This document shows, in pieces, positions 1 through 64,000 of a stretch of DNA of 64,000 nucleotides; within the stretch, counting starts at the first letter, position 1, and each line of letters begins with the position of its first letter. This DNA comes from Methyloligella sp. (GTDB taxonomy: Bacteria > Pseudomonadota > Alphaproteobacteria > Rhizobiales > HXMU1428-3). Where the stretch lies: the NCBI GenBank assembly GCA_021604645.1, contig BQJJ01000002.1:124001-188000 (forward strand), given 5' to 3'. A model generated the notes under the pieces. That model saw only the letters and a list, made by a program, of their open reading frames with translations. It was not told the DNA's origin and ran no database searches. The position numbers were made by a program, and so were the translations under genes.

Positions 1-1247
1 GCACTCGGCACAGCTTCATAGGTTGAACCATTTTCATAACGAGCACCTTTGGCAACAATAGCCTTACCATTAGCATCATGACCTGTTGCCCAAGTAACTT
101 TAACAAACGGTTTAGCTGATATAAATGAACAATCTGTTCTATCTATAACAAAAAAGAATCCGTTTTTAGGGGCATGCATAAACACTTTTCTTTTTTTGCC
201 ATTCAGCTCAATATCATCAAGCAAAATTTGTTGTGTTGATGTATAGTCCCATGTATCCCCAGGGGTAGTTTGATAATGACAATGATATTTACCTGTTGCC
301 GCATTCAAGGCTACGACAGAACTTAAATAAAGATTATCACCACCCTTTGGACTACGAATTTTCTGGCTCCAAGGACTGCCATTACCAACCCCAACATAAA
401 CAAGGTTAAGTTCAGGATCAAAAGCCATGGAATCCCATATGGTGCCACCACCACCGGCTTTCCAAAATTCGGCTGAATTATCCCACGTCTTCGCAGCCTT
501 TTTCATAGACTCATTTTCATACGGTTTATCTGGCGCCCCAGGCACAGAAAACCAACGCCATGACTGATTACCCGTCTTATGATCGTATGCTGTTATGTAT
601 CCCCGAACGCCATATTCAGCACCACCATTACCAATCAAGACTTTGCCATTATAAACGCGCGGTGCCCCTGTTATGGTATAACTTTTAGAGCGATCAATGA
701 TTGTATCTGTTTTCCAAACACGTTTGCCAGTAGCTGCATCAATAGCATGTAGATGCCCATCATAAGCACCAACGAAAACCATTCCTTCATAAACAGCCAC
801 ACCGCGGTTAACCACATCACAACAGCCTTTATGCGCGTAATCTTTAGGAACCTTAGGGTCATAACGCCAAAGTTCTTTTCCAGAAACAGCATCAATAGCA
901 TGCACGATACTCCAGGCAGAAGAAACAAACATCACACCATCTACTACAATTGGAGTTGCTTCTACACCACGACGTGATTCAAGCGAAGTAGACCAACTCA
1001 AACCAAGTTTTGTTACATTTTCATTGTTTATTTGATTTAATGTACTATAGCGCGTTTCACCATAATTGAGCCCATGAGTCGGCCAATTTTTATCTTCTTT
1101 ATCATTGGCGATAATCGCTGCTGTATTTATTTTATTCGTTACTTCTTTAATTTTATCAGGACTTATTTCTTTATGTCCATCTGATAGAGCAGGTGTAGCA
1201 ATTAGCGAAGCTAATAGCCCTCCTAATAACATAACTTTAAAGTTCAT
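1..1247 (-). CDS. PQQ-dependent alcohol dehydrogenase, quinohemoprotein type (N-terminal 415 residues; C-terminus beyond left edge)
   Basis: Periplasmic quinoprotein that oxidises an alcohol using pyrroloquinoline quinone and Ca2+ (methanol/ethanol dehydrogenase family). The ATG at 1247 has a GGGAGG ribosome site upstream and is followed by a signal peptide ending near LSDG. Seen in the sequence: the family opening NWPTHGLNYGETRYSTLNQI; adjacent cysteines C142-C143 (KGCCDVVNRG), which form the vicinal disulfide over PQQ in this family; GGAEYGVRG and VGNGSPW, supplying the Glu and Asn calcium/PQQ ligands; and D334 in TWDYTS at the catalytic aspartate position. The ATGHDANGKAIVAKGARY stretch resembles ethanol-type quinohemoproteins more than MxaF. 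The reading frame stays open to base 1, so whether a C-terminal cytochrome c domain exists cannot be seen. The substrate is not determined by the sequence. Confidence 0.9.
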   Translation of the reverse strand, partial: MNFKVMLLGGLLASLIATPALSDGHKEISPDKIKEVTNKINTAAIIANDKEDKNWPTHGLNYGETRYSTLNQINNENVTKLGLSWSTSLESRRGVEATPIVVDGVMFVSSAWSIVHAIDAVSGKELWRYDPKVPKDYAHKGCCDVVNRGVAVYEGMVFVGAYDGHLHAIDAATGKRVWKTDTIIDRSKSYTITGAPRVYNGKVLIGNGGAEYGVRGYITAYDHKTGNQSWRWFSVPGAPDKPYENESMKKAAKTWDNSAEFWKAGGGGTIWDSMAFDPELNLVYVGVGNGSPWSQKIRSPKGGDNLYLSSVVALNAATGKYHCHYQTTPGDTWDYTSTQQILLDDIELNGKKRKVFMHAPKNGFFFVIDRTDCSFISAKPFVKVTWATGHDANGKAIVAKGARYENGSTYEAVPS

Positions 1248-1362
1248 CTATTATTAAAACCTCCCAAGAAAAATGCTTTTTAAGAGGTTAGAACTGAACA
1301 TAAAAGAGAATAGAAAGTCTCGGTTAATCACGCCACAGATTAATGTTTAAAGCGACAAAAAC

Positions 1363-2814
1363 TTATAATTTATAGCCAATTCTTAGACCGCCCCAATGAG
1401 AACCTTGAACAAAAATAGGAGCAGAAACATCCTTCAATACAACAAAGTTTCCTCCCCCCATGTCCCTTAAATAAGTCTGTAGCAAAACAGATTTTTTATT
1501 TCTGCTCGCCCGACGACCAGTACGATCATCAAAGATACGTCTATTCCGAGAATTAGCTGCATTCCATGCTGGATCATTACCTTGTGGTTTAGAAAAAGCT
1601 TTATTATGTGTTGGTACATAAGAATTTACATCGCAAGCTGCACAAAAAATAACATTTCCATAACGTCCTAGAATGTTTTCTTGTATATTAGGTAGGACTT
1701 CATCTGCAAACTCCGTAAATTTTGTGAAATATTGCTTCGGATTTGACCCTTCAATTTCTTGATAGTTTTTATCAAAAAGGTCTTCATAAGAAATTCTTCC
1801 TGTATCAACTGCATTATTAAAAATCGAACTAATTTCTATAGCAGCCTCTTTCACTAAAAGAATCATTTCACGATCTTCAATTTTAGCACCATTCTCAGCA
1901 GCAATTACAACGAGTTCATCTCCAAAATCGCAGATCTTACTCATCTTCCTAACAACATCATTTAAAGACTCTCCGGCCTCTTTCTCATTATTTGCGACAA
2001 GTTCTGATGACAATAAAATCTCATTACAAATAGTTTGAATTCCATCCATTTGTTCTGAAACAGAATCTGTTGTTTTATCAACTCTATGTAATGCCATAGA
2101 AGTCTCTTCTAGAATTGTGGTTACTGAAGATGATTGCTTTTCTAGAGCAGCGGCTGTTTTCGCTGCAGATGCATTTGATTTAGTTAATAAACTAAAATCA
2201 GTTGCTATTTTACTTAGAGTTTCATCTATTTGTGCTGTAGCTTCTGTTGTTGAAAACGCAAGTGACTTTACTTCATCTGCAACAACATTAAACCCTTTAC
2301 CAGCTTCGCCTGCCCGCGCAGCTTCAATTGTAGCATTTAACGCTAAAAGTTTTGTCTGTTTTGCTATGCTATTAATGACCGCTGCAATTTTTCCTACATT
2401 TTGCAAAGGCACATGAAGTATCTCCATCTGATTGGAAATTTCTTCTACAGCTTGAATTAATTTATTCACCGAAGAAGTTGTACGATGCACAGTTTCCATG
2501 TAAACCAGCATTTCATTGTTAGCCTTACAAGCTATTTCACTTGAACTAACTATTTCTCCAGAGATGATTTCATTGACTTGTCGCAATTCTTCAATCTGTT
2601 CAATAAAATGACTAAATGCAGATTTATCAATTTCTGACTTTTCAAAAATCTCATCAATATTGCCAGATGACTCTGCTATATCAAGACCTAGTTCACTAAC
2701 TCGAGCACTCAAGAAATCGAAAATTTTTTCAATTTCACCCAGAGACATATCCATTTCATTAACGATATTATCTTCAACTTGTGAAGTTGAAACTTTCTTT
2801 AGATGAGTATCCAT
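1363..2814 (-). CDS. Soluble methyl-accepting chemotaxis protein with C-terminal sensory domain
   Basis: Cytoplasmic chemoreceptor of 483 residues that should signal to CheA/CheW. Residues 1-100 are a helical, charged coiled coil without any membrane segment. The conserved signalling hairpin lies at about 145-180 ([20 protein letters not shown], then [15 protein letters not shown]). After roughly residue 330 comes a separate C-terminal domain with [30 protein letters not shown] and [20 protein letters not shown]. That region recurs in alphaproteobacterial receptors and looks like a Cache-type sensor fold placed behind the signalling domain; the ligand is unknown. No signal peptide or transmembrane helix is visible, so it is predicted to be cytoplasmic. 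It has its own ATG at 2814 with a purine-rich GGGAAG site, and is separated from the porin by a strong terminator. Confidence 0.85.
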
Positions 2815-2848
2815 TTTTTCTTCCCTTTAAAATCGAGACAATAAAAAA

Positions 2849-2881
2849 CTGGCTGATACTAGGTCGAGTAATATCAGCCAG
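2849..2881 (-). terminator. Rho-independent terminator of the porin gene
   Basis: A perfect 10-bp stem (CTGGCTGATA / TATCAGCCAG) with a 13-nt loop. Read on the minus strand the stem is followed at once by TTTTTT, so it ends porin transcription before the chemoreceptor gene. Confidence 0.8.
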
Positions 2882-2980
2882 CCCGAACAAGCTTAGGAGT
2901 AGCTTGCTTACTTCCCTACTAGGAGGAACAGCTAATAGAGAAATCAGAATTTTTATTATTTTGTATTTATTGGAAATAGC

Positions 2981-3010
2981 AGAAGCTGCCCTATATCTAG
3001 AGCAGCTTCT
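2981..3010. terminator. Second hairpin directly behind the porin stop codon
   Basis: AGAAGCTGC and GCAGCTTCT form a 9-bp stem with a 12-nt loop only 7 bp after the porin stop. There is no T-run on the minus strand, so it is more likely an mRNA 3'-end protector or attenuator working with the terminator at 2849-2881. Confidence 0.45.
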
Positions 3011-3017
3011 TTAAACG

Positions 3018-4421
3018 CTAGAAGAAAATTATTCCACCAACAACAACTTCATCCCAATCGCGAATGCCATCAGATAATGGAGCTGCGGTAGAACCAGCTA
3101 CGGCATCAACTTCAAACTCTAAGTGTGTATATTTCACATAAAGTTGCATTGCCGCTGCATCAATCCACTGGTTAACACCAGCCCCCCAACGAGTAATTTC
3201 TGAACCAGTTACACCATTTGCGAATAAAAGAGGGTCATAACGATCTTTATAGATGCCATAATCACCAAAGATAGATGTAGCTCCAAGTGAGTTCCATTTT
3301 TGCTTAATACCAACTTTGATATACAGACTTTCTGGACTGTCTTCAAACCTAGCATTAGGATCAGCTGCATTAACCAGAGCGCTTGCAGCAACACCATTAA
3401 TTGTGTCAACTTTTTCTGTATTATAATCAAAATTAGCAAAGATACCTGTTGGCACATGCATGAAACCACCAGCTAGATTAAAGACTTCAACGTCTGTGCC
3501 TGCTCCTGCAATACCATTACCAGCAACACTGTTGCTTGTCGCATTAATATAACCAGCAGCAGCTGCAACTTTAAAGTCTCCAAACTGACCAGCATATTTC
3601 AACACGATATCAAAAAAATCGTTTTCACCCCAAGATGTAGATAGTGTAAAACCAGAAACAGTTGGCGACACATACTTAACGGAATTGGTAAGCAATCCAA
3701 AACAATCCATACCAATGCCAGCATTAATCGCATTACAAGCAGCTAAGTCAGCACTAGTCACACCAACTTTCAAAGGATTTGAACCAGCCACATTACCACC
3801 TGTTAAACCAGGCGCCAAACTACCATCAGCATTAAATGAACCACCATTTGCGCTTCTTAGTTTGAATCTATTGCCTCGGAAAATTGGAGCTACACCTGAC
3901 CATAGGCCACCTGATAAATCGACAACACCTACATTATCAGAAGCCTGTTGCTGCAACCCCCAACTTAGAGTACCTAGTCTTTCACTTTTTACATACATAT
4001 AGCTTTCTAAAAGACCAAGCCCGCCGACAAAAGAACCATCATCATTTTGCTGGCTCACACCAAACAGAGCTTCACCTTGAATAGGTTCAATAGTAATCGC
4101 ATAGCCTGCAGACCAATCCGAACTAATTTTTGCAGATCCTGCAAAAGTAATGCGAGTAGAAAGTGTGTGACCATTATCGGTTATTTGATACACATCACTG
4201 TCAACACCATCATCCCAAATATAAAGAGCTTGGTTTACCCACCCAGAGATTGAAAGTGAGACTTTACGGTTACCTTTTCGAGCTGTTGTTGCTTCAAGAG
4301 TAGCAACTCTTTCTTCTAAGTCCGCACAACAGTCACCACCTAGATCAGCAGCTGAAGCGGCTGATGCAGATAAGCTGAAAGCAGCTGAACATAATAATGA
4401 AAATAATAAACTTTGTTTCAT
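3018..4421 (-). CDS. Outer-membrane porin, Hyphomicrobiales Omp2b-like (Porin_2) family
   Basis: General diffusion porin of the outer membrane, 467 residues. I start at ATG 4421 (MKQSLLF) rather than the upstream codon because GGGGGA lies just before it and a clean signal peptide follows (ending ASAADLG). The mature N-terminus has the family hallmark: a cysteine pair (GGDCCADLEERVATLE) opening a short coiled coil that trimerises these porins, then KVSLSISGWVNQALYIWDDG, the first beta strands. The rest alternates beta strands and loops and ends in Phe (VVVGGIIFF), as expected for BamA-dependent insertion. Length and layout match Brucella/Rhizobium Omp2-type porins, which is the main taxonomic clue to Hyphomicrobiales or close relatives. 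It is divergent from the AraC regulator at 4865, which could control it (inference). Confidence 0.9.
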   Translation of the reverse strand: MKQSLLFSLLCSAAFSLSASAASAADLGGDCCADLEERVATLEATTARKGNRKVSLSISGWVNQALYIWDDGVDSDVYQITDNGHTLSTRITFAGSAKISSDWSAGYAITIEPIQGEALFGVSQQNDDGSFVGGLGLLESYMYVKSERLGTLSWGLQQQASDNVGVVDLSGGLWSGVAPIFRGNRFKLRSANGGSFNADGSLAPGLTGGNVAGSNPLKVGVTSADLAACNAINAGIGMDCFGLLTNSVKYVSPTVSGFTLSTSWGENDFFDIVLKYAGQFGDFKVAAAAGYINATSNSVAGNGIAGAGTDVEVFNLAGGFMHVPTGIFANFDYNTEKVDTINGVAASALVNAADPNARFEDSPESLYIKVGIKQKWNSLGATSIFGDYGIYKDRYDPLLFANGVTGSEITRWGAGVNQWIDAAAMQLYVKYTHLEFEVDAVAGSTAAPLSDGIRDWDEVVVGGIIFF

Positions 4422-4864
4422 TCGGATAAATCCCCCAAAATAAATTGCAGCCACTTTTAAACATCTAATAGAAAGCAGCAGATACATGACAAATTATGTG
4501 AATACATAGGGGATATGCTTGGTGGATAGCGCCTAGGCATTTTGCAATATGCGCCAAAATGATTTCTTATAACAAAAGTCAGTTCACATGTGTCATAATG
4601 AACACTATTTTTTAGTCTGAAAATTTCTAAAAATGATAATTTTAATAACGACAATGAGGAATATCATGATGTCTTTAATATTGAATGATAATAAAAATTT
4701 ATTGTCTTTTTTGGAACTCAGTATTTCCAATTTTTAAAAACAATCATAAAGTAAAATATTCAGAATAAAAAAAGAACAACTAAAAACATAAAATTAACAA
4801 TAAAAACAAATAGTTAAATGCACGCTGTTTCTTTTAGTATTTTGTGAATAGGGAGGATACTATT
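4422..4864. promoter_or_regulatory. Divergent porin/araC intergenic region
   Basis: About 440 bp of very AT-rich sequence holding the promoters of the porin (minus) and the AraC regulator (plus). I see no coding capacity and no convincing palindromic operator. Confidence 0.5.
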
Positions 4865-5782
4865 ATGGATCTACATTTTGAAGAATGGAGCCAAAGGTTG
4901 CTAAATAACTGTGGCCACTACTTTGGCATACCAGTTTCAAATGAAGATGAACCACAAGGTCACTTCAATGTTCTTCATTCATATGGCTTAGATATTATGG
5001 ACATCGCAACGAATGCAGATCGAATTCAACGCACTCGAATTGACGTTAAAAAAGATGATCTAGAATATATATATTTACTAAAACAATTAAAAGGCACAAC
5101 GATTGCCTCACATAATAACAAAACAAGTTTGATAGAACCTGGAGACTTCTTCTTATTAGATTCAACACAAAGTGTAGAATTATTTTATCAAGGAAATTTA
5201 TCTCATTTTATGTCAATACATATGCCAAGAAAAGAATTTCTTGATTGGTGCCATTGGAAAATAGAAATCGGCACTGTTTGTAAATCCAATCATCTTCAAG
5301 GCAAGGCCTTAAACGTCGCATTTCCAGAAGACAATTTATTCGATGAACGCGCTTCTGGAAAAGAAACTGATTTCCTTTTTGATTTAGCAAGGATCGCTTT
5401 TTTCAAAGAAAAAGAACATACGAGTGTTCTTCGGTATTCAGATCGTATTAATAGATTTGAAGCGATAAAACACATCATTGACCAAAACATTACAAACCCA
5501 GAAATGTCTTTGGAATTACTATCTGCAATTACTAAAATGTCACCCAGACAATTGCAAAGAGATTTCAAAGATCAAGGAACAACTTTTTCAAATATTTTAA
5601 ATGAAAAACGTTTGCAACTAGCTGTCGAAAAATTGAAATTAGCTAGCGTAAACCACAACAAACCAAACATAGCTTTTATTGCTTTTAATTGTGGGTTTGG
5701 GGATGTTTCTAACTTCAATAGAAAATTTAAAAATCGTTTTGGTTGCTGCCCTACGGATTATTATCAAAACCATTTACAGTAG
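4865..5782 (+). CDS. AraC/XylS-family transcriptional regulator
   Basis: A 305-residue regulator with an N-terminal cupin-like ligand/dimerisation half (AraC-binding-like, roughly residues 30-190, including GDFFLLDSTQ) and a C-terminal double helix-turn-helix (about 205-305; SLELLSAITKMSPRQLQRDF, then IAFNCGFGDVSNFNRKFKNR), which is the conserved AraC signature. The reading frame could open at a GTG at 4844, but GGGAGG sits eight bases before ATG 4865, so I use the latter. It is monocistronic and divergent from the porin. No ligand can be named; members with this architecture often respond to small aromatic or nutrient signals. Confidence 0.85.
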   Translation: MDLHFEEWSQRLLNNCGHYFGIPVSNEDEPQGHFNVLHSYGLDIMDIATNADRIQRTRIDVKKDDLEYIYLLKQLKGTTIASHNNKTSLIEPGDFFLLDSTQSVELFYQGNLSHFMSIHMPRKEFLDWCHWKIEIGTVCKSNHLQGKALNVAFPEDNLFDERASGKETDFLFDLARIAFFKEKEHTSVLRYSDRINRFEAIKHIIDQNITNPEMSLELLSAITKMSPRQLQRDFKDQGTTFSNILNEKRLQLAVEKLKLASVNHNKPNIAFIAFNCGFGDVSNFNRKFKNRFGCCPTDYYQNHLQ

Positions 5783-5863
5783 TAATAGTACCTGTAAAAT
5801 TTGGTAATGTAATTTAAAGAATGCAATACAGAAAATTTAACATATATAATGTTTTTATTGGAA

Positions 5864-6634
5864 CTATCTTAGCTTGATATTTACCAGAGCCCCTATAATA
5901 AATTTATAGAACATGCATTTCCAATTAACTGATTTATAATTGCCATCTTCCAACATGATTGCACTAGGACTTTTATAATCTGTGTTGGTCAAAATACTTT
6001 TCTCAAGTAAGGACGTATTATCCCTTACCTCATACTTTAATGAATTATTCTTATTTAGGTAAAACTCAATCATCATAGTATTGCGGGGAATATACGGTCG
6101 AATATTTTCATTTATTTGAAAATTTGATTGTCTTTTCAATCGGATAATTTTTTCCCTATGATTTAATTTATAGATGTTTTTAATCGTTGGGCATTTCTGC
6201 ATTATAAGATCGTAATTAAAATCTACATCTTCAGTTAAAAGTATACTCTTAGGATTAATAAGATTAACTCCATTAATTATCGCACCTTGTGTGATAGCAG
6301 AGCTTATAGGACAAAAAACAATCCCTCTCCGAATTAATTCAATTACAATACAAGTCCAATGATAATTAACCTCTCCTATGACATAAATTATATCACCCTT
6401 TTGAAACCCAATATCATTTTCAACTTCAGAGAAAAAAAAAGCCCCACCAGCAAGTTCATTATAGCGAACACACTGAGAAAGATGGTTCTTGTTATCCTTA
6501 AAAATTATAGCAAGTTTATCTTCCCAGCGTGACCATTCATCAATAATGTCATGAGTAAAATTAAAATTTGGAGGTATTTTAAAAACATAATTTTTATCAA
6601 ATTCATGACTACTTTTATCCAAATAAAAAACCAT
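5864..6634 (-). CDS. Degenerate, truncated acyl-CoA synthetase-like (AMP-binding) protein
   Basis: 256 residues that resemble only the N-terminal third of an acyl/acetyl-CoA synthetase: FNFTHDIIDEWSRWEDKLAI, then GFQKGDIIYVIGEVNYHW and IELIRRGIVFCPISSAITQG correspond to the family's opening strands. The nucleotide-binding loop (TSGTTG-PKG) is missing where it should appear (around residues 170-195), and everything downstream is absent. Codon use is extremely AT-rich. It lies 43 bp behind an intact acyl-CoA ligase on the same strand. Most likely it is a decaying gene copy that still has an open frame; a non-catalytic role is possible but unsupported. Confidence 0.5.
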   Translation of the reverse strand: MVFYLDKSSHEFDKNYVFKIPPNFNFTHDIIDEWSRWEDKLAIIFKDNKNHLSQCVRYNELAGGAFFFSEVENDIGFQKGDIIYVIGEVNYHWTCIVIELIRRGIVFCPISSAITQGAIINGVNLINPKSILLTEDVDFNYDLIMQKCPTIKNIYKLNHREKIIRLKRQSNFQINENIRPYIPRNTMMIEFYLNKNNSLKYEVRDNTSLLEKSILTNTDYKSPSAIMLEDGNYKSVNWKCMFYKFIIGALVNIKLR

Positions 6635-6677
6635 GCTCTTACTACATACCTTAAGCTCATTTAGAAATTTAAGTGAT

Positions 6678-8384
6678 TTATTGCTCTAAAAAATCGCTAT
6701 TTCTAAGCTTAAATTTTTGTATTTTCCCTGTTGATGTTTTTGGTAATTCACAAAACTTTATTGTCGTTGGGCATTTATAATGAGCCATATTATCCCGGCA
6801 GAATTTTAACAACTCATCCTCAGAAATAGTGGCTCCCTCACTAAGCTCAACAAACGCACAAGGAGTTTCACCCCATTTTTCATGCGGCCTACCAACGACA
6901 GCTACAGCAGAAATACTGTCATGTTTATAAAGAGTATTCTCAATTTCAATTGATGAAATATTTTCTCCGCCTGAAATTATAATATCCTTTGAACGGTCTT
7001 TGAGTTGAATATATCCATCAGGATGAATTACCCCTAAATCACCTGTATGAAACCATCCTTTAGAAAAAGCTTCCTTAGTAGCACTTGAATTTTTTAAGTA
7101 CCCTTTCATAATGTTATTACCCTGCAGCATAACTTCCCCCATAGTGCCCCCATCTTTTGGAACTTCCTGCATGGTCAACGGATCCATTACGGTTAAGTTT
7201 TCCAAACTAGGATAATTAACACCTTGTCGTGCTTGCTTCTTAGCCTTTTCTTCGGAAGGCAATACATCCCACTCTTCTTTCCATGTATTAACCACAGAGG
7301 GCCCATAGCTTTCAGTTAGTCCATAAACATGAACCACTTTAAAACCTTCATCGGTCATTGCTTTTAAAACAGATTCAGGAGGAGGAGCTGCTGCAACAAC
7401 AAATGTAACTTGATGCTCAAAGCTTCGTTTCTCCAATGCAGTCGCATTCAAAATGGAGGACATAACAATAGGTGCCCCACACAACAAATCCACCTTTTCA
7501 TTCGCTATGGCTTCATAAATTGGTTCTGGACGAACCCAGCGCAAACAAATATTCGTCCCGGCAACTGCTGCTATTGACCAAGGAAAACACCAGCCGTTAC
7601 AATGGAACATAGGCAAAGTCCACAAATAAGTTGGATGATTACATAAACCACTTGTCAAGTTATTCGAGTAGCACATTAAAGTGGCACCACGATGATGGTA
7701 AACAACACCTTTTGGATTACCTGTAGTCCCAGAAGTATAGTTAACCGAAATTGCATCCCACTCATTTTCAGGCAATTCCCATTGATAATTTACATCACCT
7801 GCAGATAAAAATGCCTCATACTCTATGTCAGAGAGACGCTGCCCCTCAATGTCAAACTCTGGATCCACATAATCAATTACAATAGGTCTAACATTACACT
7901 TTTCTAAAGCAGCTTTCATCGTTTTGGAAAATTCTAAATCTGTAATTAAAACCTTAGTTTCAGCATGATCCATTTGAAAAGCTATAGTGTCAGCATCTAG
8001 TCTCGTATTCATTGTATGCAATACAGCTCCAGACATTGGCACACCCATATGAGCCTCGAGCATTGCTGGTGTATTTGACAACATCACAGATACTGTGTGC
8101 CCTTTTTCAACCCCCACCTTAGCTAATTGACTAGCAAGCTTTACACTACGCTGATAAAAAGTCTTATAATCCATTCGACTTGTATTATGCACTATAGCTA
8201 TCCGATTAGGATAAATCATTGCAGAACGTTTGAAGAATGTTAAAGGACTTAGCGATTGGTAATTTGCTTGAGTTTTTTGAAGATCACCGTTGTATATATC
8301 ACCGCTAGAAAATGTGCTTTTAGGTTGATCTTTAATTTGATTTGGTTGAGATTTAAAAAAACTTTTAAAATAACGTTTCATCAT
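6678..8384 (-). CDS. Acyl-CoA ligase, AMP-binding (DmdB/medium-chain fatty-acid CoA ligase-like)
   Basis: ATP-dependent activation of a carboxylic acid to its CoA thioester through an acyl-adenylate; cytoplasmic. All core motifs are visible: YTSGTTGNPKGVVYHHRG (P-loop), YGLTESYG, HTGDLGVIHPDGYIQLKDRS, and the C-terminal lysine motif PKTSTGKIQKFKLR. The N-terminal block SPLTFFKRSAMIYPNRIA with VPMSGAVLHTMNTRLDADTI matches the clade holding 3-methylmercaptopropionyl-CoA ligases (DmdB) and medium-chain ligases. The start is uncertain: AGGAGG at 8405-8410 is only 2 nt from a TTG at 8402 but 20 nt from the first ATG at 8384. It follows the etf/acyl-CoA dehydrogenase block after a terminator, so it probably feeds that pathway from its own promoter. 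Confidence 0.85.
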   Translation of the reverse strand: MMKRYFKSFFKSQPNQIKDQPKSTFSSGDIYNGDLQKTQANYQSLSPLTFFKRSAMIYPNRIAIVHNTSRMDYKTFYQRSVKLASQLAKVGVEKGHTVSVMLSNTPAMLEAHMGVPMSGAVLHTMNTRLDADTIAFQMDHAETKVLITDLEFSKTMKAALEKCNVRPIVIDYVDPEFDIEGQRLSDIEYEAFLSAGDVNYQWELPENEWDAISVNYTSGTTGNPKGVVYHHRGATLMCYSNNLTSGLCNHPTYLWTLPMFHCNGWCFPWSIAAVAGTNICLRWVRPEPIYEAIANEKVDLLCGAPIVMSSILNATALEKRSFEHQVTFVVAAAPPPESVLKAMTDEGFKVVHVYGLTESYGPSVVNTWKEEWDVLPSEEKAKKQARQGVNYPSLENLTVMDPLTMQEVPKDGGTMGEVMLQGNNIMKGYLKNSSATKEAFSKGWFHTGDLGVIHPDGYIQLKDRSKDIIISGGENISSIEIENTLYKHDSISAVAVVGRPHEKWGETPCAFVELSEGATISEDELLKFCRDNMAHYKCPTTIKFCELPKTSTGKIQKFKLRNSDFLEQ

Positions 8385-8402
8385 GCGTCCACAAATATAC
8401 AA

Positions 8403-8975
8403 AACCTCCTTACACCGCTCTTGAACAAAAACGAAATAATCTAGCCTTTCAATTTTAAAACAAGACTATCTTCTATTCATCTGTGTAGTAGGAAGTTTAT
8501 TACTTTTTCTAAGTTAAAAAACTAAATGAAATTACATCAGTAACAGACAGACCCAATCGTTCTAAATTAAGGTATGTTGATTTAATTAGCCTCTAATCAA
8601 ATCGACTTCTTTCATTACCTTCAAAACGAGAGCTCCACAAAATTCTCTTACTAACCTCTAAAGCCTGTTAAAAATTCTAATCATTAATCCATACCCTCCC
8701 TTGATATGATTTTTTATTATGAGAAATTATCATGCTCAAAGTATAGTTTTTAGGTCGAAACTTCCTGGACTTAAGCGACATTGCTGCCTGTAAAAAGCGC
8801 CAATGGATGAGAGTGCAAATTCTAGAATATAAAATTCTGATTTAGCCTTCCTCATAACTTATGTTCCATATAACCCCAGGAAATTCAAATACTTATATGA
8901 AAGATTATCATAGGCCAGAGAAACTCAATTCTCTGGCCTGTTTTGTAAAGTTTATATGATTTAAGATCAGTAAGA
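8403..8975. other. Non-coding spacer between ligase and etfA
   Basis: 570 bp with stop codons in all frames. Apart from the ligase ribosome site at its left end and the hairpin at 8912-8939, I see nothing; it should hold the ligase promoter. Confidence 0.5.
8912..8939. terminator. Terminator hairpin downstream of etfA
   Basis: Perfect 11-bp stem AGGCCAGAGAA / TTCTCTGGCCT with a 6-nt loop, 37 bp beyond the etfA stop. The T-rich tail (GTTTTG) is on the plus side only, so termination of the minus-strand operon may depend mainly on the stem. Confidence 0.65.
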
Positions 8976-9902
8976 TTATAGCGCGGCTTCTAGCTCTGGT
9001 AGAGCTTCAAATAGATCCGCGACTAAACCGTAATCAGCCACTTGGAAGATAGGGGCTTCTTCATCTTTGTTAATCGCAACGATGATTTTACTGTCTTTCA
9101 TGCCAGCTAAGTGCTGAATAGCGCCTGAGATGCCAACGGCGATATAGAGCTCTGGAGCTACCACTTTACCTGTTTGGCCGACTTGGTAGTCATTTGGCAC
9201 GAAGCCGCTATCGACAGCAGCTCTTGAAGCACCAACGGCTGCGCCGACTTTGTCTGCGATTTTTTCAATGAGGGCAAAGTTTTCACCTGAGCCCATGCCG
9301 CGACCACCAGAGATGATGATTTTAGCAGATGTGAGCTCTGGGCGATCTGATTTTGATAGCTCTTCTGAGACGAACTCTGAGATACCTACTTGTGCTGGGG
9401 CATCGACAGATTCTACAGCAGCTGAGCCACCTTCAGAGGCTGCTTCAAAAGCTGTTGTACGAACAGTGATGATTTTTTTAGCATCATTTGTTTCAACAGT
9501 TTGAAGGGCGTTGCCTGCGTAAATTGGGCGCACAAATGTGTTAGCTGATTTCACTTCAATGATGTCTGAGAGTTGACCAACATCGAGTTTAGCTGCAACG
9601 CGTGGCATGAAGTTTTTGCCAGTTGTTGTTGCTGCCACCAATGCTGCATCATAATTGGCCATTAATGGCACGATGAGTTCAGCCATTTCTTCAGCAAGTT
9701 GATTTTTCAGCTGAGGGGCGCTCGCCACCAGCACTTTTCTCACACCTGATAGTTTGGCAGCTTGTTCAGCAACTGCTTGGCAACCCTCACCTGCAACAAG
9801 AATATCTGTGTCACCACCAATGGCGATGGCCGCTGTTAGCGCTTTCGCTGTTGCCGGGCTTAGGGTACTGTTATCGTGATCTGCAATGAGTAGATTTGTC
9901 AT
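8976..9902 (-). CDS. etfA: Electron transfer flavoprotein, alpha subunit
   Basis: FAD-carrying half of ETF, which passes electrons from acyl-CoA dehydrogenases to ETF:ubiquinone oxidoreductase. 308 residues, the usual length. The C-terminal FAD-binding domain is intact: SGGRGMGSGENF, GASRAAVDSGFVPNDYQVGQ (with TGK following), YIAVGISGAIQHLAGM and INKDEEAPIFQVADYGLV. Its start codon directly abuts the etfB stop, so the pair is translationally coupled. It is placed last in the acyl-CoA oxidation operon and therefore probably serves the neighbouring dehydrogenase, and likely the whole cell. Base composition is noticeably more GC-rich than the flanking operon genes, as expected for a highly expressed core gene. 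Confidence 0.96.
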   Translation of the reverse strand: MTNLLIADHDNSTLSPATAKALTAAIAIGGDTDILVAGEGCQAVAEQAAKLSGVRKVLVASAPQLKNQLAEEMAELIVPLMANYDAALVAATTTGKNFMPRVAAKLDVGQLSDIIEVKSANTFVRPIYAGNALQTVETNDAKKIITVRTTAFEAASEGGSAAVESVDAPAQVGISEFVSEELSKSDRPELTSAKIIISGGRGMGSGENFALIEKIADKVGAAVGASRAAVDSGFVPNDYQVGQTGKVVAPELYIAVGISGAIQHLAGMKDSKIIVAINKDEEAPIFQVADYGLVADLFEALPELEAAL

Positions 9903-10652
9903 TTAGAGTACTCCTGCTTCATTTTTAAGTTTGTCTACCAACTCAGCAACAGTTTCAACCTTCACACCGGCTTCACGTGCTGCTGGCTCTGTTGTTGTGA
10001 TGATGGTTTGTCTCAGGGCTGTGTCGTTGCCATAAGAAGCAAGCTCTTTTTCTTCCAATGGCTTTTTCTTTGCTTTCATGATGTTTGGTAAAGAAGCGTA
10101 TCTTGGCTCGTTAAGGCGAAGGTCAGTTGTGACAATCGCTGGCAAGTTTAATGATACGGTTTGTAGACCGCCATCAATCTCGCGGGTCACGACTGCTTTT
10201 TCGCCTTCAAGCTCGAGTTTGTAAGCAAAGGTGCCTTGTGGCCATCCAAGGAGAGCTGCCAGCATTTGGCCTGTTTGGTTGCAATCATCGTCAATGGCTT
10301 GCTTGCCGAGGATCACAAGTCCAGGTGTTTCTTCTTCGACAACGACTTTGAGTAGCTTTGCGGCTGCAAGAGGCTCAACACCCTCATCGCTTACGATGTG
10401 GATGGCTCTGTCTGCGCCCATAGCAAGAGCTGTACGCAATGTTTCTTGAGTTTTCTTGGGGCCGATTGAAACTGTAACGATTTCTTCTGCTTTGCCAGCT
10501 TCTTTTAAGCGAACGGCTTCTTCAACAGCGATTTCGTCAAATGGGTTCATTGACATTTTTACATTTGCCAAATCGACACCTGATCCATCTGATTTTACAC
10601 GGATCTTAACATTGTAATCTACGACCCGTTTTATCGGAACTAGGATCTTCAT
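9903..10652 (-). CDS. etfB: Electron transfer flavoprotein, beta subunit
   Basis: AMP-binding partner of EtfA, 249 residues. Family signatures: [19 protein letters not shown] at the start, [28 protein letters not shown], and the recognition-loop region [20 protein letters not shown] that docks onto acyl-CoA dehydrogenases. A strong GGAGG site lies 8 bases before ATG 10652. It follows the acyl-CoA dehydrogenase gene by 63 bp on the same strand; stop and start of etfB/etfA touch without a gap. Confidence 0.96.
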
Positions 10653-10715
10653 TTATGTGGTCCTCCACATGGTTGACTCATGTTGTTAGAAAATAGTTAG
10701 AAATAATTTAAAAAT

Positions 10716-12458
10716 CTAACGTTTCAAATCTGATTGAATACGAGCTAGAAGCGATAAATAAGATGGTAAAATATGCGTTGCAAAGAAACGAGCTTTCATC
10801 AACTTACCCGTTTTTAACTCTTCAGAAACGTCCGAACTTTTCTTTACTGCACAAAGAATTTTTATCCACATCCACCCTAAAAGCACTAAAGAGAAAAGTC
10901 GCAAATAGTCACTGGCAACAGTCTGTAAAACGACGGGCTCTTTCCTTAAACCGACAAGCTTAGATGTAATAGAATCTAGCGCATCTAAAGAATTTAAAAT
11001 CAATTGAGAAACATCGTCAATCTCAGCAAACTGTTGGGCTTCAAATATATCCGCTTCGATATGTTCAAATAATTGAAAAGGCAATTTCGCGTCATTTAAA
11101 AATATTTTACGAGTTATTAAATCTAGCGACTGAATACCATTTGTTCCCTCATAAATTTGTGTGATGCGAACATCTCGAACATATTGTTCCATACCCCATT
11201 CATGAATATAACCATGTCCACCAAATACTTGTTGGGCCATCACACATGATTCAAGACCAAAATCTGATAAAGCAGCTTTGATAATAGGAGTTACTAGAGA
11301 TACAAAATTAGAGGCCTCTTTCTGCTCTGCCTCAGAGGGGTGATAATCTCTTTTATCAAGTTCAAGGGCCGTCAATAAACACAAAGCTCTAGCAGCTTCA
11401 TTAACTGAGCTTATAGTCATTAACATACGCTTCACATCAGGATGACAAATAATTGGAGCAGGATTACTATCATCTAAACTTTGTCGACCTTGCTTTCTTT
11501 CCTGCGCGTAATCAGTCGCTTTTTGATAAGCAATTTCAGCAACCCCTAAAGCTTGTGTTCCTACAAAAAGGCGCTCAGTATTCATCATAGAAAACATAGC
11601 CTTAAGACCGCTGTGAGCATCACCAATTAACCAACCCGTAGCATCTTCATAATTCAAAACACACGTTGGTTGAGCATGAATACCCATCTTTGTTTCAATT
11701 CCACCAACAATTATTTTGTTTTTCTCTCCTATCTCACCATCAGTAGAAACAAAATATTTAGGCACTAAAAAAAGACTAAGGCCTCCACTACCACTCGGAG
11801 CACCTGGTAAACGAGCCAAAACAAGATGGATTATATTTCCACCAAAATCATGGTCACCTGAAGAAATAAAAATTTTTGTACCGTTAATTTTATAAGAACC
11901 ATCCCCATTTGGATTTGCTCGCGTCGTTACCAAACTAAGATCAGAACCTGCACCAGCCTCTGTTAGTGACATCACACCAGTCCACTCGCCACTTATTAAA
12001 TTAGGTAAGTATTTTTCTTTAATTTCATCTGTAGCGTATAGTTTGATAACCTCACATGCCCCTCTGGTTAACGCAGGAAACAAACCAAAAGACATATTAG
12101 ATGCAGAAATGATTTCATCTGTTAAAAACTGTAGAGCATGAGACAAACCTTGCCCCCCATACTCAACATCACCTGAAAGACTTGCCCAACCATTTTCAAC
12201 GAATTTTTTATAGGCTTCAGGAAAACCTGTTGGTGTTGTCACCTGACCATCATGAAATTTACAACCTTCAGCATCTCCCGTACTATTTAACGGAAGAAGA
12301 ACATTGTTACAAAATTTTTCACACTCACCTACAACACTAAGCATTAAATCTAAGTCCAATTCACTTAGTTTAGGAATTTCAGACATGCGCTGATCAAAAG
12401 AAAAAACTTCTGTAAGTAAGAATTTTACATCTTCAACTGGATAATTTAAATTTATCAT
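10716..12458 (-). CDS. Acyl-CoA dehydrogenase with C-terminal extension (DmdC-like)
   Basis: FAD enzyme introducing the alpha-beta double bond in acyl-CoA; electrons go to ETF, encoded just downstream. 580 residues, longer than the usual 380, which fits the subfamily carrying an extra C-terminal domain (3-methylmercaptopropionyl-CoA dehydrogenase DmdC and relatives). Visible motifs: GVMSLTEAGAGSDLSLVTTR (flavin/substrate contact), QQVFGGHGYIHEWGMEQYVRD, and IYEGTNGIQSLDLI, in which the Glu is the expected catalytic base. The last 110 residues are the extension. It is 12 bp behind the dehydrogenase/hydratase fusion gene, so cotranscribed. Whether the true substrate is a fatty acyl-CoA or methylmercaptopropionyl-CoA cannot be decided from sequence. 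Confidence 0.9.
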   Translation of the reverse strand: MINLNYPVEDVKFLLTEVFSFDQRMSEIPKLSELDLDLMLSVVGECEKFCNNVLLPLNSTGDAEGCKFHDGQVTTPTGFPEAYKKFVENGWASLSGDVEYGGQGLSHALQFLTDEIISASNMSFGLFPALTRGACEVIKLYATDEIKEKYLPNLISGEWTGVMSLTEAGAGSDLSLVTTRANPNGDGSYKINGTKIFISSGDHDFGGNIIHLVLARLPGAPSGSGGLSLFLVPKYFVSTDGEIGEKNKIIVGGIETKMGIHAQPTCVLNYEDATGWLIGDAHSGLKAMFSMMNTERLFVGTQALGVAEIAYQKATDYAQERKQGRQSLDDSNPAPIICHPDVKRMLMTISSVNEAARALCLLTALELDKRDYHPSEAEQKEASNFVSLVTPIIKAALSDFGLESCVMAQQVFGGHGYIHEWGMEQYVRDVRITQIYEGTNGIQSLDLITRKIFLNDAKLPFQLFEHIEADIFEAQQFAEIDDVSQLILNSLDALDSITSKLVGLRKEPVVLQTVASDYLRLFSLVLLGWMWIKILCAVKKSSDVSEELKTGKLMKARFFATHILPSYLSLLARIQSDLKR

Positions 12459-12470
12459 TATTCTACCCTC

Positions 12471-14753
12471 CTAATTTTTTAGTTTTTTACCAGTTGAAAT
12501 CATATGAGATATACGCTCAGCTGCTGAATTGGTGCGAATAAGTTCCAAGAAATTCTTTCGCTCTAAACCCAAAACATCCGCTTCTTTAATCTTTGAGTTC
12601 TCCAAAAAACTAACAGCTAGCAAACTACAAATAGCCTTGACCATCTGCTTTTCATAAGGAGAAAAACGATCATCAGAATGATAGGTCTCCAAATATTTTC
12701 GACAAGCACTTTCATCCTCAATGTTGATCTTCAACTCTTGAGGCTTTATAGGTTCATAATTTTCTGCGAGAGAAAGTGCGGTCCGTTTTGCATCACTCAG
12801 AAGACGGTCTTTATTCATTGTTATCAAGTCTGAAGAACTTAACAGTCCTATACTTTTTGCATGATCAGCACAATTTGATGCATTAGCCGTTAATAAATAC
12901 TCAATAATTTTTTCAAAAGCTGGACGCCAATCCGCTCCATTTTCAACGGGATCAGTAAAGCGCAAAATAAGCTCTTTAACTCCTCCCCAGCCTGGCAATA
13001 ATCCAACCTGAGTTTCAACAAGGCCAGCTTTTAATTCTGCATGAGCTTGTATTGCATCACAATGCAATAACAACTCACACCCCCCACCCAAAGCAAATCC
13101 AGATGCGGCACCAACAACAGGTATAGATGAATATTTAACCTTGTCGAAAACTCGTTGACCCTTTTTAAGAAAAAGCTCGAGCTCATCCCATTTTTTGTTT
13201 TTTGAAAGCTCCAAGAGTAATTTTAAATTAGCTCCAGCGCTAAAATAGTCCTGGTGCCCTGTAATAACTAAACTTTTAAAATCGCTCTGGGCAATTTTTA
13301 TTGCCCTCTCTAAGTCCTCAAATAAAGCAAAATCGAACGCATTCATTTTTGTGTACAATTCCAAACAAGCAACACCATCCTTTAAATCATATAAACGACT
13401 ACTTTTTGTCTCCTGCAGAAATTGCCCCTTACAAAACAGGTCTTTCAGAACAAAAACTCCTTTGGGTGGTGTGATAGTTTTGCGAGTATTATCAGGCAAC
13501 AAACACTCTAAATGACAATCTTTAGAAAAATAAATCCCACCTTGTTTACAGGCTTGTTTTAAAAAGGGTGCAACATTCAAGTTTCTTTCTTCCAAAGCCT
13601 CGACAACCCATTGCACTCCCAGGTTATCAATCATTTTAAATGGCCCAATACCCCACCCATAACCAAAACACATAGCGTCATCGACATCTTGAGGAGAACT
13701 GGCAATCTCTGGAATTAAACTCGCTGCGTAATTGAGAACTTTCAACATAACCAAGGCTGCAAACTTTGCGCCTTCACTATCATGATCTAATAACAAACGT
13801 AGCTTTTCAACGTTAACCAAAGGCCAACTATAATCATGCTTTTGAAAGCTCCTATATTCACCTGTACTTAAATCAATAACATCAAATGTCCCTGCCTTTT
13901 TATCAAGCCTGTAAAACCCCTTACCAGCCTTACGACCAAGCTTACCACTAGCAATCATGTTTGTTATCAATGCACAGTCAATATCAATCTCATGGATAAC
14001 ATCGTCACTCAATTTATCTTGCAGGGTCTTAACTAAAGTCGGTAACAAATCAACCCCGATTAAATCAGCCAAACCAAAAATAGCTGTTTTAGGAATTCCA
14101 AAAGGTTTCCCTAATAATTGATCAACTTCTTCGATATTCATATTAGATTTGATTGCTTCTTCAATCCCTACAGCTATCCAATAAGCACCAATACGGTTAG
14201 CTATAAAACCGGGGGTATCATTGCATTCAACGATTTTTTTACCCAAACCATAGTCTGCAAATTCAGTCACTAGACGGAAGACCTCGGGAGAAGTCTGCTG
14301 ACCCTTAACGACCTCTAAAAGGCGCATATGACGTGGAGGGTTAAAGAAATGAGTAATAAGAAAATGAGTTTTAAACTCCTCAGAGACCTCACTTAATAAA
14401 ACTTCGCTTGGAATCGTTGAGGTATTTGAAGATACAATGGTATGGGGAGATCTAATCTTATCGAGCTGACTATAAAGTGTCTGCTTAGCTTCAACATCTT
14501 CAATGATAGCTTCGATAATCCAATCTACTTTTGCTAGTTTATCAAAACTGTCTGTCAAACTTCCGCATTCGACCCTATCAGCAAATTCAGGCATCATAAA
14601 ACCAGACACCTTTTTTTGTTTTTCCACGCCACTTTCAGCAAGCTCTTTTGTTAAATCAAGCAAAAGAGTTTGAATGCCTGCATTTGCAAAATGAGCTGCT
14701 ATTCCGGCTCCCATAACACCAGCCCCTATGACAGCAACAGTCTTAGATTTCAT
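12471..14753 (-). CDS. Fused 3-hydroxyacyl-CoA dehydrogenase / enoyl-CoA hydratase (FadN/FadB-type)
   Basis: Bifunctional beta-oxidation enzyme, 760 residues, with the dehydrogenase first and the hydratase last, the reverse of E. coli FadB. Residues 1-300: Rossmann motif VIGAGVMGAGIAAHFANAGI, SSNTSTIPS, HFFNPPRHMRLLEVVKG with the catalytic His, and NDTPGFIANRIGAYW; a second HCDH C-terminal repeat follows (GYGWGIGPFKMIDNLG). From about 440: hydratase/isomerase crotonase fold with VVGAASGFALGGGCELLLHC (oxyanion hole) and VETQVGLLPGWGGVKEL. First gene of the minus-strand operon that continues into the acyl-CoA dehydrogenase and etfBA. The promoter faces the TetR gene at 15073 across two operator-like palindromes. 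Confidence 0.9.
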   Translation of the reverse strand: MKSKTVAVIGAGVMGAGIAAHFANAGIQTLLLDLTKELAESGVEKQKKVSGFMMPEFADRVECGSLTDSFDKLAKVDWIIEAIIEDVEAKQTLYSQLDKIRSPHTIVSSNTSTIPSEVLLSEVSEEFKTHFLITHFFNPPRHMRLLEVVKGQQTSPEVFRLVTEFADYGLGKKIVECNDTPGFIANRIGAYWIAVGIEEAIKSNMNIEEVDQLLGKPFGIPKTAIFGLADLIGVDLLPTLVKTLQDKLSDDVIHEIDIDCALITNMIASGKLGRKAGKGFYRLDKKAGTFDVIDLSTGEYRSFQKHDYSWPLVNVEKLRLLLDHDSEGAKFAALVMLKVLNYAASLIPEIASSPQDVDDAMCFGYGWGIGPFKMIDNLGVQWVVEALEERNLNVAPFLKQACKQGGIYFSKDCHLECLLPDNTRKTITPPKGVFVLKDLFCKGQFLQETKSSRLYDLKDGVACLELYTKMNAFDFALFEDLERAIKIAQSDFKSLVITGHQDYFSAGANLKLLLELSKNKKWDELELFLKKGQRVFDKVKYSSIPVVGAASGFALGGGCELLLHCDAIQAHAELKAGLVETQVGLLPGWGGVKELILRFTDPVENGADWRPAFEKIIEYLLTANASNCADHAKSIGLLSSSDLITMNKDRLLSDAKRTALSLAENYEPIKPQELKINIEDESACRKYLETYHSDDRFSPYEKQMVKAICSLLAVSFLENSKIKEADVLGLERKNFLELIRTNSAAERISHMISTGKKLKN

Positions 14754-14846
14754 TTTCCTTATTTCCTATTCTGCTAGCAAACCTAATGAACTCAATCAGT
14801 TAGCTTTCCAAAACAATTAAGCATAAGAAAAGCCCACAAACTAAAT

Positions 14847-14902
14847 ACATCGAACGTTCGTTGTAATTTTGGTGAATTTATGTATCAAACGTCCGTTGTA
14901 AT
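14847..14902. promoter_or_regulatory. Pair of TetR-type operators ahead of the acyl-CoA oxidation operon
   Basis: Two 21-bp boxes (14847-14867 and 14882-14902) match at 17 positions and are 35 bp apart start to start. Each has an AACG-NN-CGTT palindromic core (AACGTTCGTT and AACGTCCGTT) followed by GTAAT. They sit 95-150 bp before the first operon gene and face the divergent TetR gene, which is the obvious binder (inference). Confidence 0.65.
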
Positions 14903-15035
14903 ATCAAGTTAAAAAATCACAGCTCATTAATATTGCAACATTTGACGGAGAAAACTGGAAAGATGAAACCAGCTCAGTAGGCATTTCTACACTTTATATT
15001 TTAGGTTCATTAGTATAGACAAATGGTATCCATTT

Positions 15036-15057
15036 TAACGTTTATAACCTAACGTTT
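15036..15057. promoter_or_regulatory. Direct repeat of operator half-sites at the tetR start
   Basis: TAACGTTT occurs at 15036-15043 and again at 15050-15057, just before the TetR start codon. Each copy repeats the AACG arm of the upstream boxes, suggesting weaker autoregulatory sites. Confidence 0.4.
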
Positions 15058-15072
15058 GGTATAGGAATTATC

Positions 15073-15696
15073 ATGCCTGCTACAAAACAAAACTTGAATA
15101 CTCAAAACTCACAGAAAGGCACTTCAAGAAGAGAAAAAAGCAATCAAAAGCAAATTGACATATTAAAAAAATCAGCAAACTTATTTGCTAGCGATGGCTA
15201 CCATGCTACATCAATGCGCAAAATAGCTGAATGTGTTGGTCTGAGTGGCGGGTCTCTTTATTATTACATTGAATCAAAAGAGAAACTGTTTGTACAAATC
15301 AACGTTTACGCTCTAAGCTCAGCTAAAGAACGCATAGAAATAGCCATTTCTGAATTTGATGACCCCTGGAGTCGTTTGGAAGTAGCTTGTGTCGAATTGC
15401 TAAAAATTCAACTTGATCCTGATTCAATAACAATGCCTCTCATGAAGGACTTTCATACGATCCCTAATGAACTGCGACAAAAAATTATTAAAAGCAGGGA
15501 TGAATTTGAAGTGATTTTTTCAAATCTTATTAATGAACTAAATTTATCAGATAACATTGATAAGAATATCTATCGTATATTTTTGCTAACAATTCTAAAT
15601 AGCGCATCCAATTGGTTTAAATATAATGGACGTTTGAGCATTGAAGAAATTGGCAAACAAGTTTTGGAAATTTTCAGATTTAAATGCGAAACCTGA
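15073..15696 (+). CDS. TetR/AcrR-family regulator of the acyl-CoA oxidation operon
   Basis: 207-residue repressor. The N-terminal helix-turn-helix is at about residues 25-70 (ILKKSANLFASDGYHATSMR, then KIAECVGLSGGSLYYYIESK), preceded by a basic tail; the remainder is the helical ligand-binding/dimer domain. AGGA precedes the ATG at 15073. It is divergent from the acyl-CoA oxidation genes with shared operators, so an acyl-CoA-responsive repressor of the FadR/PsrA kind is likely (inference). Its TGA stop at 15694 coincides with the first three bases of the insertion-sequence end TGACCTGCGCCCC, so the original C-terminus has probably been replaced by the insertion; the fold appears complete. Confidence 0.85.
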   Translation: MPATKQNLNTQNSQKGTSRREKSNQKQIDILKKSANLFASDGYHATSMRKIAECVGLSGGSLYYYIESKEKLFVQINVYALSSAKERIEIAISEFDDPWSRLEVACVELLKIQLDPDSITMPLMKDFHTIPNELRQKIIKSRDEFEVIFSNLINELNLSDNIDKNIYRIFLLTILNSASNWFKYNGRLSIEEIGKQVLEIFRFKCET

Positions 15697-15710
15697 CCTG
15701 CGCCCCAACT
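15694..15710. repeat. Probable terminal inverted repeat of an IS3-family element
   Basis: TGACCTGCGCCCCAACT resembles the outer end of IS3-family (IS407-type) elements and is followed by the element's non-coding tail up to the transposase remnant. The matching opposite end is missing because the orfA side is deleted. Confidence 0.5.
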
Positions 15711-16574
15711 CTCCTCCAATATTGAGTAGAGTTTTCTACTAAAATTATGGCCTCATGCGGCCAGCTTTTGCAATGTATTTTTGTTAATATTTTTCATGGT
15801 AAATTCATTGGGTGCCATATTGCCCAGTGATGAGTGTGGTCTTACCTGGTTATAATCTTCCTTCCATTCCGTAATCTTCTACCGCGCTTCGTCAAACGAT
15901 GAGAAGAGGGTTTCATTGAGGCATTCATCTCGAAAGTTCCATTAAAGCTCTCAACAAACCCATTCTGCATGGGCTTGCCTGGGGCAATGTAATACCAATC
16001 AATCTTGGTGTCCTGACATCATTTTAGAACAGCCCTACTGGTCATTTCCGTTCAATTGTCTGATACAATTGTTTTGGGTTTACCTCTGTGTCTTATGATC
16101 TTATCTAATTCTCGTGTCATGCGTAAACCTGACAAAGACGTATCAGGCACAAGGCCCAAACATTCGCGCCTATAATCATCAACCACAGCAAGAACTCTGA
16201 ACCGGCTTCCATCCGTAAAGGCATCGAAGACAAAGTCCATGCTCCAGCGCTCATTTGGTTTTTCCGGAACAAGCATTGGTCTTCTCGCCAAGGGCTCGTT
16301 TGCGACCGCCACGCTTGCACACAGTTAACTTCTCTTCACGATAAAAGGCGTCTGATCTTTTTGTGGTTCACATGCCAACCTTGGCGCTGAAGCATAATAT
16401 GCACACGCCTGTAACCGAAGCGACGTCGCTCCTTGGCAATTTACCTCATAGCTTGGCGTTTGGCAGCGGGCATTACCACTTTTTTGAGTTTACATTACGA
16501 AGCATGGCATTATCGAACATCTGTTATGCCAGCAGCTTTTTGAGTTTTCCAGTCTCGCTTTCAAGGGCCTTGAG
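15711..16574 (-). pseudogene. Degenerate IS3-family transposase (orfB plus end of orfA)
   Basis: DDE transposase remnant read on the minus strand. Recognisable pieces in order: the orfA end (LKALESETGKLKKLLA, stop, then MFDNAMLRN and SKKW); the orfB opening (RRRFGYRRVHIMLQRQGWHV, with KKIRRLL after it); the catalytic core RWSMDFVFDAFTDGSRFRVL and AVVDDYRRECLGL with the first Asp residues; and finally [20 protein letters not shown] containing the last Glu. Several stops and shifts interrupt it (for example directly after KTIVSDN), so it cannot make active transposase. An open stretch of 86 codons remains at 16052-16312. The N-terminal part of orfA is absent, replaced by an IS1595 fragment. Group IS407-like is an inference. 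Confidence 0.8.
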
Positions 16575-17083
16575 TTTGCGTGGCGCACGAGATAAGCCGC
16601 GTTCTCCTTTACGACTTTCAAGAATGAAGCTCTTATCAAGCTCGACAATACCGACAAACTTTTGTTTTTGCCAGTCTTTTCCAAATTTTAAAAAGCGGTG
16701 CCACCAACTAAAAAAGGTGCTTTTGCTAATTTTAGCAAACTGCGCCGCCATGCGCACCGAATGCGAGTGCTCTAGCAAGCGAATAAAATTTAACAACCAA
16801 TCTTTATGACACAATCGAGCGAGCGGCGTACCGGTCAGAGCGTTAAAAGTGCTCCCGCAGTCGGCACAACGATAGCGTTGTAAACCATGTTCTTGCCGTG
16901 TCGTCGGATATGTGTTGTGCCACAATGAGGGTATTTGGGATCACCTGATAGCTTCTGTTCGATCTGCTTGATGACCTCATCACCATCCCCGTACTGCTTG
17001 AGCAGATCAATAACCTTCTCAGCTTGTGCCTCGGTTAAATCCTCAAGTTCGCTTAAAAGGTTGTTGAATTGTCTATGATCCAT
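16524..17083 (-). pseudogene. IS1595-family transposase fragment, frameshifted and fused to IS3 orfA tail
   Basis: The 5' part starts at ATG 17083 with an AGAGG site and gives the usual N-terminal helix (LEDLTEAQAEKVIDLLKQYG) and the first zinc-ribbon pair (PHCGTTHIRRHGKN). Near 16890 the frame shifts; the second frame carries LQRYRCADCGSTFNALTGTP, the helical DNA-binding part and VELDKSFILESRKGERGLSR. At about 16574 the IS1595 homology stops after APRK and the protein continues in frame into the IS3 orfA tail. The ISXO2-like nuclease domain is lost. Two dead elements thus form one chimeric reading frame. Confidence 0.75.
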
Positions 17084-17571
17084 ACCTACCTCTTTTCCTT
17101 GAAAAAAAGTAACAAGACATCATGGCGTAAATACACGCTTAATGGGAACAGAGTCTTTTTATTTAAAAGTCTCATTTAAACTACAATATGACAAGAAACC
17201 ATTGAGAAGCATTTTAGGGGCTATCCTAAATAATCACTCTAAATATGATTTAACCCAGTGGCTTAACTTCGATCTTACCTCTAAAGATAACTTCATTTTC
17301 AGAGTTCAATTCCAGAACAATGATCTCACGCAAAGACAGTTTGACAGGCAAACAAAGCAGCCACCAGCGCATGACATTGATTGGCAAAAATGGGTCTCCC
17401 ACAGACCATTCAAAGACCGTCCGCCAAGATCTGAATATTCATAGCTAATTTTGTGTCTTGAACATCCATACCTTTCATCCCCCCAAAAACATAAATAACA
17501 AGCACTTATAATAAAACACAGTTTATTTAAGAACAACAAGTCATGACTGAACAATTGAGAAAAGTAGTTTT
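17084..17571. other. Non-coding segment between IS1595 remnant and relaxase gene
   Basis: About 490 bp. Short open stretches exist on both strands but none has a ribosome site or a recognisable product. In related conjugative modules a TraG coupling-protein gene would follow the relaxase here; it is absent, so this is probably the scar of a deletion. Confidence 0.4.
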
Positions 17572-19548
17572 TTAACCTAAACCAATCCCTCGCTTTTGGG
17601 TGATATCCCAAGACACACTACGAGGCCTCATTACACCTGAAACAGCCTTTCCTCTTACTCGCTCTAATACAGGGCGCCAGGGTACAAGAGTGATGTCATG
17701 CCCTCGTTCAATCAAAGCGTATTTATTCAGCGCCAATAAAACAGGGCGCTTGTAAATGCCTTCAATTTTTTGACCCTGTTTTGTTTCAACAAAGTTGAAA
17801 TTGAGCTCTTTTGATAATACTGTTCCAGTGCTCCGCAACTCTAATTGTTGTAAGTTTTTCATGAACTCGCGCTTGGGGATAAATTCATCATTTTTAAATT
17901 TCCCATTGCCCTGTGCTACGAGCCAAGCCTGCCTGTCATTTAAAGCCGCGAGAACTTGTTTTCCAAAGTGAACATTCGAAAAAGACATATTATCATATTT
18001 ACTGATTATTTGATCCAACCAGGTAGGCCCAACATATGAAGGCAGCTGATCTAAGGGAAGATAAGAACTAACAGTTATAGTCAGTGGCTGCTGGCGTATG
18101 GTAGCTTGTTCATATTTCTTAGCCTTTTCAAGATAATCTTGCCCGATATTCCAGTTCCCATTTTGCGTGCGTTCCACCAAGCCTTTTCGTCGCAATGCTT
18201 CTAATCGACGATCATGCGTTTTTATAAATTCCTTTGACGCGGTTCCATCAAAGGTTTGATGATTTTCAAAACTATATATCCCGTCATTTTGGCTAGCGAT
18301 GTGGTATATGGTATGATCTATAATTCTCGACTCTCCAGACAGAGAAGATAGCTTAATAATCATACCTGGATCTGGTAACTCAATATCTTTCAACACACCA
18401 ATATTTGCATAGTGAATATAACCGTCGACACCATCAACCAACACATAGTTTTGATCCTTCAATTCATCGACAAGACCGAGTTTTAAAACTTTGCCTATTA
18501 CGTGATTATCTGTGTCTTTAGGATCAATAATACGAACCTCATTGGAAGATCGATTCAACCGTAAGATTCGCAAATCTTTCTGGATAAGGGCCATTGCATC
18601 AGATCGTTTTTCCAAATCTTGCAAGACAGGTTTCATTCGTGGAGATAAAGTCCAAAACTGATTTTCTTCTTGGTGAGCCAAACCTAACTTTTCCAGCACC
18701 TTCAATCGCCGCAAAAAAAACTGACGTCTTAGATCTGAACCTAATCTATAGTCAGGTAACCCAGATTGATTATTCTTATAGAACTGTAGGATCTCCCGAT
18801 CCAAACGAGTGAAACGTTCCAACTTAATTTCATGATTAAGCTTCGTTTCTAGTTCATACTCTGTTTGCGGTCCAAGTTCCAAAGTTATGAGGTTTTCCGC
18901 GCGTTGACGAAAACCATGACTGATATAATCACGGGCAATGACAAGATTATCACCTCGATCATCTTTGCCGCGCACAACAATATGCGTATGCGGATAACCA
19001 GTATCGAAATGATCAACCGCAACCCACTCAAGTTTGGTCTCCAAATCATGCTCAGCTTGGTGCATAAGATCACGAACAAACGGTTTTAGGTCTTTGAGTT
19101 TATGCCCATCTTCTGGCGAAACTATAAACCTAAATTGATGGCGATCATCTTTGCAATTTTCTAAAAAGGATTTGCCATCAACCTCATCTGAAATAGCATC
19201 ATAGAGCCTACCTTTTTCTCCTTCTTTGGTGACACCCCCACGCTGAATATAAGAAAGGTGCGCCCGCGCACTTGTCAACTGACCTGAACCAAATTTTGCT
19301 ATGCGCGCCCGCACCACAACACGGCGTTGTTGTGCATTAAACTGAGAGCTTACAGCCAAAGCCCCTGGGGCTCTCCCTCGACCAATGCGAGAACCTGTAA
19401 ATGTATATTTCCTAGCAGATAATTTTGTGGGACTTTGATTATGCCTTTTATTAGCTGACCTTAAAACTTTTTGAATATAGTTTGATTTTCCTGTTGCTTG
19501 TTTTGCTCTGTGTTTAGGAAGCTTCGGTTCAAACTCATCATCATTCAT
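17572..19548 (-). CDS. Conjugative relaxase/mobilisation nuclease with DUF3363 domain
   Basis: 658-residue DNA relaxase that would nick at an origin of transfer and lead the strand into a recipient. The N-terminal HUH domain covers about residues 70-260: SARAHLSYIQRGGV near the catalytic-residue region, HQFRFIVSPEDGHKLKDLKP, and the metal-binding motif VAVDHFDTGYPHTHIVVRGK with three histidines. A long DUF3363 C-terminal half follows. The N-terminal 70 residues are basic. Length and order match relaxases of alphaproteobacterial integrative elements, where the next genes upstream are a TraF peptidase and an excisionase-like protein, as seen here. The frame is intact although the surrounding transfer genes are lost or broken. 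Confidence 0.85.
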   Translation of the reverse strand: MNDDEFEPKLPKHRAKQATGKSNYIQKVLRSANKRHNQSPTKLSARKYTFTGSRIGRGRAPGALAVSSQFNAQQRRVVVRARIAKFGSGQLTSARAHLSYIQRGGVTKEGEKGRLYDAISDEVDGKSFLENCKDDRHQFRFIVSPEDGHKLKDLKPFVRDLMHQAEHDLETKLEWVAVDHFDTGYPHTHIVVRGKDDRGDNLVIARDYISHGFRQRAENLITLELGPQTEYELETKLNHEIKLERFTRLDREILQFYKNNQSGLPDYRLGSDLRRQFFLRRLKVLEKLGLAHQEENQFWTLSPRMKPVLQDLEKRSDAMALIQKDLRILRLNRSSNEVRIIDPKDTDNHVIGKVLKLGLVDELKDQNYVLVDGVDGYIHYANIGVLKDIELPDPGMIIKLSSLSGESRIIDHTIYHIASQNDGIYSFENHQTFDGTASKEFIKTHDRRLEALRRKGLVERTQNGNWNIGQDYLEKAKKYEQATIRQQPLTITVSSYLPLDQLPSYVGPTWLDQIISKYDNMSFSNVHFGKQVLAALNDRQAWLVAQGNGKFKNDEFIPKREFMKNLQQLELRSTGTVLSKELNFNFVETKQGQKIEGIYKRPVLLALNKYALIERGHDITLVPWRPVLERVRGKAVSGVMRPRSVSWDITQKRGIGLG

Positions 19549-19718
19549 ATGATTGGATTACCTTTAAGAGGTTAGACTTGAAATAAGGGGCCAACCAGAA
19601 TCTCATTGGCACCTAAAAAAAGATGTGCAGACAAGGGTTTATTGGGCATATGGGACCAATGTCTTTATCTTGAAACCAGCCCTCTTTTTTAGCTCTTTTC
19701 TAACTTGTCTATCCTTTT

Positions 19719-20216
19719 TCACTTCCAAACCCAAAGTGGCTTGGCCACACCTTCGATATTTTGACGATTGATCGTTCCAAAATAACGGCTATCAAATGAA
19801 GTTTTATGGTCTGATAGGAGAAAAAACTCATCACTCTGGAGTACAAAACACCCCTGCCATTGGGGAAGTTTTCGTCCCTTTTGATCGTATTTTAAAGCCC
19901 CTGAAACAGCTTCTTTATTGATGAAAATGACATCACCAAAACGACAAATTTCATCGCTCTGCAGAGCAGCTATAGGCTTTAAAAGAGGCATGTTTACGGG
20001 CAAAACTCCAAGCTCATGAGCTTGTTTTTTGACATGAAATGGCAACCGAACAACGACAGTTTTTCCATGAGAAGGAGCCTCATTTACCACTCCGTAGAGC
20101 CCTCTTGGTACACTGTTGGAAGTGTTCCAAATGAGCTTACTTCGTAGATTTATGATCAAAGGAATACCCAGCAAACATACCCCCAAAAACATGCAAACCA
20201 GCGCCCTAATCCTCAT
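19719..20216 (-). CDS. TraF-like conjugal transfer S26 signal peptidase
   Basis: 165-residue inner-membrane serine peptidase of the S26C/TraF family, which matures and cyclises pilin in conjugation systems. One N-terminal membrane helix (ALVCMFLGVCLLGIPLII) is followed by the serine motif NTSNSVPRGLY, the catalytic-lysine stretch LLKPIAALQSDEICR, and the late box FFLLSDHKTSFDSRYFG. It overlaps the excisionase-like gene by 11 bp, implying one mRNA, and lies about 170 bp ahead of the relaxase gene. No pilus genes are in view, so its substrate is missing from the window. Confidence 0.85.
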   Translation of the reverse strand: MRIRALVCMFLGVCLLGIPLIINLRSKLIWNTSNSVPRGLYGVVNEAPSHGKTVVVRLPFHVKKQAHELGVLPVNMPLLKPIAALQSDEICRFGDVIFINKEAVSGALKYDQKGRKLPQWQGCFVLQSDEFFLLSDHKTSFDSRYFGTINRQNIEGVAKPLWVWK

Positions 20217-20445
20217 CAGTTAAACCCGATGTAGAGATCCGCAAACGCTTTTCTGACCAGGCTTCAAGGTCATCAATATGATAAACAATCCGCCCGCCAT
20301 GCTTGCGAAACTTAGGGCCAGTCCCGATCCATCGAAGGTTATCAAGTGTGCGTGTTTGCAAGCGTAAATAATCAGCTGCTTCCTTGTTTGTCAGGTAAGG
20401 GCTTTCCTGTTGTTCTGATGTTTTTTTCTCATTCTCATCACTCAT
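20206..20445 (-). CDS. Small helix-turn-helix protein, excisionase/AlpA-like
   Basis: About 79 residues, starting at ATG 20445, which has GGAG six bases ahead (a longer frame opens at 20472 without such a site). The core SPYLTNKEAADYLRLQTRTL then DNLRWIGTGPKFRKHGGRIV is a winged helix of the MerR/excisionase type; HIDDLEAWSEKR closes it. Such proteins accompany TraF and DUF2285 genes in rhizobial integrative elements and act as transcriptional or excision regulators. Its end overlaps the start of the TraF-like gene. Confidence 0.8.
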   Translation of the reverse strand: MSDENEKKTSEQQESPYLTNKEAADYLRLQTRTLDNLRWIGTGPKFRKHGGRIVYHIDDLEAWSEKRLRISTSGLTDED

Positions 20446-20553
20446 CTTACACTCCAACTTTGGGGTTATCATTGAAGAAACAGTGAAAGAAAATGAGGGG
20501 ATTGGGGAGTGTCTAAATCAAAGCATAACCAAAACGACACCCCCCACTAAGTT

Positions 20554-21288
20554 TTATGATAATAGAGACAGATAATCATAATTCATGAGCTCATAGCCTC
20601 TTTTCACTAATCGCCTAACACGATCTTTAAGAAAGCGACTGGGACTTTTCCAAGCCTCGTCGGTACGGTCTTCACCATAAAGGAGTGAGGCAATGTCTCG
20701 ATAAGAAGAGCCATTTAAAGATGCATCCAGCGCTATCAAACAGTCTCTCAGCCTTTGTGTTGAGTTGGTCCAACGTGTCGTTTTATTGTTTGAAGTTTGA
20801 CTGATCACTTGATGCAGAAAATTAAGGTTTGTTGCCATATTTTTTACAGATGAAAGTCCATGGCATTCAAACGAAACTTTCAATCGACCATCTCGAACAG
20901 AAGAACCTTGAGAAATCAAAGTGATGTTATGAGCACTATGTTTTAGCTGTATGAGTTCGCGTTTTCTTTCTATCAAGATCGTCTTATGGCATTTCATTTG
21001 AGAGATATCAAAATCACCTTCAAGGTCCTCACTTGCTTTCATAAACAGCTTATTTTTTAAGTTTTCATCTTGCCAAAAGATATCTGTATTCAAAGCTTTC
21101 AATTCGGGGTTTACAAGAAACTGTAAGCCCCATATTTGAGCCTGCAAACATGGTTTAGAAAGATGATAGAGTTTTGCTCCAGAACTATGTTTTTCGCAAG
21201 TTGGAACCAAATTTTGATACTGTTCAAAGCACTTACAATAGTCCTGGTTACGACGTAAAAATTCCCAGGTCCAGCCAGATCGATCCAA
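20554..21288 (-). CDS. DUF2285 (with N-terminal DUF6499-like) element protein
   Basis: 244 residues. The opening WTWEFLRRNQDYCKCFEQYQ matches the short N-terminal domain common in these element proteins, and the C-terminal QRLRDCLIALDASLNGSSYR then DIASLLYGEDRTDEAWKSPS and RLVKRGYELM is the DUF2285 DNA-binding-like domain. The function is unproven; it lies next to excisionase-like genes in many Hyphomicrobiales islands. The only start in frame is a TTG at 21288, and homology-like residues (DEYNDTRNLDRSG) continue upstream of it without any start codon, so the true N-terminus may be damaged or use a non-standard codon. Confidence 0.7.
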   Translation of the reverse strand: MDRSGWTWEFLRRNQDYCKCFEQYQNLVPTCEKHSSGAKLYHLSKPCLQAQIWGLQFLVNPELKALNTDIFWQDENLKNKLFMKASEDLEGDFDISQMKCHKTILIERKRELIQLKHSAHNITLISQGSSVRDGRLKVSFECHGLSSVKNMATNLNFLHQVISQTSNNKTTRWTNSTQRLRDCLIALDASLNGSSYRDIASLLYGEDRTDEAWKSPSRFLKDRVRRLVKRGYELMNYDYLSLLS

Positions 21289-21536
21289 GTTTCTGGTGTC
21301 GTTATATTCGTCTACTGTAACTTGCGAAGCAGCCCTAAATCATTAATAGTAAGTGTTATTCTCATAGTTTCCCAAACCCACACCTAACGAATACTTCCCA
21401 ACCTCAAGAAATTCTTAGAAACATTACTTGACATTAACAGAAACCCTAAGCTTAAGTTCGTTAACGTGGCAATATTCACTCACCTTTTTAAAAATGTCAT
21501 CTTGAATTCATTGTGTTAGTTAATGACTATAAAAAT

Positions 21537-21560
21537 CCCCCGCGCATAAAGCGCGGGGGG
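21537..21560 (-). terminator. Strong terminator behind the DUF736 gene
   Basis: CCCCCGCGC / GCGCGGGGG, a 9-bp all-GC stem with a 5-nt loop, followed on the minus strand by ATTTTTATAG. It lies 19 bp past the DUF736 stop. Confidence 0.8.
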
Positions 21561-21578
21561 AAAGTTGAAATAAAAAAA

Positions 21579-21904
21579 TTAGTCAGTTGGATTCCAGATA
21601 ATCGCAAACACATCTGGATCATCAGAACCAGCAGCTTGTCCAAGATTAGCATAAAGCCGAGAGGTACCGAACTCTGGAGCAGTCAGACTTAAAGACACAT
21701 AGTCTTTGCCTAAACTGCTGGCGGTTTTGAGCCAACCGGCACCGATTTCAATATCTCCTGTTAGAACCCGATAATCGGGTTGGGTGGCGCTGGATTTTTG
21801 ATCATTAAGAACGATCTCTATCTCAGCTTGAATGCTGACAGTTTTAAGCTGGCCACGAAAGACACCATCTGATTGTTTTTTTCTACAAAACCAATTGCAA
21901 TCAT
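21579..21904 (-). pseudogene. DUF736 protein gene interrupted by a -1 shift at A-AAA-AAC
   Basis: ATG 21904 has a good GGAG site and encodes MIAIGFVEKN, then the same frame ends after 28 codons. One base back, the frame reads DGVFRGQLKTVSIQAEIEIV, later GDIEIGAGWLKTASSLGKDY and DDPDVFAIIWNPTD, the complete body of a DUF736 protein (about 108 residues in total, normal for the family). The switch is at the heptamer AAAAAAC (21881 to 21875, minus strand), phased as A-AAA-AAC in the start frame, the classic -1 slippery sequence. Either a base was lost from the A-run (gene inactive or an assembly error) or translation shifts frame there. DUF736 genes are hallmark cargo of rhizobial integrative elements. 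Confidence 0.75.
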
Positions 21905-22347
21905 CGTATGAACTCCTTTTATATAATATCCCGCAAGGCCAATCCTCGCGGAATACGGTCTGGAGACACAGGAGAGCCTAGCCCTAAAGAGAACCGCTCG
22001 GCTGCAATGCAATGAAAGACCATCAATGAATAAATTTTTTGAAATGGAAACCACCGCGAGGAAACAACTTTTATTAAAAGTTAGGGAAAAAAATTACTTT
22101 GTGATGGTTTCTCTAATCTGTGGCGTCTCAACTAAAGTCAGAGTACCGTTCCGCAAATATGGGCTTAGAAGATAAATAAAGAACGGCTTATGAGACTGAA
22201 AAATAGGTTTAGAAAAAAACAATCATATAGACAGGCAACGGCTAAAATTAAAACTTCTCACTGGCAAGATGAGATAAGAAAAATCTCACAACAAAGACCA
22301 TCATCACCCCTCTTCACATCTGACAAGAAAGTTGAGAAAGGGGGTTT
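21905..22347. other. Leader and spacer upstream of the DUF736 gene
   Basis: Non-coding. The part nearest the gene (about 21930-22030) is richer in GC than its surroundings and can form small hairpins such as CCGC...GCGG around 21931-21954; the rest is AT-rich and featureless. Confidence 0.35.
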
Positions 22348-22555
22348 TTAAACCGCTCGCTCACGCAATGCCATATAAAACAAGCTGCCCCAGATTGACT
22401 CTCTCGCCTCCCATTGCCAAACCAGAATGCCTGCCTGATCCATATGATCTTGCAAACTTAAAACCACTGACAGATACATAGATAACCAACTTTGATGGCC
22501 CTCATGCGTGAGATTTTTAGGACAAACGAACATAAATGAGAACAAGTTTTTTCAT
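22348..22555 (-). pseudogene. Small island protein of unknown function with a frame break after the start
   Basis: A clear start (AGAGG seven bases before ATG 22555) opens ATG followed by six A, but that frame stops after 12 codons. The +1 frame, entered if one A is removed, gives a 68-residue protein with a coherent middle (LTHEGHQSWLSMYLSVVLSL, then QDHMDQAGILVWQWEARESI). I do not recognise the family. As with the DUF736 gene, the break is exactly in an A-run, so a one-base length change or a sequence error is the likely cause. Confidence 0.4.
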
Positions 22556-22584
22556 CTCAACACCTCTTCCTTCAATCATTTCAC

Positions 22585-22702
22585 AGCAAAGGGGAGCGAG
22601 GCTTAAAGGCGCATCTGTAGGCCCGCTGTTTAAGGGAAACGCACCCGCAAGGGCCGCAAAGAGGTACGACTGGAGGACTGTTGATGCGTAGCTGTTTGCT
22701 CC
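22585..22702. ncRNA. Possible structured RNA element in the island
   Basis: A GC-rich patch in AT-rich surroundings that can fold into nested helices: AGCAAA/TTTGCT (22585-22590 with 22695-22700) or GGAGC/GCTCC, CGCATC/GATGCG (22610-22615 with 22683-22688) and GGCCC/GGGCC (22620-22624 with 22651-22655), plus a GGG/CCC tip. A 64-codon open frame crosses it on the minus strand but has no ribosome site. No known RNA class is recognised. Confidence 0.25.
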
Positions 22703-22834
22703 TAAAATACATTACAAGAACCAAACAGTTGTGCGCCCCGACAGTGGACCTAAGATCAAGTCTGCTGTGAATCAAAATGCTTAGAATTGATGTTTTTTGT
22801 CTTAAGGACTACGCAATTGGTCAACCAATTGACT

Positions 22835-23203
22835 CTATTTATTTTCACATGCTGTTACTCTGATCATATCAACAAATGACTTTTGCAAACGCTCTGGCAA
22901 TTGACGCAAAGCTTTGAGTAACATTATTTCATTTGATGTTGGTTCTAACATTTCAACACCTTCATAGGTTTCCCTACATCCAGCAAAAAGAATCTCAACG
23001 GGAATTTCAAAAATTTGAGACAAAGCCCAAAGACGACCTGCTGATATACGGTTCGTCGCGTTTTCATATTTTTGTATTTGTTGAAATGTCACCCCAAGTT
23101 GTTCACCAATATAATGTTGCGAGTAACCTGCCAGACAGCGCTGCATACGCAAATTATGTCCAACAATACAGTCAAATCTTTGCATTTCTTGCTTACAGTT
23201 CAT
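22835..23203 (-). CDS. XRE-family helix-turn-helix repressor
   Basis: 122 residues, Cro/C1-type regulator. The DNA-binding domain spans about residues 12-70: VGHNLRMQRCLAGYSQHYIG, EQLGVTFQQIQKYENATNRI, SAGRLWALSQIFEIPVEILF. The C-terminal 40 residues are helical with LLKALRQLPERLQKSFVDMI. A GGAG site precedes ATG 23203. It is divergent from a second XRE gene, with a palindrome between them, an arrangement typical of switch regions in mobile elements. In alphaproteobacteria this family is often chromosomal too, so island membership is inferred from position. Confidence 0.85.
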   Translation of the reverse strand: MNCKQEMQRFDCIVGHNLRMQRCLAGYSQHYIGEQLGVTFQQIQKYENATNRISAGRLWALSQIFEIPVEILFAGCRETYEGVEMLEPTSNEIMLLKALRQLPERLQKSFVDMIRVTACENK

Positions 23204-23243
23204 AAAGGCTCTCCGTTCATGATCCTAAATAAAATATACAATA

Positions 23244-23256
23244 TACGATAATCGTA
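23244..23256. promoter_or_regulatory. Palindromic operator between divergent XRE genes
   Basis: TACGAT-A-ATCGTA, a perfect 6-bp inverted repeat around one base, 41 bp before the minus-strand XRE start and 65 bp before the plus-strand one. Likely bound by one of the two XRE proteins. Confidence 0.5.
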
Positions 23257-23320
23257 CGCAAGAAAATTTAACAATTGATACCGCTAGTGCTTGTACAACG
23301 TCAGCAAAAACACAAAGTTT

Positions 23321-23554
23321 ATGAGCAAAAGAAATATAGCGGGCCCTCGTATTAAAGAGGCACGATTAAAAGCCAATATGAACCAAGCGGACTTAGCCGC
23401 TGCCCTTTCGGTTGATTATGACATCACGTTAGACCGGTCTGATATTTCCGAAATAGAAACCCAAGTTCGCGGCATCAAAGACTATGAACTGGATGCTATC
23501 GCCCAGATTTTAGACGTGGATGTAACTTGGTTGCTGCGCGGAGAAGAGGCCTGA
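23321..23554 (+). CDS. Small XRE-family helix-turn-helix protein
   Basis: 77 residues starting at ATG 23321; the frame is open from 23291 but only this start gives the normal domain edge. Nearly the whole protein is one HTH_3 domain: PRIKEARLKANMNQADLAAA, then SVDYDITLDRSDISEIETQV and LDAIAQILDVDVTWLLRGEE. No ligand or protease domain. It precedes the kinase-helicase gene at 23788 on the same strand by 233 bp, so it could be the local regulator of the defence-like cassette (inference); no operator is seen directly in front of that gene. Confidence 0.8.
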   Translation: MSKRNIAGPRIKEARLKANMNQADLAAALSVDYDITLDRSDISEIETQVRGIKDYELDAIAQILDVDVTWLLRGEEA

Positions 23555-23787
23555 TTATTAGGTGTGCCTCTTAAAACACCTTGTTTTTAACCCATTTCTT
23601 TTGGGGTTAGTTTTTTTATCAAAGACCACTTTTCTGGACCGGACAGACCTAAATCAGTTAATACTATAATTGGCAAACAGTGTTCCTGAGCTGTTTTATA
23701 TATTGAAATATACATCGATTTTTTAAATTCTGTGGATAATAAGTAATTGCCCTCCCAGTTATTTAAAGATGTGATCAATATAAAAAT

Positions 23788-26700
23788 ATGAAAATTAAAA
23801 AACGGAAGTTACCAACACTCGACGATTTATTTGAATGTTATGATCATTACTTAGTCCCCCCCAATGATAACACATGGCAACCCGCTTTAGTTCAGGCACG
23901 AAGGCGAGACGATAGTGAATTTGTTCTAGTAAAATCCTGGCGAAAGACTGGAGCAGCAATTGATACGGACCTTCGAGACCTATGGAGACGAGAAGCTCTC
24001 CAAGCTGATCGCTTAAAATCGCGACCAGGCGCTGAAGAGCTTCTTGTACCAATAATTGAAACATCAGAAACACAAGATTCTTTCTATGCGGTGATGCCAG
24101 GAGAATGGACACCATTGAGCGTTAAGCTCCGTAATTGCACACAACAACATTGGCTTCGTAATTTAAACACTTTTTCGAACCGGCAATATTTATGGCGTAA
24201 CGTACGGAGATTATTTGATGGACTCAAACTCATTCATGATCAACGCGTTGTATATGGAGGCCTAAACGAACACTCAATCTACACAGCAAGTGACCATGAG
24301 ATTGATTTTCGAATTGGCGGCTTTGAATGGTGTGCGAATATGAATGAATCATCTGTTGGGCCTAAATCCAATATTGCCTTTTCACCAACAGATGACTTTG
24401 CCTCGATAGGAAGTATTGTTACTTCATTACTTAGAGGAGTAAACCATGATGATGAGGTAGATAGTATTCTCCCCCCCGATTTTTCTTTAAGTGAGCGCGC
24501 ACTGCTTCGAGCATTGACTAATCCAATTGAACCTGGCCATCTTGATCGACGCCGTATAGAAGAACTGCTAGTTGACGTCGAAAAAGACTTTATTGTTTCA
24601 GGCTGGGGAGAAAATGGGCGATATCTTTTGGGAATTCAGCTAAACGGCAATAGTTTATCCGAGGTGATAAGAAAAGCCTCTGACGGTCAAATTAATCTGA
24701 GGGATCGTCAAGAGCAATTATCTTTTATTAAGGCAGATATAGAAGCTGGTTCAGAAATTATTGTCTACTCAGAAAATGATGCTTGGCTTCTCGGGCAGTC
24801 ATTAGCATACAAACTCATCCCTGACGGAACCGATGATAAAAAATGGAAAGCAGCGAAAATCAACAAAGCACAACCACGCGACAAACTACCTTTCAGGAAT
24901 ATAGAACCTCGTTCATTTCCCTCAGGGGCAATTGAAATCGATCTATTGGCCAATATATCTTTCCGAATGAGAAATCTTGGAAGTCGCGTTAATGATTGGA
25001 CCTCATTGATAAAAAATGGGGATGAAAATGATGAACCAGAAACTTATGTCCGACTGGGAATGTTATTAACGGACGTGGTCCTAACAGTATCATCCGCAGT
25101 TTCAGCGATACCTGTAAAAATCGTCGAACGCAAAGTTGGGAAAATTCTACTGTGTGCCGCTGATGTTGATGAATTCAAAGGCCTCCGTTCTACACTACGT
25201 CTTAAAGAGCCCGCTCGAAACCTGCAGTGCATTTTCGAGCTTGAGGAAGATGAATATGACTGCACATGGACTTTACGGTCTTCAGCAACTATTGGAACTC
25301 GAAATACAGAGATTGTATCTGTAACCTTCGATAAGGCCATCACTAAATCCGGCCAACGATATTATCAATTTTTGATAAACGGAAAACTCCCTGATGATGA
25401 TAATCTATTTCTTTCCAAATCCCTTGATAGTAATCCTTATAGCGTAGTAAAACGCCGAACCAAGTTACTTGCTAATTTGAAAACACACAAAGAGTTGCTG
25501 AACACTTTAGACGACCCTGAATCTACTCTTAGTGAAACAGCTCGCCAGCCATTGGCTGAAGACCAAGAGTACAAGGAGATGGACCCTTCAAAACAACTTG
25601 CCCTTCAAACCATATGGCGTAAAACGCCCATGCAAGCTATCGTAGGCCCCCCTGGCGTTGGTAAAACACATCTACTCTCCGACTATACCCGCAGAATCCT
25701 AGAGGAAAATCCTGGCTCCCGTATTCTCGTTACAGCTCAAGGACATCAAGCTCTCGACAATGCTGGTCAAAAACTAAGTCACATGACTAGTAATTTAGCT
25801 AATAATAATGAACTAATGGTGGTCCGCTCACAGTCAGACCGTTCCCAAGCTAACAAAGAATTGTTTGCTTCAACTCATGCTCGCAATCTACTGGAATGTG
25901 TTGAAAAAAGTACTTTATTTCAACAAGCCCCTTCTGAACAGCAGAAAGCCTTAAAGGAATTACTTGAATTATCTCAATCCACTGACGAAAACACCAATAG
26001 TGACCGCGCAACTGAGTTACGTTCATTTGAAACCACAGTTATGCATTCAGCAGCTGTGCTGTTATCAACAACAAACTCAAGTGAGCTGGCACGTCTTATT
26101 GAGGATGGTGCCCTGTTTGATGAAGTGATCATTGAGGAAGCAGCGAAAGCAACAGGGCCAGAGCTACTTGCACCATTGCTTTTGTCAATGCAACGATTAC
26201 TGATTGGTGATCACAGACAGCTCCCAGCATTTGATAGCGAACGACTTTTGGATTTGTTGGAAGATCCTGACACCGTCGCGAAAATCCTAAAAGACAGTGA
26301 GAAAATAGCGGGTTCTTTGTTTCGTGATCATGGCCTTGAAAAACTCTTAGAAGTTTCAAGCGATGATGATCAATTGGCGCTCATATGTGATCAAGCCAAA
26401 TCTTTAGTTCTGTTATTCGCACGTTTTATAGAAAAAGATGAAAAGCGAAGTATTCTTTATCCTAAAGCTGCACGCCTGTCAGTTGAACTTACTGAACAGA
26501 GGCGTATGCATCCTGTCATTTGCGATCTTGTATCCAGTGTCTTTTATGACAATAAACTTGTGACAAGTATCTCAGCGAAAGAAAAGTTCAAGAAAACAGA
26601 CTTTCCAATAAATCATCTGTCCAGGCAAATTCCTAATACTCCGATCGTGTGGGTAGATCTGCCCTATATTCAAAAGGAGGGAGGTTGTGAGGAGTTTACA

Positions 26701-27255
26701 CCAAGATATCATAATCCAGCTGAACAGGATGTAGTACTTTCTATTATTAAACAAATGCAGCCTGCGAAACAAAACACACAAACTTCGATGGCGATATTAT
26801 CACCCTATAGACAGCAAGTTGACCGACTTAATCGCAAGATAAGGGATAAAGCTAACTCACTAGAATATTTAGATCATTTCCAGTCAGCTGCTTCGTCTGG
26901 CGCTTGGGCAGGAACGGTTGATGCATTTCAAGGGAGTGAGGCAGATGTGGTTATAGTTTCATTGGTGAGAAACAATGATAACTTTGGCAGATCTGCTTTG
27001 GGTTTCGTCAGTGACCCAAGACGTATGGGTGTGCTTCTTAGTCGTGCAAAACATCAGCTTATTCTTGTAGGTAGTTATGATTTTTTTCAAGCTCAAGCGA
27101 GACGTTTTTCACAAACTCAGAATGATAAAACAGGAGCAGGCTGCATTCCTGACCTAATGGATAAATTAAAAAGCCTTCGTAAAGGATCCGATTCTTCTAC
27201 TCCGCCTAAATTTGTTATTGTACCTTCATCAAGCTTTACTGGAGAGCAGCTATGA
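23788..27255 (+). CDS. mkoA: Mokosh type I MkoA-like protein: kinase-like domain fused to SF1 helicase
   Basis: 1155 residues. Residues 35-215 have a protein-kinase-like fold: FVLVKSW with the ATP-lysine K49, helix-C Glu near E69, GLKLIHDQRVVYGGLNEHSI in the catalytic-loop position, and DDFASIGSIVTSLLRG as helix F. The HRD Asp and the DFG Asp are not conserved (YGG at 156-158; IGGFE at 176-180), so it looks like a pseudokinase. From about 600 comes a Upf1-like (COG1112) superfamily 1 helicase: IVGPPGVGKTHL (Walker A), DEVIIEEAAKATGPELL (Walker B), LIGDHRQLPAF, LTEQRRMHPVICDLV, and GTVDAFQGSEADVVIVSLVR with PRRMGVLLSRAKHQL. Its stop overlaps the PLD nuclease start (ATGA). STK-helicase plus PLD nuclease is the published composition of type I Mokosh anti-phage systems. 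No clear ribosome site precedes ATG 23788. Confidence 0.8.
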   Translation: MKIKKRKLPTLDDLFECYDHYLVPPNDNTWQPALVQARRRDDSEFVLVKSWRKTGAAIDTDLRDLWRREALQADRLKSRPGAEELLVPIIETSETQDSFYAVMPGEWTPLSVKLRNCTQQHWLRNLNTFSNRQYLWRNVRRLFDGLKLIHDQRVVYGGLNEHSIYTASDHEIDFRIGGFEWCANMNESSVGPKSNIAFSPTDDFASIGSIVTSLLRGVNHDDEVDSILPPDFSLSERALLRALTNPIEPGHLDRRRIEELLVDVEKDFIVSGWGENGRYLLGIQLNGNSLSEVIRKASDGQINLRDRQEQLSFIKADIEAGSEIIVYSENDAWLLGQSLAYKLIPDGTDDKKWKAAKINKAQPRDKLPFRNIEPRSFPSGAIEIDLLANISFRMRNLGSRVNDWTSLIKNGDENDEPETYVRLGMLLTDVVLTVSSAVSAIPVKIVERKVGKILLCAADVDEFKGLRSTLRLKEPARNLQCIFELEEDEYDCTWTLRSSATIGTRNTEIVSVTFDKAITKSGQRYYQFLINGKLPDDDNLFLSKSLDSNPYSVVKRRTKLLANLKTHKELLNTLDDPESTLSETARQPLAEDQEYKEMDPSKQLALQTIWRKTPMQAIVGPPGVGKTHLLSDYTRRILEENPGSRILVTAQGHQALDNAGQKLSHMTSNLANNNELMVVRSQSDRSQANKELFASTHARNLLECVEKSTLFQQAPSEQQKALKELLELSQSTDENTNSDRATELRSFETTVMHSAAVLLSTTNSSELARLIEDGALFDEVIIEEAAKATGPELLAPLLLSMQRLLIGDHRQLPAFDSERLLDLLEDPDTVAKILKDSEKIAGSLFRDHGLEKLLEVSSDDDQLALICDQAKSLVLLFARFIEKDEKRSILYPKAARLSVELTEQRRMHPVICDLVSSVFYDNKLVTSISAKEKFKKTDFPINHLSRQIPNTPIVWVDLPYIQKEGGCEEFTPRYHNPAEQDVVLSIIKQMQPAKQNTQTSMAILSPYRQQVDRLNRKIRDKANSLEYLDHFQSAASSGAWAGTVDAFQGSEADVVIVSLVRNNDNFGRSALGFVSDPRRMGVLLSRAKHQLILVGSYDFFQAQARRFSQTQNDKTGAGCIPDLMDKLKSLRKGSDSSTPPKFVIVPSSSFTGEQL

Positions 27256-29039
27256 GCATACACGTCGCTGTACCAGTTATACTGGCTCGCATGAAAGTGA
27301 TCGTTAATAAAGGCATTCATTGGAACCCTGTAGACTGGATGTTACTTTGGGCTCTACGTCAAAAACCGTCAACTGCATTATCACTCGCAACCGAAATTAA
27401 TCTGCCGAGACGTATCGTTATCGAGATAATCTGGAAACTTATGCGTTTTGGCTGGGTAGAAATGGTTGATAAAGAAAATTTTCGTGCGTCAGATGCAGGT
27501 ATTCGCGTTTTGCACATACCTGACGGTTTGCCTACATTAGAATGGTTAGATCAGACTACTGTGCATGCTGTTATAGAACCAACTGAGAAGCAGGTCTGGC
27601 CAAGTTCAGAAGTTATTCTCAGACATGGCAGTGAACTGCAAGTGCTTGAAAAAAAATATGAAATAAGGAAGTTAGATTGTGATGGATATGTTAAACTAAA
27701 GTATGGGGAACTGGAGAAAGTTGCAGCAGCTTGTCTCAGAAACCCAGATGAAGAATTAAAAATGGTTGTTCCCGAGGGAGTTAAAATAGACCTTCGATAT
27801 CTCATTGTTGATGTTAATAATGGCGAATGCCACGGATTGCCCGAAAACACTCCTAATTTACTATTAGATGATGTTCGAAAAACTGCTAAGAAAAAGAATA
27901 AAGGTACTGTCACTCAACAAAGAGAGTTGCAACCACCAACCCCCAAGCCAGCGATAGAAGGCATTGCGATAGATGATGTAGATATTCTTCTTGACGGTGC
28001 AAGTCATCTGGAAAAGATTGAAGAAATTCTTCGCAAATCGCGACATCGAGTTATCATACATTCAACTTTTCTCAGCTTGGATGGGTTCCAAAGCTTACAA
28101 GAAAGTCTTCGTATTGCAGTTAGAAAAGGAGCTCGCATTGATATTCTTTATGGAGCTGATCATGATGAAAGTACTCGTCAAAAGAATTTTTCTGTAGCAA
28201 GTGGCATAAGTAAGATAATCGCTGCTGACCCCATTTTACAGCAGAATGTCTTCATGCATATGGCTACAACAAAATCGCATGCCAAACTGCTTTTAGCTGA
28301 CACGGGCAAACCTGATTCATATACTGCAATTGTTGGATCCTGCAATTTCCTTCGTAGTCGCTTTGATCGTGTAGAAGCCTCAATTGTGCTGCATGACAAT
28401 CGTGTGATCGCAGATATTCTCAACGAGATCTGTGATATGTGTTTTGCAATAACACCACCGTCGAGATTAGTTAGAGACCTGAAGGGTATCGCAATATTGA
28501 TTGAGCAAAAAGCCGGGCCAGCTGGCGATGCATCCATTAGCTTGATTCTAGGCAATAATCATGGTGACCTGATACGTCGAGCTCGAGATGAAGCTCAATC
28601 AAGTATTGAGGTGGGCTGTGATTTTTTCGGTCAAGCAGGGGAGGTCAAAACATTAATTCCTTTGATGACTGCTGGCAGAAGTGGCATAAAAAGCCGAATA
28701 ATGTTTTCTAGCCCCAAATCACCCGTCTCTGAAGAAGATTTAAGTGACCTCTCCTTTTTAGCAGAAGAAAAAGGTGTAAAAATTTCTTTGCTCGATGGAG
28801 TTCTGCATGGGAAATTTCTTATCTGGGATGATAATGATGTTGTGATTACGAGTCTTAATTGGTCATCCGCTGGTACACGGCGTGATAATCCATGGGGCGA
28901 AATTGGGATCCATATTCACAAGCCTGGCATTGGCATCAAATTTAGAAAATGGCTTACGTCTAGTCTTGAGGCTGCCCGATTAGCTCGCTTATCAAAACAA
29001 CAGCGCTATCGCAATCGAAAACGGCGTAAGCGTAAATAA
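27252..29039 (+). CDS. mkoB: Mokosh type I MkoB-like phospholipase D-family nuclease
   Basis: 595 residues. An N-terminal winged helix (about 25-85; LRQKPSTALSLATEINLPRR) is followed by a linker and two PLD half-sites: HAKLLLADTG...GSCNF starting near H342 and HGKFLIWDDNDVVITSLNW near H519. Both carry the HxKxxxxD signature, so a complete two-fold active site can form; in the second the usual GS is TS. Such enzymes cleave phosphodiester bonds of nucleic acids. GGAG lies just before ATG 27252 and the gene overlaps mkoA by 4 bp, so the two products are made together. In Mokosh the helicase and the PLD nuclease act jointly against phage; the target here is not known. The C-terminus is strongly basic. 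Confidence 0.8.
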   Translation: MSIHVAVPVILARMKVIVNKGIHWNPVDWMLLWALRQKPSTALSLATEINLPRRIVIEIIWKLMRFGWVEMVDKENFRASDAGIRVLHIPDGLPTLEWLDQTTVHAVIEPTEKQVWPSSEVILRHGSELQVLEKKYEIRKLDCDGYVKLKYGELEKVAAACLRNPDEELKMVVPEGVKIDLRYLIVDVNNGECHGLPENTPNLLLDDVRKTAKKKNKGTVTQQRELQPPTPKPAIEGIAIDDVDILLDGASHLEKIEEILRKSRHRVIIHSTFLSLDGFQSLQESLRIAVRKGARIDILYGADHDESTRQKNFSVASGISKIIAADPILQQNVFMHMATTKSHAKLLLADTGKPDSYTAIVGSCNFLRSRFDRVEASIVLHDNRVIADILNEICDMCFAITPPSRLVRDLKGIAILIEQKAGPAGDASISLILGNNHGDLIRRARDEAQSSIEVGCDFFGQAGEVKTLIPLMTAGRSGIKSRIMFSSPKSPVSEEDLSDLSFLAEEKGVKISLLDGVLHGKFLIWDDNDVVITSLNWSSAGTRRDNPWGEIGIHIHKPGIGIKFRKWLTSSLEAARLARLSKQQRYRNRKRRKRK

Positions 29040-29555
29040 TAAAGTACTTTCTTTAGTAACAAGCCCCAATCGTCTATCAAAAATTGAAGCTGCAATTCTC
29101 CCATATGCTCAGATTCAATTTCAGGTTTTTGAAGGTCACACTTGTGATCACGCCAACTTTTATTGTAGTCAATGTCGGTAATGAGCACCTTCTGGTCCGA
29201 TCTTACCTATGTTCAAAATATCTACTCCCCTCTAAAACTGATTTGCTCATACAAAAATCATAACCTACCCTTTTATTTAAAGAAGTATTGGACTTTTATT
29301 TTAGGGGTTTTAAAAATATTTTCAGAACAGTATTTTCTTTTTAAATTTGTGCAACATTTTGTGTAACAAAATGTACAACAAACAACATCTGGAAAGGAAT
29401 ATATTAATTAAAAACAGCAACTTAAGCATCTTCCATTTTAAAACATCAATCCCTCCCTCTCCGCCATTATCTAAACTAAGCCCACAAAAAAGCCCCCATC
29501 ATAAAATGCTGAGAGCTAAAAATATTTTGAAGAATTAATAAACTGGCTAGCCAGC
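29040..29555. other. AT-rich right flank of the island
   Basis: 515 bp without a supportable gene. The first 150 bp read on the minus strand give about 45 codons of protein-like sequence (ITDIDYNKSWRDHKCDLQKP) that could be the worn end of a lost gene. The palindrome at 29354-29374 is the only clear structure. Confidence 0.4.
29354..29374. promoter_or_regulatory. 21-bp palindrome in the island flank
   Basis: ACATTTTG-TGTAA-CAAAATGT, a perfect 8-bp inverted repeat, flanked by further TTGTG/CAACA repeats. Operator or recombination site; no partner gene is obvious. Confidence 0.35.
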
Positions 29556-30650
29556 TTACCCTTCATCCAACCGCTTCAGGAACTCAATACGATCTCTCAC
29601 TTGCGTTGCGCCTTCTCGGTGCGAGGCACTGATTTCACCTAGGTTATTCAGTGAGCGTTCAATGTTTCCGCTTTCAGCAAAAATGTCCTCAACCCGCTCA
29701 ACAATTTGCTTGTAATACTCGCCTTCTTTAGCGGATTGCTCTTGCGTAACATCAATGATGTTACCAAGCTCATCCAACGAGGCTTCAATATTAGAAATAG
29801 AGCCCTGTGTTTTACCAAGCGAGTCTTTCGTATCACTTGCTAATTTTTTCACTTCACCAGCCACAACAGAAAAGCCCTTGCCAGCCTCACCAGCCCGCGC
29901 TGCCTCAATCGTCGCATTCAACGCTAAGAGATTTGTCTGCCCAGTGATGTTATCAATTATAGAGAGAACCTGACGAAGCGAGTTCAAAGATTGGCTCACA
30001 TTGCCAAACTTCTCAGACAATTCATTCGATGCCCCCTCTCGCTGAGATGTGTCAACCGCATCATTGTTCGACATCGCATCACGAACATTATTTATCACAT
30101 CCCCAAAGCCAGAAACTTCAGAAACAACACCCTCAATCTGTTGAGAGGCATTCAGATAATGCGCAATATCATCAACAACTTCACGGCGCATACCGTTCAG
30201 CATCTCAACCTGATTAAGTTTTCGGCGCGTGAAATACTCAAAAAAGCTCGCATAATGAATTGGAAAATTATCAATCAGATCATCTTCATATGAATGATCA
30301 ACATCAGAAAAGAAAGCAAGCGCCACCAGCGTCTGGTTAATGTTCACCCCAAGCAACTCATCACCCCGGGCAATATCACAATAAAAAGTGATAACCTCAG
30401 CCTCGGTATCAATACCGGCAATCGAGCGAACAAAAATTTCACCGCCAATTTCAACACCGCACGTTCTATTCTGCAGCGCATCCATAAGCTGTTCAGGGTC
30501 CACCCCTAAACTTGTTGAAAGCGCTGTCACAAGTGATATCACTTCACCCGTGTTCGGCTCAATCACAGAGGTCACAGTTCTCTTATCAATATCCGCATCA
30601 ACAACAACATATTTTTGATTAGTCTTTTGGAAATTATGGCTGCGCATCAC
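29556..30650 (-). CDS. FIST-C / methyl-accepting signalling part of a split FIST chemoreceptor
   Basis: 364 residues, soluble. Residues 15-115 are the C-terminal half of a FIST sensory domain ([20 protein letters not shown], then [20 protein letters not shown]), and 150-364 form the receptor signalling domain with [20 protein letters not shown] then [15 protein letters not shown]. It has no plausible ribosome site of its own. It lies in the same reading frame as the FIST-N gene upstream, separated by a single TAA plus seven sense codons, so the two are one gene split by a nonsense codon. The intact protein would be a cytoplasmic chemoreceptor of about 610 residues sensing small ligands such as amino acids (family knowledge). 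Confidence 0.8.
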
Positions 30651-30671
30651 ACTATAACGCTGACCAGGAGC

Positions 30672-31391
30672 TTACTTCACAAACGCCACCACAGCGTGAT
30701 TTTCAAGTTGTTGCCGGCCATCAAACAATTTCGTCGTCACAAAATCCAATTTACCGCCAGCAGACCCACCAATGAAAAGACAAGGAAATTGATGACTATT
30801 GTAAACAGCTTCCATGAAATAGTTCTCAGAAAAAGAAAGACCTTCAATAAAGGTCAATGCAAAGCTGTCTTTAGCATCCAGTTTAAAAGAAGGATTAACC
30901 TGCCTGAGAGATGCGGTAATTTTCTCCACCCGCGCATCACGGCTCATATCACTCTGACCAGAGCGCAAATCTTCACAAGATAGCGGAACAGAAAAAACTT
31001 CAACAGATTGCAACAATTGCGGAGAAAAGATTTGCAAAACAACAGAGCGCCATTGATCCGGTGTATCACAATAAACTGTGCTGCCTTCATTTGTGCAAAG
31101 CTCACCAGCTGTTGTAGTGGCAATCACTTTAGAAGCCCCTGCCAACTGGTTAATTTTACCAACAACATCACCAAAATTCACATTCGGAGAGACAAATGCA
31201 ATAACAAGGGAAGCTTCCTGTCCATCAAAACGAAAATCATCTCTAGAAACATTCCCTAAAAAATCATCTGTTAAAATAGAGCGCACCGGAGGCTGATCTA
31301 TATTTACGTCCTTAATAGAAAGGTGTTCAGCTTCACTTTGCTCCACAGGCTCATCATCCATGGCTGGTGAATTTTTAAATCGTGACAGCAT
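30672..31391 (-). CDS. FIST-N domain part of a split FIST chemoreceptor
   Basis: 239 residues from ATG 31391 (GAGG site). After a disordered acidic N-terminus, residues 50-239 form the FIST-N ligand-sensing domain: SLVIAFVSPNVNFGDVVGKI, VIATTTAGELCTNEG, FALTFIEGLSFSENYFMEAV, and CLFIGGSAGGKLDF. The end VVAFVK is followed by TAA and then, in the same frame, by [14 protein letters not shown] and the FIST-C half. Only one nucleotide change would restore the fusion. If not read through, this part would be a sensor without its output domain. Confidence 0.8.
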   Translation of the reverse strand: MLSRFKNSPAMDDEPVEQSEAEHLSIKDVNIDQPPVRSILTDDFLGNVSRDDFRFDGQEASLVIAFVSPNVNFGDVVGKINQLAGASKVIATTTAGELCTNEGSTVYCDTPDQWRSVVLQIFSPQLLQSVEVFSVPLSCEDLRSGQSDMSRDARVEKITASLRQVNPSFKLDAKDSFALTFIEGLSFSENYFMEAVYNSHQFPCLFIGGSAGGKLDFVTTKLFDGRQQLENHAVVAFVK

Positions 31392-31543
31392 CTGTTCCTC
31401 GCAATAAAATCAATAAGGGCTATAAATATGGTAAATGAAATTTAAACACCCATTTAGGACGTGCAAAGATTAAGAATGCATTGAGAAAAAAAGCCTACAC
31501 TGCATAATTGAAACTAAAGTAGAACTAGGTGAAATAGATATCC

Positions 31544-32302
31544 ATGAAAGAAAGCCAGACCTTACAAAACATCGCCATTTTTGGTGCTAGCGGTGCTATC
31601 GGCTCAGCTTTCACGAATCAATTAGCAAATAAAAATAGCAAGGCAACCATCTTTGCTTTCTCCCGTTCCGACAAACAATTTGAGTATGAAAATGTTCACT
31701 CACACGCCTTTGACATAACCGATGAAAAATCAATTGAAACAGCCATAACAATCGCATCAGCAGAGGCCCCTCTAGATCTCGTGCTCATCACAACTGGCTT
31801 GCTTCATCAAAACCTGTCAGAAAAAACCACAAGAGAAAGCCTGGGGCCAGAAAAAGCACTTATCGATCTATCATCAGATAAATTCAAACACCTCTTTGAA
31901 ATCAACACAATTGGCCCGGCACTCATCGCCAAACACGCCCTCCCCCAAATGAGAAAAGACAAACCAAGCATTTTCGCGGCTCTCTCAGCCCGTGTCAGCA
32001 GCATAAGTGACAATCATCTGGGCGGTTGGTATGCATATCGCTCATCAAAAGCGGCTTTAAACATGATAATTAAAACCGCCAGCATTGAAATGAAACGACG
32101 AAATAAAAATCTAATTGTAATCGGCCTGCACCCAGGAACAGTAGACAGCGATTTATCAAAACCATTTCAGAAAAACACCCCAAAAGATAAACTCTTTTCT
32201 GCAGATCATTCTGTTACAAAAATGTTGGAAGTTTTGGAAGAACGAAAAACAGATGACACAGGCAAACTGTTCGCTTGGGATGGACAAGATATTCAATTCT
32301 AA
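31544..32302 (+). CDS. Short-chain dehydrogenase/reductase, C-factor-like
   Basis: 252 residues, classical Rossmann-fold SDR. NAD(P) motif IAIFGASGAIGSAFTNQLAN at the N-terminus, VLITTGLLHQN (equivalent of NNAG), the serine/tyrosine active site SARVSSISDNHLGGWYAYRS with YxxxK completed by SSKAALN, and LHPGTVDSDLSKPF. The closest family flavour is CsgA/C-factor-type dehydrogenases, whose substrates are mostly unknown. Monocistronic, divergent from the FIST gene and convergent with acuI; the two share the hairpin terminator at 32324. Confidence 0.85.
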   Translation: MKESQTLQNIAIFGASGAIGSAFTNQLANKNSKATIFAFSRSDKQFEYENVHSHAFDITDEKSIETAITIASAEAPLDLVLITTGLLHQNLSEKTTRESLGPEKALIDLSSDKFKHLFEINTIGPALIAKHALPQMRKDKPSIFAALSARVSSISDNHLGGWYAYRSSKAALNMIIKTASIEMKRRNKNLIVIGLHPGTVDSDLSKPFQKNTPKDKLFSADHSVTKMLEVLEERKTDDTGKLFAWDGQDIQF

Positions 32303-32323
32303 ACTATGTCACATCTCAATAAA

Positions 32324-32348
32324 AAAGCCCCTAACAAGAAGGGGCTTT
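32324..32348. terminator. Bidirectional terminator between the SDR gene and acuI
   Basis: AAAGCCCCT / AGGGGCTTT, a 9-bp stem with a 7-nt loop. On the minus strand it ends in TTTTTT, a classic acuI terminator; on the plus strand it also serves the convergent SDR gene. Confidence 0.8.
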
Positions 32349-32374
32349 CATTTAAAAACTTACGCAAAAAATAA

Positions 32375-33358
32375 TTATCGGGCCACATCAACAATCAATC
32401 GACCTTTAATCACTCCCTTAAGTAAAGAAGCAGATGTCGGAATAACTTCGCTTAAACCAATCTCAGAACTCATCTTTGTGAGGTGCTCAACATTTAAATC
32501 TTCAGCCAATCGACGCCACGCTTCTAAACGTTGTGGTTTTGGGCACATCACACTTTCAATACCAACCAAAGTCACACCGCGCAAAATAAACGGCATCACA
32601 GTTGAAGGAAAATCAAATCCACCAGCTAAACCACAAGCTGTCACAACGCCACCATATTTCATAGACGCACAAATATTCGCTAAAGTTGTGCTACCAACAC
32701 AGTCAACAGCTCCCGCAAACCGCTCTCTGTTTAGTGGACGGCCAGGTTCTGAAAATAAAGAGCGATCCAAAACTTCAGTTGCACCAAGCTCTTTTAAATA
32801 ATCATGCTCATGCGCTTTGCCAGTTAACGCAACAACAGTGTAGCCAAGTTTTGCAAGCACTGATACGGCAACACTGCCCACGCCACCAGAAGCACCAGAG
32901 ACAATAATTTCACCATCACTAGGCTTAACACCTTGTTCTTCCAATGCCATCACACATAACATGGCTGTGTAACCGGCCGTTCCAATTGCCATAGCTTGTT
33001 TGGTGTCAAACCCATCAGGTAAATGCACAAGCCAATCAGACTTAACCTTGGCTCGCTCTGCCAAGCCACCCCAATGCTTCTCACCAACACCCCAACCGTT
33101 TAAAACAACCTTTTGCCCGGCACTGTATTCTGGTGTCTCAGAAGAAAGAACAGTACCAGCAAAATCAATCCCAGGCACAAGCGGATATATTTTTGCTATC
33201 GGTGAAGAACCTGTGACAGCTAGTGCATCCTTATAATTAATCGTGGAATACTCAACCTGAACAACAACATCTCCTTCAGGCAAATCACTATCCTCAAATT
33301 GTTTGAGAGCAATAGACTGCTTGTCATCATTCTTTTCAATTAATAAACCCTGAAACAT
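32375..33358 (-). CDS. acuI: Acrylyl-CoA reductase (NADPH), AcuI family
   Basis: 327-residue zinc-independent medium-chain reductase (YhdH/AcuI) that reduces toxic acryloyl-CoA to propionyl-CoA, protecting cells from acrylate formed during DMSP breakdown. Family blocks: STINYKDALAVTGSSPIAK, YPLVPGIDFAGTVLSSE, VLNGWGVGEKHWGGLAERAK, the nucleotide-binding IVSGASGGVGSVAVSVLAKL, and GVTLVGIESVMCPKPQRLEA with WRRLA after it. GGAGG lies 7 bases before ATG 33358 and overlaps a palindromic operator. It directly follows the acuR-like regulator on the same strand. No DMSP lyase gene is in the window, so the acrylate source could be DMSP, propionate-related metabolism or the environment. Confidence 0.9.
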   Translation of the reverse strand: MFQGLLIEKNDDKQSIALKQFEDSDLPEGDVVVQVEYSTINYKDALAVTGSSPIAKIYPLVPGIDFAGTVLSSETPEYSAGQKVVLNGWGVGEKHWGGLAERAKVKSDWLVHLPDGFDTKQAMAIGTAGYTAMLCVMALEEQGVKPSDGEIIVSGASGGVGSVAVSVLAKLGYTVVALTGKAHEHDYLKELGATEVLDRSLFSEPGRPLNRERFAGAVDCVGSTTLANICASMKYGGVVTACGLAGGFDFPSTVMPFILRGVTLVGIESVMCPKPQRLEAWRRLAEDLNVEHLTKMSSEIGLSEVIPTSASLLKGVIKGRLIVDVAR

Positions 33359-33369
33359 ACGTCCTCCTT

Positions 33370-33386
33370 TTAGACCGACCGTCTAA
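33370..33386. promoter_or_regulatory. AcuR-type operator in front of acuI
   Basis: TTAGAC-CGACC-GTCTAA, a perfect 6-bp inverted repeat with a 5-bp spacer, in the 43-bp gap between acuR and acuI and touching the acuI ribosome site. The same TAGAC-N5-GTCTA pattern precedes acuR. Confidence 0.7.
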
Positions 33387-33401
33387 TTAAATTTAAATTT
33401 T

Positions 33402-34034
33402 TTATTTATTCAAAAATTTCAAAAAGTGATCTGTAAAATTATCAAGAGCAGTCGCATTCCGCTCTAATTTAGCGCGCAAGATCGCACCTTCCCAACCAAC
33501 CCAAAAAAATCGAGCCAATTCAGCACAATCCAAATTAGTTGAAATGTCTCCTCTTTGCTGCGCCTCTTTAAAGCAAAGAGATGTCTTCTTTTGCCATTCT
33601 TCAAATACATCAATAAGTTGCTGACGAAAAACTGAAGGGAGCGCACCCATTTCTTGCCCTAAATTCCCAATCAGGCACCCCCGTTGAAAATCATGTTCAA
33701 TCATATATTTTCTAAAACTTTCAATGAGATAAGAAAACCGCTCTAGCGGCAAATGACTTTCATCTAGCAAATATTTATCTAAGTTAGATGAAAAGGCCTT
33801 TCCATATGTCTCGATCAAAGTTGAGCCAAAGTCTTCTTTGCTTTGGAAGTAATGATAAAAAGACCCTTTAGGCACCCCAACAGAACGTAAAATCTCATCC
33901 AAACCAGAGGCAGAAAATCCTTTCTCAGTCATCGTCACCAGCCCAGCACGAATAAGCGCTGTTTTCGTATCCGAATAACTATCCACCTGCTTTGGCGGAC
34001 GTCCTCTGCGTTTCACATGGGAGGTACCAGACAT
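33402..34034 (-). CDS. acuR: TetR-family regulator, AcuR-like (acrylate responsive)
   Basis: 210-residue repressor. I start at ATG 34034 (AGGA seven bases ahead), not 34052. A basic RRGRPPK tail is followed by the helix-turn-helix (TMTEKGFSASGLDEILRSVG, VPKGSFYHYFQSKEDFG). The ligand domain carries RGCLIGNLGQEMGALPSVFR and FFWVGWEGAILRAKLERNAT, close to the AcuR of Rhodobacter, which represses acuI and DMSP lyase and is relieved by acrylate. Immediately upstream of acuI, with matching operators before both genes, so autoregulation and co-control are likely. Confidence 0.85.
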   Translation of the reverse strand: MSGTSHVKRRGRPPKQVDSYSDTKTALIRAGLVTMTEKGFSASGLDEILRSVGVPKGSFYHYFQSKEDFGSTLIETYGKAFSSNLDKYLLDESHLPLERFSYLIESFRKYMIEHDFQRGCLIGNLGQEMGALPSVFRQQLIDVFEEWQKKTSLCFKEAQQRGDISTNLDCAELARFFWVGWEGAILRAKLERNATALDNFTDHFLKFLNK

Positions 34035-34068
34035 ATATTTTCCTAGCATCAAACAATAAAATCAATTT

Positions 34069-34085
34069 CTAGACCAGTTGTCTAG
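34069..34085. promoter_or_regulatory. AcuR-type operator at the acuR promoter
   Basis: CTAGAC-CAGTT-GTCTAG, a perfect 6-bp inverted repeat with the same 5-bp spacer as the acuI site, 34 bp before the acuR start. Confidence 0.7.
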
Positions 34086-34262
34086 TAAAAGCAAGCGTCA
34101 CAAATAAAACCTAATGAAAAGTGAAAAGAAAATATTATAATGAAAAAGAAATTTTGACGCTTGAAATTGAACAAAAATTATATAACTTGCAAAATTAAAG
34201 CTAATAAGCAAAACTTAAGAACGTAACCAACAAATAGCAAAACAATATCGCCATAAATTCAT

Positions 34263-35219
34263 ATGAACGATATGCACCTCACTGGAAACTCTTCCAAAAT
34301 GAAAAACAGTATTGAAATTAAAAATATCAATAAGATCTATGACGGCGGTTTCCAAGCGCTGAAAGATATTAACCTCTCAATTACCGAGGGAGAAATCTTT
34401 GCACTTCTCGGCCCCAATGGCGCTGGAAAAACCACATTGATCAGTACCATTTGTGGCATAGTCACCCCGACAAACGGTTCAATTAAGATTAACGGTTACG
34501 ATATTGAAAAAGATTATCGCCAAACACGCAGCCTTATTGGCCTTGTACCTCAAGAACTGACAACAGACGCATTTGAATCTGTTTGGGCCACTGTGAGTTT
34601 TTCACGCGGACTTTTTGGCAAAAAAGCAAACCCTGCTTATATCGAAAAAATCCTCAAAAGCTTAAGCCTATGGGATAAAAAAGATAACAAACTTATGACA
34701 CTCTCAGGCGGCATGAAACGCAGAGTACTTATCGCCAAAGCGTTATCTCACGAACCAAAAATTCTCTTTCTGGATGAACCAACAGCAGGCGTTGATGTTG
34801 AACTTCGCAAAGACATGTGGAACATCGTTCGAGACCTGCGCGAAAGCGGTGTGACCATCATCCTCACAACTCACTATATCGAAGAAGCCGAAGAAATGGC
34901 AGATCGCATCGGTGTCATCAATAATGGTGAGATCATCTTGGTTGAAAACAAAACAGAGCTAATGCAAAAGCTTGGAAAAAAACAACTAACCCTAGAACTC
35001 ACCGAAAAACTGGAGCAAATCCCGGAAACGCTCAAAGATTATGACCTGGAACTGAAGGAAGATGGCACTCAGCTCATCTATACCTATAACACCACTCAGG
35101 AGCGGACCGGCATCACAACCATGCTTAACGCAATAAGTAACTGCAAAATAAAATTCAGAGACCTAAACACGAAGCAAAGTTCCCTCGAAGAAATTTTCGT
35201 AGAATTGGTGAAAAAATAA
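34263..35219 (+). CDS. ABC transporter ATP-binding protein (DrrA/YadG-type exporter)
   Basis: 318-residue ATPase of an ABC-2 exporter. Motifs: Walker [22 protein letters not shown]-loop [13 protein letters not shown], signature [15 protein letters not shown], Walker [18 protein letters not shown], and the switch histidine [19 protein letters not shown]-terminal DUF4162-like extension is typical of DrrA/YadG. The start could also be ATG 34299 (MKNSIEIKN), which begins exactly at the domain; neither has a strong ribosome site. The permease gene begins two bases after the stop, so the two form one transporter operon. The substrate is unknown; this group exports drugs, lipids or polysaccharides. 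Confidence 0.88.
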
Positions 35220-35221
35220 TC

Positions 35222-35983
35222 ATGAACACACAAGCAATCAAAGCAATTTATAATTACGAAATGGCAAGAGCCTTCCGCACCATCGGTCAAAGCATTGCCT
35301 CACCGGTTATTTCAACTGCCTTGTATTTCATTGTTTTTGGCTCAGCCATTGGCACTAGGATCACTGAAATCGATGGCATCTCTTATGGCGCCTTTATTGT
35401 GCCTGGCCTCATTATGTTCTCGATCCTGACCCAATCGATTTCAAACGCCGCCTTTGGCATCTACTTCCCCCGCTTCACAGGAACGATCTACGAAGTCTTA
35501 TCAGCCCCCATTTCACCACTCGAAATCATCATTGGCTATGTCGGGGCAGCCGCCACCAAGTCAGTCATCTTAGGGCTTATCATCTTAGCCACAGCACACC
35601 TGTTTGTGCCCTTAGACATCAAACATCCATTCATAATGCTACTCTTCCTGGTGCTCACCTCCCTCACCTTTGCCATGCTAGGCTTCATAATAGGCATCTG
35701 GGCAGACGGTTTTGAGAAATTACAAATTATCCCGCTACTTGTCATCACACCGCTAGCATTCTTAGGAGGCACTTTTTACTCAATCAACATGCTGCCACCT
35801 TTTTGGCAAACGGTGACACTCTTTAACCCGGTTGTTTATCTCATCAGTGGTTTCCGCTGGAGCTTTTATGAAATTTCAGACGTCAATGTTGGTATGAGTC
35901 TCCTCGCCGTAGTGCTCTTCTTAAGCGCCGCCATCGGAGTGATCTACTGGATTTTCAAGTCAGGATATCAATTGAAGAGCTAA
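35222..35983 (+). CDS. ABC-2 family transporter permease
   Basis: 253 residues with six hydrophobic segments, the usual ABC-2 permease layout ([20 protein letters not shown] first, [20 protein letters not shown] last). The family signature near the fourth and fifth segments is visible: [20 protein letters not shown] then [20 protein letters not shown]. It forms the membrane channel for the ATPase encoded two bases upstream. A copy of the dispersed GGATGC repeat begins 17 bp after its stop. Confidence 0.9.
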
Positions 35984-35999
35984 AGCGTGTTACGTAATA

Positions 36000-36040
36000 G
36001 CGGATGCTATGTGGGCATCTCAAGCTCAAAGAACAGTTAC
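36000..36040 (+). repeat. Dispersed GGATGC/GCATC repeat, copy 1
   Basis: GCGGATGCTATGTGGGCATC, then TCAAGCTCAAAGAACAGTTAC. The element recurs at 43421, 48081 and 51766. GATGC and GCATC pair to form a small hairpin. It lies directly behind the ABC permease. Confidence 0.55.
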
Positions 36041-36144
36041 CGGTTTTACGACAAATAACTCGCTAAAACAAAAAACAGAGCATTTCATTTAATTCATAAA
36101 AAGTGAAATGTTCTAGAAACTTATCTAAAAAATTAAAATGCCAT

Positions 36145-36194
36145 CTTAGAGCAAAATGGTTTCATGATTTAAAAATCATAATGTTTGCTCTAAG
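36145..36194. repeat. Long interrupted palindrome
   Basis: CTTAGAGCAAA / TTTGCTCTAAG (11 bp) enclosing an inner ATGATTT / AATCAT pair, 50 bp in total. The inner ATAATTT-type arm recurs near 39185. Possibly a repetitive extragenic palindrome; no terminator T-run. Confidence 0.45.
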
Positions 36195-36207
36195 ATTTAT
36201 TCAAGAC

Positions 36208-36247
36208 ACGAACCTGATAACATCTTGGCAAGAGTAATCAGGTTCGT
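36208..36247. terminator. Hairpin between the ABC operon and the Gly-X3 protein gene
   Basis: ACGAACCTGAT / ATCAGGTTCGT, an 11-bp perfect stem with an 18-nt loop, 13 bp beyond the end of the minus-strand gene at 36261; a terminator for that gene, shared with the convergent ABC operon. Confidence 0.5.
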
Positions 36248-36260
36248 AAAAACTGATGGC

Positions 36261-36710
36261 TTATTCGCAATAACCACCACGGCATCGTTCTCGCATTAGA
36301 TCTCTTAATTCTTCTTTGAAATCTTTCGCCTGATCGCGACCGTCTGTACGGCCTTCACTTTTTCCAACCGGATAACCATTTTCATATCCAATTCTATATC
36401 CGGCCTTATATCCTCTAACATAAGCTGCCCAGTCAAAACTGCTTCGATTTTGAGAAGTTGAAAAGCTATTTCGTGGTCGTTTCAACTCGTCTCTATAACC
36501 ACGTTTATAGCCATATTTGTACCCATCATTATAGCCATGACTATAGCCAGTTTTTTTACCAGCTTTCAGTCCTTGTTGATAAGAAGATGCAGCTGATGCT
36601 TCTGTCACAGACACGGTGCCAACAACGCCAAGCGACATAAAAAGAGCTATCATTGGTAGTAGAGCGCGTTTGAAGAAATTTCGGTTTGTTAATTTTGAAA
36701 ATATTTTCAT
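36261..36710 (-). CDS. Exported protein with two blocks of Gly-X3 (GYxx) repeats
   Basis: 149 residues. The N-terminus has a long signal peptide (ALLPMIALFMSLGVVGTVSV, cleavage near ASAAS). The mature part contains two runs in which Gly returns every fourth residue: residues about 48-74 (GLKAGKKTGYSHGYNDGYKY, then GYKRGYRD) and about 97-123 (GYKAGYRIGYENGYPVGKSE, then GRTDG). Most are GYxx with basic residues. This periodicity is that of the deca-GX3 motif known from Yae1/Lto1, where it forms paired helices, but the rest is unrelated and this protein is exported. Two C-terminal cysteines (ERCRGGYCE) may form a disulfide. Function unknown. Confidence 0.75.
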   Translation of the reverse strand: MKIFSKLTNRNFFKRALLPMIALFMSLGVVGTVSVTEASAASSYQQGLKAGKKTGYSHGYNDGYKYGYKRGYRDELKRPRNSFSTSQNRSSFDWAAYVRGYKAGYRIGYENGYPVGKSEGRTDGRDQAKDFKEELRDLMRERCRGGYCE

Positions 36711-37063
36711 TTGTTTAGTCCCTAATTTGTGTGTTGCTTATGGTCATATAAAAGCCCAACTCACATTTAGGGAGCATGAATTACGCATTTAGAAACTATT
36801 CATGTAGATTACAAATATGTAATGATAAAAAGACCTTAAGCATCACTTCTCCATTGAATGGCGATGGTTGAAGGGCATGAAGTTTCGATAAAAAATCTTT
36901 GAGTTAGCTTCGCCCCATTTAATTTTATTCACATAAAATTCTTTCAGTAAAAATCTATTCCAAAACCATTCTCATCTAACTTTTCTGGCTCAAATTTCAA
37001 TCGGCCAGATCAATCCGTAGTTCTAATTAATTCCGATATTTTTTAAATATTGCAAAGAAAATA
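36711..37063. other. Non-coding divergent spacer
   Basis: AT-rich region between the Gly-X3 gene (minus) and the zinc operon (plus). It holds their promoters; beyond the Zur-like box at its right end I see no other element. Confidence 0.4.
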
Positions 37064-37083
37064 TGTTATGTTATAACATAACA
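37064..37083. promoter_or_regulatory. Zur-type operator
   Basis: TGTTATGTTATAACATAACA is a perfect 20-bp palindrome matching the alphaproteobacterial Zur box pattern, 81 bp before the COG0523 GTPase start. The controlled genes (zinc chaperone GTPase and DUF1826) are standard Zur-regulon members. Confidence 0.8.
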
Positions 37084-37164
37084 AAACGCGTCACTTCATT
37101 TGCTATCGATCCTTTTCAAATAAGTGAAGAAGCATAAATCTATTTTTAAAAATTCTTGAGGCTC

Positions 37165-38391
37165 ATGGAACAACAACTTCAAAAGAAACTCCCTGTCACA
37201 GTCTTATCTGGCTTTTTGGGAGCAGGAAAAACAACCCTCCTAAACCACGTTCTTAATAACCGTGAGGGATTGAAAGTCGCTGTCATTGTCAATGATATGA
37301 GTGAGGTAAACATTGACGCTGACTTAGTAAAAGAAGGAGGTGCAGATCTTTCCCGCACGGATGAAAAGCTCGTTGAAATGAGCAATGGCTGTATTTGCTG
37401 CACCCTAAGAGATGACCTTCTACAAGAAGTAAGAAGGCTCTCGGAAGAAGGACGTTTTGACCATCTCTTGATTGAGTCAACCGGCATTTCAGAACCGCTC
37501 CCCGTCGCAGCCACATTTGAATTCAGAGATGAAAATGATGCAAGTTTAAGCGATATCGCAGAACTAGACACCATGGTAACAGTGGTCGATGCCATCAATC
37601 TTCTGGCAGATTACAGCTCAACAGATCTCTTAAAAGATCGCGGAGAATATCTAGGAGACGAAGACGAAAGAACACTTGTCGATTTGTTAGTGGATCAAAT
37701 CGAATTTGCAAACGTTATCATCCTAAACAAAATCGAGTTAGCAACACCCGAACAGTTAGAAACAGCTCGAACTGTTATCCGCTCACTCAACCCAGAAGCA
37801 AAACTGATTGAAACCTCGATGGCTAAAGTCGATTTAAACCAAGTCATTGACACAGGGCTATTCGACTATGAAACAGCACACAAACACCCACTCTGGTATA
37901 AAGAACTTTATGAGTTTGAAGACCATACCCCAGAAACAGAAGAGTACGGCATCGGAAGTTTTGTATACCGCGCCCGCCGGCCCTTCGATCCAGAAAAATT
38001 TCACAAATTCATCAATTCTTCCTGGCCCGGTGTCATTCGCTCCAAAGGACATTTCTGGCTGGCAACACGCCCTCAATGGGTGGGTGAATTAAGCCAAGCT
38101 GGCCCACTTGTTCGCACAGAAGGCCTCGGAGTTTGGTGGGTTTCCGTTCCTAAAAACCAATGGCCTCAACACGCTGAATGGGAAAAGATATTGAAAAAAA
38201 ATTGGGACGACACTTATGGAGACCGCCGCCAAGAAATCGTCTTCATAGGTTCAGGCATGAATGAAGCAGAACTCCGCTTAAAATTAGATGACTGCTTGGT
38301 CGAAGAAAAAGTAAAAGGCCAAATGGACATCGATGGTTGGAGCGATCTAAAGGACCCATTCCCAAACTGGAAGCAAGAAGGTGACGCATGA
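37165..38391 (+). CDS. COG0523/CobW-family zinc metallochaperone GTPase (ZigA/ZagA-like)
   Basis: 408-residue G3E GTPase that delivers zinc to client enzymes when zinc is scarce. Motifs: Walker [21 protein letters not shown], the metal-binding CxCC in [15 protein letters not shown], the switch region [15 protein letters not shown], NKxD-type LNKIELA, and a C-terminal CobW domain with [13 protein letters not shown]. The start ATG 37165 is chosen over the TTG at 37156 because GAGG lies between them. A Zur-type palindrome precedes it and DUF1826 follows with a 4-bp overlap; that triple marks the zinc-starvation version of the family rather than cobalamin CobW or nitrile-hydratase activators. Confidence 0.88.
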
Positions 38392-39083
38392 AACAAGCAG
38401 CACAAGAACAAGTAGAAGACAAAGCACCACCACCCCAGGATCTAACAACTCTTGGAGATCTAACCCTCACAACAGAGACAATAAACGGTTTAGCAAACAT
38501 CAGCGAACCAATGTTTAGCCTTGTTATATGGGAGAGAAAAACCCCTCAGTCTTTACAAAAATGGTTTGCAGAGCAACAGCCAGAACAACTTCCCTCCGGC
38601 CGCGTACTTGCAGATAGGCATAATATACGCGAAGCGATCAAAACTTTCTTTTTAAAGAATAAACACAACGAACAAAATGAACAGCAGTGGCTTGCAAACG
38701 ACATTGTTCAGCTCGCACAAAAATATGCTGACATCACAGGTTCGAACAAAATCGACATTCGCCTGGACGTTATCCAAAATGATGCATGTTGGAAATTCCA
38801 TCTTGATCGCGTGGACTACAGACTTGTCACAACATATAAAGGAGAAGGCACTCAATATGTCTCTCCAGAAAATGCCGAACAAGCTATAAATGAACAAACG
38901 GACTATAGCGGCCCCATTAAAAAGATTGATGAGCAAAATGTAGCAATCTTCAAAGGCTCAAATAACACATGCGGTAAAGGCATCGTCCACAGATCTCCCC
39001 CAATTAAAGAGAAACAAGAAACAAGGCTACTTCTTTGCCTCAACGCCCGTTCAGAGGTTTCTCCAAACCTTTGGAGCTCTTAA
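38388..39083 (+). CDS. DUF1826 protein of the zinc-limitation operon
   Basis: 231 residues of the DUF1826 family, found almost always beside Zur-controlled COG0523 GTPases. Typical blocks: [40 protein letters not shown] then [35 protein letters not shown], and RLLLCLN. Conserved Cys and His in CWKFHLD and GIVHRSPP could bind metal. Soluble, no signal peptide. Its ATG overlaps the GTPase stop (ATGA), so it is coupled to it. The biochemical role is unknown; a helper or alternative enzyme used in zinc shortage is the usual guess. Confidence 0.85.
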
Positions 39084-39134
39084 AGCTATGGGCAAAATCT
39101 AACCAAACTTTCAAAGGCCCGTCCCCAGCCTTAT

Positions 39135-39175
39135 TCAACTCTAACGCTTTAAGAGTTTTAAAGCGTTAGAGTTGA
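39135..39175. terminator. Very strong hairpin behind the zinc operon
   Basis: An 18-bp perfect inverted repeat (arms TCAACTCTAACGCTTTAA and its complement) with a 5-nt loop, 52 bp past the DUF1826 stop, followed by TCTTTC. Confidence 0.65.
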
Positions 39176-39260
39176 TCTTTCATAATTTAAAAATCATAAT
39201 AGATAATAACACTGACTTGCTTATCTATTACCGATGTTTATTTGAAAAGAAAGAAAGCCA

Positions 39261-39599
39261 ATGGTTCAAAAAATTTGTCTCACTTGGGGAACGGCACTAC
39301 TACTAACAAGCACATCAATCTCCCCTTTAAAAGCAAATGAATTATTGGAATATGGGGAATATCTCAGCAAGGAGTGCAGCACCTGCCATAAAAAAAACTC
39401 CAAGACTAAAGGCATCCCATCCATAGTCGGAATAGAACCAGAGAGCTTCATAAAAGTTTTGAAGTCTTACAAAGATGGAACTTTAAAAAATGAGACTATG
39501 ATTTCAGTTGCTAAATCATTAGATGATGAGCAAATGAAAGCATTGGCCTTATATTTTCATTCCTTAAAAGAACCCGAGAAAACCTGCCAAAAACAATAG
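39261..39599 (+). CDS. Small periplasmic cytochrome c, possible FccA-like partner
   Basis: 112 residues with a signal peptide (LTWGTALLLTSTSISPLKAN) and one class I haem-binding motif CSTCH at about residue 39. The C-terminal Met ligand is probably in NETMISVAKSL, and MKALALYFHSL closes the fold as in the cytochrome c553/FccA group. It is convergent with the FccB-like gene, 19 bp apart, so although not cotranscribed it is a natural candidate for the cytochrome subunit that accepts electrons from the flavoprotein. No strong ribosome site. Confidence 0.8.
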   Translation: MVQKICLTWGTALLLTSTSISPLKANELLEYGEYLSKECSTCHKKNSKTKGIPSIVGIEPESFIKVLKSYKDGTLKNETMISVAKSLDDEQMKALALYFHSLKEPEKTCQKQ

Positions 39600-39618
39600 T
39601 GTCCCCTACATAGCGCCC

Positions 39619-40905
39619 TTATGATTTCACAAACATCTCATTCGTGATGCTGTCATACCAACTCAAAGACTCGTTAAATGTCTTTTTGCGCAGCTCATCA
39701 GTTTCACCCGTTTTCGAAATGAATTTATCCTTAGTCACAAGAGAGTCAGGTCCAGCCGTGTAATTCGCTCCAACCTTAACGCTATTATCAACCGAAATCA
39801 TCGACCAACATGTGTTTCTATAACGCGCTGGAAACTTTCTCTTGCCAACAAGCTCAGCCTGAATGGCGTTGGCCACAACACGGGCCTGACTATTGGCTGA
39901 AAAGGCAGACTTTGGCATCGTTTTAGCAATCGAAGAATCACCAATCACATAAACATCCTTTTGAAGAGCAGAAGAAAAATCCTTTGGATTAATCGGACAC
40001 CAGTCCCCTTTGGCACAACCAGCAATATGCGCAATCTTGCCTGCCTTTTGCGCTGGAATAATGTTAGCAACATCAGCCTTTGTCACCTCCCCATCACCGG
40101 TGGTCACCGTCATGGCAGATACATCAACCTTTTTGACACCGCCATCAGTAAACTCAGGTGAAACCCACTCAATAATATCTTGATAATAATCAAGCCAGCC
40201 TTCTTGAAACAAAGCCATCTTAGAGAATTTTTCTTTCGGATCAAAAATCATCAATTTCGACCCTGGCTTATGTTTCTGCAAATAATGCGCAATCATCGAA
40301 GCCCGTTCATAAGGCCCAGGTGGGCAGCGAAATGGATTTGGCGGTGCTGCCATAACAACTGTTCCACCAGCTTTCATCTCTTTTAATTGCGTTTTTAAAA
40401 TCTGCGTCTGAACGCCAGCTTTCCAGGCATGAGGCATAGTCTTAGCAGCTTCCGCAGAATACCCCTCAATCGCATCATATTTAAAATCAATCCCAGGTGA
40501 TAAAACAAGTTTATCATAAGAGATCTTGTCACCTGTCTTCAGCGTAACTTGTTTTTTAGCCGTATCAACACCAGTGGCTAATTCAGAGACGACCTTAATG
40601 CCGAGTTTTTTTAAACCCTCATAATCATGAGTGATCGAGTCCAAGGTGCGGAACCCACCAAGATAGAGGTTCGAGAAAAAACAGGTCGTATATTTAGCCT
40701 GGATCTCAATTAAAGTAACATCCAGTTGCGGCGCGCTTTTTTTAAGGTAATGAGCAACAGAAGCACCACCAGCACCACCACCAATGATAACCACCTTCCC
40801 CTTGCCTTCAGCAATCGCAAAAGAAGACCCCACACCAGTCGCAACAGCCGACACCCCAACAGAAGCCGCCAATTGCACAAACTTCCTACGATCAATCCTA
40901 GTCAT
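39619..40905 (-). CDS. fccB: Flavocytochrome c sulfide dehydrogenase, flavoprotein subunit (FccB/SoxF-like)
   Basis: 428-residue periplasmic FAD enzyme oxidising sulfide to sulfur or polysulfide and passing electrons to a cytochrome c. Start ATG 40905, preceded by GGGAGG. A twin-arginine leader (DRRKFVQLAASVGVSAVATG) indicates folded export. FAD motif VVIIGGGAGGASVAHYLKKS; TTCFFSNLYLGG; the redox-active cysteine pair expected for FccB at RCPPGPYERASM and CAKGDWCPINP; the C-terminal FAD box DVYVIGDSSIAKTMPKSAFS; then the FCSD C-terminal domain with RNTCWSMI. The cytochrome subunit is not adjacent on the same strand; small cytochromes at 39261 and 45328 are candidates. Confidence 0.88.
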   Translation of the reverse strand: MTRIDRRKFVQLAASVGVSAVATGVGSSFAIAEGKGKVVIIGGGAGGASVAHYLKKSAPQLDVTLIEIQAKYTTCFFSNLYLGGFRTLDSITHDYEGLKKLGIKVVSELATGVDTAKKQVTLKTGDKISYDKLVLSPGIDFKYDAIEGYSAEAAKTMPHAWKAGVQTQILKTQLKEMKAGGTVVMAAPPNPFRCPPGPYERASMIAHYLQKHKPGSKLMIFDPKEKFSKMALFQEGWLDYYQDIIEWVSPEFTDGGVKKVDVSAMTVTTGDGEVTKADVANIIPAQKAGKIAHIAGCAKGDWCPINPKDFSSALQKDVYVIGDSSIAKTMPKSAFSANSQARVVANAIQAELVGKRKFPARYRNTCWSMISVDNSVKVGANYTAGPDSLVTKDKFISKTGETDELRKKTFNESLSWYDSITNEMFVKS

Positions 40906-41201
40906 ACCCTCACCTCCCAAAGCTAACAATCTTAATGTTATAGTTTTCTACTTGCCCAACAGTGTCAACGCTGATGATGCAAATTAATTCACTGATAATC
41001 ATCACTTTTAAGTTAAGGCATCTAACAATTCGAAATTATTATGATTTTAAATTCAATATTAACCAACCAAACATTTCACATAACAAAAATCAACGTTACT
41101 GATAATTAAGCATAGAAAACAAAGCAAAGTTAAGTAAAGATTTACAAACAATTCAGTATATACAAGCAAAGGCTGCCTCAAAAACAAAGTGAGATAAAGT
41201 T
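40906..41201. other. Divergent spacer between fccB and the DUF4274 gene
   Basis: About 300 bp, AT-rich, non-coding. A weak inverted repeat TGATGAT...ATCATCA spans 40972-41004 and could be a binding site for an fccB regulator. Confidence 0.3.
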
Positions 41202-41744
41202 TTGACCAATCCATTTGCTAATGATCATGACGCCATAGGCTGCGAACCTTTAATCTCCTTGTTAAAAAACAAACCTCAATCTGTTTGGCTCGGATTATTT
41301 CATCATATGAATTGGGATTGCTGTGAATATGCAATCTATTGGATGGTCACTCAACCAGAGTGCTGCAAAGAACTGGCTGCTAGTGTATTCGGATATTCAT
41401 GTCCCTCAAATTTATATTACGGTGAGTATAAAGATGGTGACTGGGAAGAACGCGGGAATTTGATACCTCTTAAAATAATAGAAAAATGGAGCGATGGAAA
41501 ATATCACCAAGAAGATCTACAATTTAATTTTGATTATTTTAAAATAGAAGTTGATGGCTTCATCCGCGACAGAGAAAAGAATGGTAAGAGTTACCCCAAA
41601 CTCGAGATTCCAGAAGATCTATTAAATTTCAAACCCGGAAACAAACCTATTGACCTACCTAAAGAACTAGATCCTCGCATCAACCCAGAAATTTGGGATT
41701 TATTTCATTCCTTAGGAACTAATGCTGGCAGCAGGCCAGCATAG
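41202..41744 (+). CDS. DUF4274-like protein
   Basis: 180 residues beginning at TTG 41202 (no ATG in frame near the start; the ribosome site is weak). The N-terminal segment LFHHMNWDCCEYAIYWMVTQ then PECCKELAASVFGYSCP resembles DUF4274, a short domain found in stand-alone cytoplasmic proteins, some linked to toxin-immunity loci. The C-terminal 90 residues are charged and unrecognised. Seven cysteines and high Trp content are notable. No signal peptide. Function unknown. Confidence 0.65.
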   Translation: MTNPFANDHDAIGCEPLISLLKNKPQSVWLGLFHHMNWDCCEYAIYWMVTQPECCKELAASVFGYSCPSNLYYGEYKDGDWEERGNLIPLKIIEKWSDGKYHQEDLQFNFDYFKIEVDGFIRDREKNGKSYPKLEIPEDLLNFKPGNKPIDLPKELDPRINPEIWDLFHSLGTNAGSRPA

Positions 41745-41785
41745 TTTTAAGCTTCCCTTAAATTAATTATAAAAGATAAATCAAA

Positions 41786-42274
41786 ATGGACAGCCTTTTA
41801 AAAAACCCATCAGAATTAAATCTGGAATTGTATTTTTTAATATCCATAGTTACATTGTTATTATACTTTTACAGCTCCAAACGAGATTGGAACATGTCCA
41901 TCATCGTCAATTGGGGAATCACTTTTAATCTCGTTTATTGGTTTTACCTGGGAATTTCAGCTCATAGTATTAGAGCCGATTTAAGAGGGGACGAATTTTA
42001 CTTATTCGAGCTAAAAAACATAGCAAACATCCCATCTTTTTTCTTAATCGGTTTCATAGTGCAATACGTTGTAACCCCAAGCTCTGGTCTCGCGCTAATC
42101 CTATCATATTTTTATAAGAGACTATTAAAAACAGAAAAACAAAAGAATGCAGATACAATAATGGCTTATGCACCCTACATGTCAAAAGTCATCATTTGTC
42201 TCTGGGGAGTTACAACTTTTTGCCTTTATCAATTCAGCTTAAACAACTGGATTATCAAAGATTTATTAGAGTGA
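41786..42274 (+). CDS. Hypothetical inner-membrane protein
   Basis: 162 residues with about four hydrophobic segments: LYFLISIVTLLLYFYS, VNWGITFNLVYWFYLGI, ANIPSFFLIGFIVQYVVT with SSGLALILSYFYK, and SKVIICLWGVTTFCLYQF. A charged loop (SIRADLRGDEFYLFELKN) lies between segments two and three. I do not recognise the family. It follows the DUF4274-like gene by 41 bp on the same strand and may be cotranscribed with it. Confidence 0.6.
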   Translation: MDSLLKNPSELNLELYFLISIVTLLLYFYSSKRDWNMSIIVNWGITFNLVYWFYLGISAHSIRADLRGDEFYLFELKNIANIPSFFLIGFIVQYVVTPSSGLALILSYFYKRLLKTEKQKNADTIMAYAPYMSKVIICLWGVTTFCLYQFSLNNWIIKDLLE

Positions 42275-42546
42275 GCACTTTATTACAGCCTTACTAACTG
42301 CTAATTCAAAAAACTAAACCCACTTTCAATACTAAACATCAAGAATAGGGCTGACCAATTAATAATATCAAATGAAGTATATTGAAACAGAATCTCACTC
42401 AATGAGTAAGCTATGCCCTAACTCGTCTTTACCTAATTTCACTCATAAACTTTACGCTTGCATAGCATGCTAATTAGCAGCTCTATTAAAAGAAATTCCA
42501 AAACAATGGAAAGTCTCTAACACTCAATAAAGAAAGAAGGTGCTTT

Positions 42547-43143
42547 GTGAAAGTTTTATATGTAGATGACGAACGCTCAGCCCTAAATTCGTTTGCAGCC
42601 GATCATGCGAAAGACGGAATCAGCGTCGAGTGTTTCCAAGATGCAAGAGCACTCCCTGAACTGCTTGCATCCAAAAGCTCAAAAGACTTACCTGATGTAG
42701 TTGTCATGGATCTTTATATGACAAATGAGAAAACAAATAGCCCCAAAGCAATCAAAACAAATAGAGATGTTGATGAGTTAGTAGAACGGATCGCAGAGGT
42801 TCGTGCTGAGCTTGCTGAGCTGGTTAAGAAAGAAAAAACACCGGCTGCAATAGATGCTCTCAAAGAAATCCGTAACAATCCAAACACCAAACAAGTGCCT
42901 GTCATTTTAGTAACGAGAGAAGGCCTGGCACTTCTCGGAGATTCTCTCGTGCAACAATCCCTCGAACTGGGCGCTGAATGGATGATGAAAGGCCGGGCTC
43001 CTGAAACAGTTCGCGCTTTGATTAATCGCACATATACCCAATCTCTAGCATCACAGCGCAGACTAAAGCGAGACGTAACCCTAACCCTCTTCGGCGCCCT
43101 CCTTGGCGCCGTCTTAGGAAAAATACTAGGAGCTCTGTTCTAG
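42547..43143 (+). CDS. Response-regulator receiver protein with coiled-coil insert and membrane tail
   Basis: 198 residues from GTG 42547 (AAGAAGG site). The receiver core is visible: KVLYVDDERSA with the acidic pair, PDVVVMDLYM with the phospho-acceptor Asp near residue 58, PVILVTREG, and WMMKGRA with the switch Lys. Between beta-3 and beta-4 it carries an extra charged, helical insert of about 45 residues (DVDELVERIAEVRAELAELV). The last 25 residues form a glycine-zipper membrane helix (LTLFGALLGAVLGKILGALF), so the protein is probably anchored in the inner membrane. No DNA-binding output domain and no partner kinase nearby. Confidence 0.75.
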   Translation: MKVLYVDDERSALNSFAADHAKDGISVECFQDARALPELLASKSSKDLPDVVVMDLYMTNEKTNSPKAIKTNRDVDELVERIAEVRAELAELVKKEKTPAAIDALKEIRNNPNTKQVPVILVTREGLALLGDSLVQQSLELGAEWMMKGRAPETVRALINRTYTQSLASQRRLKRDVTLTLFGALLGAVLGKILGALF

Positions 43144-43216
43144 ATAGGCCACTTTCAGAAACGTAGGCAGAACTGCCTTAAGAGACAATAAACACAAAGT
43201 CACATCACGAAGAAGG

Positions 43217-43415
43217 AGTGACGCTACTTCAGCGTCAGGACATGGCGAAGCGCTTCGCAAAGCCCGGTGCAAAAGATCAGCCTGAACGAAGCGCAGCGAG
43301 TACGGATAAACTGATCACAAACAAACGCTGCTCCGTCGGAGGGCCCGTCGCTATAAGCGGCGCGGTTGCTGGTGGGCAACCTGAAGCGCCCCTAAAGAGT
43401 ATAGCCGTGAGAGAA
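43217..43415. repeat. GC-rich cluster of hairpins
   Basis: Within AT-rich surroundings this 200-bp patch holds successive perfect inverted repeats: GACGCT/AGCGTC at 43220-43236, the 14-bp palindrome GCGAAGCGCTTCGC at 43245-43258, CTCCG/CGGAG near 43330, and a tail GGTGGGCAACCTGAAGCGCC that repeats the motif of the dispersed element. A 71-codon open frame crosses it but is low-complexity and unconvincing. Confidence 0.5.
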
Positions 43416-43420
43416 AACAG

Positions 43421-43454
43421 CACGGATGCGTAGTGGGCATCTGGAGTGCAACTA
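43421..43454 (+). repeat. Dispersed GGATGC/GCATC repeat, copy 2
   Basis: CACGGATGCGTAGTGGGCAT then CTGGAGTGCAACTA; shares GGATGC-N-GTGGGCATCTG-AG with copies at 36000, 48081 and 51766. Confidence 0.55.
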
Positions 43455-43456
43455 AA

Positions 43457-45046
43457 TCAGTGCCCGCCGTTTCCATACTTCGTTTCATAATCAACAGCCA
43501 GACCATAAACAGGATCATCATTTTCCTTATCAACAATCAGCATACCAGAGCGCTCAAGCAGCATCTGACAATCACGGCTCAAATGGCGCACATGGAGCTT
43601 CTTGCGATACCCATCATAACGCGCAGCCAGTGCCTCAATCGCTTCAAGCGCTGAGTGATCCCAAAGCCGGGCTTCTTTAAAATCAATAATCACTTCATCA
43701 GGATCATCTTTCGGGTCAAAATATTCCTGAAACTCAGCAACAGATGAGAAGTAAAGTTGCCCGTTAACATGATAAACTTTTGCGCCGGTATCCTTCATGC
43801 AATCACGAATGTGAACATGCTTCGCACTTTCCCAGGCAAACACAAGAGCTGAAACAATCACACCAACAATCACCGCAATCGCAAGGTCAGTAAACACAGT
43901 CACAAGTGAAACTAAGATCAGTACAAACGCATCAGTGTAAGGAATTTTAGGAAGCATCTTAAATGTATCCCAGGCAAAGGTACCAATCACCACCATAAAC
44001 ATCACACCAACGAGAGCCGCCAGTGGAATAAGCTCTATCAAATCAGACGCAAACAGAATAAAGCAAAGCAAGAAGATCGCTGCTGCAATGCCCGAAATTC
44101 GTGTCCGTCCACCTGATGTTACATTAATCATGGTCTGACCAATCATCGCACAGCCACCCATACCACCAAAGAAACCACAAACCACATTCGACGCACCCTG
44201 AGCCAAACACTCTTTCGACGCACCACCGCGTTTCTCAAGCTTGTCATTCACAAGATTAAGTGTCAGCAAACTTTCAATCAAACCAATCGCCGCCAAAATC
44301 AAAGCATATGGCAAGATGATTTTAAAGGTCTCAAACGTGAGGGGAACAGAAGGAATAGAAAACGGCGGTAACCCAGCGCCAATATCCGCCAAATCACCAA
44401 CAGTGCGTGTATCAAGTTTAAAGAAAATAGCTAGCGCACTCACAAGTCCAATTGCAACAAGCGGGGCTGGAATGGTCTGTGTCACCTTCGGCACCAGATA
44501 AATCAGCAGCATAGTCAAAAACACAAGCCCCATCATGGTGGTAAGCTGGTCTCCATTCATCCATTGCTGTACACCATTAGCATCGGCCACTTTAAATTGA
44601 GAGAGCTGAGCTAAGAAAATCACAATCGCCAAGCCGTTCACAAACCCAAGCATCACAGGGCGCGGCACCATACGTATGAATTTACCGAGATGAAAAACAC
44701 CGGCTATCAGTTGGAAAATCCCCATAAGCACAACTGTTGCAAACAAATATTGCACACCATGCGTCATCACCAGCTCAACCATAACAACTGCCAAGGCACC
44801 TGTTGCACCGGAAATCATGCCAGGCCGACCACCATAAAGCGCCGTGATTAACCCAACAATAAAGGCAGCATAAAGTCCAACCAACGGCTCAACACCAGCA
44901 ACAAAAGCAAAAGCAACGGCCTCTGGCACAAGGGCAAGAGCAACCGTTAAGCCACAAAGAATTTCAATTTGAAATCGCGAAATTGTTAAAGGTTCACCAC
45001 CAAGATAACGTTTGGCCGCGTCAAGAAAAGAAGCCTGCGTGCTCAA
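43457..45046 (-). CDS. SulP-family anion (sulfate) transporter
   Basis: 529-residue inner-membrane SLC26/SulP protein. I place the start at TTG 45046, which has AGGA eight bases ahead; the frame stays open to 45145 without a ribosome site. About ten to twelve hydrophobic helices with the family blocks CGLTVALALVPEAVAFAFVA (helix 1), LYAAFIVGLITALYGGRPGM, and a conserved GFFGGMGGCAMIGQTMIN. The C-terminal cytoplasmic STAS domain (from about 410) includes VYHVNGQLYFSSVAEFQEYF and the loop LWDHSALEAIEAL. It could export sulfate or import it, or move bicarbonate; the nearby sulfide dehydrogenase and cytochromes make a sulfur link plausible but unproven. Confidence 0.88.
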   Translation of the reverse strand: MSTQASFLDAAKRYLGGEPLTISRFQIEILCGLTVALALVPEAVAFAFVAGVEPLVGLYAAFIVGLITALYGGRPGMISGATGALAVVMVELVMTHGVQYLFATVVLMGIFQLIAGVFHLGKFIRMVPRPVMLGFVNGLAIVIFLAQLSQFKVADANGVQQWMNGDQLTTMMGLVFLTMLLIYLVPKVTQTIPAPLVAIGLVSALAIFFKLDTRTVGDLADIGAGLPPFSIPSVPLTFETFKIILPYALILAAIGLIESLLTLNLVNDKLEKRGGASKECLAQGASNVVCGFFGGMGGCAMIGQTMINVTSGGRTRISGIAAAIFLLCFILFASDLIELIPLAALVGVMFMVVIGTFAWDTFKMLPKIPYTDAFVLILVSLVTVFTDLAIAVIVGVIVSALVFAWESAKHVHIRDCMKDTGAKVYHVNGQLYFSSVAEFQEYFDPKDDPDEVIIDFKEARLWDHSALEAIEALAARYDGYRKKLHVRHLSRDCQMLLERSGMLIVDKENDDPVYGLAVDYETKYGNGGH

Positions 45047-45327
45047 TTTTTTATTCCTAATTTTTGAAAATAAAAGTCCCAAAGAGCTTCGCTCTAACAG
45101 AACAAGATGAAATCTATAAGTCTCAATATTGACACACCAAAACAAATCTCAACAAATGCTTGAGTATGATCAAGGGCTCACATCGTCAGAATTAACAGTG
45201 AAGTGAAGCAAATTCAGGCGAACTCATAGCCTAATGAGAGACAAAACACAAGGTTACCACACTTCACAGCATAAGCTCTTTGACTATATGACCAGATAAA
45301 ATGAGTTAAGAGCGCTAAAAACAAACA

Positions 45328-45720
45328 TTATGGCTTTATGCTAATAGCGCTATACCAGGCGGCGATATCGTTGATATCTTTGTCAGATAAAGTCTGAGCA
45401 ATTGAATTCATAACAGCATGACTACGCACACCTTGGCGAAAATCTATAAGCTCCTTAATGACAAACCCTTCAACCGTCCCCTTAAATTCAGCTATTTTAA
45501 CAGCCCTAAGCATCCCCAACCTTCCGTGACAACGGGTACAAAGTTGCGCTTTCCCCCGGCCAGACCTAATAGAAAGCTTCCTCTGATCAGACTTTTCATG
45601 AAGTTTAGAAGGCAGCTCGTCCTTCTTTTGTGCATTTAAAGGAGAGGGAAAACCACCAGACAAAAAACTTAAAATCAGAAAAGATATGACAAAATAGTCA
45701 ATGGGTAATGAGGTCTTCAT
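45328..45720 (-). CDS. Small periplasmic cytochrome c
   Basis: 130 residues from ATG 45720 with a GGAGGGG site. The signal peptide (VISFLILSFLSGGFPSPLNA) is followed by a basic spacer and one haem site CTRCHG near residue 61. The axial Met is likely in SHAVMNSIAQTLSDKDINDI and AAWYSA ends the fold, as in FccA/c553-type cytochromes; the arrangement closely parallels the cytochrome at 39261. With FccB in the same region it may carry electrons from sulfide oxidation. A palindrome lies 20 bp upstream. Confidence 0.8.
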   Translation of the reverse strand: MKTSLPIDYFVISFLILSFLSGGFPSPLNAQKKDELPSKLHEKSDQRKLSIRSGRGKAQLCTRCHGRLGMLRAVKIAEFKGTVEGFVIKELIDFRQGVRSHAVMNSIAQTLSDKDINDIAAWYSAISIKP

Positions 45721-45739
45721 AAGTCCCCTCCAAACTCTT

Positions 45740-45763
45740 AATTATGAGTAGATTCTCATAATT
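45740..45763. promoter_or_regulatory. Palindrome at the cytochrome c promoter
   Basis: AATTATGAG-N6-CTCATAATT, perfect 9-bp arms, 20 bp before the start of the cytochrome c gene at 45720. Spacing and symmetry suit a dimeric winged-helix repressor; no candidate regulator is adjacent. Confidence 0.5.
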
Positions 45764-45879
45764 ATCTCAGAAAAGAGACAAAACACCAAACGGTGTTAAA
45801 CAAAACAACTCATAGACCCAGCAAATAAAAATTTTTTCTTATTATTTGTCATTAGACGCTTGATGGACTATCAGCCTTT

Positions 45880-46407
45880 TTATTGCGTCGTTCCTCTTTG
45901 TGGTTGGGAGCCAACAACTTTCCCCACCTTAACCGGGAAAGAACAAGTCTGATCTCCAACATTTTTACAAGGCTCAAAAATTGAAACCTCGCTTAATGTC
46001 CCATTCCCCCAAACAACCTGCACAGCAATACGCTCTGCTGTCCCCTTAGGTAAGCGAAGAGCAATATCTTCTAGTCCGCCTCCAGGCGGCAATGAAAATG
46101 GTAACTGCGGATTACATTTAACCAGCTTAAAACGCTTGTTTAGTTCAAGCGTGTTAATCGAATATCGGATCTCGTGCAGCTGGCAATGAAGCGTTTGCAA
46201 GGCTGTAAAATAGATCAACTGATGATTACCATAATTACGAAAAGACACCCAACCAGAGCTCTTATTGGCTTCAAGCATTTTCTGATAAAGTGAAAGCGGC
46301 GGTATTCGGCTTTTATAGCTATCATCAGCAAAGCTGGGCACAATACCACCTAGAATAAGTACCAAAACAAGAACAACACGACTAACTAAAGATAAAAATT
46401 TAGCACT
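45880..46407 (-). CDS. Hypothetical exported protein
   Basis: About 175 residues; I start at ATG 46407 (MSAKFLSLVSRV), where a normal signal peptide begins (VVLVLVLILGGIVPSFADDS); an upstream start at 46452 would mask it. The mature part has four cysteines (TLHCQLHEIR, LVKCNPQLPF, FEPCKNVGDQTCSFP), probably two disulfides, and a beta-rich layout with VSFRNYGNHQLIYFTALQTL. I do not recognise the family. The spacing of about 95 bp to the TetR-like gene upstream allows cotranscription. Confidence 0.65.
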   Translation of the reverse strand, partial: SAKFLSLVSRVVLVLVLILGGIVPSFADDSYKSRIPPLSLYQKMLEANKSSGWVSFRNYGNHQLIYFTALQTLHCQLHEIRYSINTLELNKRFKLVKCNPQLPFSLPPGGGLEDIALRLPKGTAERIAVQVVWGNGTLSEVSIFEPCKNVGDQTCSFPVKVGKVVGSQPQRGTTQ

Positions 46408-46504
46408 CATATAGGTCAAACGCCCCTCTGGAAAAATTACAAAAGAAACCAATCAATCCGTAATTTATAGAGTTTTTTACACGCGAACCAGCAAAAATAT
46501 TGCC

Positions 46505-47083
46505 TTAAAGAAAAGTGAGGTTTTTAGCGCCCTCAAGACCTGACATATAAGAGCGTAGTGAATATTCAAAAGCTTCATCAACAGATCCATTCAGACGAAA
46601 ACTACCATCAATCTCCATTGTACAAAAACCATACATGAAACTGGCTAGAAACCGAGAGGCAGAAACCGCATGATCATCACCTGCGATTTGACTAATGATT
46701 TGGACAACAGGATCACAAACCTCTTTTTCTTCGGCAAATTCTTCTGTCTTTAATTCTGGCCGATGCATCAGACGAAATAACTCAGGTTGTTTATTCGCAA
46801 AACTGCGATACGTTTTACAAATGAAATAAATTTTCTGAGCTGGTTCTTCAACGCCAATTACGGAATTTTGCAATGCAAATCGCAAGTCCTCAAGCACCCC
46901 GTCTTTCACTGCCCGTAACAATGAAGTTTTTTCAGTATAATGCGTCTCAATAATAGCCTCAGTTGTGCGTACTTTTATCGCAACGTCATCTAAATCAAAT
47001 CCATCCACACCCCGAGATCGGATCAATCGGCGTGTAACCAAAAGAATTTCTGCATCACTAATGTCTGTAACAAACCGGTCCAT
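46505..47083 (-). CDS. TetR-like transcriptional regulator
   Basis: 192 residues from ATG 47083 (GGAGAG site). The N-terminal helix-turn-helix is recognisable but divergent: LLVTRRLIRSRGVDGFDLDD, VAIKVRTTEAIIETHYTEKT then SLLRAVKDG. The C-terminal ligand domain (FICKTYRSFANKQPELFRLM, and SRFLASFMYGFCTMEI with a WHG-like/TetR_C pattern) is normal in size. A long palindrome sits 31-61 bp upstream of the start, so it probably represses itself and the exported protein behind it. Confidence 0.75.
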   Translation of the reverse strand: MDRFVTDISDAEILLVTRRLIRSRGVDGFDLDDVAIKVRTTEAIIETHYTEKTSLLRAVKDGVLEDLRFALQNSVIGVEEPAQKIYFICKTYRSFANKQPELFRLMHRPELKTEEFAEEKEVCDPVVQIISQIAGDDHAVSASRFLASFMYGFCTMEIDGSFRLNGSVDEAFEYSLRSYMSGLEGAKNLTFL

Positions 47084-47113
47084 CAATTCTCTCCACTTCT
47101 ATTTCGAGGTTAG

Positions 47114-47144
47114 CATGACGTTAAGCCGCGCTAATAACGTCATG
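47114..47144. promoter_or_regulatory. Palindromic operator upstream of the TetR-like gene
   Basis: CATGACGTTA and TAACGTCATG, perfect 10-bp arms around an 11-bp spacer, 31 bp before the start at 47083; expected autoregulatory site. Confidence 0.6.
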
Positions 47145-47698
47145 GTTAACCTGCGTCAACAGAAAACAAACCAGGTTGTCATTTTTCTTTCACATAGCAT
47201 TTCAAATAGTCTAACGACGGCTTTAGAAGGTATATTTCTGTATTAATCATCAAAAAAACACCTATTTTCTTTTAAAAATTAATCGACCCAAACATTAAAA
47301 CTTTGAGATGAAAAATTAAAACTAACCATTTGAATTCACGACAATTGGTTCAAAATACAACCTAGAAGAATGACAGCAAAGTTTAGTTTTTTAACAAAAA
47401 CAATTCACCGATAATTTTTAAGTTTTCTAAGAAATTTTCAGGCAATGAATGAAAATTAAAAACAGTACAAAGAGAAATTATCTAGAACATTTCTAAACGA
47501 AATTGAAATTAAGCGATGTATAGAATTTTAGCGCTCAAAACTCGTGCGACAAATAAGCCACACACTCTCCACAGCCCTGCCTTGACAATGCCTCATTAAC
47601 CATTAAGTTTCGCTCCGGCTTCATTCAAGAAGCTTTTCAATTCTAAAAGGCTAATTCTACGCCAAACATTAATGACCATTATTATGGAGTATTCTTAA
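47145..47698. other. Non-coding divergent spacer
   Basis: 550 bp of AT-rich sequence between the TetR-like gene and the RlpA-like gene. No reading frame with a start signal and no repeat stands out; the plus-strand promoter of the RlpA-like gene must be near the right end. Confidence 0.4.
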
Positions 47699-48061
47699 AT
47701 GTACCTCAAACGGACAGGGCTGTTCTTTGCCCTACTGTTATCTTTTGTTGTTGTCTCTAATTCACAAGCTCATGCATTCAAACAATGCGGTAAAGCTTCA
47801 TGGTATGCCGGACCAACAAATAAAACTGCTAACGGCGAACGTCTTCGTCATAACGCCAACACAGCAGCACATAAATCTTTACCATTTGGAACAAAAGTAA
47901 GAGTAACGAACCGCCGCAACGGCAAATCGTTAATCGTACGGATCAACGATCGTGGCCCATTTATCCATGGACGCATCATTGATCTAACAAAAGGCGGCGC
48001 GTCTCGCCTCGGCTTCATTAATGCTGGTGTAACAAATGTTTGCATCACACGCATTCGTTAA
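47699..48061 (+). CDS. RlpA-like double-psi beta-barrel protein
   Basis: 120 residues: signal peptide ([20 protein letters not shown]) plus a single RlpA domain. Family blocks: [60 protein letters not shown] then [10 protein letters not shown]. The catalytic-type Asp of the double-psi barrel (NDRGPF) is present. It lacks the SPOR domain and lipobox of full-length RlpA, so it is a short periplasmic form; in RlpA the domain cleaves naked glycan strands at the septum. Followed by a repeat element and a strong hairpin. Confidence 0.85.
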
Positions 48062-48080
48062 AAAGAAATACGAATGCTTA

Positions 48081-48158
48081 TGCGGATGCAACGTGGGCAT
48101 ACGAAGCTCAAAAAAGTGCAACCTGAAGGCACATTTAAAAAGTGCAATCTGAAGGCAC
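48081..48158 (+). repeat. Dispersed GGATGC/GCATC repeat, copy 3, with an 18-bp tandem duplication
   Basis: TGCGGATGCAACGTGGGCAT then ACGAAGCTCA, followed by AGTGCAACCTGAAGGCAC at 48115-48132 and AGTGCAATCTGAAGGCAC at 48141-48158 (17 of 18 identical). Same head as copies at 36000, 43421 and 51766. Confidence 0.6.
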
Positions 48159-48166
48159 GTTAAAAG

Positions 48167-48198
48167 AGGCTATCCCATTTTATCTAATGGGATAGCCT
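48167..48198. terminator. Terminator hairpin behind the RlpA-like gene
   Basis: AGGCTATCCCATT / AATGGGATAGCCT, a perfect 13-bp stem with a 6-nt loop. Confidence 0.65.
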
Positions 48199-48237
48199 AA
48201 TCAAAATTTAAATGACTAATCATTAAAGTCTCACTAT

Positions 48238-48354
48238 TCATCGCAACAAATTTATCTTCATAACAACCTGTTCATGCTGAGGTAAATTCTGCAAAGCAGC
48301 ACCGCTTAACACCATAAACAATCCAGCCACCATTAAAAATCTAAAGTAATACAT
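48238..48354 (-). CDS. 38-residue membrane microprotein
   Basis: Short frame starting at ATG 48354 with a strong TTAGGAG site nine bases ahead. The product opens with a hydrophobic segment (MYYFRFLMVAGLFMVLSGAA) that could be a signal anchor, then LQNLPQHEQVVMKINLLR. The start signal is as good as those of neighbouring genes, and it follows the 99-residue membrane protein on the same strand, so I keep it as a probable gene. No family recognised. Confidence 0.45.
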   Translation of the reverse strand: MYYFRFLMVAGLFMVLSGAALQNLPQHEQVVMKINLLR

Positions 48355-48424
48355 CAACCAATACTCCTAAATTAAATTCCAGTTATCTATTGGTCGGTAC
48401 GAACCTCAGAAAGGTTCAAAAAAA

Positions 48425-48724
48425 TCACCTTATATTTTTAGATAAATTTTGGCATATGAGTTCATCGACCAAAACACAGTCACGATTTAACAATGAGTGA
48501 TTATAGGCACTGCCCGATAACAAAATTTTAGAATGATAGCGTTGTGAAAAATAAGCCTCTGTTTGATCCAAACTGACACGGTTTTCATCTTTAGCAATAG
48601 CATCCGTTTGAATACTAAGAGACACCAGACCAATCAGCAAAAGGCCTGCAACTAAGCTCAGCGTCCCTAAGCCATATAAAGTCTCTTGCTTCACACCTAT
48701 GTTTTTTATGACCTTATTCTTCAT
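48425..48724 (-). CDS. Hypothetical single-pass membrane protein
   Basis: 99 residues with an AGAGGAG site upstream of ATG 48724. One membrane helix (LSLVAGLLLIGLVSLSIQTD) after a basic N-terminus, then a 55-residue probably periplasmic tail with two cysteines (RDCVLVDELICQNL). No recognised domain. Divergent from the gene at 48844. Confidence 0.6.
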   Translation of the reverse strand: MKNKVIKNIGVKQETLYGLGTLSLVAGLLLIGLVSLSIQTDAIAKDENRVSLDQTEAYFSQRYHSKILLSGSAYNHSLLNRDCVLVDELICQNLSKNIR

Positions 48725-48843
48725 CCCCTTATTCTCCTCTAATAAATCATTGAGATAGTCGTTTGTCGTAAGGGAAAAGAAAAAAGTTCATTTTCTAATT
48801 TAAAAATGAAAAACCATAGGAAGGATACCTAAAGGCTCAGAGC

Positions 48844-49455
48844 TTGAATTCAGATGAAAAAAACGTCATAGATAATGCAAGAGGTCAGTCAAAAAGGACG
48901 GTCAATCAGATAATGTCTATCCAGCTAAAGCTATCAAATAACAGCAAAAGCAGTTTCTTTGTTGATATTGAAAAGTTCCCAACAAAAGTAAAGGTTCCAG
49001 CCAGCAAATCTGATTATTTGTCTCAAATTATAACCGGGATCTTTTTCACCCTGTTTGGTTACGTATTATTTCGTTCAAATCTACTTGAAGATTCTATAAC
49101 ACCAAACCTGCTGTTTGGTTTAGCTATGGGGACATTTGGTGGGTTTAACCTTGCCAAAGCGCTCTTTGGCACCAAAGGATCAGCCAGTCTCACATTCCAT
49201 GAAAGATATGTCGAAGCAAAACAAGAACATTGGTTCACAAAGAAAAAATGGCAAACGCCATATTCAGAATTTAAAGGAGTGAAAACAAGAAAAGGCATAA
49301 GGCCCAAAAGAGGCGACCTGCAACCGTTTCAAATCATTGAACTCATCCACCAGGACGCATCTAAAACTCTCCCTCTTTACGCAAAAAGAGGAAGCAAAAG
49401 ACAAACAAAACTTTTAGAAGACTATGCCGAAAAATTTAATGTACCAGTTCTTTAA
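48844..49455 (+). CDS. Hypothetical membrane protein
   Basis: 203 residues if started at TTG 48844; ATG 48913 is an alternative giving 180 residues, and neither has an ideal ribosome site. A helical hairpin of two membrane segments (IITGIFFTLFGYVLFRSNLL and PNLLFGLAMGTFGGFNLAKA) is followed by a cytoplasmic beta-rich domain (SASLTFHERYVEAKQEHWFT, YSEFKGVKTRKGIRPKRGDL, IIELIHQDASKTLPLYAKRG) that resembles PH-like domains of small membrane proteins. Function unknown. Confidence 0.6.
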   Translation: MNSDEKNVIDNARGQSKRTVNQIMSIQLKLSNNSKSSFFVDIEKFPTKVKVPASKSDYLSQIITGIFFTLFGYVLFRSNLLEDSITPNLLFGLAMGTFGGFNLAKALFGTKGSASLTFHERYVEAKQEHWFTKKKWQTPYSEFKGVKTRKGIRPKRGDLQPFQIIELIHQDASKTLPLYAKRGSKRQTKLLEDYAEKFNVPVL

Positions 49456-49495
49456 AGAGGTAAGCCGAACTGGATAACAAAAGTGAAAGCCCTGC

Positions 49496-49945
49496 CTATT
49501 GTAAAAGCTCTTTCACAACTTTGTTAGCTGCACCAAAATCCATCTGTCCAGCATATTTAGCTTTCAGAGCCGCCATAGTCCGCCCCATATCTTTCAGGCT
49601 AGTCGCATCAATCTCAGCAACAACCTCTTTGACAGCTTCAGCTACAGCCTCTTCATCCATTTGTTGAGGTAAAAAGTCTTTAATAACCTCAATTTCTTTC
49701 AGCTCTTGTTCAGCCAATTCAGCTCGACCAGCATCTTTATAAGTAACAGCCGATTCTTGGCGTTGCTTCACCATTTTCGCCAAAATTTCAAGAATTTCAG
49801 TATCAGAGACTGTATCCGTACCCTTAGTACGGCCAGCAATATCACGGTCTTTAATCGCTGCATTAATCAAGCGAAGCGTCCCAACCCGGACCTTATCTTT
49901 CGCCTTAACAGCATCTTTCAGAGCTTCATTAATTTTATCGCGCAT
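49496..49945 (-). CDS. GatB/YqeY domain protein
   Basis: 149 residues from ATG 49945 (AGGA site), the standard length; the longer frame to 49981 adds a non-homologous leader. Whole-length YqeY match: MRDKINEALKDAVKAKDKVR, VGTLRLINAAIKDRDIAGR, ILAKMVKQRQESAVTYKDAG, EVIKDFLPQQMDEEAVAEAV, and DMGRTMAALKAKYAGQMDFG. The domain is the tRNA-binding tail shared with GatB of the Glu/Asp-tRNA amidotransferase; the stand-alone protein's role is unclear. In many alphaproteobacteria it sits divergent from carA, as here. Confidence 0.9.
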   Translation of the reverse strand: MRDKINEALKDAVKAKDKVRVGTLRLINAAIKDRDIAGRTKGTDTVSDTEILEILAKMVKQRQESAVTYKDAGRAELAEQELKEIEVIKDFLPQQMDEEAVAEAVKEVVAEIDATSLKDMGRTMAALKAKYAGQMDFGAANKVVKELLQ

Positions 49946-50428
49946 AAAAAATCCTATATGGGTACAAGAATAAAAGGTCAAAACAGTCGGATCATAAAAT
50001 TCATAATTTGGTTTAATTTAAACGATGAAACTCGCCAAACAATAAAGCTCGCTAAAAATCTACCCAATGTTTAAATATTGATCCGCAACACCCTTCAAAA
50101 CTCAAGAATCATCCTGAATCATGAAAGAGAGATAAGCGTAAATCATTAAAGCCTAACTTGGCAATCATTTTTACATATATAAAGCACTGATTTCATTAGT
50201 TATTTTATTATTTTTTTTGTTGACTGCAAAACAACATTCACATAGGGTCGGGCCGTTTACCAAACTGTACAAAGATTTTTTTGTCTAATGAGACAAATCT
50301 AGTGGTCTTTAAATAGTGACATATGGTAAGTAAGAACAAATTCATAAATTCAAATAAAGTCTCACTTCCAAACAACCAATTCAAAGTTTGGGATGAGTAT
50401 CTATGCCATAAAATAGAAAGCCAATTGA
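49946..50428. promoter_or_regulatory. YqeY/carA divergent region with carA leader
   Basis: 480 bp, AT-rich. A small hairpin TTTGTCT-AATG-AGACAAA at 50280-50297 lies about 130 bp before carA and might be part of its leader. No leader peptide or PyrR-type element is evident. Confidence 0.4.
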
Positions 50429-51682
50429 ATGCCTGAAACAACCTCAAACATCAAAGATGCTAGCTCTCCAGAAAAGAAAACAGTCTCACCTTCTTCTGGG
50501 GCATGGGAAGCAACTCAATATACCGCTGTCATTGTTCTGGCAGATGGAACTGTTATTAAAGGTGTCGGAGCTGGGTTTGAAGGTACTGCAGTGGGTGAAA
50601 TTTGCTTTAATACAGCAATGACGGGTTATCAGGAAATTCTCACCGATCCATCTTATGCAGGGCAAATCATCACCTTTACCTTCCCTCATATTGGCAATAT
50701 CGGCACAAATGAAGAAGATACAGAAACTTCTAATAACGAGGCAACAAACAAGGTGCGTGGCTGTATTTTAAGAAGCCCTATCACAACACCTTCAAATTAT
50801 CGCTCTAACCAACACTTCGAGAGTTGGTTAAAATCAAACAAAATTATAGCAATCACAAATATCGACACCCGCGCCCTTACAAGCCTTATCCGTGAAAAAG
50901 GTATGCAGCATGCAGTCATCGCTAATAATTCAGATGGTGTCTTCGATATTGACACTCTAAAGCAACAAGCCTCAAGCTGGGACGGAATTGAAGGGGCTGA
51001 TCTTGCAAAAGACGTTACAGTCAACCAATCTTATGAATGGCACGAGACTAAATGGGTCTGGGATGAAGGCTATGGCAACCTGGAAAATCCAGACTTTCAC
51101 GTTGTTGCCCTTGATTGCGGCACCAAACGTAACATCTTCAGATGCCTCGCATCAGTTGGATGTAAAGTCACAGTAATGCCAGCTTCCTCAAAAGCAGAAG
51201 ACATTTTAGCTGAAAACCCAGATGGTATCTTCATCTCAAACGGTCCAGGCGACCCTGCCGCCACTGGCGAATATGCAGCTATTGAAATTAAAAAATTAGT
51301 TGAGAGCGGCAAGCCAATCTTCGGAATTTGTCTTGGCCATCAAATTCTAGCCTTAGCCCTTGGCGCCGAAACCGCCAAAATGCAACAAGGTCACCATGGC
51401 GCCAACCACCCTGTTAAAGATCATACAACTGGCAAAGTGGAAATCACATCCATGAATCATGGCTTTACAGTTAACAGAGATACTCTGCCAGAAAACCTTA
51501 CAGAAACTCATATTTCGCTATTTGATGGCACAAATTGCGGCATAAGACTAAAAGACAAACCTGTTTTTTCAGTGCAATATCATCCTGAAGCAAGCCCTGG
51601 TCCACAAGATAGCCACTATCTATTCCGCCGTTTTGTGAACTTTATGCGTGCAGAAAAAAACATGGAACCAATAAAAGAATAA
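50429..51682 (+). CDS. carA: Carbamoyl-phosphate synthase, small (glutaminase) subunit
   Basis: 417 residues. Hydrolyses glutamine and channels ammonia to CarB for pyrimidine and arginine synthesis. The N-terminal CPSase domain (VIVLADGTVIKGVGAGFEGT, AMTGYQEILTDPSYAGQIIT) is followed by a class I amidotransferase domain with the nucleophile in FGICLGHQILALALG and the His/Glu pair in VQYHPEASPGP. It starts about 25 residues before the usual first strand, an N-terminal Ser/Lys-rich extension common in alphaproteobacteria. The ribosome site is weak. carB follows only after an unrelated gene and about 1.5 kb. Confidence 0.96.
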   Translation: MPETTSNIKDASSPEKKTVSPSSGAWEATQYTAVIVLADGTVIKGVGAGFEGTAVGEICFNTAMTGYQEILTDPSYAGQIITFTFPHIGNIGTNEEDTETSNNEATNKVRGCILRSPITTPSNYRSNQHFESWLKSNKIIAITNIDTRALTSLIREKGMQHAVIANNSDGVFDIDTLKQQASSWDGIEGADLAKDVTVNQSYEWHETKWVWDEGYGNLENPDFHVVALDCGTKRNIFRCLASVGCKVTVMPASSKAEDILAENPDGIFISNGPGDPAATGEYAAIEIKKLVESGKPIFGICLGHQILALALGAETAKMQQGHHGANHPVKDHTTGKVEITSMNHGFTVNRDTLPENLTETHISLFDGTNCGIRLKDKPVFSVQYHPEASPGPQDSHYLFRRFVNFMRAEKNMEPIKE

Positions 51683-51723
51683 CTCAAGACTTTATGGTCC
51701 ATTAAATAAACAGTTACGTACAA

Positions 51724-51751
51724 AATAAGGGAGGCAAATGTCTCCCTTATT
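51724..51751. terminator. Hairpin behind carA
   Basis: AATAAGGGAG / CTCCCTTATT, a 10-bp stem with an 8-nt loop, 41 bp after the carA stop. Confidence 0.6.
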
Positions 51752-51765
51752 GTTGCCAACTAAAA

Positions 51766-51820
51766 TGCGGATGCTTGTGGGCATCTGAAGCATAAAAATG
51801 GCAACCTTAAAGGCGCAACT
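51766..51820 (+). repeat. Dispersed GGATGC/GCATC repeat, copy 4
   Basis: TGCGGATGCTTGTGGGCATC then TGAAGCATAAAAATGGCAAC and CTTAAAGGCGCAACT. Its tail GCAACCT-AAGGCGCA parallels the GCAACCTGAAGGCAC of copy 3. It lies just before the ChaN-like gene. Confidence 0.55.
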
Positions 51821-51837
51821 AAAAAAGGATGTGTTAT

Positions 51838-52863
51838 ATGAAATTTGTCAAAGCCCTATGTCTCGTCTCACTTATTCTTCTGATGAATGGTGGGTTACAA
51901 CACCCAAACGCCCAAGCTAAAAACTCCAGTGACAAATTAAACAATCCATCAACCTGGCAATCAAAAGAATTACAAGACCACAAACTCGTTGGCAAAATCT
52001 GGTCGAAAGAAAAAAACACCTTCATCACACCAGACGAGCTCATCAAAGCTCTGTCTAAAAAACGTTTTATACTTTTAGGTGAAATTCATGACAACCCGGA
52101 TCATCACACCCTACAGGCTGGCATCATAAACGCTCTTAGCCACAAAAAAGAAAAACCTGCGCTCGTAATAGAGATGATCAAGGTTGATCAAATGAGACGG
52201 TATAATTCTTATCGAAACCAACCAAATTCAAAAGCCAAATTTCTAGGGACGGCCCTTCAATGGAAACAAAATGGCTGGCCTAAATGGGATATTTATTTAC
52301 CTATCGGCGAGCAAATTTACACCCATAATTTAGAAGTATTCCCCGGTCACACAACACGTATCATGATCGATCACCTGATCAAAAGTGACATGGGCGTTCT
52401 ACCTGAAAAAGCAAAAAAGGTTTTCAAACTTGATGTGAAACTTGAGAAAAGTTTAGATGAGGCTTTATCTGAAGACATTCGTGTTGCACATTGCAACCGC
52501 TTGCCTGAGCATGTCATTCCACCAATGACAGTAGTCCAAAGGTTCCGCGATGCTTGGATGGCTGATGTACTGATCCAGGCCTCATATGACAAGAATGACA
52601 AAAGGCGCCAAGCCATTCTCATTGCTGGCAATGGTCACACAAGAACAGATAGGGGCGCTCCATGGTATTTGGATTTAAGAGAAGGCAAAGGCAAATCTCT
52701 AACAGTTCAATTCGCTGAAACTTCAAGCAAAGCCACAACAATAAAAGACCTTGCTCAAAAAAATCCATCAGGCGAAATCGCTGCGGATTTTATCTGGGTC
52801 ACACCAACAATTAAACGAGGTGACCCCTGCGCTAATTTGCCAGATTTTGGCAAGAAGAACTAA
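51838..52863 (+). CDS. ChaN-like (DUF399) exported haem-/iron-related protein
   Basis: 341 residues starting at ATG 51838 (AGGA nine bases ahead; an ATG at 51829 is too close to that site). Signal peptide ALCLVSLILLMNGGLQHPNA without a clear lipobox. ChaN family hallmarks: RFILLGEIHDNPDHHTLQAG (metal/haem-site GE-H motif), PALVIEMIKVDQMRRYN, FRDAWMADVLIQASY, and AILIAGNGHTRTDRGAPWYL. ChaN of Campylobacter binds haem as a dimer; the periplasmic function is otherwise poorly known. It is placed between carA and carB on the same strand but separated from both by terminators. Confidence 0.85.
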   Translation: MKFVKALCLVSLILLMNGGLQHPNAQAKNSSDKLNNPSTWQSKELQDHKLVGKIWSKEKNTFITPDELIKALSKKRFILLGEIHDNPDHHTLQAGIINALSHKKEKPALVIEMIKVDQMRRYNSYRNQPNSKAKFLGTALQWKQNGWPKWDIYLPIGEQIYTHNLEVFPGHTTRIMIDHLIKSDMGVLPEKAKKVFKLDVKLEKSLDEALSEDIRVAHCNRLPEHVIPPMTVVQRFRDAWMADVLIQASYDKNDKRRQAILIAGNGHTRTDRGAPWYLDLREGKGKSLTVQFAETSSKATTIKDLAQKNPSGEIAADFIWVTPTIKRGDPCANLPDFGKKN

Positions 52864-52891
52864 GCCAGACACCCCAACTAAGGTCTAAGAG

Positions 52892-52940
52892 ATAGCCCTC
52901 AAACTTTCTATGAATAAATAAATTTTGAGGGCTATTTTTA
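52892..52940 (+). terminator. Rho-independent terminator of the ChaN-like gene
   Basis: ATAGCCCTCAAA / TTTGAGGGCTAT, a 12-bp stem with a 20-nt loop, then TTTTT on the plus strand. Confidence 0.8.
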
Positions 52941-53211
52941 CCTATGAATAGCTGTAAACAACACCTTTGACTTTAGAAACTGCCAAGCTGATATAAAATT
53001 AATCATTTTTCACCAAAATAAACCTATTTTCTAACAACTCTAAGTCGTTTTGGGGATTGCCCAATCAGCAAACCTTCTTTAGTGTGCCCTTCTCAGAGGG
53101 CTTCAAAAGTCAGCTACCCAGACAAAGAAAAATCGCGCTTGAAATTGGCTCTTAAGAAAAGGGCCAAACAATTTGGGTGCGCCATATAATTGCCAGCACT
53201 GAGATACGAAA
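52941..53211. other. carB upstream region
   Basis: Non-coding 270 bp that must carry the carB promoter; no clear palindrome or leader peptide seen. Confidence 0.4.
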
Positions 53212-56200
53212 ATGCCAAAACGCACAGACATAAAATCCATCCTCATCGTCGGGGCGGGACCCATTATTATCGGCCAAGCTTGTGAGTTTGATTACTCCGG
53301 TACCCAAGCCGTTAAAGCCTTAAAAGAAGAAGGCTACCGGGTCATTTTGGTCAATTCAAATCCAGCAACGATCATGACAGATCCAGAACTAGCTGACGCA
53401 ACATACATCGAACCAATCACTCCTGAAGTGGTGGCTAAAATCATCGCTGAAGAACGCCCAGATGCAATTTTGCCGACCATGGGCGGCCAAACGGCGCTCA
53501 ACACAGCACTCGAGTTAAAAAAGCGCGGCATACTTGATGCCTTAAATGTAGAAATGATTGGCGCCAAAGCAGACGTCATCGACAAAGCAGAAGACAGAGA
53601 CCGGTTTAGAAAAGCCATGGATAAAATTGGCCTGGAAACACCGCGCTCTCGTGTGGCAAATACAATGGCTGAGGCAATGGAAGCTATGGAAGTTATCGGC
53701 CTTCCATGTATCATTCGCCCGTCTTTTACCATGGGTGGCACGGGCGGCGGCATAGCTTATAACCGAGAAGAATTTATCGAAATTATTGAACGCGGTCTCG
53801 ATGCCTCCCCGACAACAGAAGTTCTAATCGAAGAATCTGTTTTGGGTTGGAAAGAATATGAAATGGAGGTTGTCCGCGACAAAGCAGATAACTGCATCAT
53901 CATTTGCTCTATTGAAAATATAGACCCAATGGGCATCCACACGGGCGACAGCATGACAGTGGCGCCGGCACTAACGCTCACCGATAAAGAATACCAAATC
54001 ATGCGCGATGCCTCATTAGCAGTGCTACGCGAAATTGGTGTTGAAACTGGCGGCTCAAACGTGCAGTTCGCAGTGAACCCTGCTGATGGACGCTTGGTTG
54101 TTATCGAGATGAACCCGCGTGTTTCTCGCTCATCGGCCCTTGCCTCCAAAGCAACCGGCTTCCCAATTGCTAAAGTCGCTGCAAAGCTTGCTGTTGGCTA
54201 TACATTAGATGAACTTGAAAACGACATCACTGGCGGCGCAACACCGGCATCATTCGAACCAACAATCGATTATGTCGTCACAAAAATTCCACGCTTTGCC
54301 TTTGAAAAATTCCCGGGCAGTGAACCAACGCTAACTACGGCGATGAAATCCGTTGGTGAAGCCATGGCCATTGGCCGCAACTTCCAAGAGAGTTTGCAAA
54401 AAGCATTACGCTCATTAGAAACCGGCCTAACTGGTTTAAACGACCTTCCCTTTGAAGGTTATGGCGAAGGCGAAGATAAGAACGTGATCCGCGAAGCTCT
54501 TGGCCAACCAACGACAGACCGCCTCTTAAAAGTGGCTCAAGCCATGCGCCACGGTGTCTCTCATGAAATGATCCATGCATCATGCAAAATTGACCCGTGG
54601 TTCCTTGAGCAACTCCAGGAAATCATTGATTATGAAGCTCGCGTAAAAGAACACGGTCTACCTCAAGACGAAAGCTCAATGCGCAAACTAAAATCAATGG
54701 GCTTTTCTGATGCACGCTTAGCTGAATTAGCAGGCCATAAATCAACCGAGGTAACCAGTCACAGATCATCACTTGGTGTTCATCCGGTTTATAAACGGAT
54801 CGATACTTGCGCAGCCGAATTCGCGTCTCCAACGGCCTATATGTATTCAACTTACGAAGCACCTTTAGTTGAAGGTGACACACACGCAAACTCTGAAGCT
54901 CACCCTGAAGATGCAGAAAAAGTCATCATTCTAGGGGGCGGACCAAACCGCATTGGTCAGGGTATTGAATTTGATTACTGTTGTTGCCATGCCGCATTCT
55001 CACTCTCAAAAGTGGGATATCAAACCATCATGGTCAACTGTAACCCAGAAACAGTTTCAACAGACTATGACACATCAGACCGTCTTTATTTCGAGCCATT
55101 GACCGAAGAAGATGTAATGGAAATCATCAACGTCGAAACATCTAAGGGAACGCTAAAAGGTGTAATCGTTCAGTTCGGTGGTCAAACTCCTCTTAAATTA
55201 GCTAATTTCTTGGAAGAAAATGGTGTCCCAATTCTCGGCACATCACCAGATGCAATTGACCTAGCTGAAGATCGCGATCGCTTTAAAGAGCTCATTGAAC
55301 AAGTCGGTATCAGACAACCGGAAAACGGCATCGCACGTAGCCCCGAAGAAGCGACCAAAATCGCTGAAACAATTGGGTTTCCAATTGTCATCCGCCCGTC
55401 CTATGTACTGGGCGGACGGGCTATGGAAATTGTCGATAGCCAAGCACAACTTGAACGCTATATAAGAGAAGCAGTGCATGTCTCTGGTGACAGCCCTGTC
55501 TTGCTTGATAGCTATTTAAGAGATGCCATTGAAGTTGATGTTGATGCCCTCTCAGATGGAGAAGGTGTTTTCGTTGCTGCCATTATGGAGCATATTGAAG
55601 AAGCTGGCGTTCACTCTGGTGATAGCGCTTGCTCACTTCCCCCGCACTCTCTATCGGAGAAGATATTAGCTGAATTAGAAGAACACACAGCAAAACTTGC
55701 TAAAGCTCTAAATGTTGTTGGTCTCATGAACGTGCAATTCGCCATCAAAGATGACAATATTTACATCCTTGAAGTGAACCCACGCGCCAGTCGTACAGTT
55801 CCCTTTGTCGCCAAAGTAATCGGACAACCAATTGCAGCCATTGCTTCAGAACTTATGGCGGGAGCAAAACTGGATAAATTTGATCTTAAAAAGAAAAAGC
55901 TAGATCATATCGCTGTGAAAGAAGCCGTTTTCCCATTCACTCGTTTCCCAGGGGTCGACAGTGTCTTGGGGCCAGAAATGCGCTCAACCGGTGAAGTCAT
56001 GGGACTTGATAAAGCCTTTCCAATGGCATTTGCCAAAAGTCAGCTTGGCAGTGGCATTGATATCCCAACCAGCGGAACCATCTTTGTCTCAGTTAAAGAA
56101 AGAGATAAAGAGCGCCTCATTGAGCCTGTAGGCAAATTACAAAAGCTTGGCTTCACAATTGTAGCAACAAGTGGAACCGCACGGTTCCTCAATGAAAATG

Positions 56201-56469
56201 ATATTGAAGCAAGTCCAATTAATAAAGTGCTTGAGGGCCGCCCGCATATTGTCGATGCCATGAAAAATGGAGACATTGATCTAGTTTTCAACACAACTGA
56301 AGGGTCGAAAGCCTTGGCTGACAGTAAGTCAATTCGCCAAACTGCGCTTCTTTACCACATCCCTTATTATACCACATTAGCCGGAATTCGTGCTATTTCA
56401 CTGGCAATTGAGGCAATAAGTGAGGATAATATGAACGTTACCCCCATTCAGGACTATAAGTCACAGTAA
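53212..56469 (+). CDS. carB: Carbamoyl-phosphate synthase, large subunit
   Basis: 1085 residues, full length. Two homologous ATP-grasp halves: residues 1-400 ([51 protein letters not shown]) phosphorylate bicarbonate, and 555-940 ([50 protein letters not shown]) phosphorylate carbamate; the C-terminal MGS-like allosteric domain (from about 950; [34 protein letters not shown]) binds UMP/ornithine-type effectors. Works with CarA encoded 1.5 kb upstream. More GC-rich than the local spacer DNA. Followed by greA after 70 bp. Confidence 0.97.
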
Positions 56470-56541
56470 TCTTGAGTTACCAAGGTAGCTTAACTTATTT
56501 AATAGGGCATCTGAATTATTCAGGAGCTGGAGGATATCTTT

Positions 56542-57024
56542 ATGTCAGTCGATAAAGTACCAATGACCGTTAAGGGACATGCGGAGCTTGAAGAAGAGCT
56601 GCAAAATAGAAAATCTGTTGAGCGCCCAAGAATTATTCAGGCCATTGCTGAGGCACGTGCACATGGAGATTTATCAGAAAACGCTGAATACCATGCCGCC
56701 AAAGAAGCCCAGGGGCTAAATGAAGCTAGAATTTCTGACCTGGAAGACAAGATATCTAGAGCCGAAGTTATTGATGTAACTAAACTTTCTGGAGATAGAA
56801 TTGTTTTCGGCGCCGTTGTAGATCTTGTTGATGAAGATACCGAAGAAGAAGTGACCTATAAAATCGTTGGCGAGTACGAAGCTGATGTAAAATTAGGAAA
56901 AGTCTCAATTACCTCCCCCATCGCTAGAGCCTTAATTGGTAAATCCATTGGTGATGTTGCCGAAGTAAGAACTCCTGGCGGACAAAAAAGCTATGAAATC
57001 TTGGAAGTTAACTTCAAAGAATAA
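56542..57024 (+). CDS. greA: Transcription elongation factor GreA
   Basis: 160 residues. Rescues backtracked RNA polymerase by stimulating transcript cleavage. N-terminal coiled coil with the acidic tip ([20 protein letters not shown], then [20 protein letters not shown]) and C-terminal FKBP-like domain ([43 protein letters not shown]). The length is standard and GGAGG precedes the ATG. carB-greA adjacency is widely conserved in alphaproteobacteria. Confidence 0.96.
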
Positions 57025-57223
57025 AAGCACTACAAACTCTGATAACATCAAAGCTCCGTTAATTAACGCTCTCTAAGCAAGAATATAAGCGAAAATTCAT
57101 CAAATTAGATCTTATTTGCCCAAATTTGCTACTAAATACTGATTTTCAATAAATTATTTAGAAAAATTTAAAGATCAATGTCCTATTAATAACCATTGTG
57201 TAGTTATGCTTATGGGGTAATTG

Positions 57224-58366
57224 ATGGAAAACAGTGTGCAAATACTTGATGAGTTGCAAGAACTTTCAGCAACTAAATCAAGCGAAAGCCGCCGTGCTTT
57301 ATTACATCGTATTACGGATTTATTCGCAATCACGGCTGATGAACAACAGCCTGATCATAAAGCCGCTTTTGACCAAATCATGGACAGATTGGCTTATGAG
57401 CTGGAGACCTCAGTTAGAGCCGAGTTCGCTGATCGCTTAGCGGACATGCCCAACGCCCCAACCCGCTTAACGCATAAACTAGCTATCGATGAAATTGAAG
57501 TCGCCCGCCCAGTTCTCACAAGATCAAAAATCTTGTCAGATGAATTCCTGGTAAAAGTCGCTAAAACTCAAAGTCAAGATCATCTCCTCGCAATATGTAA
57601 GCGTGAAAATATCAACGTCAAAGTTACTGATGCTTTGGTCAATCGCGGCAATGATGAAGTTTTGCTCAATGTCAGCTCTAATTCAGGGGCAAATTTTTCA
57701 AGAAATTCATTTGAAAAACTAACACAAAACGCCCTCGATAATTCAGCACTTAACTCAATCCTACATGATCGAACAGATACACCAGCAGATTTATTACAAA
57801 CAATAAAAAAACGTGTAGCAGACAAAATCAAAGCAGAGACTGTTGCTAAAGGGATTGATATTTCTGAAGATGAAATTGATGAAACAGTTGAAGTAAAATC
57901 AGCCACACTGGAAACAACTGACGCTGAAAGAGAAGCCTCATTCCAGGAAATTGATTATTTACACAGCCGTAAACAATTGGATGAACGCGTTATCATTCAC
58001 TACGTCAAATTGCAAAAAACAGAAGAAACTGTCTATTGCCTCCATTTAATGACCGATTTAGATCAAAGCACTGTCAAACATTGTCTTCTTCAGGCTGAAT
58101 TGCCTGCTCTTGCAGTTCTTTGTAAGTCAAACTCTTTCGAGCGCTCAACCTTCGCTAGCCTTCTCCAACTTAGAGAAAATATCGGCCAGGCAAGTGGCTC
58201 ACAAATTGTAGAAGCCATCCGCCGCTATGAAAGCCTGGACATGGCATCAGCACAACGAGTTATGAGGTTCCTCAAGGTAAGAGGAAACGCACAAGCAGCA
58301 AGTCAGAAAGAAAGCGCAGAAGGACAACAAGAAACTTCTGAAGAAAAACTTCCCTTCCCTAATTAA
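57224..58366 (+). CDS. DUF2336 domain protein
   Basis: 380 residues starting at ATG 57224 (GGGG eight bases ahead). A wholly helical alphaproteobacterial protein of DUF2336: FADRLADMPNAPTRLTHKLA, IDEIEVARPVLTRSKILSDE, LVKVAKTQSQDHLLAICKRE, ALVNRGNDEVLLNVSSNSGA. The repeats resemble HEAT-like helices. No signal peptide or membrane segment. A Gln/Glu-rich tail ends it. Function unknown; some relatives carry receiver or kinase partners, none of which is present here. Confidence 0.8.
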   Translation: MENSVQILDELQELSATKSSESRRALLHRITDLFAITADEQQPDHKAAFDQIMDRLAYELETSVRAEFADRLADMPNAPTRLTHKLAIDEIEVARPVLTRSKILSDEFLVKVAKTQSQDHLLAICKRENINVKVTDALVNRGNDEVLLNVSSNSGANFSRNSFEKLTQNALDNSALNSILHDRTDTPADLLQTIKKRVADKIKAETVAKGIDISEDEIDETVEVKSATLETTDAEREASFQEIDYLHSRKQLDERVIIHYVKLQKTEETVYCLHLMTDLDQSTVKHCLLQAELPALAVLCKSNSFERSTFASLLQLRENIGQASGSQIVEAIRRYESLDMASAQRVMRFLKVRGNAQAASQKESAEGQQETSEEKLPFPN

Positions 58367-58388
58367 CTCAAGACAATCTAACGTTCAT

Positions 58389-58868
58389 CTAACAGGATAA
58401 CTCAAGGATAGCTCCTCCTGCCAACCACTTAGAACGCCGAATGACAAGCGATGTCTTCACACCAGCAACATTAGGAGCCGCGGTCAGTTCCTGCACAATG
58501 AAATCCTGAAATTCAGTTAGATCTCGCGCCACACATCGAAGCATAAAATCTATTTCACCAGAGAGCATGTAGCACTCTCTTACCAAATCCCAGTGAGACG
58601 TCATTTTTTCAAAATTAACAAGATCAGCTTCGGATTGAGCCGTTAAGCTAACCATCGCAAAAGCTGTGAGATCATGACCTATTTTTTTTTCATTTAATTG
58701 CGCAAAATAACCTTCAATAATTCCCGCTTCTTCAAGAGCCCTTACACGGCGCAAACAAGGCGGTGCTGATATACCAACTTTTGAGGCTAATTCGACATTT
58801 GTTATCCGGCCATTTTTTTGTAGTTCTGCCAGAATTTTCCAGTCAATACCATCTAGATTATGTTTCAT
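58389..58868 (-). CDS. Lrp/AsnC-family transcriptional regulator
   Basis: 159 residues. N-terminal helix-turn-helix (LDGIDWKILAELQKNGRITN, VELASKVGISAPPCLRRVRA, LEEAGIIEGY) and C-terminal RAM effector domain (LTAFAMVSLTAQSEADLVNF, VRECYMLSGEIDFMLRCVAR, VKTSLVIRRSKWLAGG). Full length for the family. In many alphaproteobacteria an Lrp gene of this type neighbours trxB; here the ELM1 gene lies between them. The amino-acid effector is unknown. Confidence 0.9.
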   Translation of the reverse strand: MKHNLDGIDWKILAELQKNGRITNVELASKVGISAPPCLRRVRALEEAGIIEGYFAQLNEKKIGHDLTAFAMVSLTAQSEADLVNFEKMTSHWDLVRECYMLSGEIDFMLRCVARDLTEFQDFIVQELTAAPNVAGVKTSLVIRRSKWLAGGAILELSC

Positions 58869-59087
58869 TTCTTCCCCTTTATTCGATTCAAATTAAACAA
58901 TTGAACAAAATAAACACCTAACTATACCATAAATTACAAAATTTTGAAATTTATTAGAACAAATGAAAATACAAGACCAAAACCATACCTATACTGAACA
59001 ACTTTCACCCCTTGACAATTAGAGGAGTTTCCCTTTTCCTTCTAAAAATCTAAAAGATCAACCTCTCCATTAAGAAGCGAGCAAACT

Positions 59088-60137
59088 TTGCTAATCTGGG
59101 CCATAACAAGCGGAGCTCCTGGCATGCGCAGCCAAGCCCTCGGATTAGCTGCTGCCATCAAAGAATTAAGCGCGCCAGAACGCGACTATCAAATCGTAGA
59201 AAAAAAGGCCAATCTAAACGACTGGGGTAAGTTCTTCCCAGGACACTTAAACCCTTTGCCATTTAAATCATTGTCCAAGGACAGCAGCTCATTCGATAAT
59301 TTGGTCAATGAGAATGAAACCTGGCCAGATATTGTCATTAGTTGTGGCAGAAGAAGTTCAGCTATTTCCATTGCTATTGGAAAAAAATCAGCCGGTAAGA
59401 CATACAGGGTACATGTTCAAAATCCACAAACCCCAACCAAATACTTTGATCTAATAGCCTCTATGAAACATGACGCATTAAAAGGCATAAATGTCATAGA
59501 CACAAAGGTTGCCCTTCATAAACTCACCCGAAAAAAACTCGATGAAGAGCACCTAAAATGGACTGCTATTTGGCAAGAAAAAAACTTGCTCTCCTTGAAC
59601 AAACAATCTGAAAACGCAGATCCAGTACTAGGTGTGTGCCTTGGCGGCAAAAATAAAAAATACGGATTTGATGAACAAGCCCTTGAGGCTTTAATTCAAT
59701 GCCTTCAAACAGCCCGTCAAGATCACAATGCCACCATTCTACTCACACCATCAAGCCGCACGGAACCCTTCGTGACACAAGCTTTGCAAGAGCATTTCAA
59801 GGAAGATGAAAAAACATGGATATGGGATAAGGAAGGCAAAAACCCCTATTTTGGCATCTTAACCCATGCTGATCATTTACTCATCACAGCAGATAGCGTC
59901 TCAATGATCTCAGAGGCCTTGTTTACCAAATCGCCAGTACATATATTACCACTAAATGGCACAAGCAGACGGCACAAAATCTTCCTTGAAAACCTCATAT
60001 CAGAGAATTTAATACACCGCGTAGATAAAATAATTGATTTTTCCGTGAAAGTGACCGAACAACCCATTGACGAAACTGCCAGGATCGCCCAAATCATACT
60101 TCAAAATTATGCTGAACACCAAAAAACCTTCAGCTGA
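59088..60137 (+). CDS. ELM1/DUF1022-family protein
   Basis: 349 residues, starting at TTG 59088, the only start codon that includes the conserved opening IWAITSGAPGMRSQALGLAA. Other family blocks: WPDIVISCGRRSSAISIAIG then VHVQNPQTPTKYFDLIASMK; GVCLGGKNKKYGFDEQAL; and a nucleotide-sugar-transferase-like C-terminal half with LITADSVSMISEALFTKSPV. Homologues are the plant mitochondrial fission factor ELM1 and numerous alphaproteobacterial proteins with a GT-B-like fold whose role is unknown. Cytoplasmic, no membrane segment. Confidence 0.85.
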   Translation: MLIWAITSGAPGMRSQALGLAAAIKELSAPERDYQIVEKKANLNDWGKFFPGHLNPLPFKSLSKDSSSFDNLVNENETWPDIVISCGRRSSAISIAIGKKSAGKTYRVHVQNPQTPTKYFDLIASMKHDALKGINVIDTKVALHKLTRKKLDEEHLKWTAIWQEKNLLSLNKQSENADPVLGVCLGGKNKKYGFDEQALEALIQCLQTARQDHNATILLTPSSRTEPFVTQALQEHFKEDEKTWIWDKEGKNPYFGILTHADHLLITADSVSMISEALFTKSPVHILPLNGTSRRHKIFLENLISENLIHRVDKIIDFSVKVTEQPIDETARIAQIILQNYAEHQKTFS

Positions 60138-60249
60138 TCATTTATTCAAATATTAAAACCAAATAACAAACATCTGGTGCATCACTACAATTAACAAAAA
60201 CGGTGACACCTCACAAAATAAGTAGCCTTGGAAAACAAAGGACAAAGAA

Positions 60250-61191
60250 ATGAGCACTGAAACACACCACTCAAAACTAGTCATCATCGGCTCTGGCCCA
60301 GCTGGTTATACAGCTGCCATTTATGCCGCTAGGGCTATGTTAGAGCCAACCTTGATTCAAGGCATGCAACCTGGCGGTCAGCTAACAATCACAACAGAAG
60401 TAGAAAATTACCCGGGCTTCGCCGATGTCATTCAAGGCCCGTGGCTGATGGAGCAAATGAAAGCTCAAGCTGAACATGTCGGAACGAACATGATCACAGA
60501 CCACATTATGGAAATTGATCTAAGCAGCCGCCCCTTCACTATGAAAGGCGACAGCGGCAAAACTTACACTGCAGATAGCGTCATCATCTCAACAGGAGCT
60601 CAGGCTCGTTGGTTAGGTCTGGAGAGCGAAGAAAGATTCCAAGGCTTTGGTGTTTCTGCTTGTGCCACATGTGACGGGTTCTTTTATAAAGATAAAGAAG
60701 TCATCGTCATTGGCGGCGGCAACACAGCCGTTGAAGAAGCCTTGTTCCTTACAAACTTTGCGTCAAAAGTGACACTTGTTCACAGAAGAGACAGCTTGCG
60801 TTCAGAAAAAATTCTGCAAGAAAGATTGCTCAAACATCCAAAAATTGAAGTGATGTGGGACAGCGCATTAGAAGAAGTAATTGGTGAAGAAGACCCTCTA
60901 TCTGTCACCGGCGCGAAAATCAAAAATGTAAAAACCGGTGAAATTACCGATGTGAATGTGCATGGTATCTTTGTCGCGATCGGCCATGCACCCTCGACAG
61001 AGCTTTTCAAAGGCCAGCTTGATATGTCACCAAGCAATTATATCATCACGAAACCTGACAGCACAGAAACTTCAATCAAAGGGGTTTATGCAGCTGGCGA
61101 CGTAACAGACGAAATCTATCGCCAAGCGGTAACCGCCGCCGGCATGGGTTGTATGGCTGCATTAGAGGCTGAAAAATTCTTAGCTGAATAA
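60250..61191 (+). CDS. trxB: Thioredoxin-disulfide reductase
   Basis: 313 residues. NADPH-dependent flavoenzyme that reduces thioredoxin. FAD motif LVIIGSGPAGYTAAIYAARA, the redox site CATCDGFF at about residues 138-141, NADPH motif VIVIGGGNTAVEEALFLTNF, VTLVHRRDSLRSEKILQERL, and the C-terminal VYAAGDVTDEIYRQAVTAAG. GGACAAAG precedes the ATG. A strong terminator follows. Confidence 0.97.
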   Translation: MSTETHHSKLVIIGSGPAGYTAAIYAARAMLEPTLIQGMQPGGQLTITTEVENYPGFADVIQGPWLMEQMKAQAEHVGTNMITDHIMEIDLSSRPFTMKGDSGKTYTADSVIISTGAQARWLGLESEERFQGFGVSACATCDGFFYKDKEVIVIGGGNTAVEEALFLTNFASKVTLVHRRDSLRSEKILQERLLKHPKIEVMWDSALEEVIGEEDPLSVTGAKIKNVKTGEITDVNVHGIFVAIGHAPSTELFKGQLDMSPSNYIITKPDSTETSIKGVYAAGDVTDEIYRQAVTAAGMGCMAALEAEKFLAE

Positions 61192-61238
61192 AAACTTACA
61201 AATCAAACGATCAAAATTACTTGATTTTACTTTAGCCA

Positions 61239-61270
61239 AAGGCGTCTAGATAAAAGCATTTAGACGCCTT
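61239..61270 (+). terminator. Terminator of trxB
   Basis: AAGGCGTCTA / TAGACGCCTT, a 10-bp stem with a 12-nt loop, then TTATCTTTC. Confidence 0.75.
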
Positions 61271-61316
61271 TTATCTTTCTCAAAAGGCAAAATAAATTTT
61301 TGAGGAAAATCACAAA

Positions 61317-62003
61317 ATGAAATTTAGTTTTATCAAAACAGTATTTCTATTAACCGCCCTGTTATTAATTCCCCTATCACTATTAACTCCCCCCTCACAG
61401 GCACAAGCAGCAAACAAAATAATAGGTATCATCGTTTTTGATGGTTTTTTAACCGGCGATGTAACCGGCCCAATTGAAGTATTAGGGGCTGCAAAAAATC
61501 AACCCGAATTCAAAGACTACAAAATCACCCTCATTTCCGCTCATAAAAAACTAAAAGTCGTTTCCGAAGAAGGTCTACCTCTTTTAGCAGAAAAGACAAT
61601 CTACGACAGCATGAAATATGATGTCCTCATAGTCCCAAGTGCTTATGAGATGAAACCATTCCTTGAAGATAAAAAGCTAATTGAGTTTATCAAAACCCAT
61701 AAAAATGCATCAGCCATCGCCAGCAATTGCTCGGGTGCTCACCTACTAGCTGAGGCTGGTATCCTAAATGGGAAAAAAGCAACAACCTGGGCCGGTGGCG
61801 AGAAAGACCTACAAAAAAACTATCCACAGGTAAAAGTACAAACCAATATCAATTATGTCGTAGATGGGAATATAATCACGTCCAATGGGGGACCTGTATC
61901 ATATCAGGCGGCTTTAAAATTATTGGAAATGTTAAGCTCAAAATCTTTTGCCGAAAAAATTTCAAGTTCAATTCAATTTGATAGAATTTCCAAAACATAT
62001 TAA
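61317..62003 (+). CDS. Exported DJ-1/PfpI-family protein
   Basis: 228 residues with a signal peptide (TVFLLTALLLIPLSLLTPPS, cleavage near AQAA) and GAGG ahead of the ATG. The DJ-1/PfpI (GATase1-like) fold follows: IGIIVFDGFLTGDVTGPIEV, VLIVPSAYEMKPFLE, the nucleophile elbow ASAIASNCSGAHLLAEAGIL with the Cys, and ATTWAGGEKDLQKNYPQVKV then ITSNGGPVSYQAALKLLEML. The family includes transcription-factor, hydratase and amidase-like members; an exported version is uncommon, and its substrate is unknown. It lies between trxB and lysR, which are usually direct neighbours. Confidence 0.85.
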   Translation: MKFSFIKTVFLLTALLLIPLSLLTPPSQAQAANKIIGIIVFDGFLTGDVTGPIEVLGAAKNQPEFKDYKITLISAHKKLKVVSEEGLPLLAEKTIYDSMKYDVLIVPSAYEMKPFLEDKKLIEFIKTHKNASAIASNCSGAHLLAEAGILNGKKATTWAGGEKDLQKNYPQVKVQTNINYVVDGNIITSNGGPVSYQAALKLLEMLSSKSFAEKISSSIQFDRISKTY

Positions 62004-62022
62004 AGCTTTAAAATACATATAG

Positions 62023-62054
62023 CACCCAAATGAAGAACAATATTCATTTGGGTG
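62023..62054. terminator. Hairpin between the DJ-1-like and LysR genes
   Basis: CACCCAAATGAA / TTCATTTGGGTG, a perfect 12-bp stem with an 8-nt loop, only 17 bp before the lysR start; no T-run, so it may attenuate readthrough or cover the lysR ribosome site. Confidence 0.5.
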
Positions 62055-62070
62055 AATTGGGAATTTTAAA

Positions 62071-62961
62071 ATGGACTGGGATAAAGTTCGAATTTTTCAT
62101 ATCGTAGCTGAAGCTGGAAGCTTCACCAAAGCCGGCGATGAAATGGATATGAGCCAAAGCGCTGTCTCAAGACAAATCAGCTCACTAGAAGCAGATCTAA
62201 AAGTTGCACTGTTCCATCGTCACGCTCGCGGCCTCATTTTAACAGAACAAGGTGAGTTACTTTATAAAACCGCCCATGATGTTTTTAACAAGCTTCTAAC
62301 AACCCAAACCATGTTAGAAGACGCATCAGATAAACCTTTTGGTGAACTGCGTGTCACAACCACTGTTGGTTTTGGCTCCGCTTGGCTAACACCTCGTTTA
62401 AATAGCTTCATCAACCTCTATCCAGGCATTCAACTACAAATCATTTTAAGTGATGAAGAATTAGACATCGCAATGCGAGAGGCTGATGTAGCTATCTGGC
62501 TCAGAGAACCAGTACAGCAAGACCTTATACGCCGCCCTATGTTCACAGTGCATTTTCATGTCTACGCAGCCAATTCATATATCAAAAAATTTGGCATGCC
62601 AAAAAACTTAGATGACATGGATAATCACCGCATCCTTACTTTTGGGGGTAAAGCACCAAAACCTATGGAGAAACTAAATTGGCTTGAAACCGCTGGTCTA
62701 AAACCAAACGAAAAACGCAAACCTGCTGTGACAATTAATAATCTTTATTCTCTCAGACAAGCCGTAAAACGCGGAGTCGGCATTGCTGTATTACCAGATT
62801 ACTTGGCCCAAGATGACGAGGAGTTAGTAAACGTCTTACCAGACGCAGATGTTCCAAATCTAAATACATATTTTGTATATCCAGAAGAATTGAGAAACTC
62901 AAAACGCATCACTGTATTTAGAGATTTTCTTCTAGCGGAGGCCCGCGCCTGGCATTTTTAA
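62071..62961 (+). CDS. LysR-family transcriptional regulator
   Basis: 296 residues. N-terminal winged helix (VRIFHIVAEAGSFTKAGDEM, DMSQSAVSRQISSLEADLKV, ALFHRHARGLILTEQGELLY) and the C-terminal periplasmic-binding-like effector domain (GELRVTTTVGFGSAWLTPRL, ADVAIWLREP, GVGIAVLPDYLAQDDEELVN). Closely related LysR genes follow trxB in many alphaproteobacteria. Effector unknown. Confidence 0.92.
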   Translation: MDWDKVRIFHIVAEAGSFTKAGDEMDMSQSAVSRQISSLEADLKVALFHRHARGLILTEQGELLYKTAHDVFNKLLTTQTMLEDASDKPFGELRVTTTVGFGSAWLTPRLNSFINLYPGIQLQIILSDEELDIAMREADVAIWLREPVQQDLIRRPMFTVHFHVYAANSYIKKFGMPKNLDDMDNHRILTFGGKAPKPMEKLNWLETAGLKPNEKRKPAVTINNLYSLRQAVKRGVGIAVLPDYLAQDDEELVNVLPDADVPNLNTYFVYPEELRNSKRITVFRDFLLAEARAWHF

Positions 62962-62992
62962 TACAATAAATGCAGTAAGTTATAGAAAAATA

Positions 62993-64000
62993 TCAAGCAA
63001 CCTGGCTAGCACTTTCAATCCACTCTTTCACTTCTTCCAAGTCTGGTTCATTACCAACCCGAAGCAAACGCTCACCATCTGACGTTAACAAAAAGGCTTG
63101 CAAGTCAACAAGCAAAGTCTCGGGATTAGCTTCTACAACACGGTCTCGCGTTCTATACCCACACCCAACCAAAAATTGAGCATCATGCCCACGAAGTCGT
63201 GGAATTTCGCATTGCAATTTAGCCTGGTCTTGCCAGTCTTTGACAACTTGCGGAGTTATGTATCTGACATCCAATTCGCCAGCAACTTGTTCTGGATCCG
63301 CAGATAAAAGATCTTCAACCGTTTTAACACCAACAACCCCAAGTCGTTTTGCTGTTTTTGCACCAATAGAGGGCGCATCTTCAACTTGATCAGAGCGTTC
63401 TAAATAATGGGTTGGCTTTTGCTGCGGCCGCTTTTCTGGGAGGGAAACAGGCTCCTCACCTTCTTCTTTCTCATGACGGTCATAACTCGACTTATCAACT
63501 TCCTCTTCCTGTTCCATTAATTTCTCAATGGCAAGCTCAGCTTCAGTTGGTCCTTCATCTTCTTGCGTCTCGTCTTCATCATCGTCATTATCTTTAATGC
63601 CAAGAACTTCAGAACGGTGCAGTGCCTTAATCACTCGATCATCTTCAGGTAACGTCTCTTCAACTTTCCCAGTTTGTTGCAGTTCATCATACATCGCCTC
63701 AACCAAAGCTTTATCAGCTGCATCATCCAGTTTTCTCGTCACCCATCTCACAGGTATTTTTAGGCCAGCCATGAAAGTTTCTGCAGTTAGGGAAACATCA
63801 GGCGCTGATTTACCTGAGGCTCTAATCGCTTGATCAAGCACAAGTGCAAACCCACGAGACGCATATTGAATAAGTTCCGCTAAAACCACATGGCCAAGCT
63901 CGTTATACCCCTCTTCAGGCTTCACAACGCCTCGGTCAAAATTATAATGTGCAATCAAATGAGAATAATATTTATTCGAAACCGTCGCCCCCTCACGCAC
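62993..64000 (-). CDS. DUF4332-containing protein (C-terminal 335 residues; N-terminus beyond right edge)
   Basis: The reading frame is open to the right edge, so the GTG at 64000 is only the first codon in view. The visible part opens with a helical region (AHYNFDRGVVKPEEGYNELG, LDQAIRASGKSAPDVSLTAE), then a long acidic linker (DNDDDEDETQEDEGPTEAEL), and ends in a DUF4332 helix-hairpin-helix-like domain (DAPSIGAKTAKRLGVVGVKT, VEDLLSADPEQVAGEL, AQFLVGCGYRTRDRVVEANP), a fold that often binds DNA or protein. The N-terminal domain that would show its activity is not in the window. Confidence 0.75.
   Translation of the reverse strand: MREGATVSNKYYSHLIAHYNFDRGVVKPEEGYNELGHVVLAELIQYASRGFALVLDQAIRASGKSAPDVSLTAETFMAGLKIPVRWVTRKLDDAADKALVEAMYDELQQTGKVEETLPEDDRVIKALHRSEVLGIKDNDDDEDETQEDEGPTEAELAIEKLMEQEEEVDKSSYDRHEKEEGEEPVSLPEKRPQQKPTHYLERSDQVEDAPSIGAKTAKRLGVVGVKTVEDLLSADPEQVAGELDVRYITPQVVKDWQDQAKLQCEIPRLRGHDAQFLVGCGYRTRDRVVEANPETLLVDLQAFLLTSDGERLLRVGNEPDLEEVKEWIESASQVA

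What the first reader, a model, noticed from the sequence alone, without database searches (positions are those of the whole stretch)
23788..29039. Type I Mokosh-like anti-phage cassette on a decayed conjugative island
A kinase-like/SF1 Upf1-type helicase gene overlaps by 4 bp a two-HKD PLD nuclease gene. That is the published composition of type I Mokosh (MkoA plus MkoB). It lies next to XRE repressors, a relaxase module and IS remnants, a typical defence-island setting. Both frames are intact although nearby mobile genes are broken, suggesting selection to keep the cassette. The gene content is seen; the Mokosh assignment rests on domain architecture alone.
Basis: partly seen in the sequence, partly recalled or inferred. 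Interest (0 to 1): 0.85.

Follow-up and report, generated by a model that had tools for sequence, protein, structure and literature searches.

The report
Mokosh phage-defence pair, dead kinase
The two overlapping genes look like a bacterial virus-defence pair called type I Mokosh; the part usually described as a protein kinase lacks the residues a kinase needs to work, and comparison with relatives suggests that different branches of the family may rely on the kinase or on the nuclease.

Summary
Window 23788-27255 (1155 aa) and 27252-29039 (595 aa) overlap by 4 bp. PADLOC calls them MkoA (718.6 bits) and MkoB (250.2 bits), nearly full length, far above type II MkoC (74.9 and 39.2). The cassette is a type I Mokosh.

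MkoB keeps His and Lys of two HKD motifs in 80 of 80. A sister branch under the same PADLOC profiles differs: catalytic kinase residues in 15 of 15, a partner with one HKD (8 of 14) or none (6 of 14); those six loci also carry a PP2C phosphatase gene. The branches separate with full support. Type I Mokosh may hold two effector styles; the window has the nuclease style.

The cassette occupies a variable slot: a close congener has other genes between the same flanks. Anti-phage activity was not tested. The cassette is an ordinary new member; the kinase/nuclease contrast is the interesting part.

The parts
23788..27255 (+). mkoA, 1155 aa: N-terminal pseudokinase, middle region, SF1 Upf1-like helicase
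   Evidence: PADLOC MkoA PDLC03920 718.6 bits, residues 19-1133 on profile 8-1103 of 1112; Pfam AAA_11/AAA_12
23788..24597 (+). kinase-fold domain of MkoA (about residues 1-270)
   Evidence: AlphaFold model of residues 1-301, pLDDT 88.6; the 50 Foldseek PDB rows shown are protein kinases or pseudokinases, PAN3 among them
24253..24261 (+). place of the HRD motif: reads YGG, catalytic Asp absent
24319..24327 (+). place of the DFG motif: reads GFE, Mg-binding Asp absent
25555..27117 (+). SF1 helicase core of MkoA (about residues 590-1110)
   Evidence: Pfam; model of residues 280-1155 matches UPF1, SETX, IGHMBP2, ZNFX1, Dna2
25645..25668 (+). Walker A GPPGVGKT
   Evidence: Lys in 80 of 80
27252..27255 (+). 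ATGA overlap of mkoA stop and mkoB start
   Evidence: the last four bases of MkoA are ATGA in MkoB's frame in 45 of 72 related loci, GTGA in a further 16
27252..29039 (+). mkoB, 595 aa: winged-helix-like N-terminus and two PLD repeats
   Evidence: PADLOC MkoB PDLC03922 250.2 bits, profile 6-592 of 610; PLDc_2
28278..28301 (+). first HKD motif HAKLLLAD
28806..28829 (+). second HKD motif HGKFLIWD
23291..23554 (+). small XRE-type HTH gene upstream of mkoA
   Evidence: ORF; weak HTH/control-protein profile hits; 93% DNA match in G002, whose copy has two extra bases inside the gene
22835..23203 (-). XRE-type HTH gene
   Evidence: PF01381
23242..23678 (.). left flank shared with G002; the cassettes differ after it
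   Evidence: blastn
29343..30363 (.). start of the right flank shared with G002
   Evidence: blastn
17572..19548 (-). MobA/VirD2-type relaxase with DUF3363
   Evidence: PF11843 E 1.5e-105; PF03432 20.2 bits, below its cut-off
19719..20216 (-). S26 (TraF-like) peptidase
   Evidence: PF10502
20554..21288 (-). RovC-like DNA-binding regulator
   Evidence: PF10074, PF20109
15810..16440 (-). IS3-type transposase remnant in three frames
   Evidence: tblastn

Best explanation
The cassette is a type I Mokosh anti-phage operon of the nuclease style. MkoA is the sensor and motor: its Upf1-like SF1 helicase binds and moves on RNA (or single-stranded DNA). Its N-terminal domain keeps the kinase fold but lacks the residues for ordinary phosphotransfer, so it most likely acts as a binding or switching module, as the PAN3 pseudokinase does in an mRNA deadenylase (role of PAN3 recalled). 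MkoB, with two HKD motifs that would form one PLD active site, is the effector nuclease, brought to or released on the nucleic acid that MkoA engages. Shown by sequence or model: gene pair, family profiles, overlap, helicase motifs, kinase fold without catalytic aspartates, two HKD motifs, co-inheritance. Inferred: complex formation, the nucleic acid cut, the trigger, protection from phage.
For: PADLOC profiles. An MkoA match beside MkoB in 77 of 80 named-genome loci, in 13 of 13 plasmid loci read, out of 50 records matched, and in two E. coli loci whose proteins hit the same profiles at 873-895 and 331-352 bits. MkoA and MkoB distances correlate at r = 0.97 over 80 loci (3160 distances, not independent). 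HRD and DFG Asp absent in 80 of 80; Walker A Lys and motif II EE kept in 80 of 80. HKD His and Lys kept in 80 of 80. 67 of those 80 rows come from a scan whose patterns were taken from the HKD region, so that count is biased; of 19 MkoB rows not chosen that way, 17 show both motifs (L045 with Asn for the first Asp), L041 is truncated, and L155 has Gly for the second Asp. Model matches: kinases, UPF1/SETX/IGHMBP2/ZNFX1.
Against: No activity was tested. Some pseudokinases keep residual or unusual catalysis (recalled); Lys49 and Glu69 are kept here, Lys in 57 of 80 (Arg in 23) and Glu in 71 of 80. RNA versus DNA is not settled: Dna2 is also among the helicase matches. One review lists Mokosh, in a row that lumps many systems, with unknown mechanism (PMC12926258, passage), while another paper says it degrades viral transcripts (PMC11291487, passages). 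Control: at E 0.001 the profiles are loose. The MkoA profile rings in 13 of 14 control genomes and also hits an ordinary kinase in the window's own genome at 87.8 bits; the MkoB profile rings in 8 of 14. At E 1e-100 and 1e-20 they ring in 1 and 0 of 14; the window's scores are beyond both limits.
Confidence: 0.66

Rival explanations
1. MkoA is a working protein kinase of unusual chemistry; phosphorylation is part of the response and MkoB is a co-effector.
For: Kinase fold; Lys49 and Glu69 kept; Glu180 invariant in 80 of 80, so an acidic residue does sit at the end of the DFG place. The sister branch has conventional kinase residues.
Against: Both catalytic aspartates are gone in 80 of 80, and the catalytic-loop Asn in 79 of 80. 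No PP2C-like frame in any of 99 sequences (98 loci and the window), while 6 of 14 live-kinase loci with a visible partner have one.
Confidence: 0.1
2. The pair acts on DNA: MkoA loads on DNA ends or gaps and MkoB cuts phage or host DNA, in the manner of the helicase-nuclease Hachiman. (Not exclusive with the best explanation, which leaves single-stranded DNA open.)
For: Dna2 is among the fold matches. Outside its own family MkoB scores weakly with DISARM DrmC and NucT nucleases. Hachiman is described as a nuclease-helicase that detects DNA damage (PMC12278908, abstract start in the listings).
Against: The best sequence and fold matches are UPF1, its yeast form, SETX and IGHMBP2, known mainly as RNA helicases, though some also act on DNA (recalled).
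Confidence: 0.3
3. The cassette is a passenger on a mobile island with no defence role in this host.
For: MkoB not found in the other 7 genomes of the genus and 53 of the order that were searched; it sits in a swap slot.
Against: The tested helicase and nuclease motifs are intact and both frames are open over 5.2 kb.
Confidence: 0.15

Closest known systems
Type I Mokosh (MkoA + MkoB), E. coli-type branch
   Same: Gene order, profiles, pseudokinase residues, two HKD motifs, a relaxase gene nearby
   Different: 26-27% identity to the two E. coli MkoA read; overlap 4 bp here, 11 bp there by annotation
Type I Mokosh, live-kinase branch (cyanobacteria, actinobacteria, rhizobia)
   Same: Same gene order; the four MkoA and four partner proteins scanned hit the same PADLOC profiles
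   Different: HRD/DFG residues of a live kinase; partner with one or no HKD; PP2C third gene in 6 of 14 loci
Long NERD-type MkoA (PDLC03921)
   Same: Helicase half
   Different: About 1525-1660 aa in five loci; the three scanned with PADLOC also score PglW and kinase profiles; my MkoB profile found no partner in those 9-10 kb stretches
Type II Mokosh (MkoC)
   Same: Helicase and PLD parts
   Different: One fused protein (PMC11672841, passage); MkoC scores only 74.9 and 39.2 bits here
PAN3 pseudokinase
   Same: Dead kinase fold in an RNA-processing complex, among the fold matches (role recalled)
   Different: Eukaryotic, no fused helicase (recalled)

Membership tests
Type I Mokosh | MkoA profile match over most of its length | tested here: met
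   718.6 bits, 8-1103 of 1112
Type I Mokosh | MkoB profile match over most of its length | tested here: met
   250.2 bits, 6-592 of 610
Type I Mokosh | Helicase and PLD nuclease encoded by separate genes (PMC11672841, passage) | tested here: met
   Two frames with a 4-bp overlap
[quoted passage not shown]
   Fold met; catalytic HRD and DFG Asp absent. The same is true of the two E. coli loci read, so this does not exclude membership
Type I Mokosh | Protects from phage | not testable with these tools
   No bench test
Type II Mokosh | Single MkoC protein with helicase and PLD | tested here: not met
   Two genes; weak MkoC scores
Active eukaryote-like Ser/Thr kinase | HRD and DFG aspartates | tested here: not met
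   YGG and GFE
DISARM DrmC | DrmC profile at family strength | tested here: not met
   Best DrmC 30.1 bits in PADLOC; NCBIfam 33.9 against cut-off 133. DISARM partner genes were not searched for

The most novel reading that the evidence does not exclude
'Type I Mokosh' is not one mechanism. On one helicase sensor, one branch has a dead kinase and a two-HKD nuclease (window, E. coli and other proteobacteria), and another has a live kinase with a partner that holds one HKD (cyanobacteria, actinobacteria) or none (rhizobia), the last with a PP2C phosphatase added. Kinase and nuclease would then be alternative effectors or switches. Against a strict trade-off: a single HKD can still work in a dimer (recalled), so the eight one-HKD loci may have both activities; the six no-HKD loci are near relatives; the direction of change is not shown because the tree has no true root.
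Probability: 0.45. Interest if true: 0.66.

Novelty: new member of a known kind. Interest (0 to 1): 0.45.

Why it matters
A plain Mokosh member adds little. But a 2026 review still lists Mokosh among systems of unknown mechanism (PMC12926258, passage), and type I is described as having an STK domain (PMC11672841, passage). That domain lacks the catalytic aspartates in every MkoA of the window's branch that was aligned (80 of 80, and four more), and live kinases go with one or no HKD motif and in some loci a phosphatase. This says which residues to mutate first and warns against pooling the two branches in one model. Searches of the held papers for Mokosh with pseudokinase and with protein phosphatase gave 0 papers; the original Millman 2022 paper was not seen, so the point may be in print outside this library.

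Tried and rejected
Rejected: type II Mokosh, DISARM DrmC and other helicase-PLD systems. Rejected: a conserved HTH partner; against 80 loci the + strand HTH protein had no tblastn match and the - strand XRE protein one weak match. Rejected for the window: the NERD-type MkoA (196.8 against 718.6 bits). Led nowhere: a scan of genome contigs with the single MkoB protein found none, the alignment scan worked; Rfam gave no match in the window; no solved relative of MkoB at E 0.01.

Rows dropped before counts: from the 85-row MkoA set I had left out L041 and L043 (truncated N-termini), L102 (same genome as L048) and L069, L078, L099, L106, L130, L142, L145 (partial or missing MkoA); identical copies then reduced 85 to 80. 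L155 shows the same motif strings as L123 and may be the same genome. Many MkoA and MkoB rows were taken from stop to stop, so they can carry residues before the true start. In the helicase tree L179 was lost because my Walker A pattern missed it, and 34 pseudokinase rows were used, not all; the groups were gathered by searches from single members, which favours clustering. My first kinase-motif pattern for the live branch was wrong and gave no true match; an alignment replaced it. The PP2C profile was built from three of the six proteins that it then found; all six are also named PP2C in their records.
Full report
Observation. Two open frames overlap by ATGA: 23788-27255 (1155 aa) and 27252-29039 (595 aa). 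In PADLOC the first hits MkoA PDLC03920 at 718.6 bits and the second MkoB PDLC03922 at 250.2 bits, both over nearly the whole profile; MkoC (type II) gets 74.9 and 39.2 bits. Pfam adds AAA_11/AAA_12 and PLDc_2.

Distribution. The window's genome has one copy. MkoB was found in 1 of 61 genomes, the window's own, when its genus and order were sampled, and MkoA in 1 of 8 genus genomes, again its own. With the MkoB profile 92 of 385 genomes of the class matched at E 0.001, but only two, the window's and G319, over most of the profile; the same search rang in 8 of 14 control genomes, so that limit is loose. In the phylum 5 of 398 matched at E 1e-20, three over most of the profile, with 0 of 14 controls; in the class of G502 1 of 369 at E 1e-30, G502 itself. 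G319 is of the window's class and its contig has the length of the Tistrella mobilis record, so the host is probably an alphaproteobacterium (Tistrella's class recalled). Among plasmids 50 of 72,556 records hold an MkoB relative; I read 13. In named genomes 126 stretches matched and the best 80 were kept. In E. coli, 6 of 5426 genomes gave a partial DNA match to a Gilliamella mkoA; I read two.

The pair as a unit. An MkoA match lies beside MkoB in 77 of 80 loci; of the other three, L099 and L142 begin close to a contig end and L106 has only a partial MkoB. In 72 loci with full MkoA its last four bases are ATGA in MkoB's frame in 45 and GTGA in 16. Pairwise distances of MkoA and MkoB correlate at 0.97 over 80 loci; related sequences are not independent, so this is descriptive.

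The kinase domain. A model of residues 1-301 (pLDDT 88.6, pTM 0.83) matches protein kinases: 1840 of 1999 PDB matches have E at most 0.001, and the 50 rows shown are kinases or pseudokinases, PAN3 among them. At the HRD place the window reads YGG and at the DFG place GFE. Over 80 distinct MkoA sequences no row has Asp at either place; the DFG Asp is Gly in 79 and Ala in 1, and the following Glu180 is invariant. L156 and L157 (E. coli), L154 and L155 agree. The model has a short strand just before GFE, as expected before DFG. Position 49 is Lys in 57 and Arg in 23; position 69 Glu in 71 and Gly in 9. This is a pseudokinase by residues; catalysis was not measured.

Helicase and nuclease. The model of residues 280-1155 (pLDDT 86.3) matches UPF1, SETX, IGHMBP2, Sen1, Dna2 and ZNFX1. 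MkoB keeps both His and both Lys in 80 of 80 and two full motifs (last residue Asp or Asn) in 79 of 80, L123 being the exception. 67 of those 80 rows came from a scan with HKD patterns, so I also looked at 19 rows not chosen that way: 17 have both, L041 is truncated, L155 has Gly for the second Asp.

A sister branch. The same MkoA profile also matches proteins with live-kinase residues: L175 in a genome of the window's order and 14 plasmid loci, read out of 18 records with at least 80% coverage. All 15 have the HRD Asp, the catalytic-loop Asn and the DFG Asp (DFG, DYG or DFA); Pfam scores L178 at 107 bits for Pkinase. L175's partner lies beyond its contig end; in the other 14 a partner gene follows. 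PADLOC, asked for four of these partners (L176, L178, L180, L181), calls all four MkoB at 142-311 bits; the other ten were taken by position and alignment. The partner has one HKD in 8 (five cyanobacterial, three actinobacterial) and none in 6 (rhizobia and relatives), and those 6 have a PP2C gene next in line; the 8 do not. No PP2C-like frame was found in 99 sequences of the window's branch (98 loci, some overlapping or without MkoA, and the window). In a helicase tree of 53 rows the pseudokinase (34), live (14) and NERD-long (5) groups each need one change, in 100% of 200 bootstrap trees. The root is a midpoint, so which state came first is not shown, and the groups were gathered by searches from single members. 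The six PP2C loci are close relatives and count as few events.

The site. G006 keeps the left genes (window 12064-15689) and the right gene (from 29556) with 7.7 kb of other DNA between, including an IS3-type transposase, a tyrosine integrase and a cation-efflux gene. G002 keeps the small HTH gene (23242-23678, 93%) and the right flank from 29343 but holds another set in place of Mokosh: a 181-aa protein with a sub-threshold deaminase-toxin match, a 778-aa protein with no Pfam or PADLOC hit at E 0.001, and an IS110 transposase. So the cassette occupies a swap slot. The relaxase and TraF-like genes to the left look complete, the IS3 transposase is broken. In the two E. coli loci a relaxase gene also lies a few kb downstream of Mokosh, and in L157 an integrase gene beside ssrA upstream.

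Function. My account is a helicase sensor with a pseudokinase regulator and a PLD nuclease effector. RNA is favoured as substrate by fold, not proven. In the held literature a review lists the mechanism as unknown (PMC12926258, passage), one paper says Mokosh degrades viral transcripts (PMC11291487, passages), the type I definition with an STK domain is in PMC11672841 (passages), a NERD domain is also listed for type I in PMC10952713 (passage), and the tandem inactive-plus-active kinase of PglW in PMC12839542 (passages). No held paper combines Mokosh with pseudokinase or protein phosphatase. The original description was not seen.

Verdict. As a cassette: a new member of type I Mokosh. As a family observation: the kinase/nuclease contrast between branches is, as far as these searches go, not described, and is directly testable.

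Noticed in passing
window 29556-31391 (-): A FIST-MCP (chemotaxis-type) gene is broken: an in-frame stop at codon 240 of the frame and 195 bp fewer than the uninterrupted 676-aa frame of G002.
   Followed up: partly
L065 11906-16651 (G002): In place of Mokosh: a 181-aa protein with a sub-threshold deaminase-toxin match (PF14424), a 778-aa protein that looks membrane-bound (by eye) without Pfam or PADLOC match, and an IS110 transposase. A candidate unknown two-gene system.
   Followed up: partly
L178, L179, L182, L186, L187, L189: Live-kinase MkoA, partner without HKD and a PP2C phosphatase form a three-gene set in rhizobia and relatives; a DUF3800 gene follows in L182, L186 and L187.
   Followed up: partly
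L180 7348-9117: The MkoB partner in Mycobacterium gallinarum carries a C-terminal S1 RNA-binding domain, a hint for RNA as substrate.
   Followed up: no
L168-L172: Long MkoA-type proteins of about 1525-1660 aa; the three scanned (L168, L169, L172) hit PDLC03921 and PglW profiles, and no MkoB of this type was found nearby.
   Followed up: partly
L043: Mokosh beside genes annotated nucleotidyltransferase, ThiF, Mov34/JAB and SAVED, resembling a CBASS operon.
   Followed up: no
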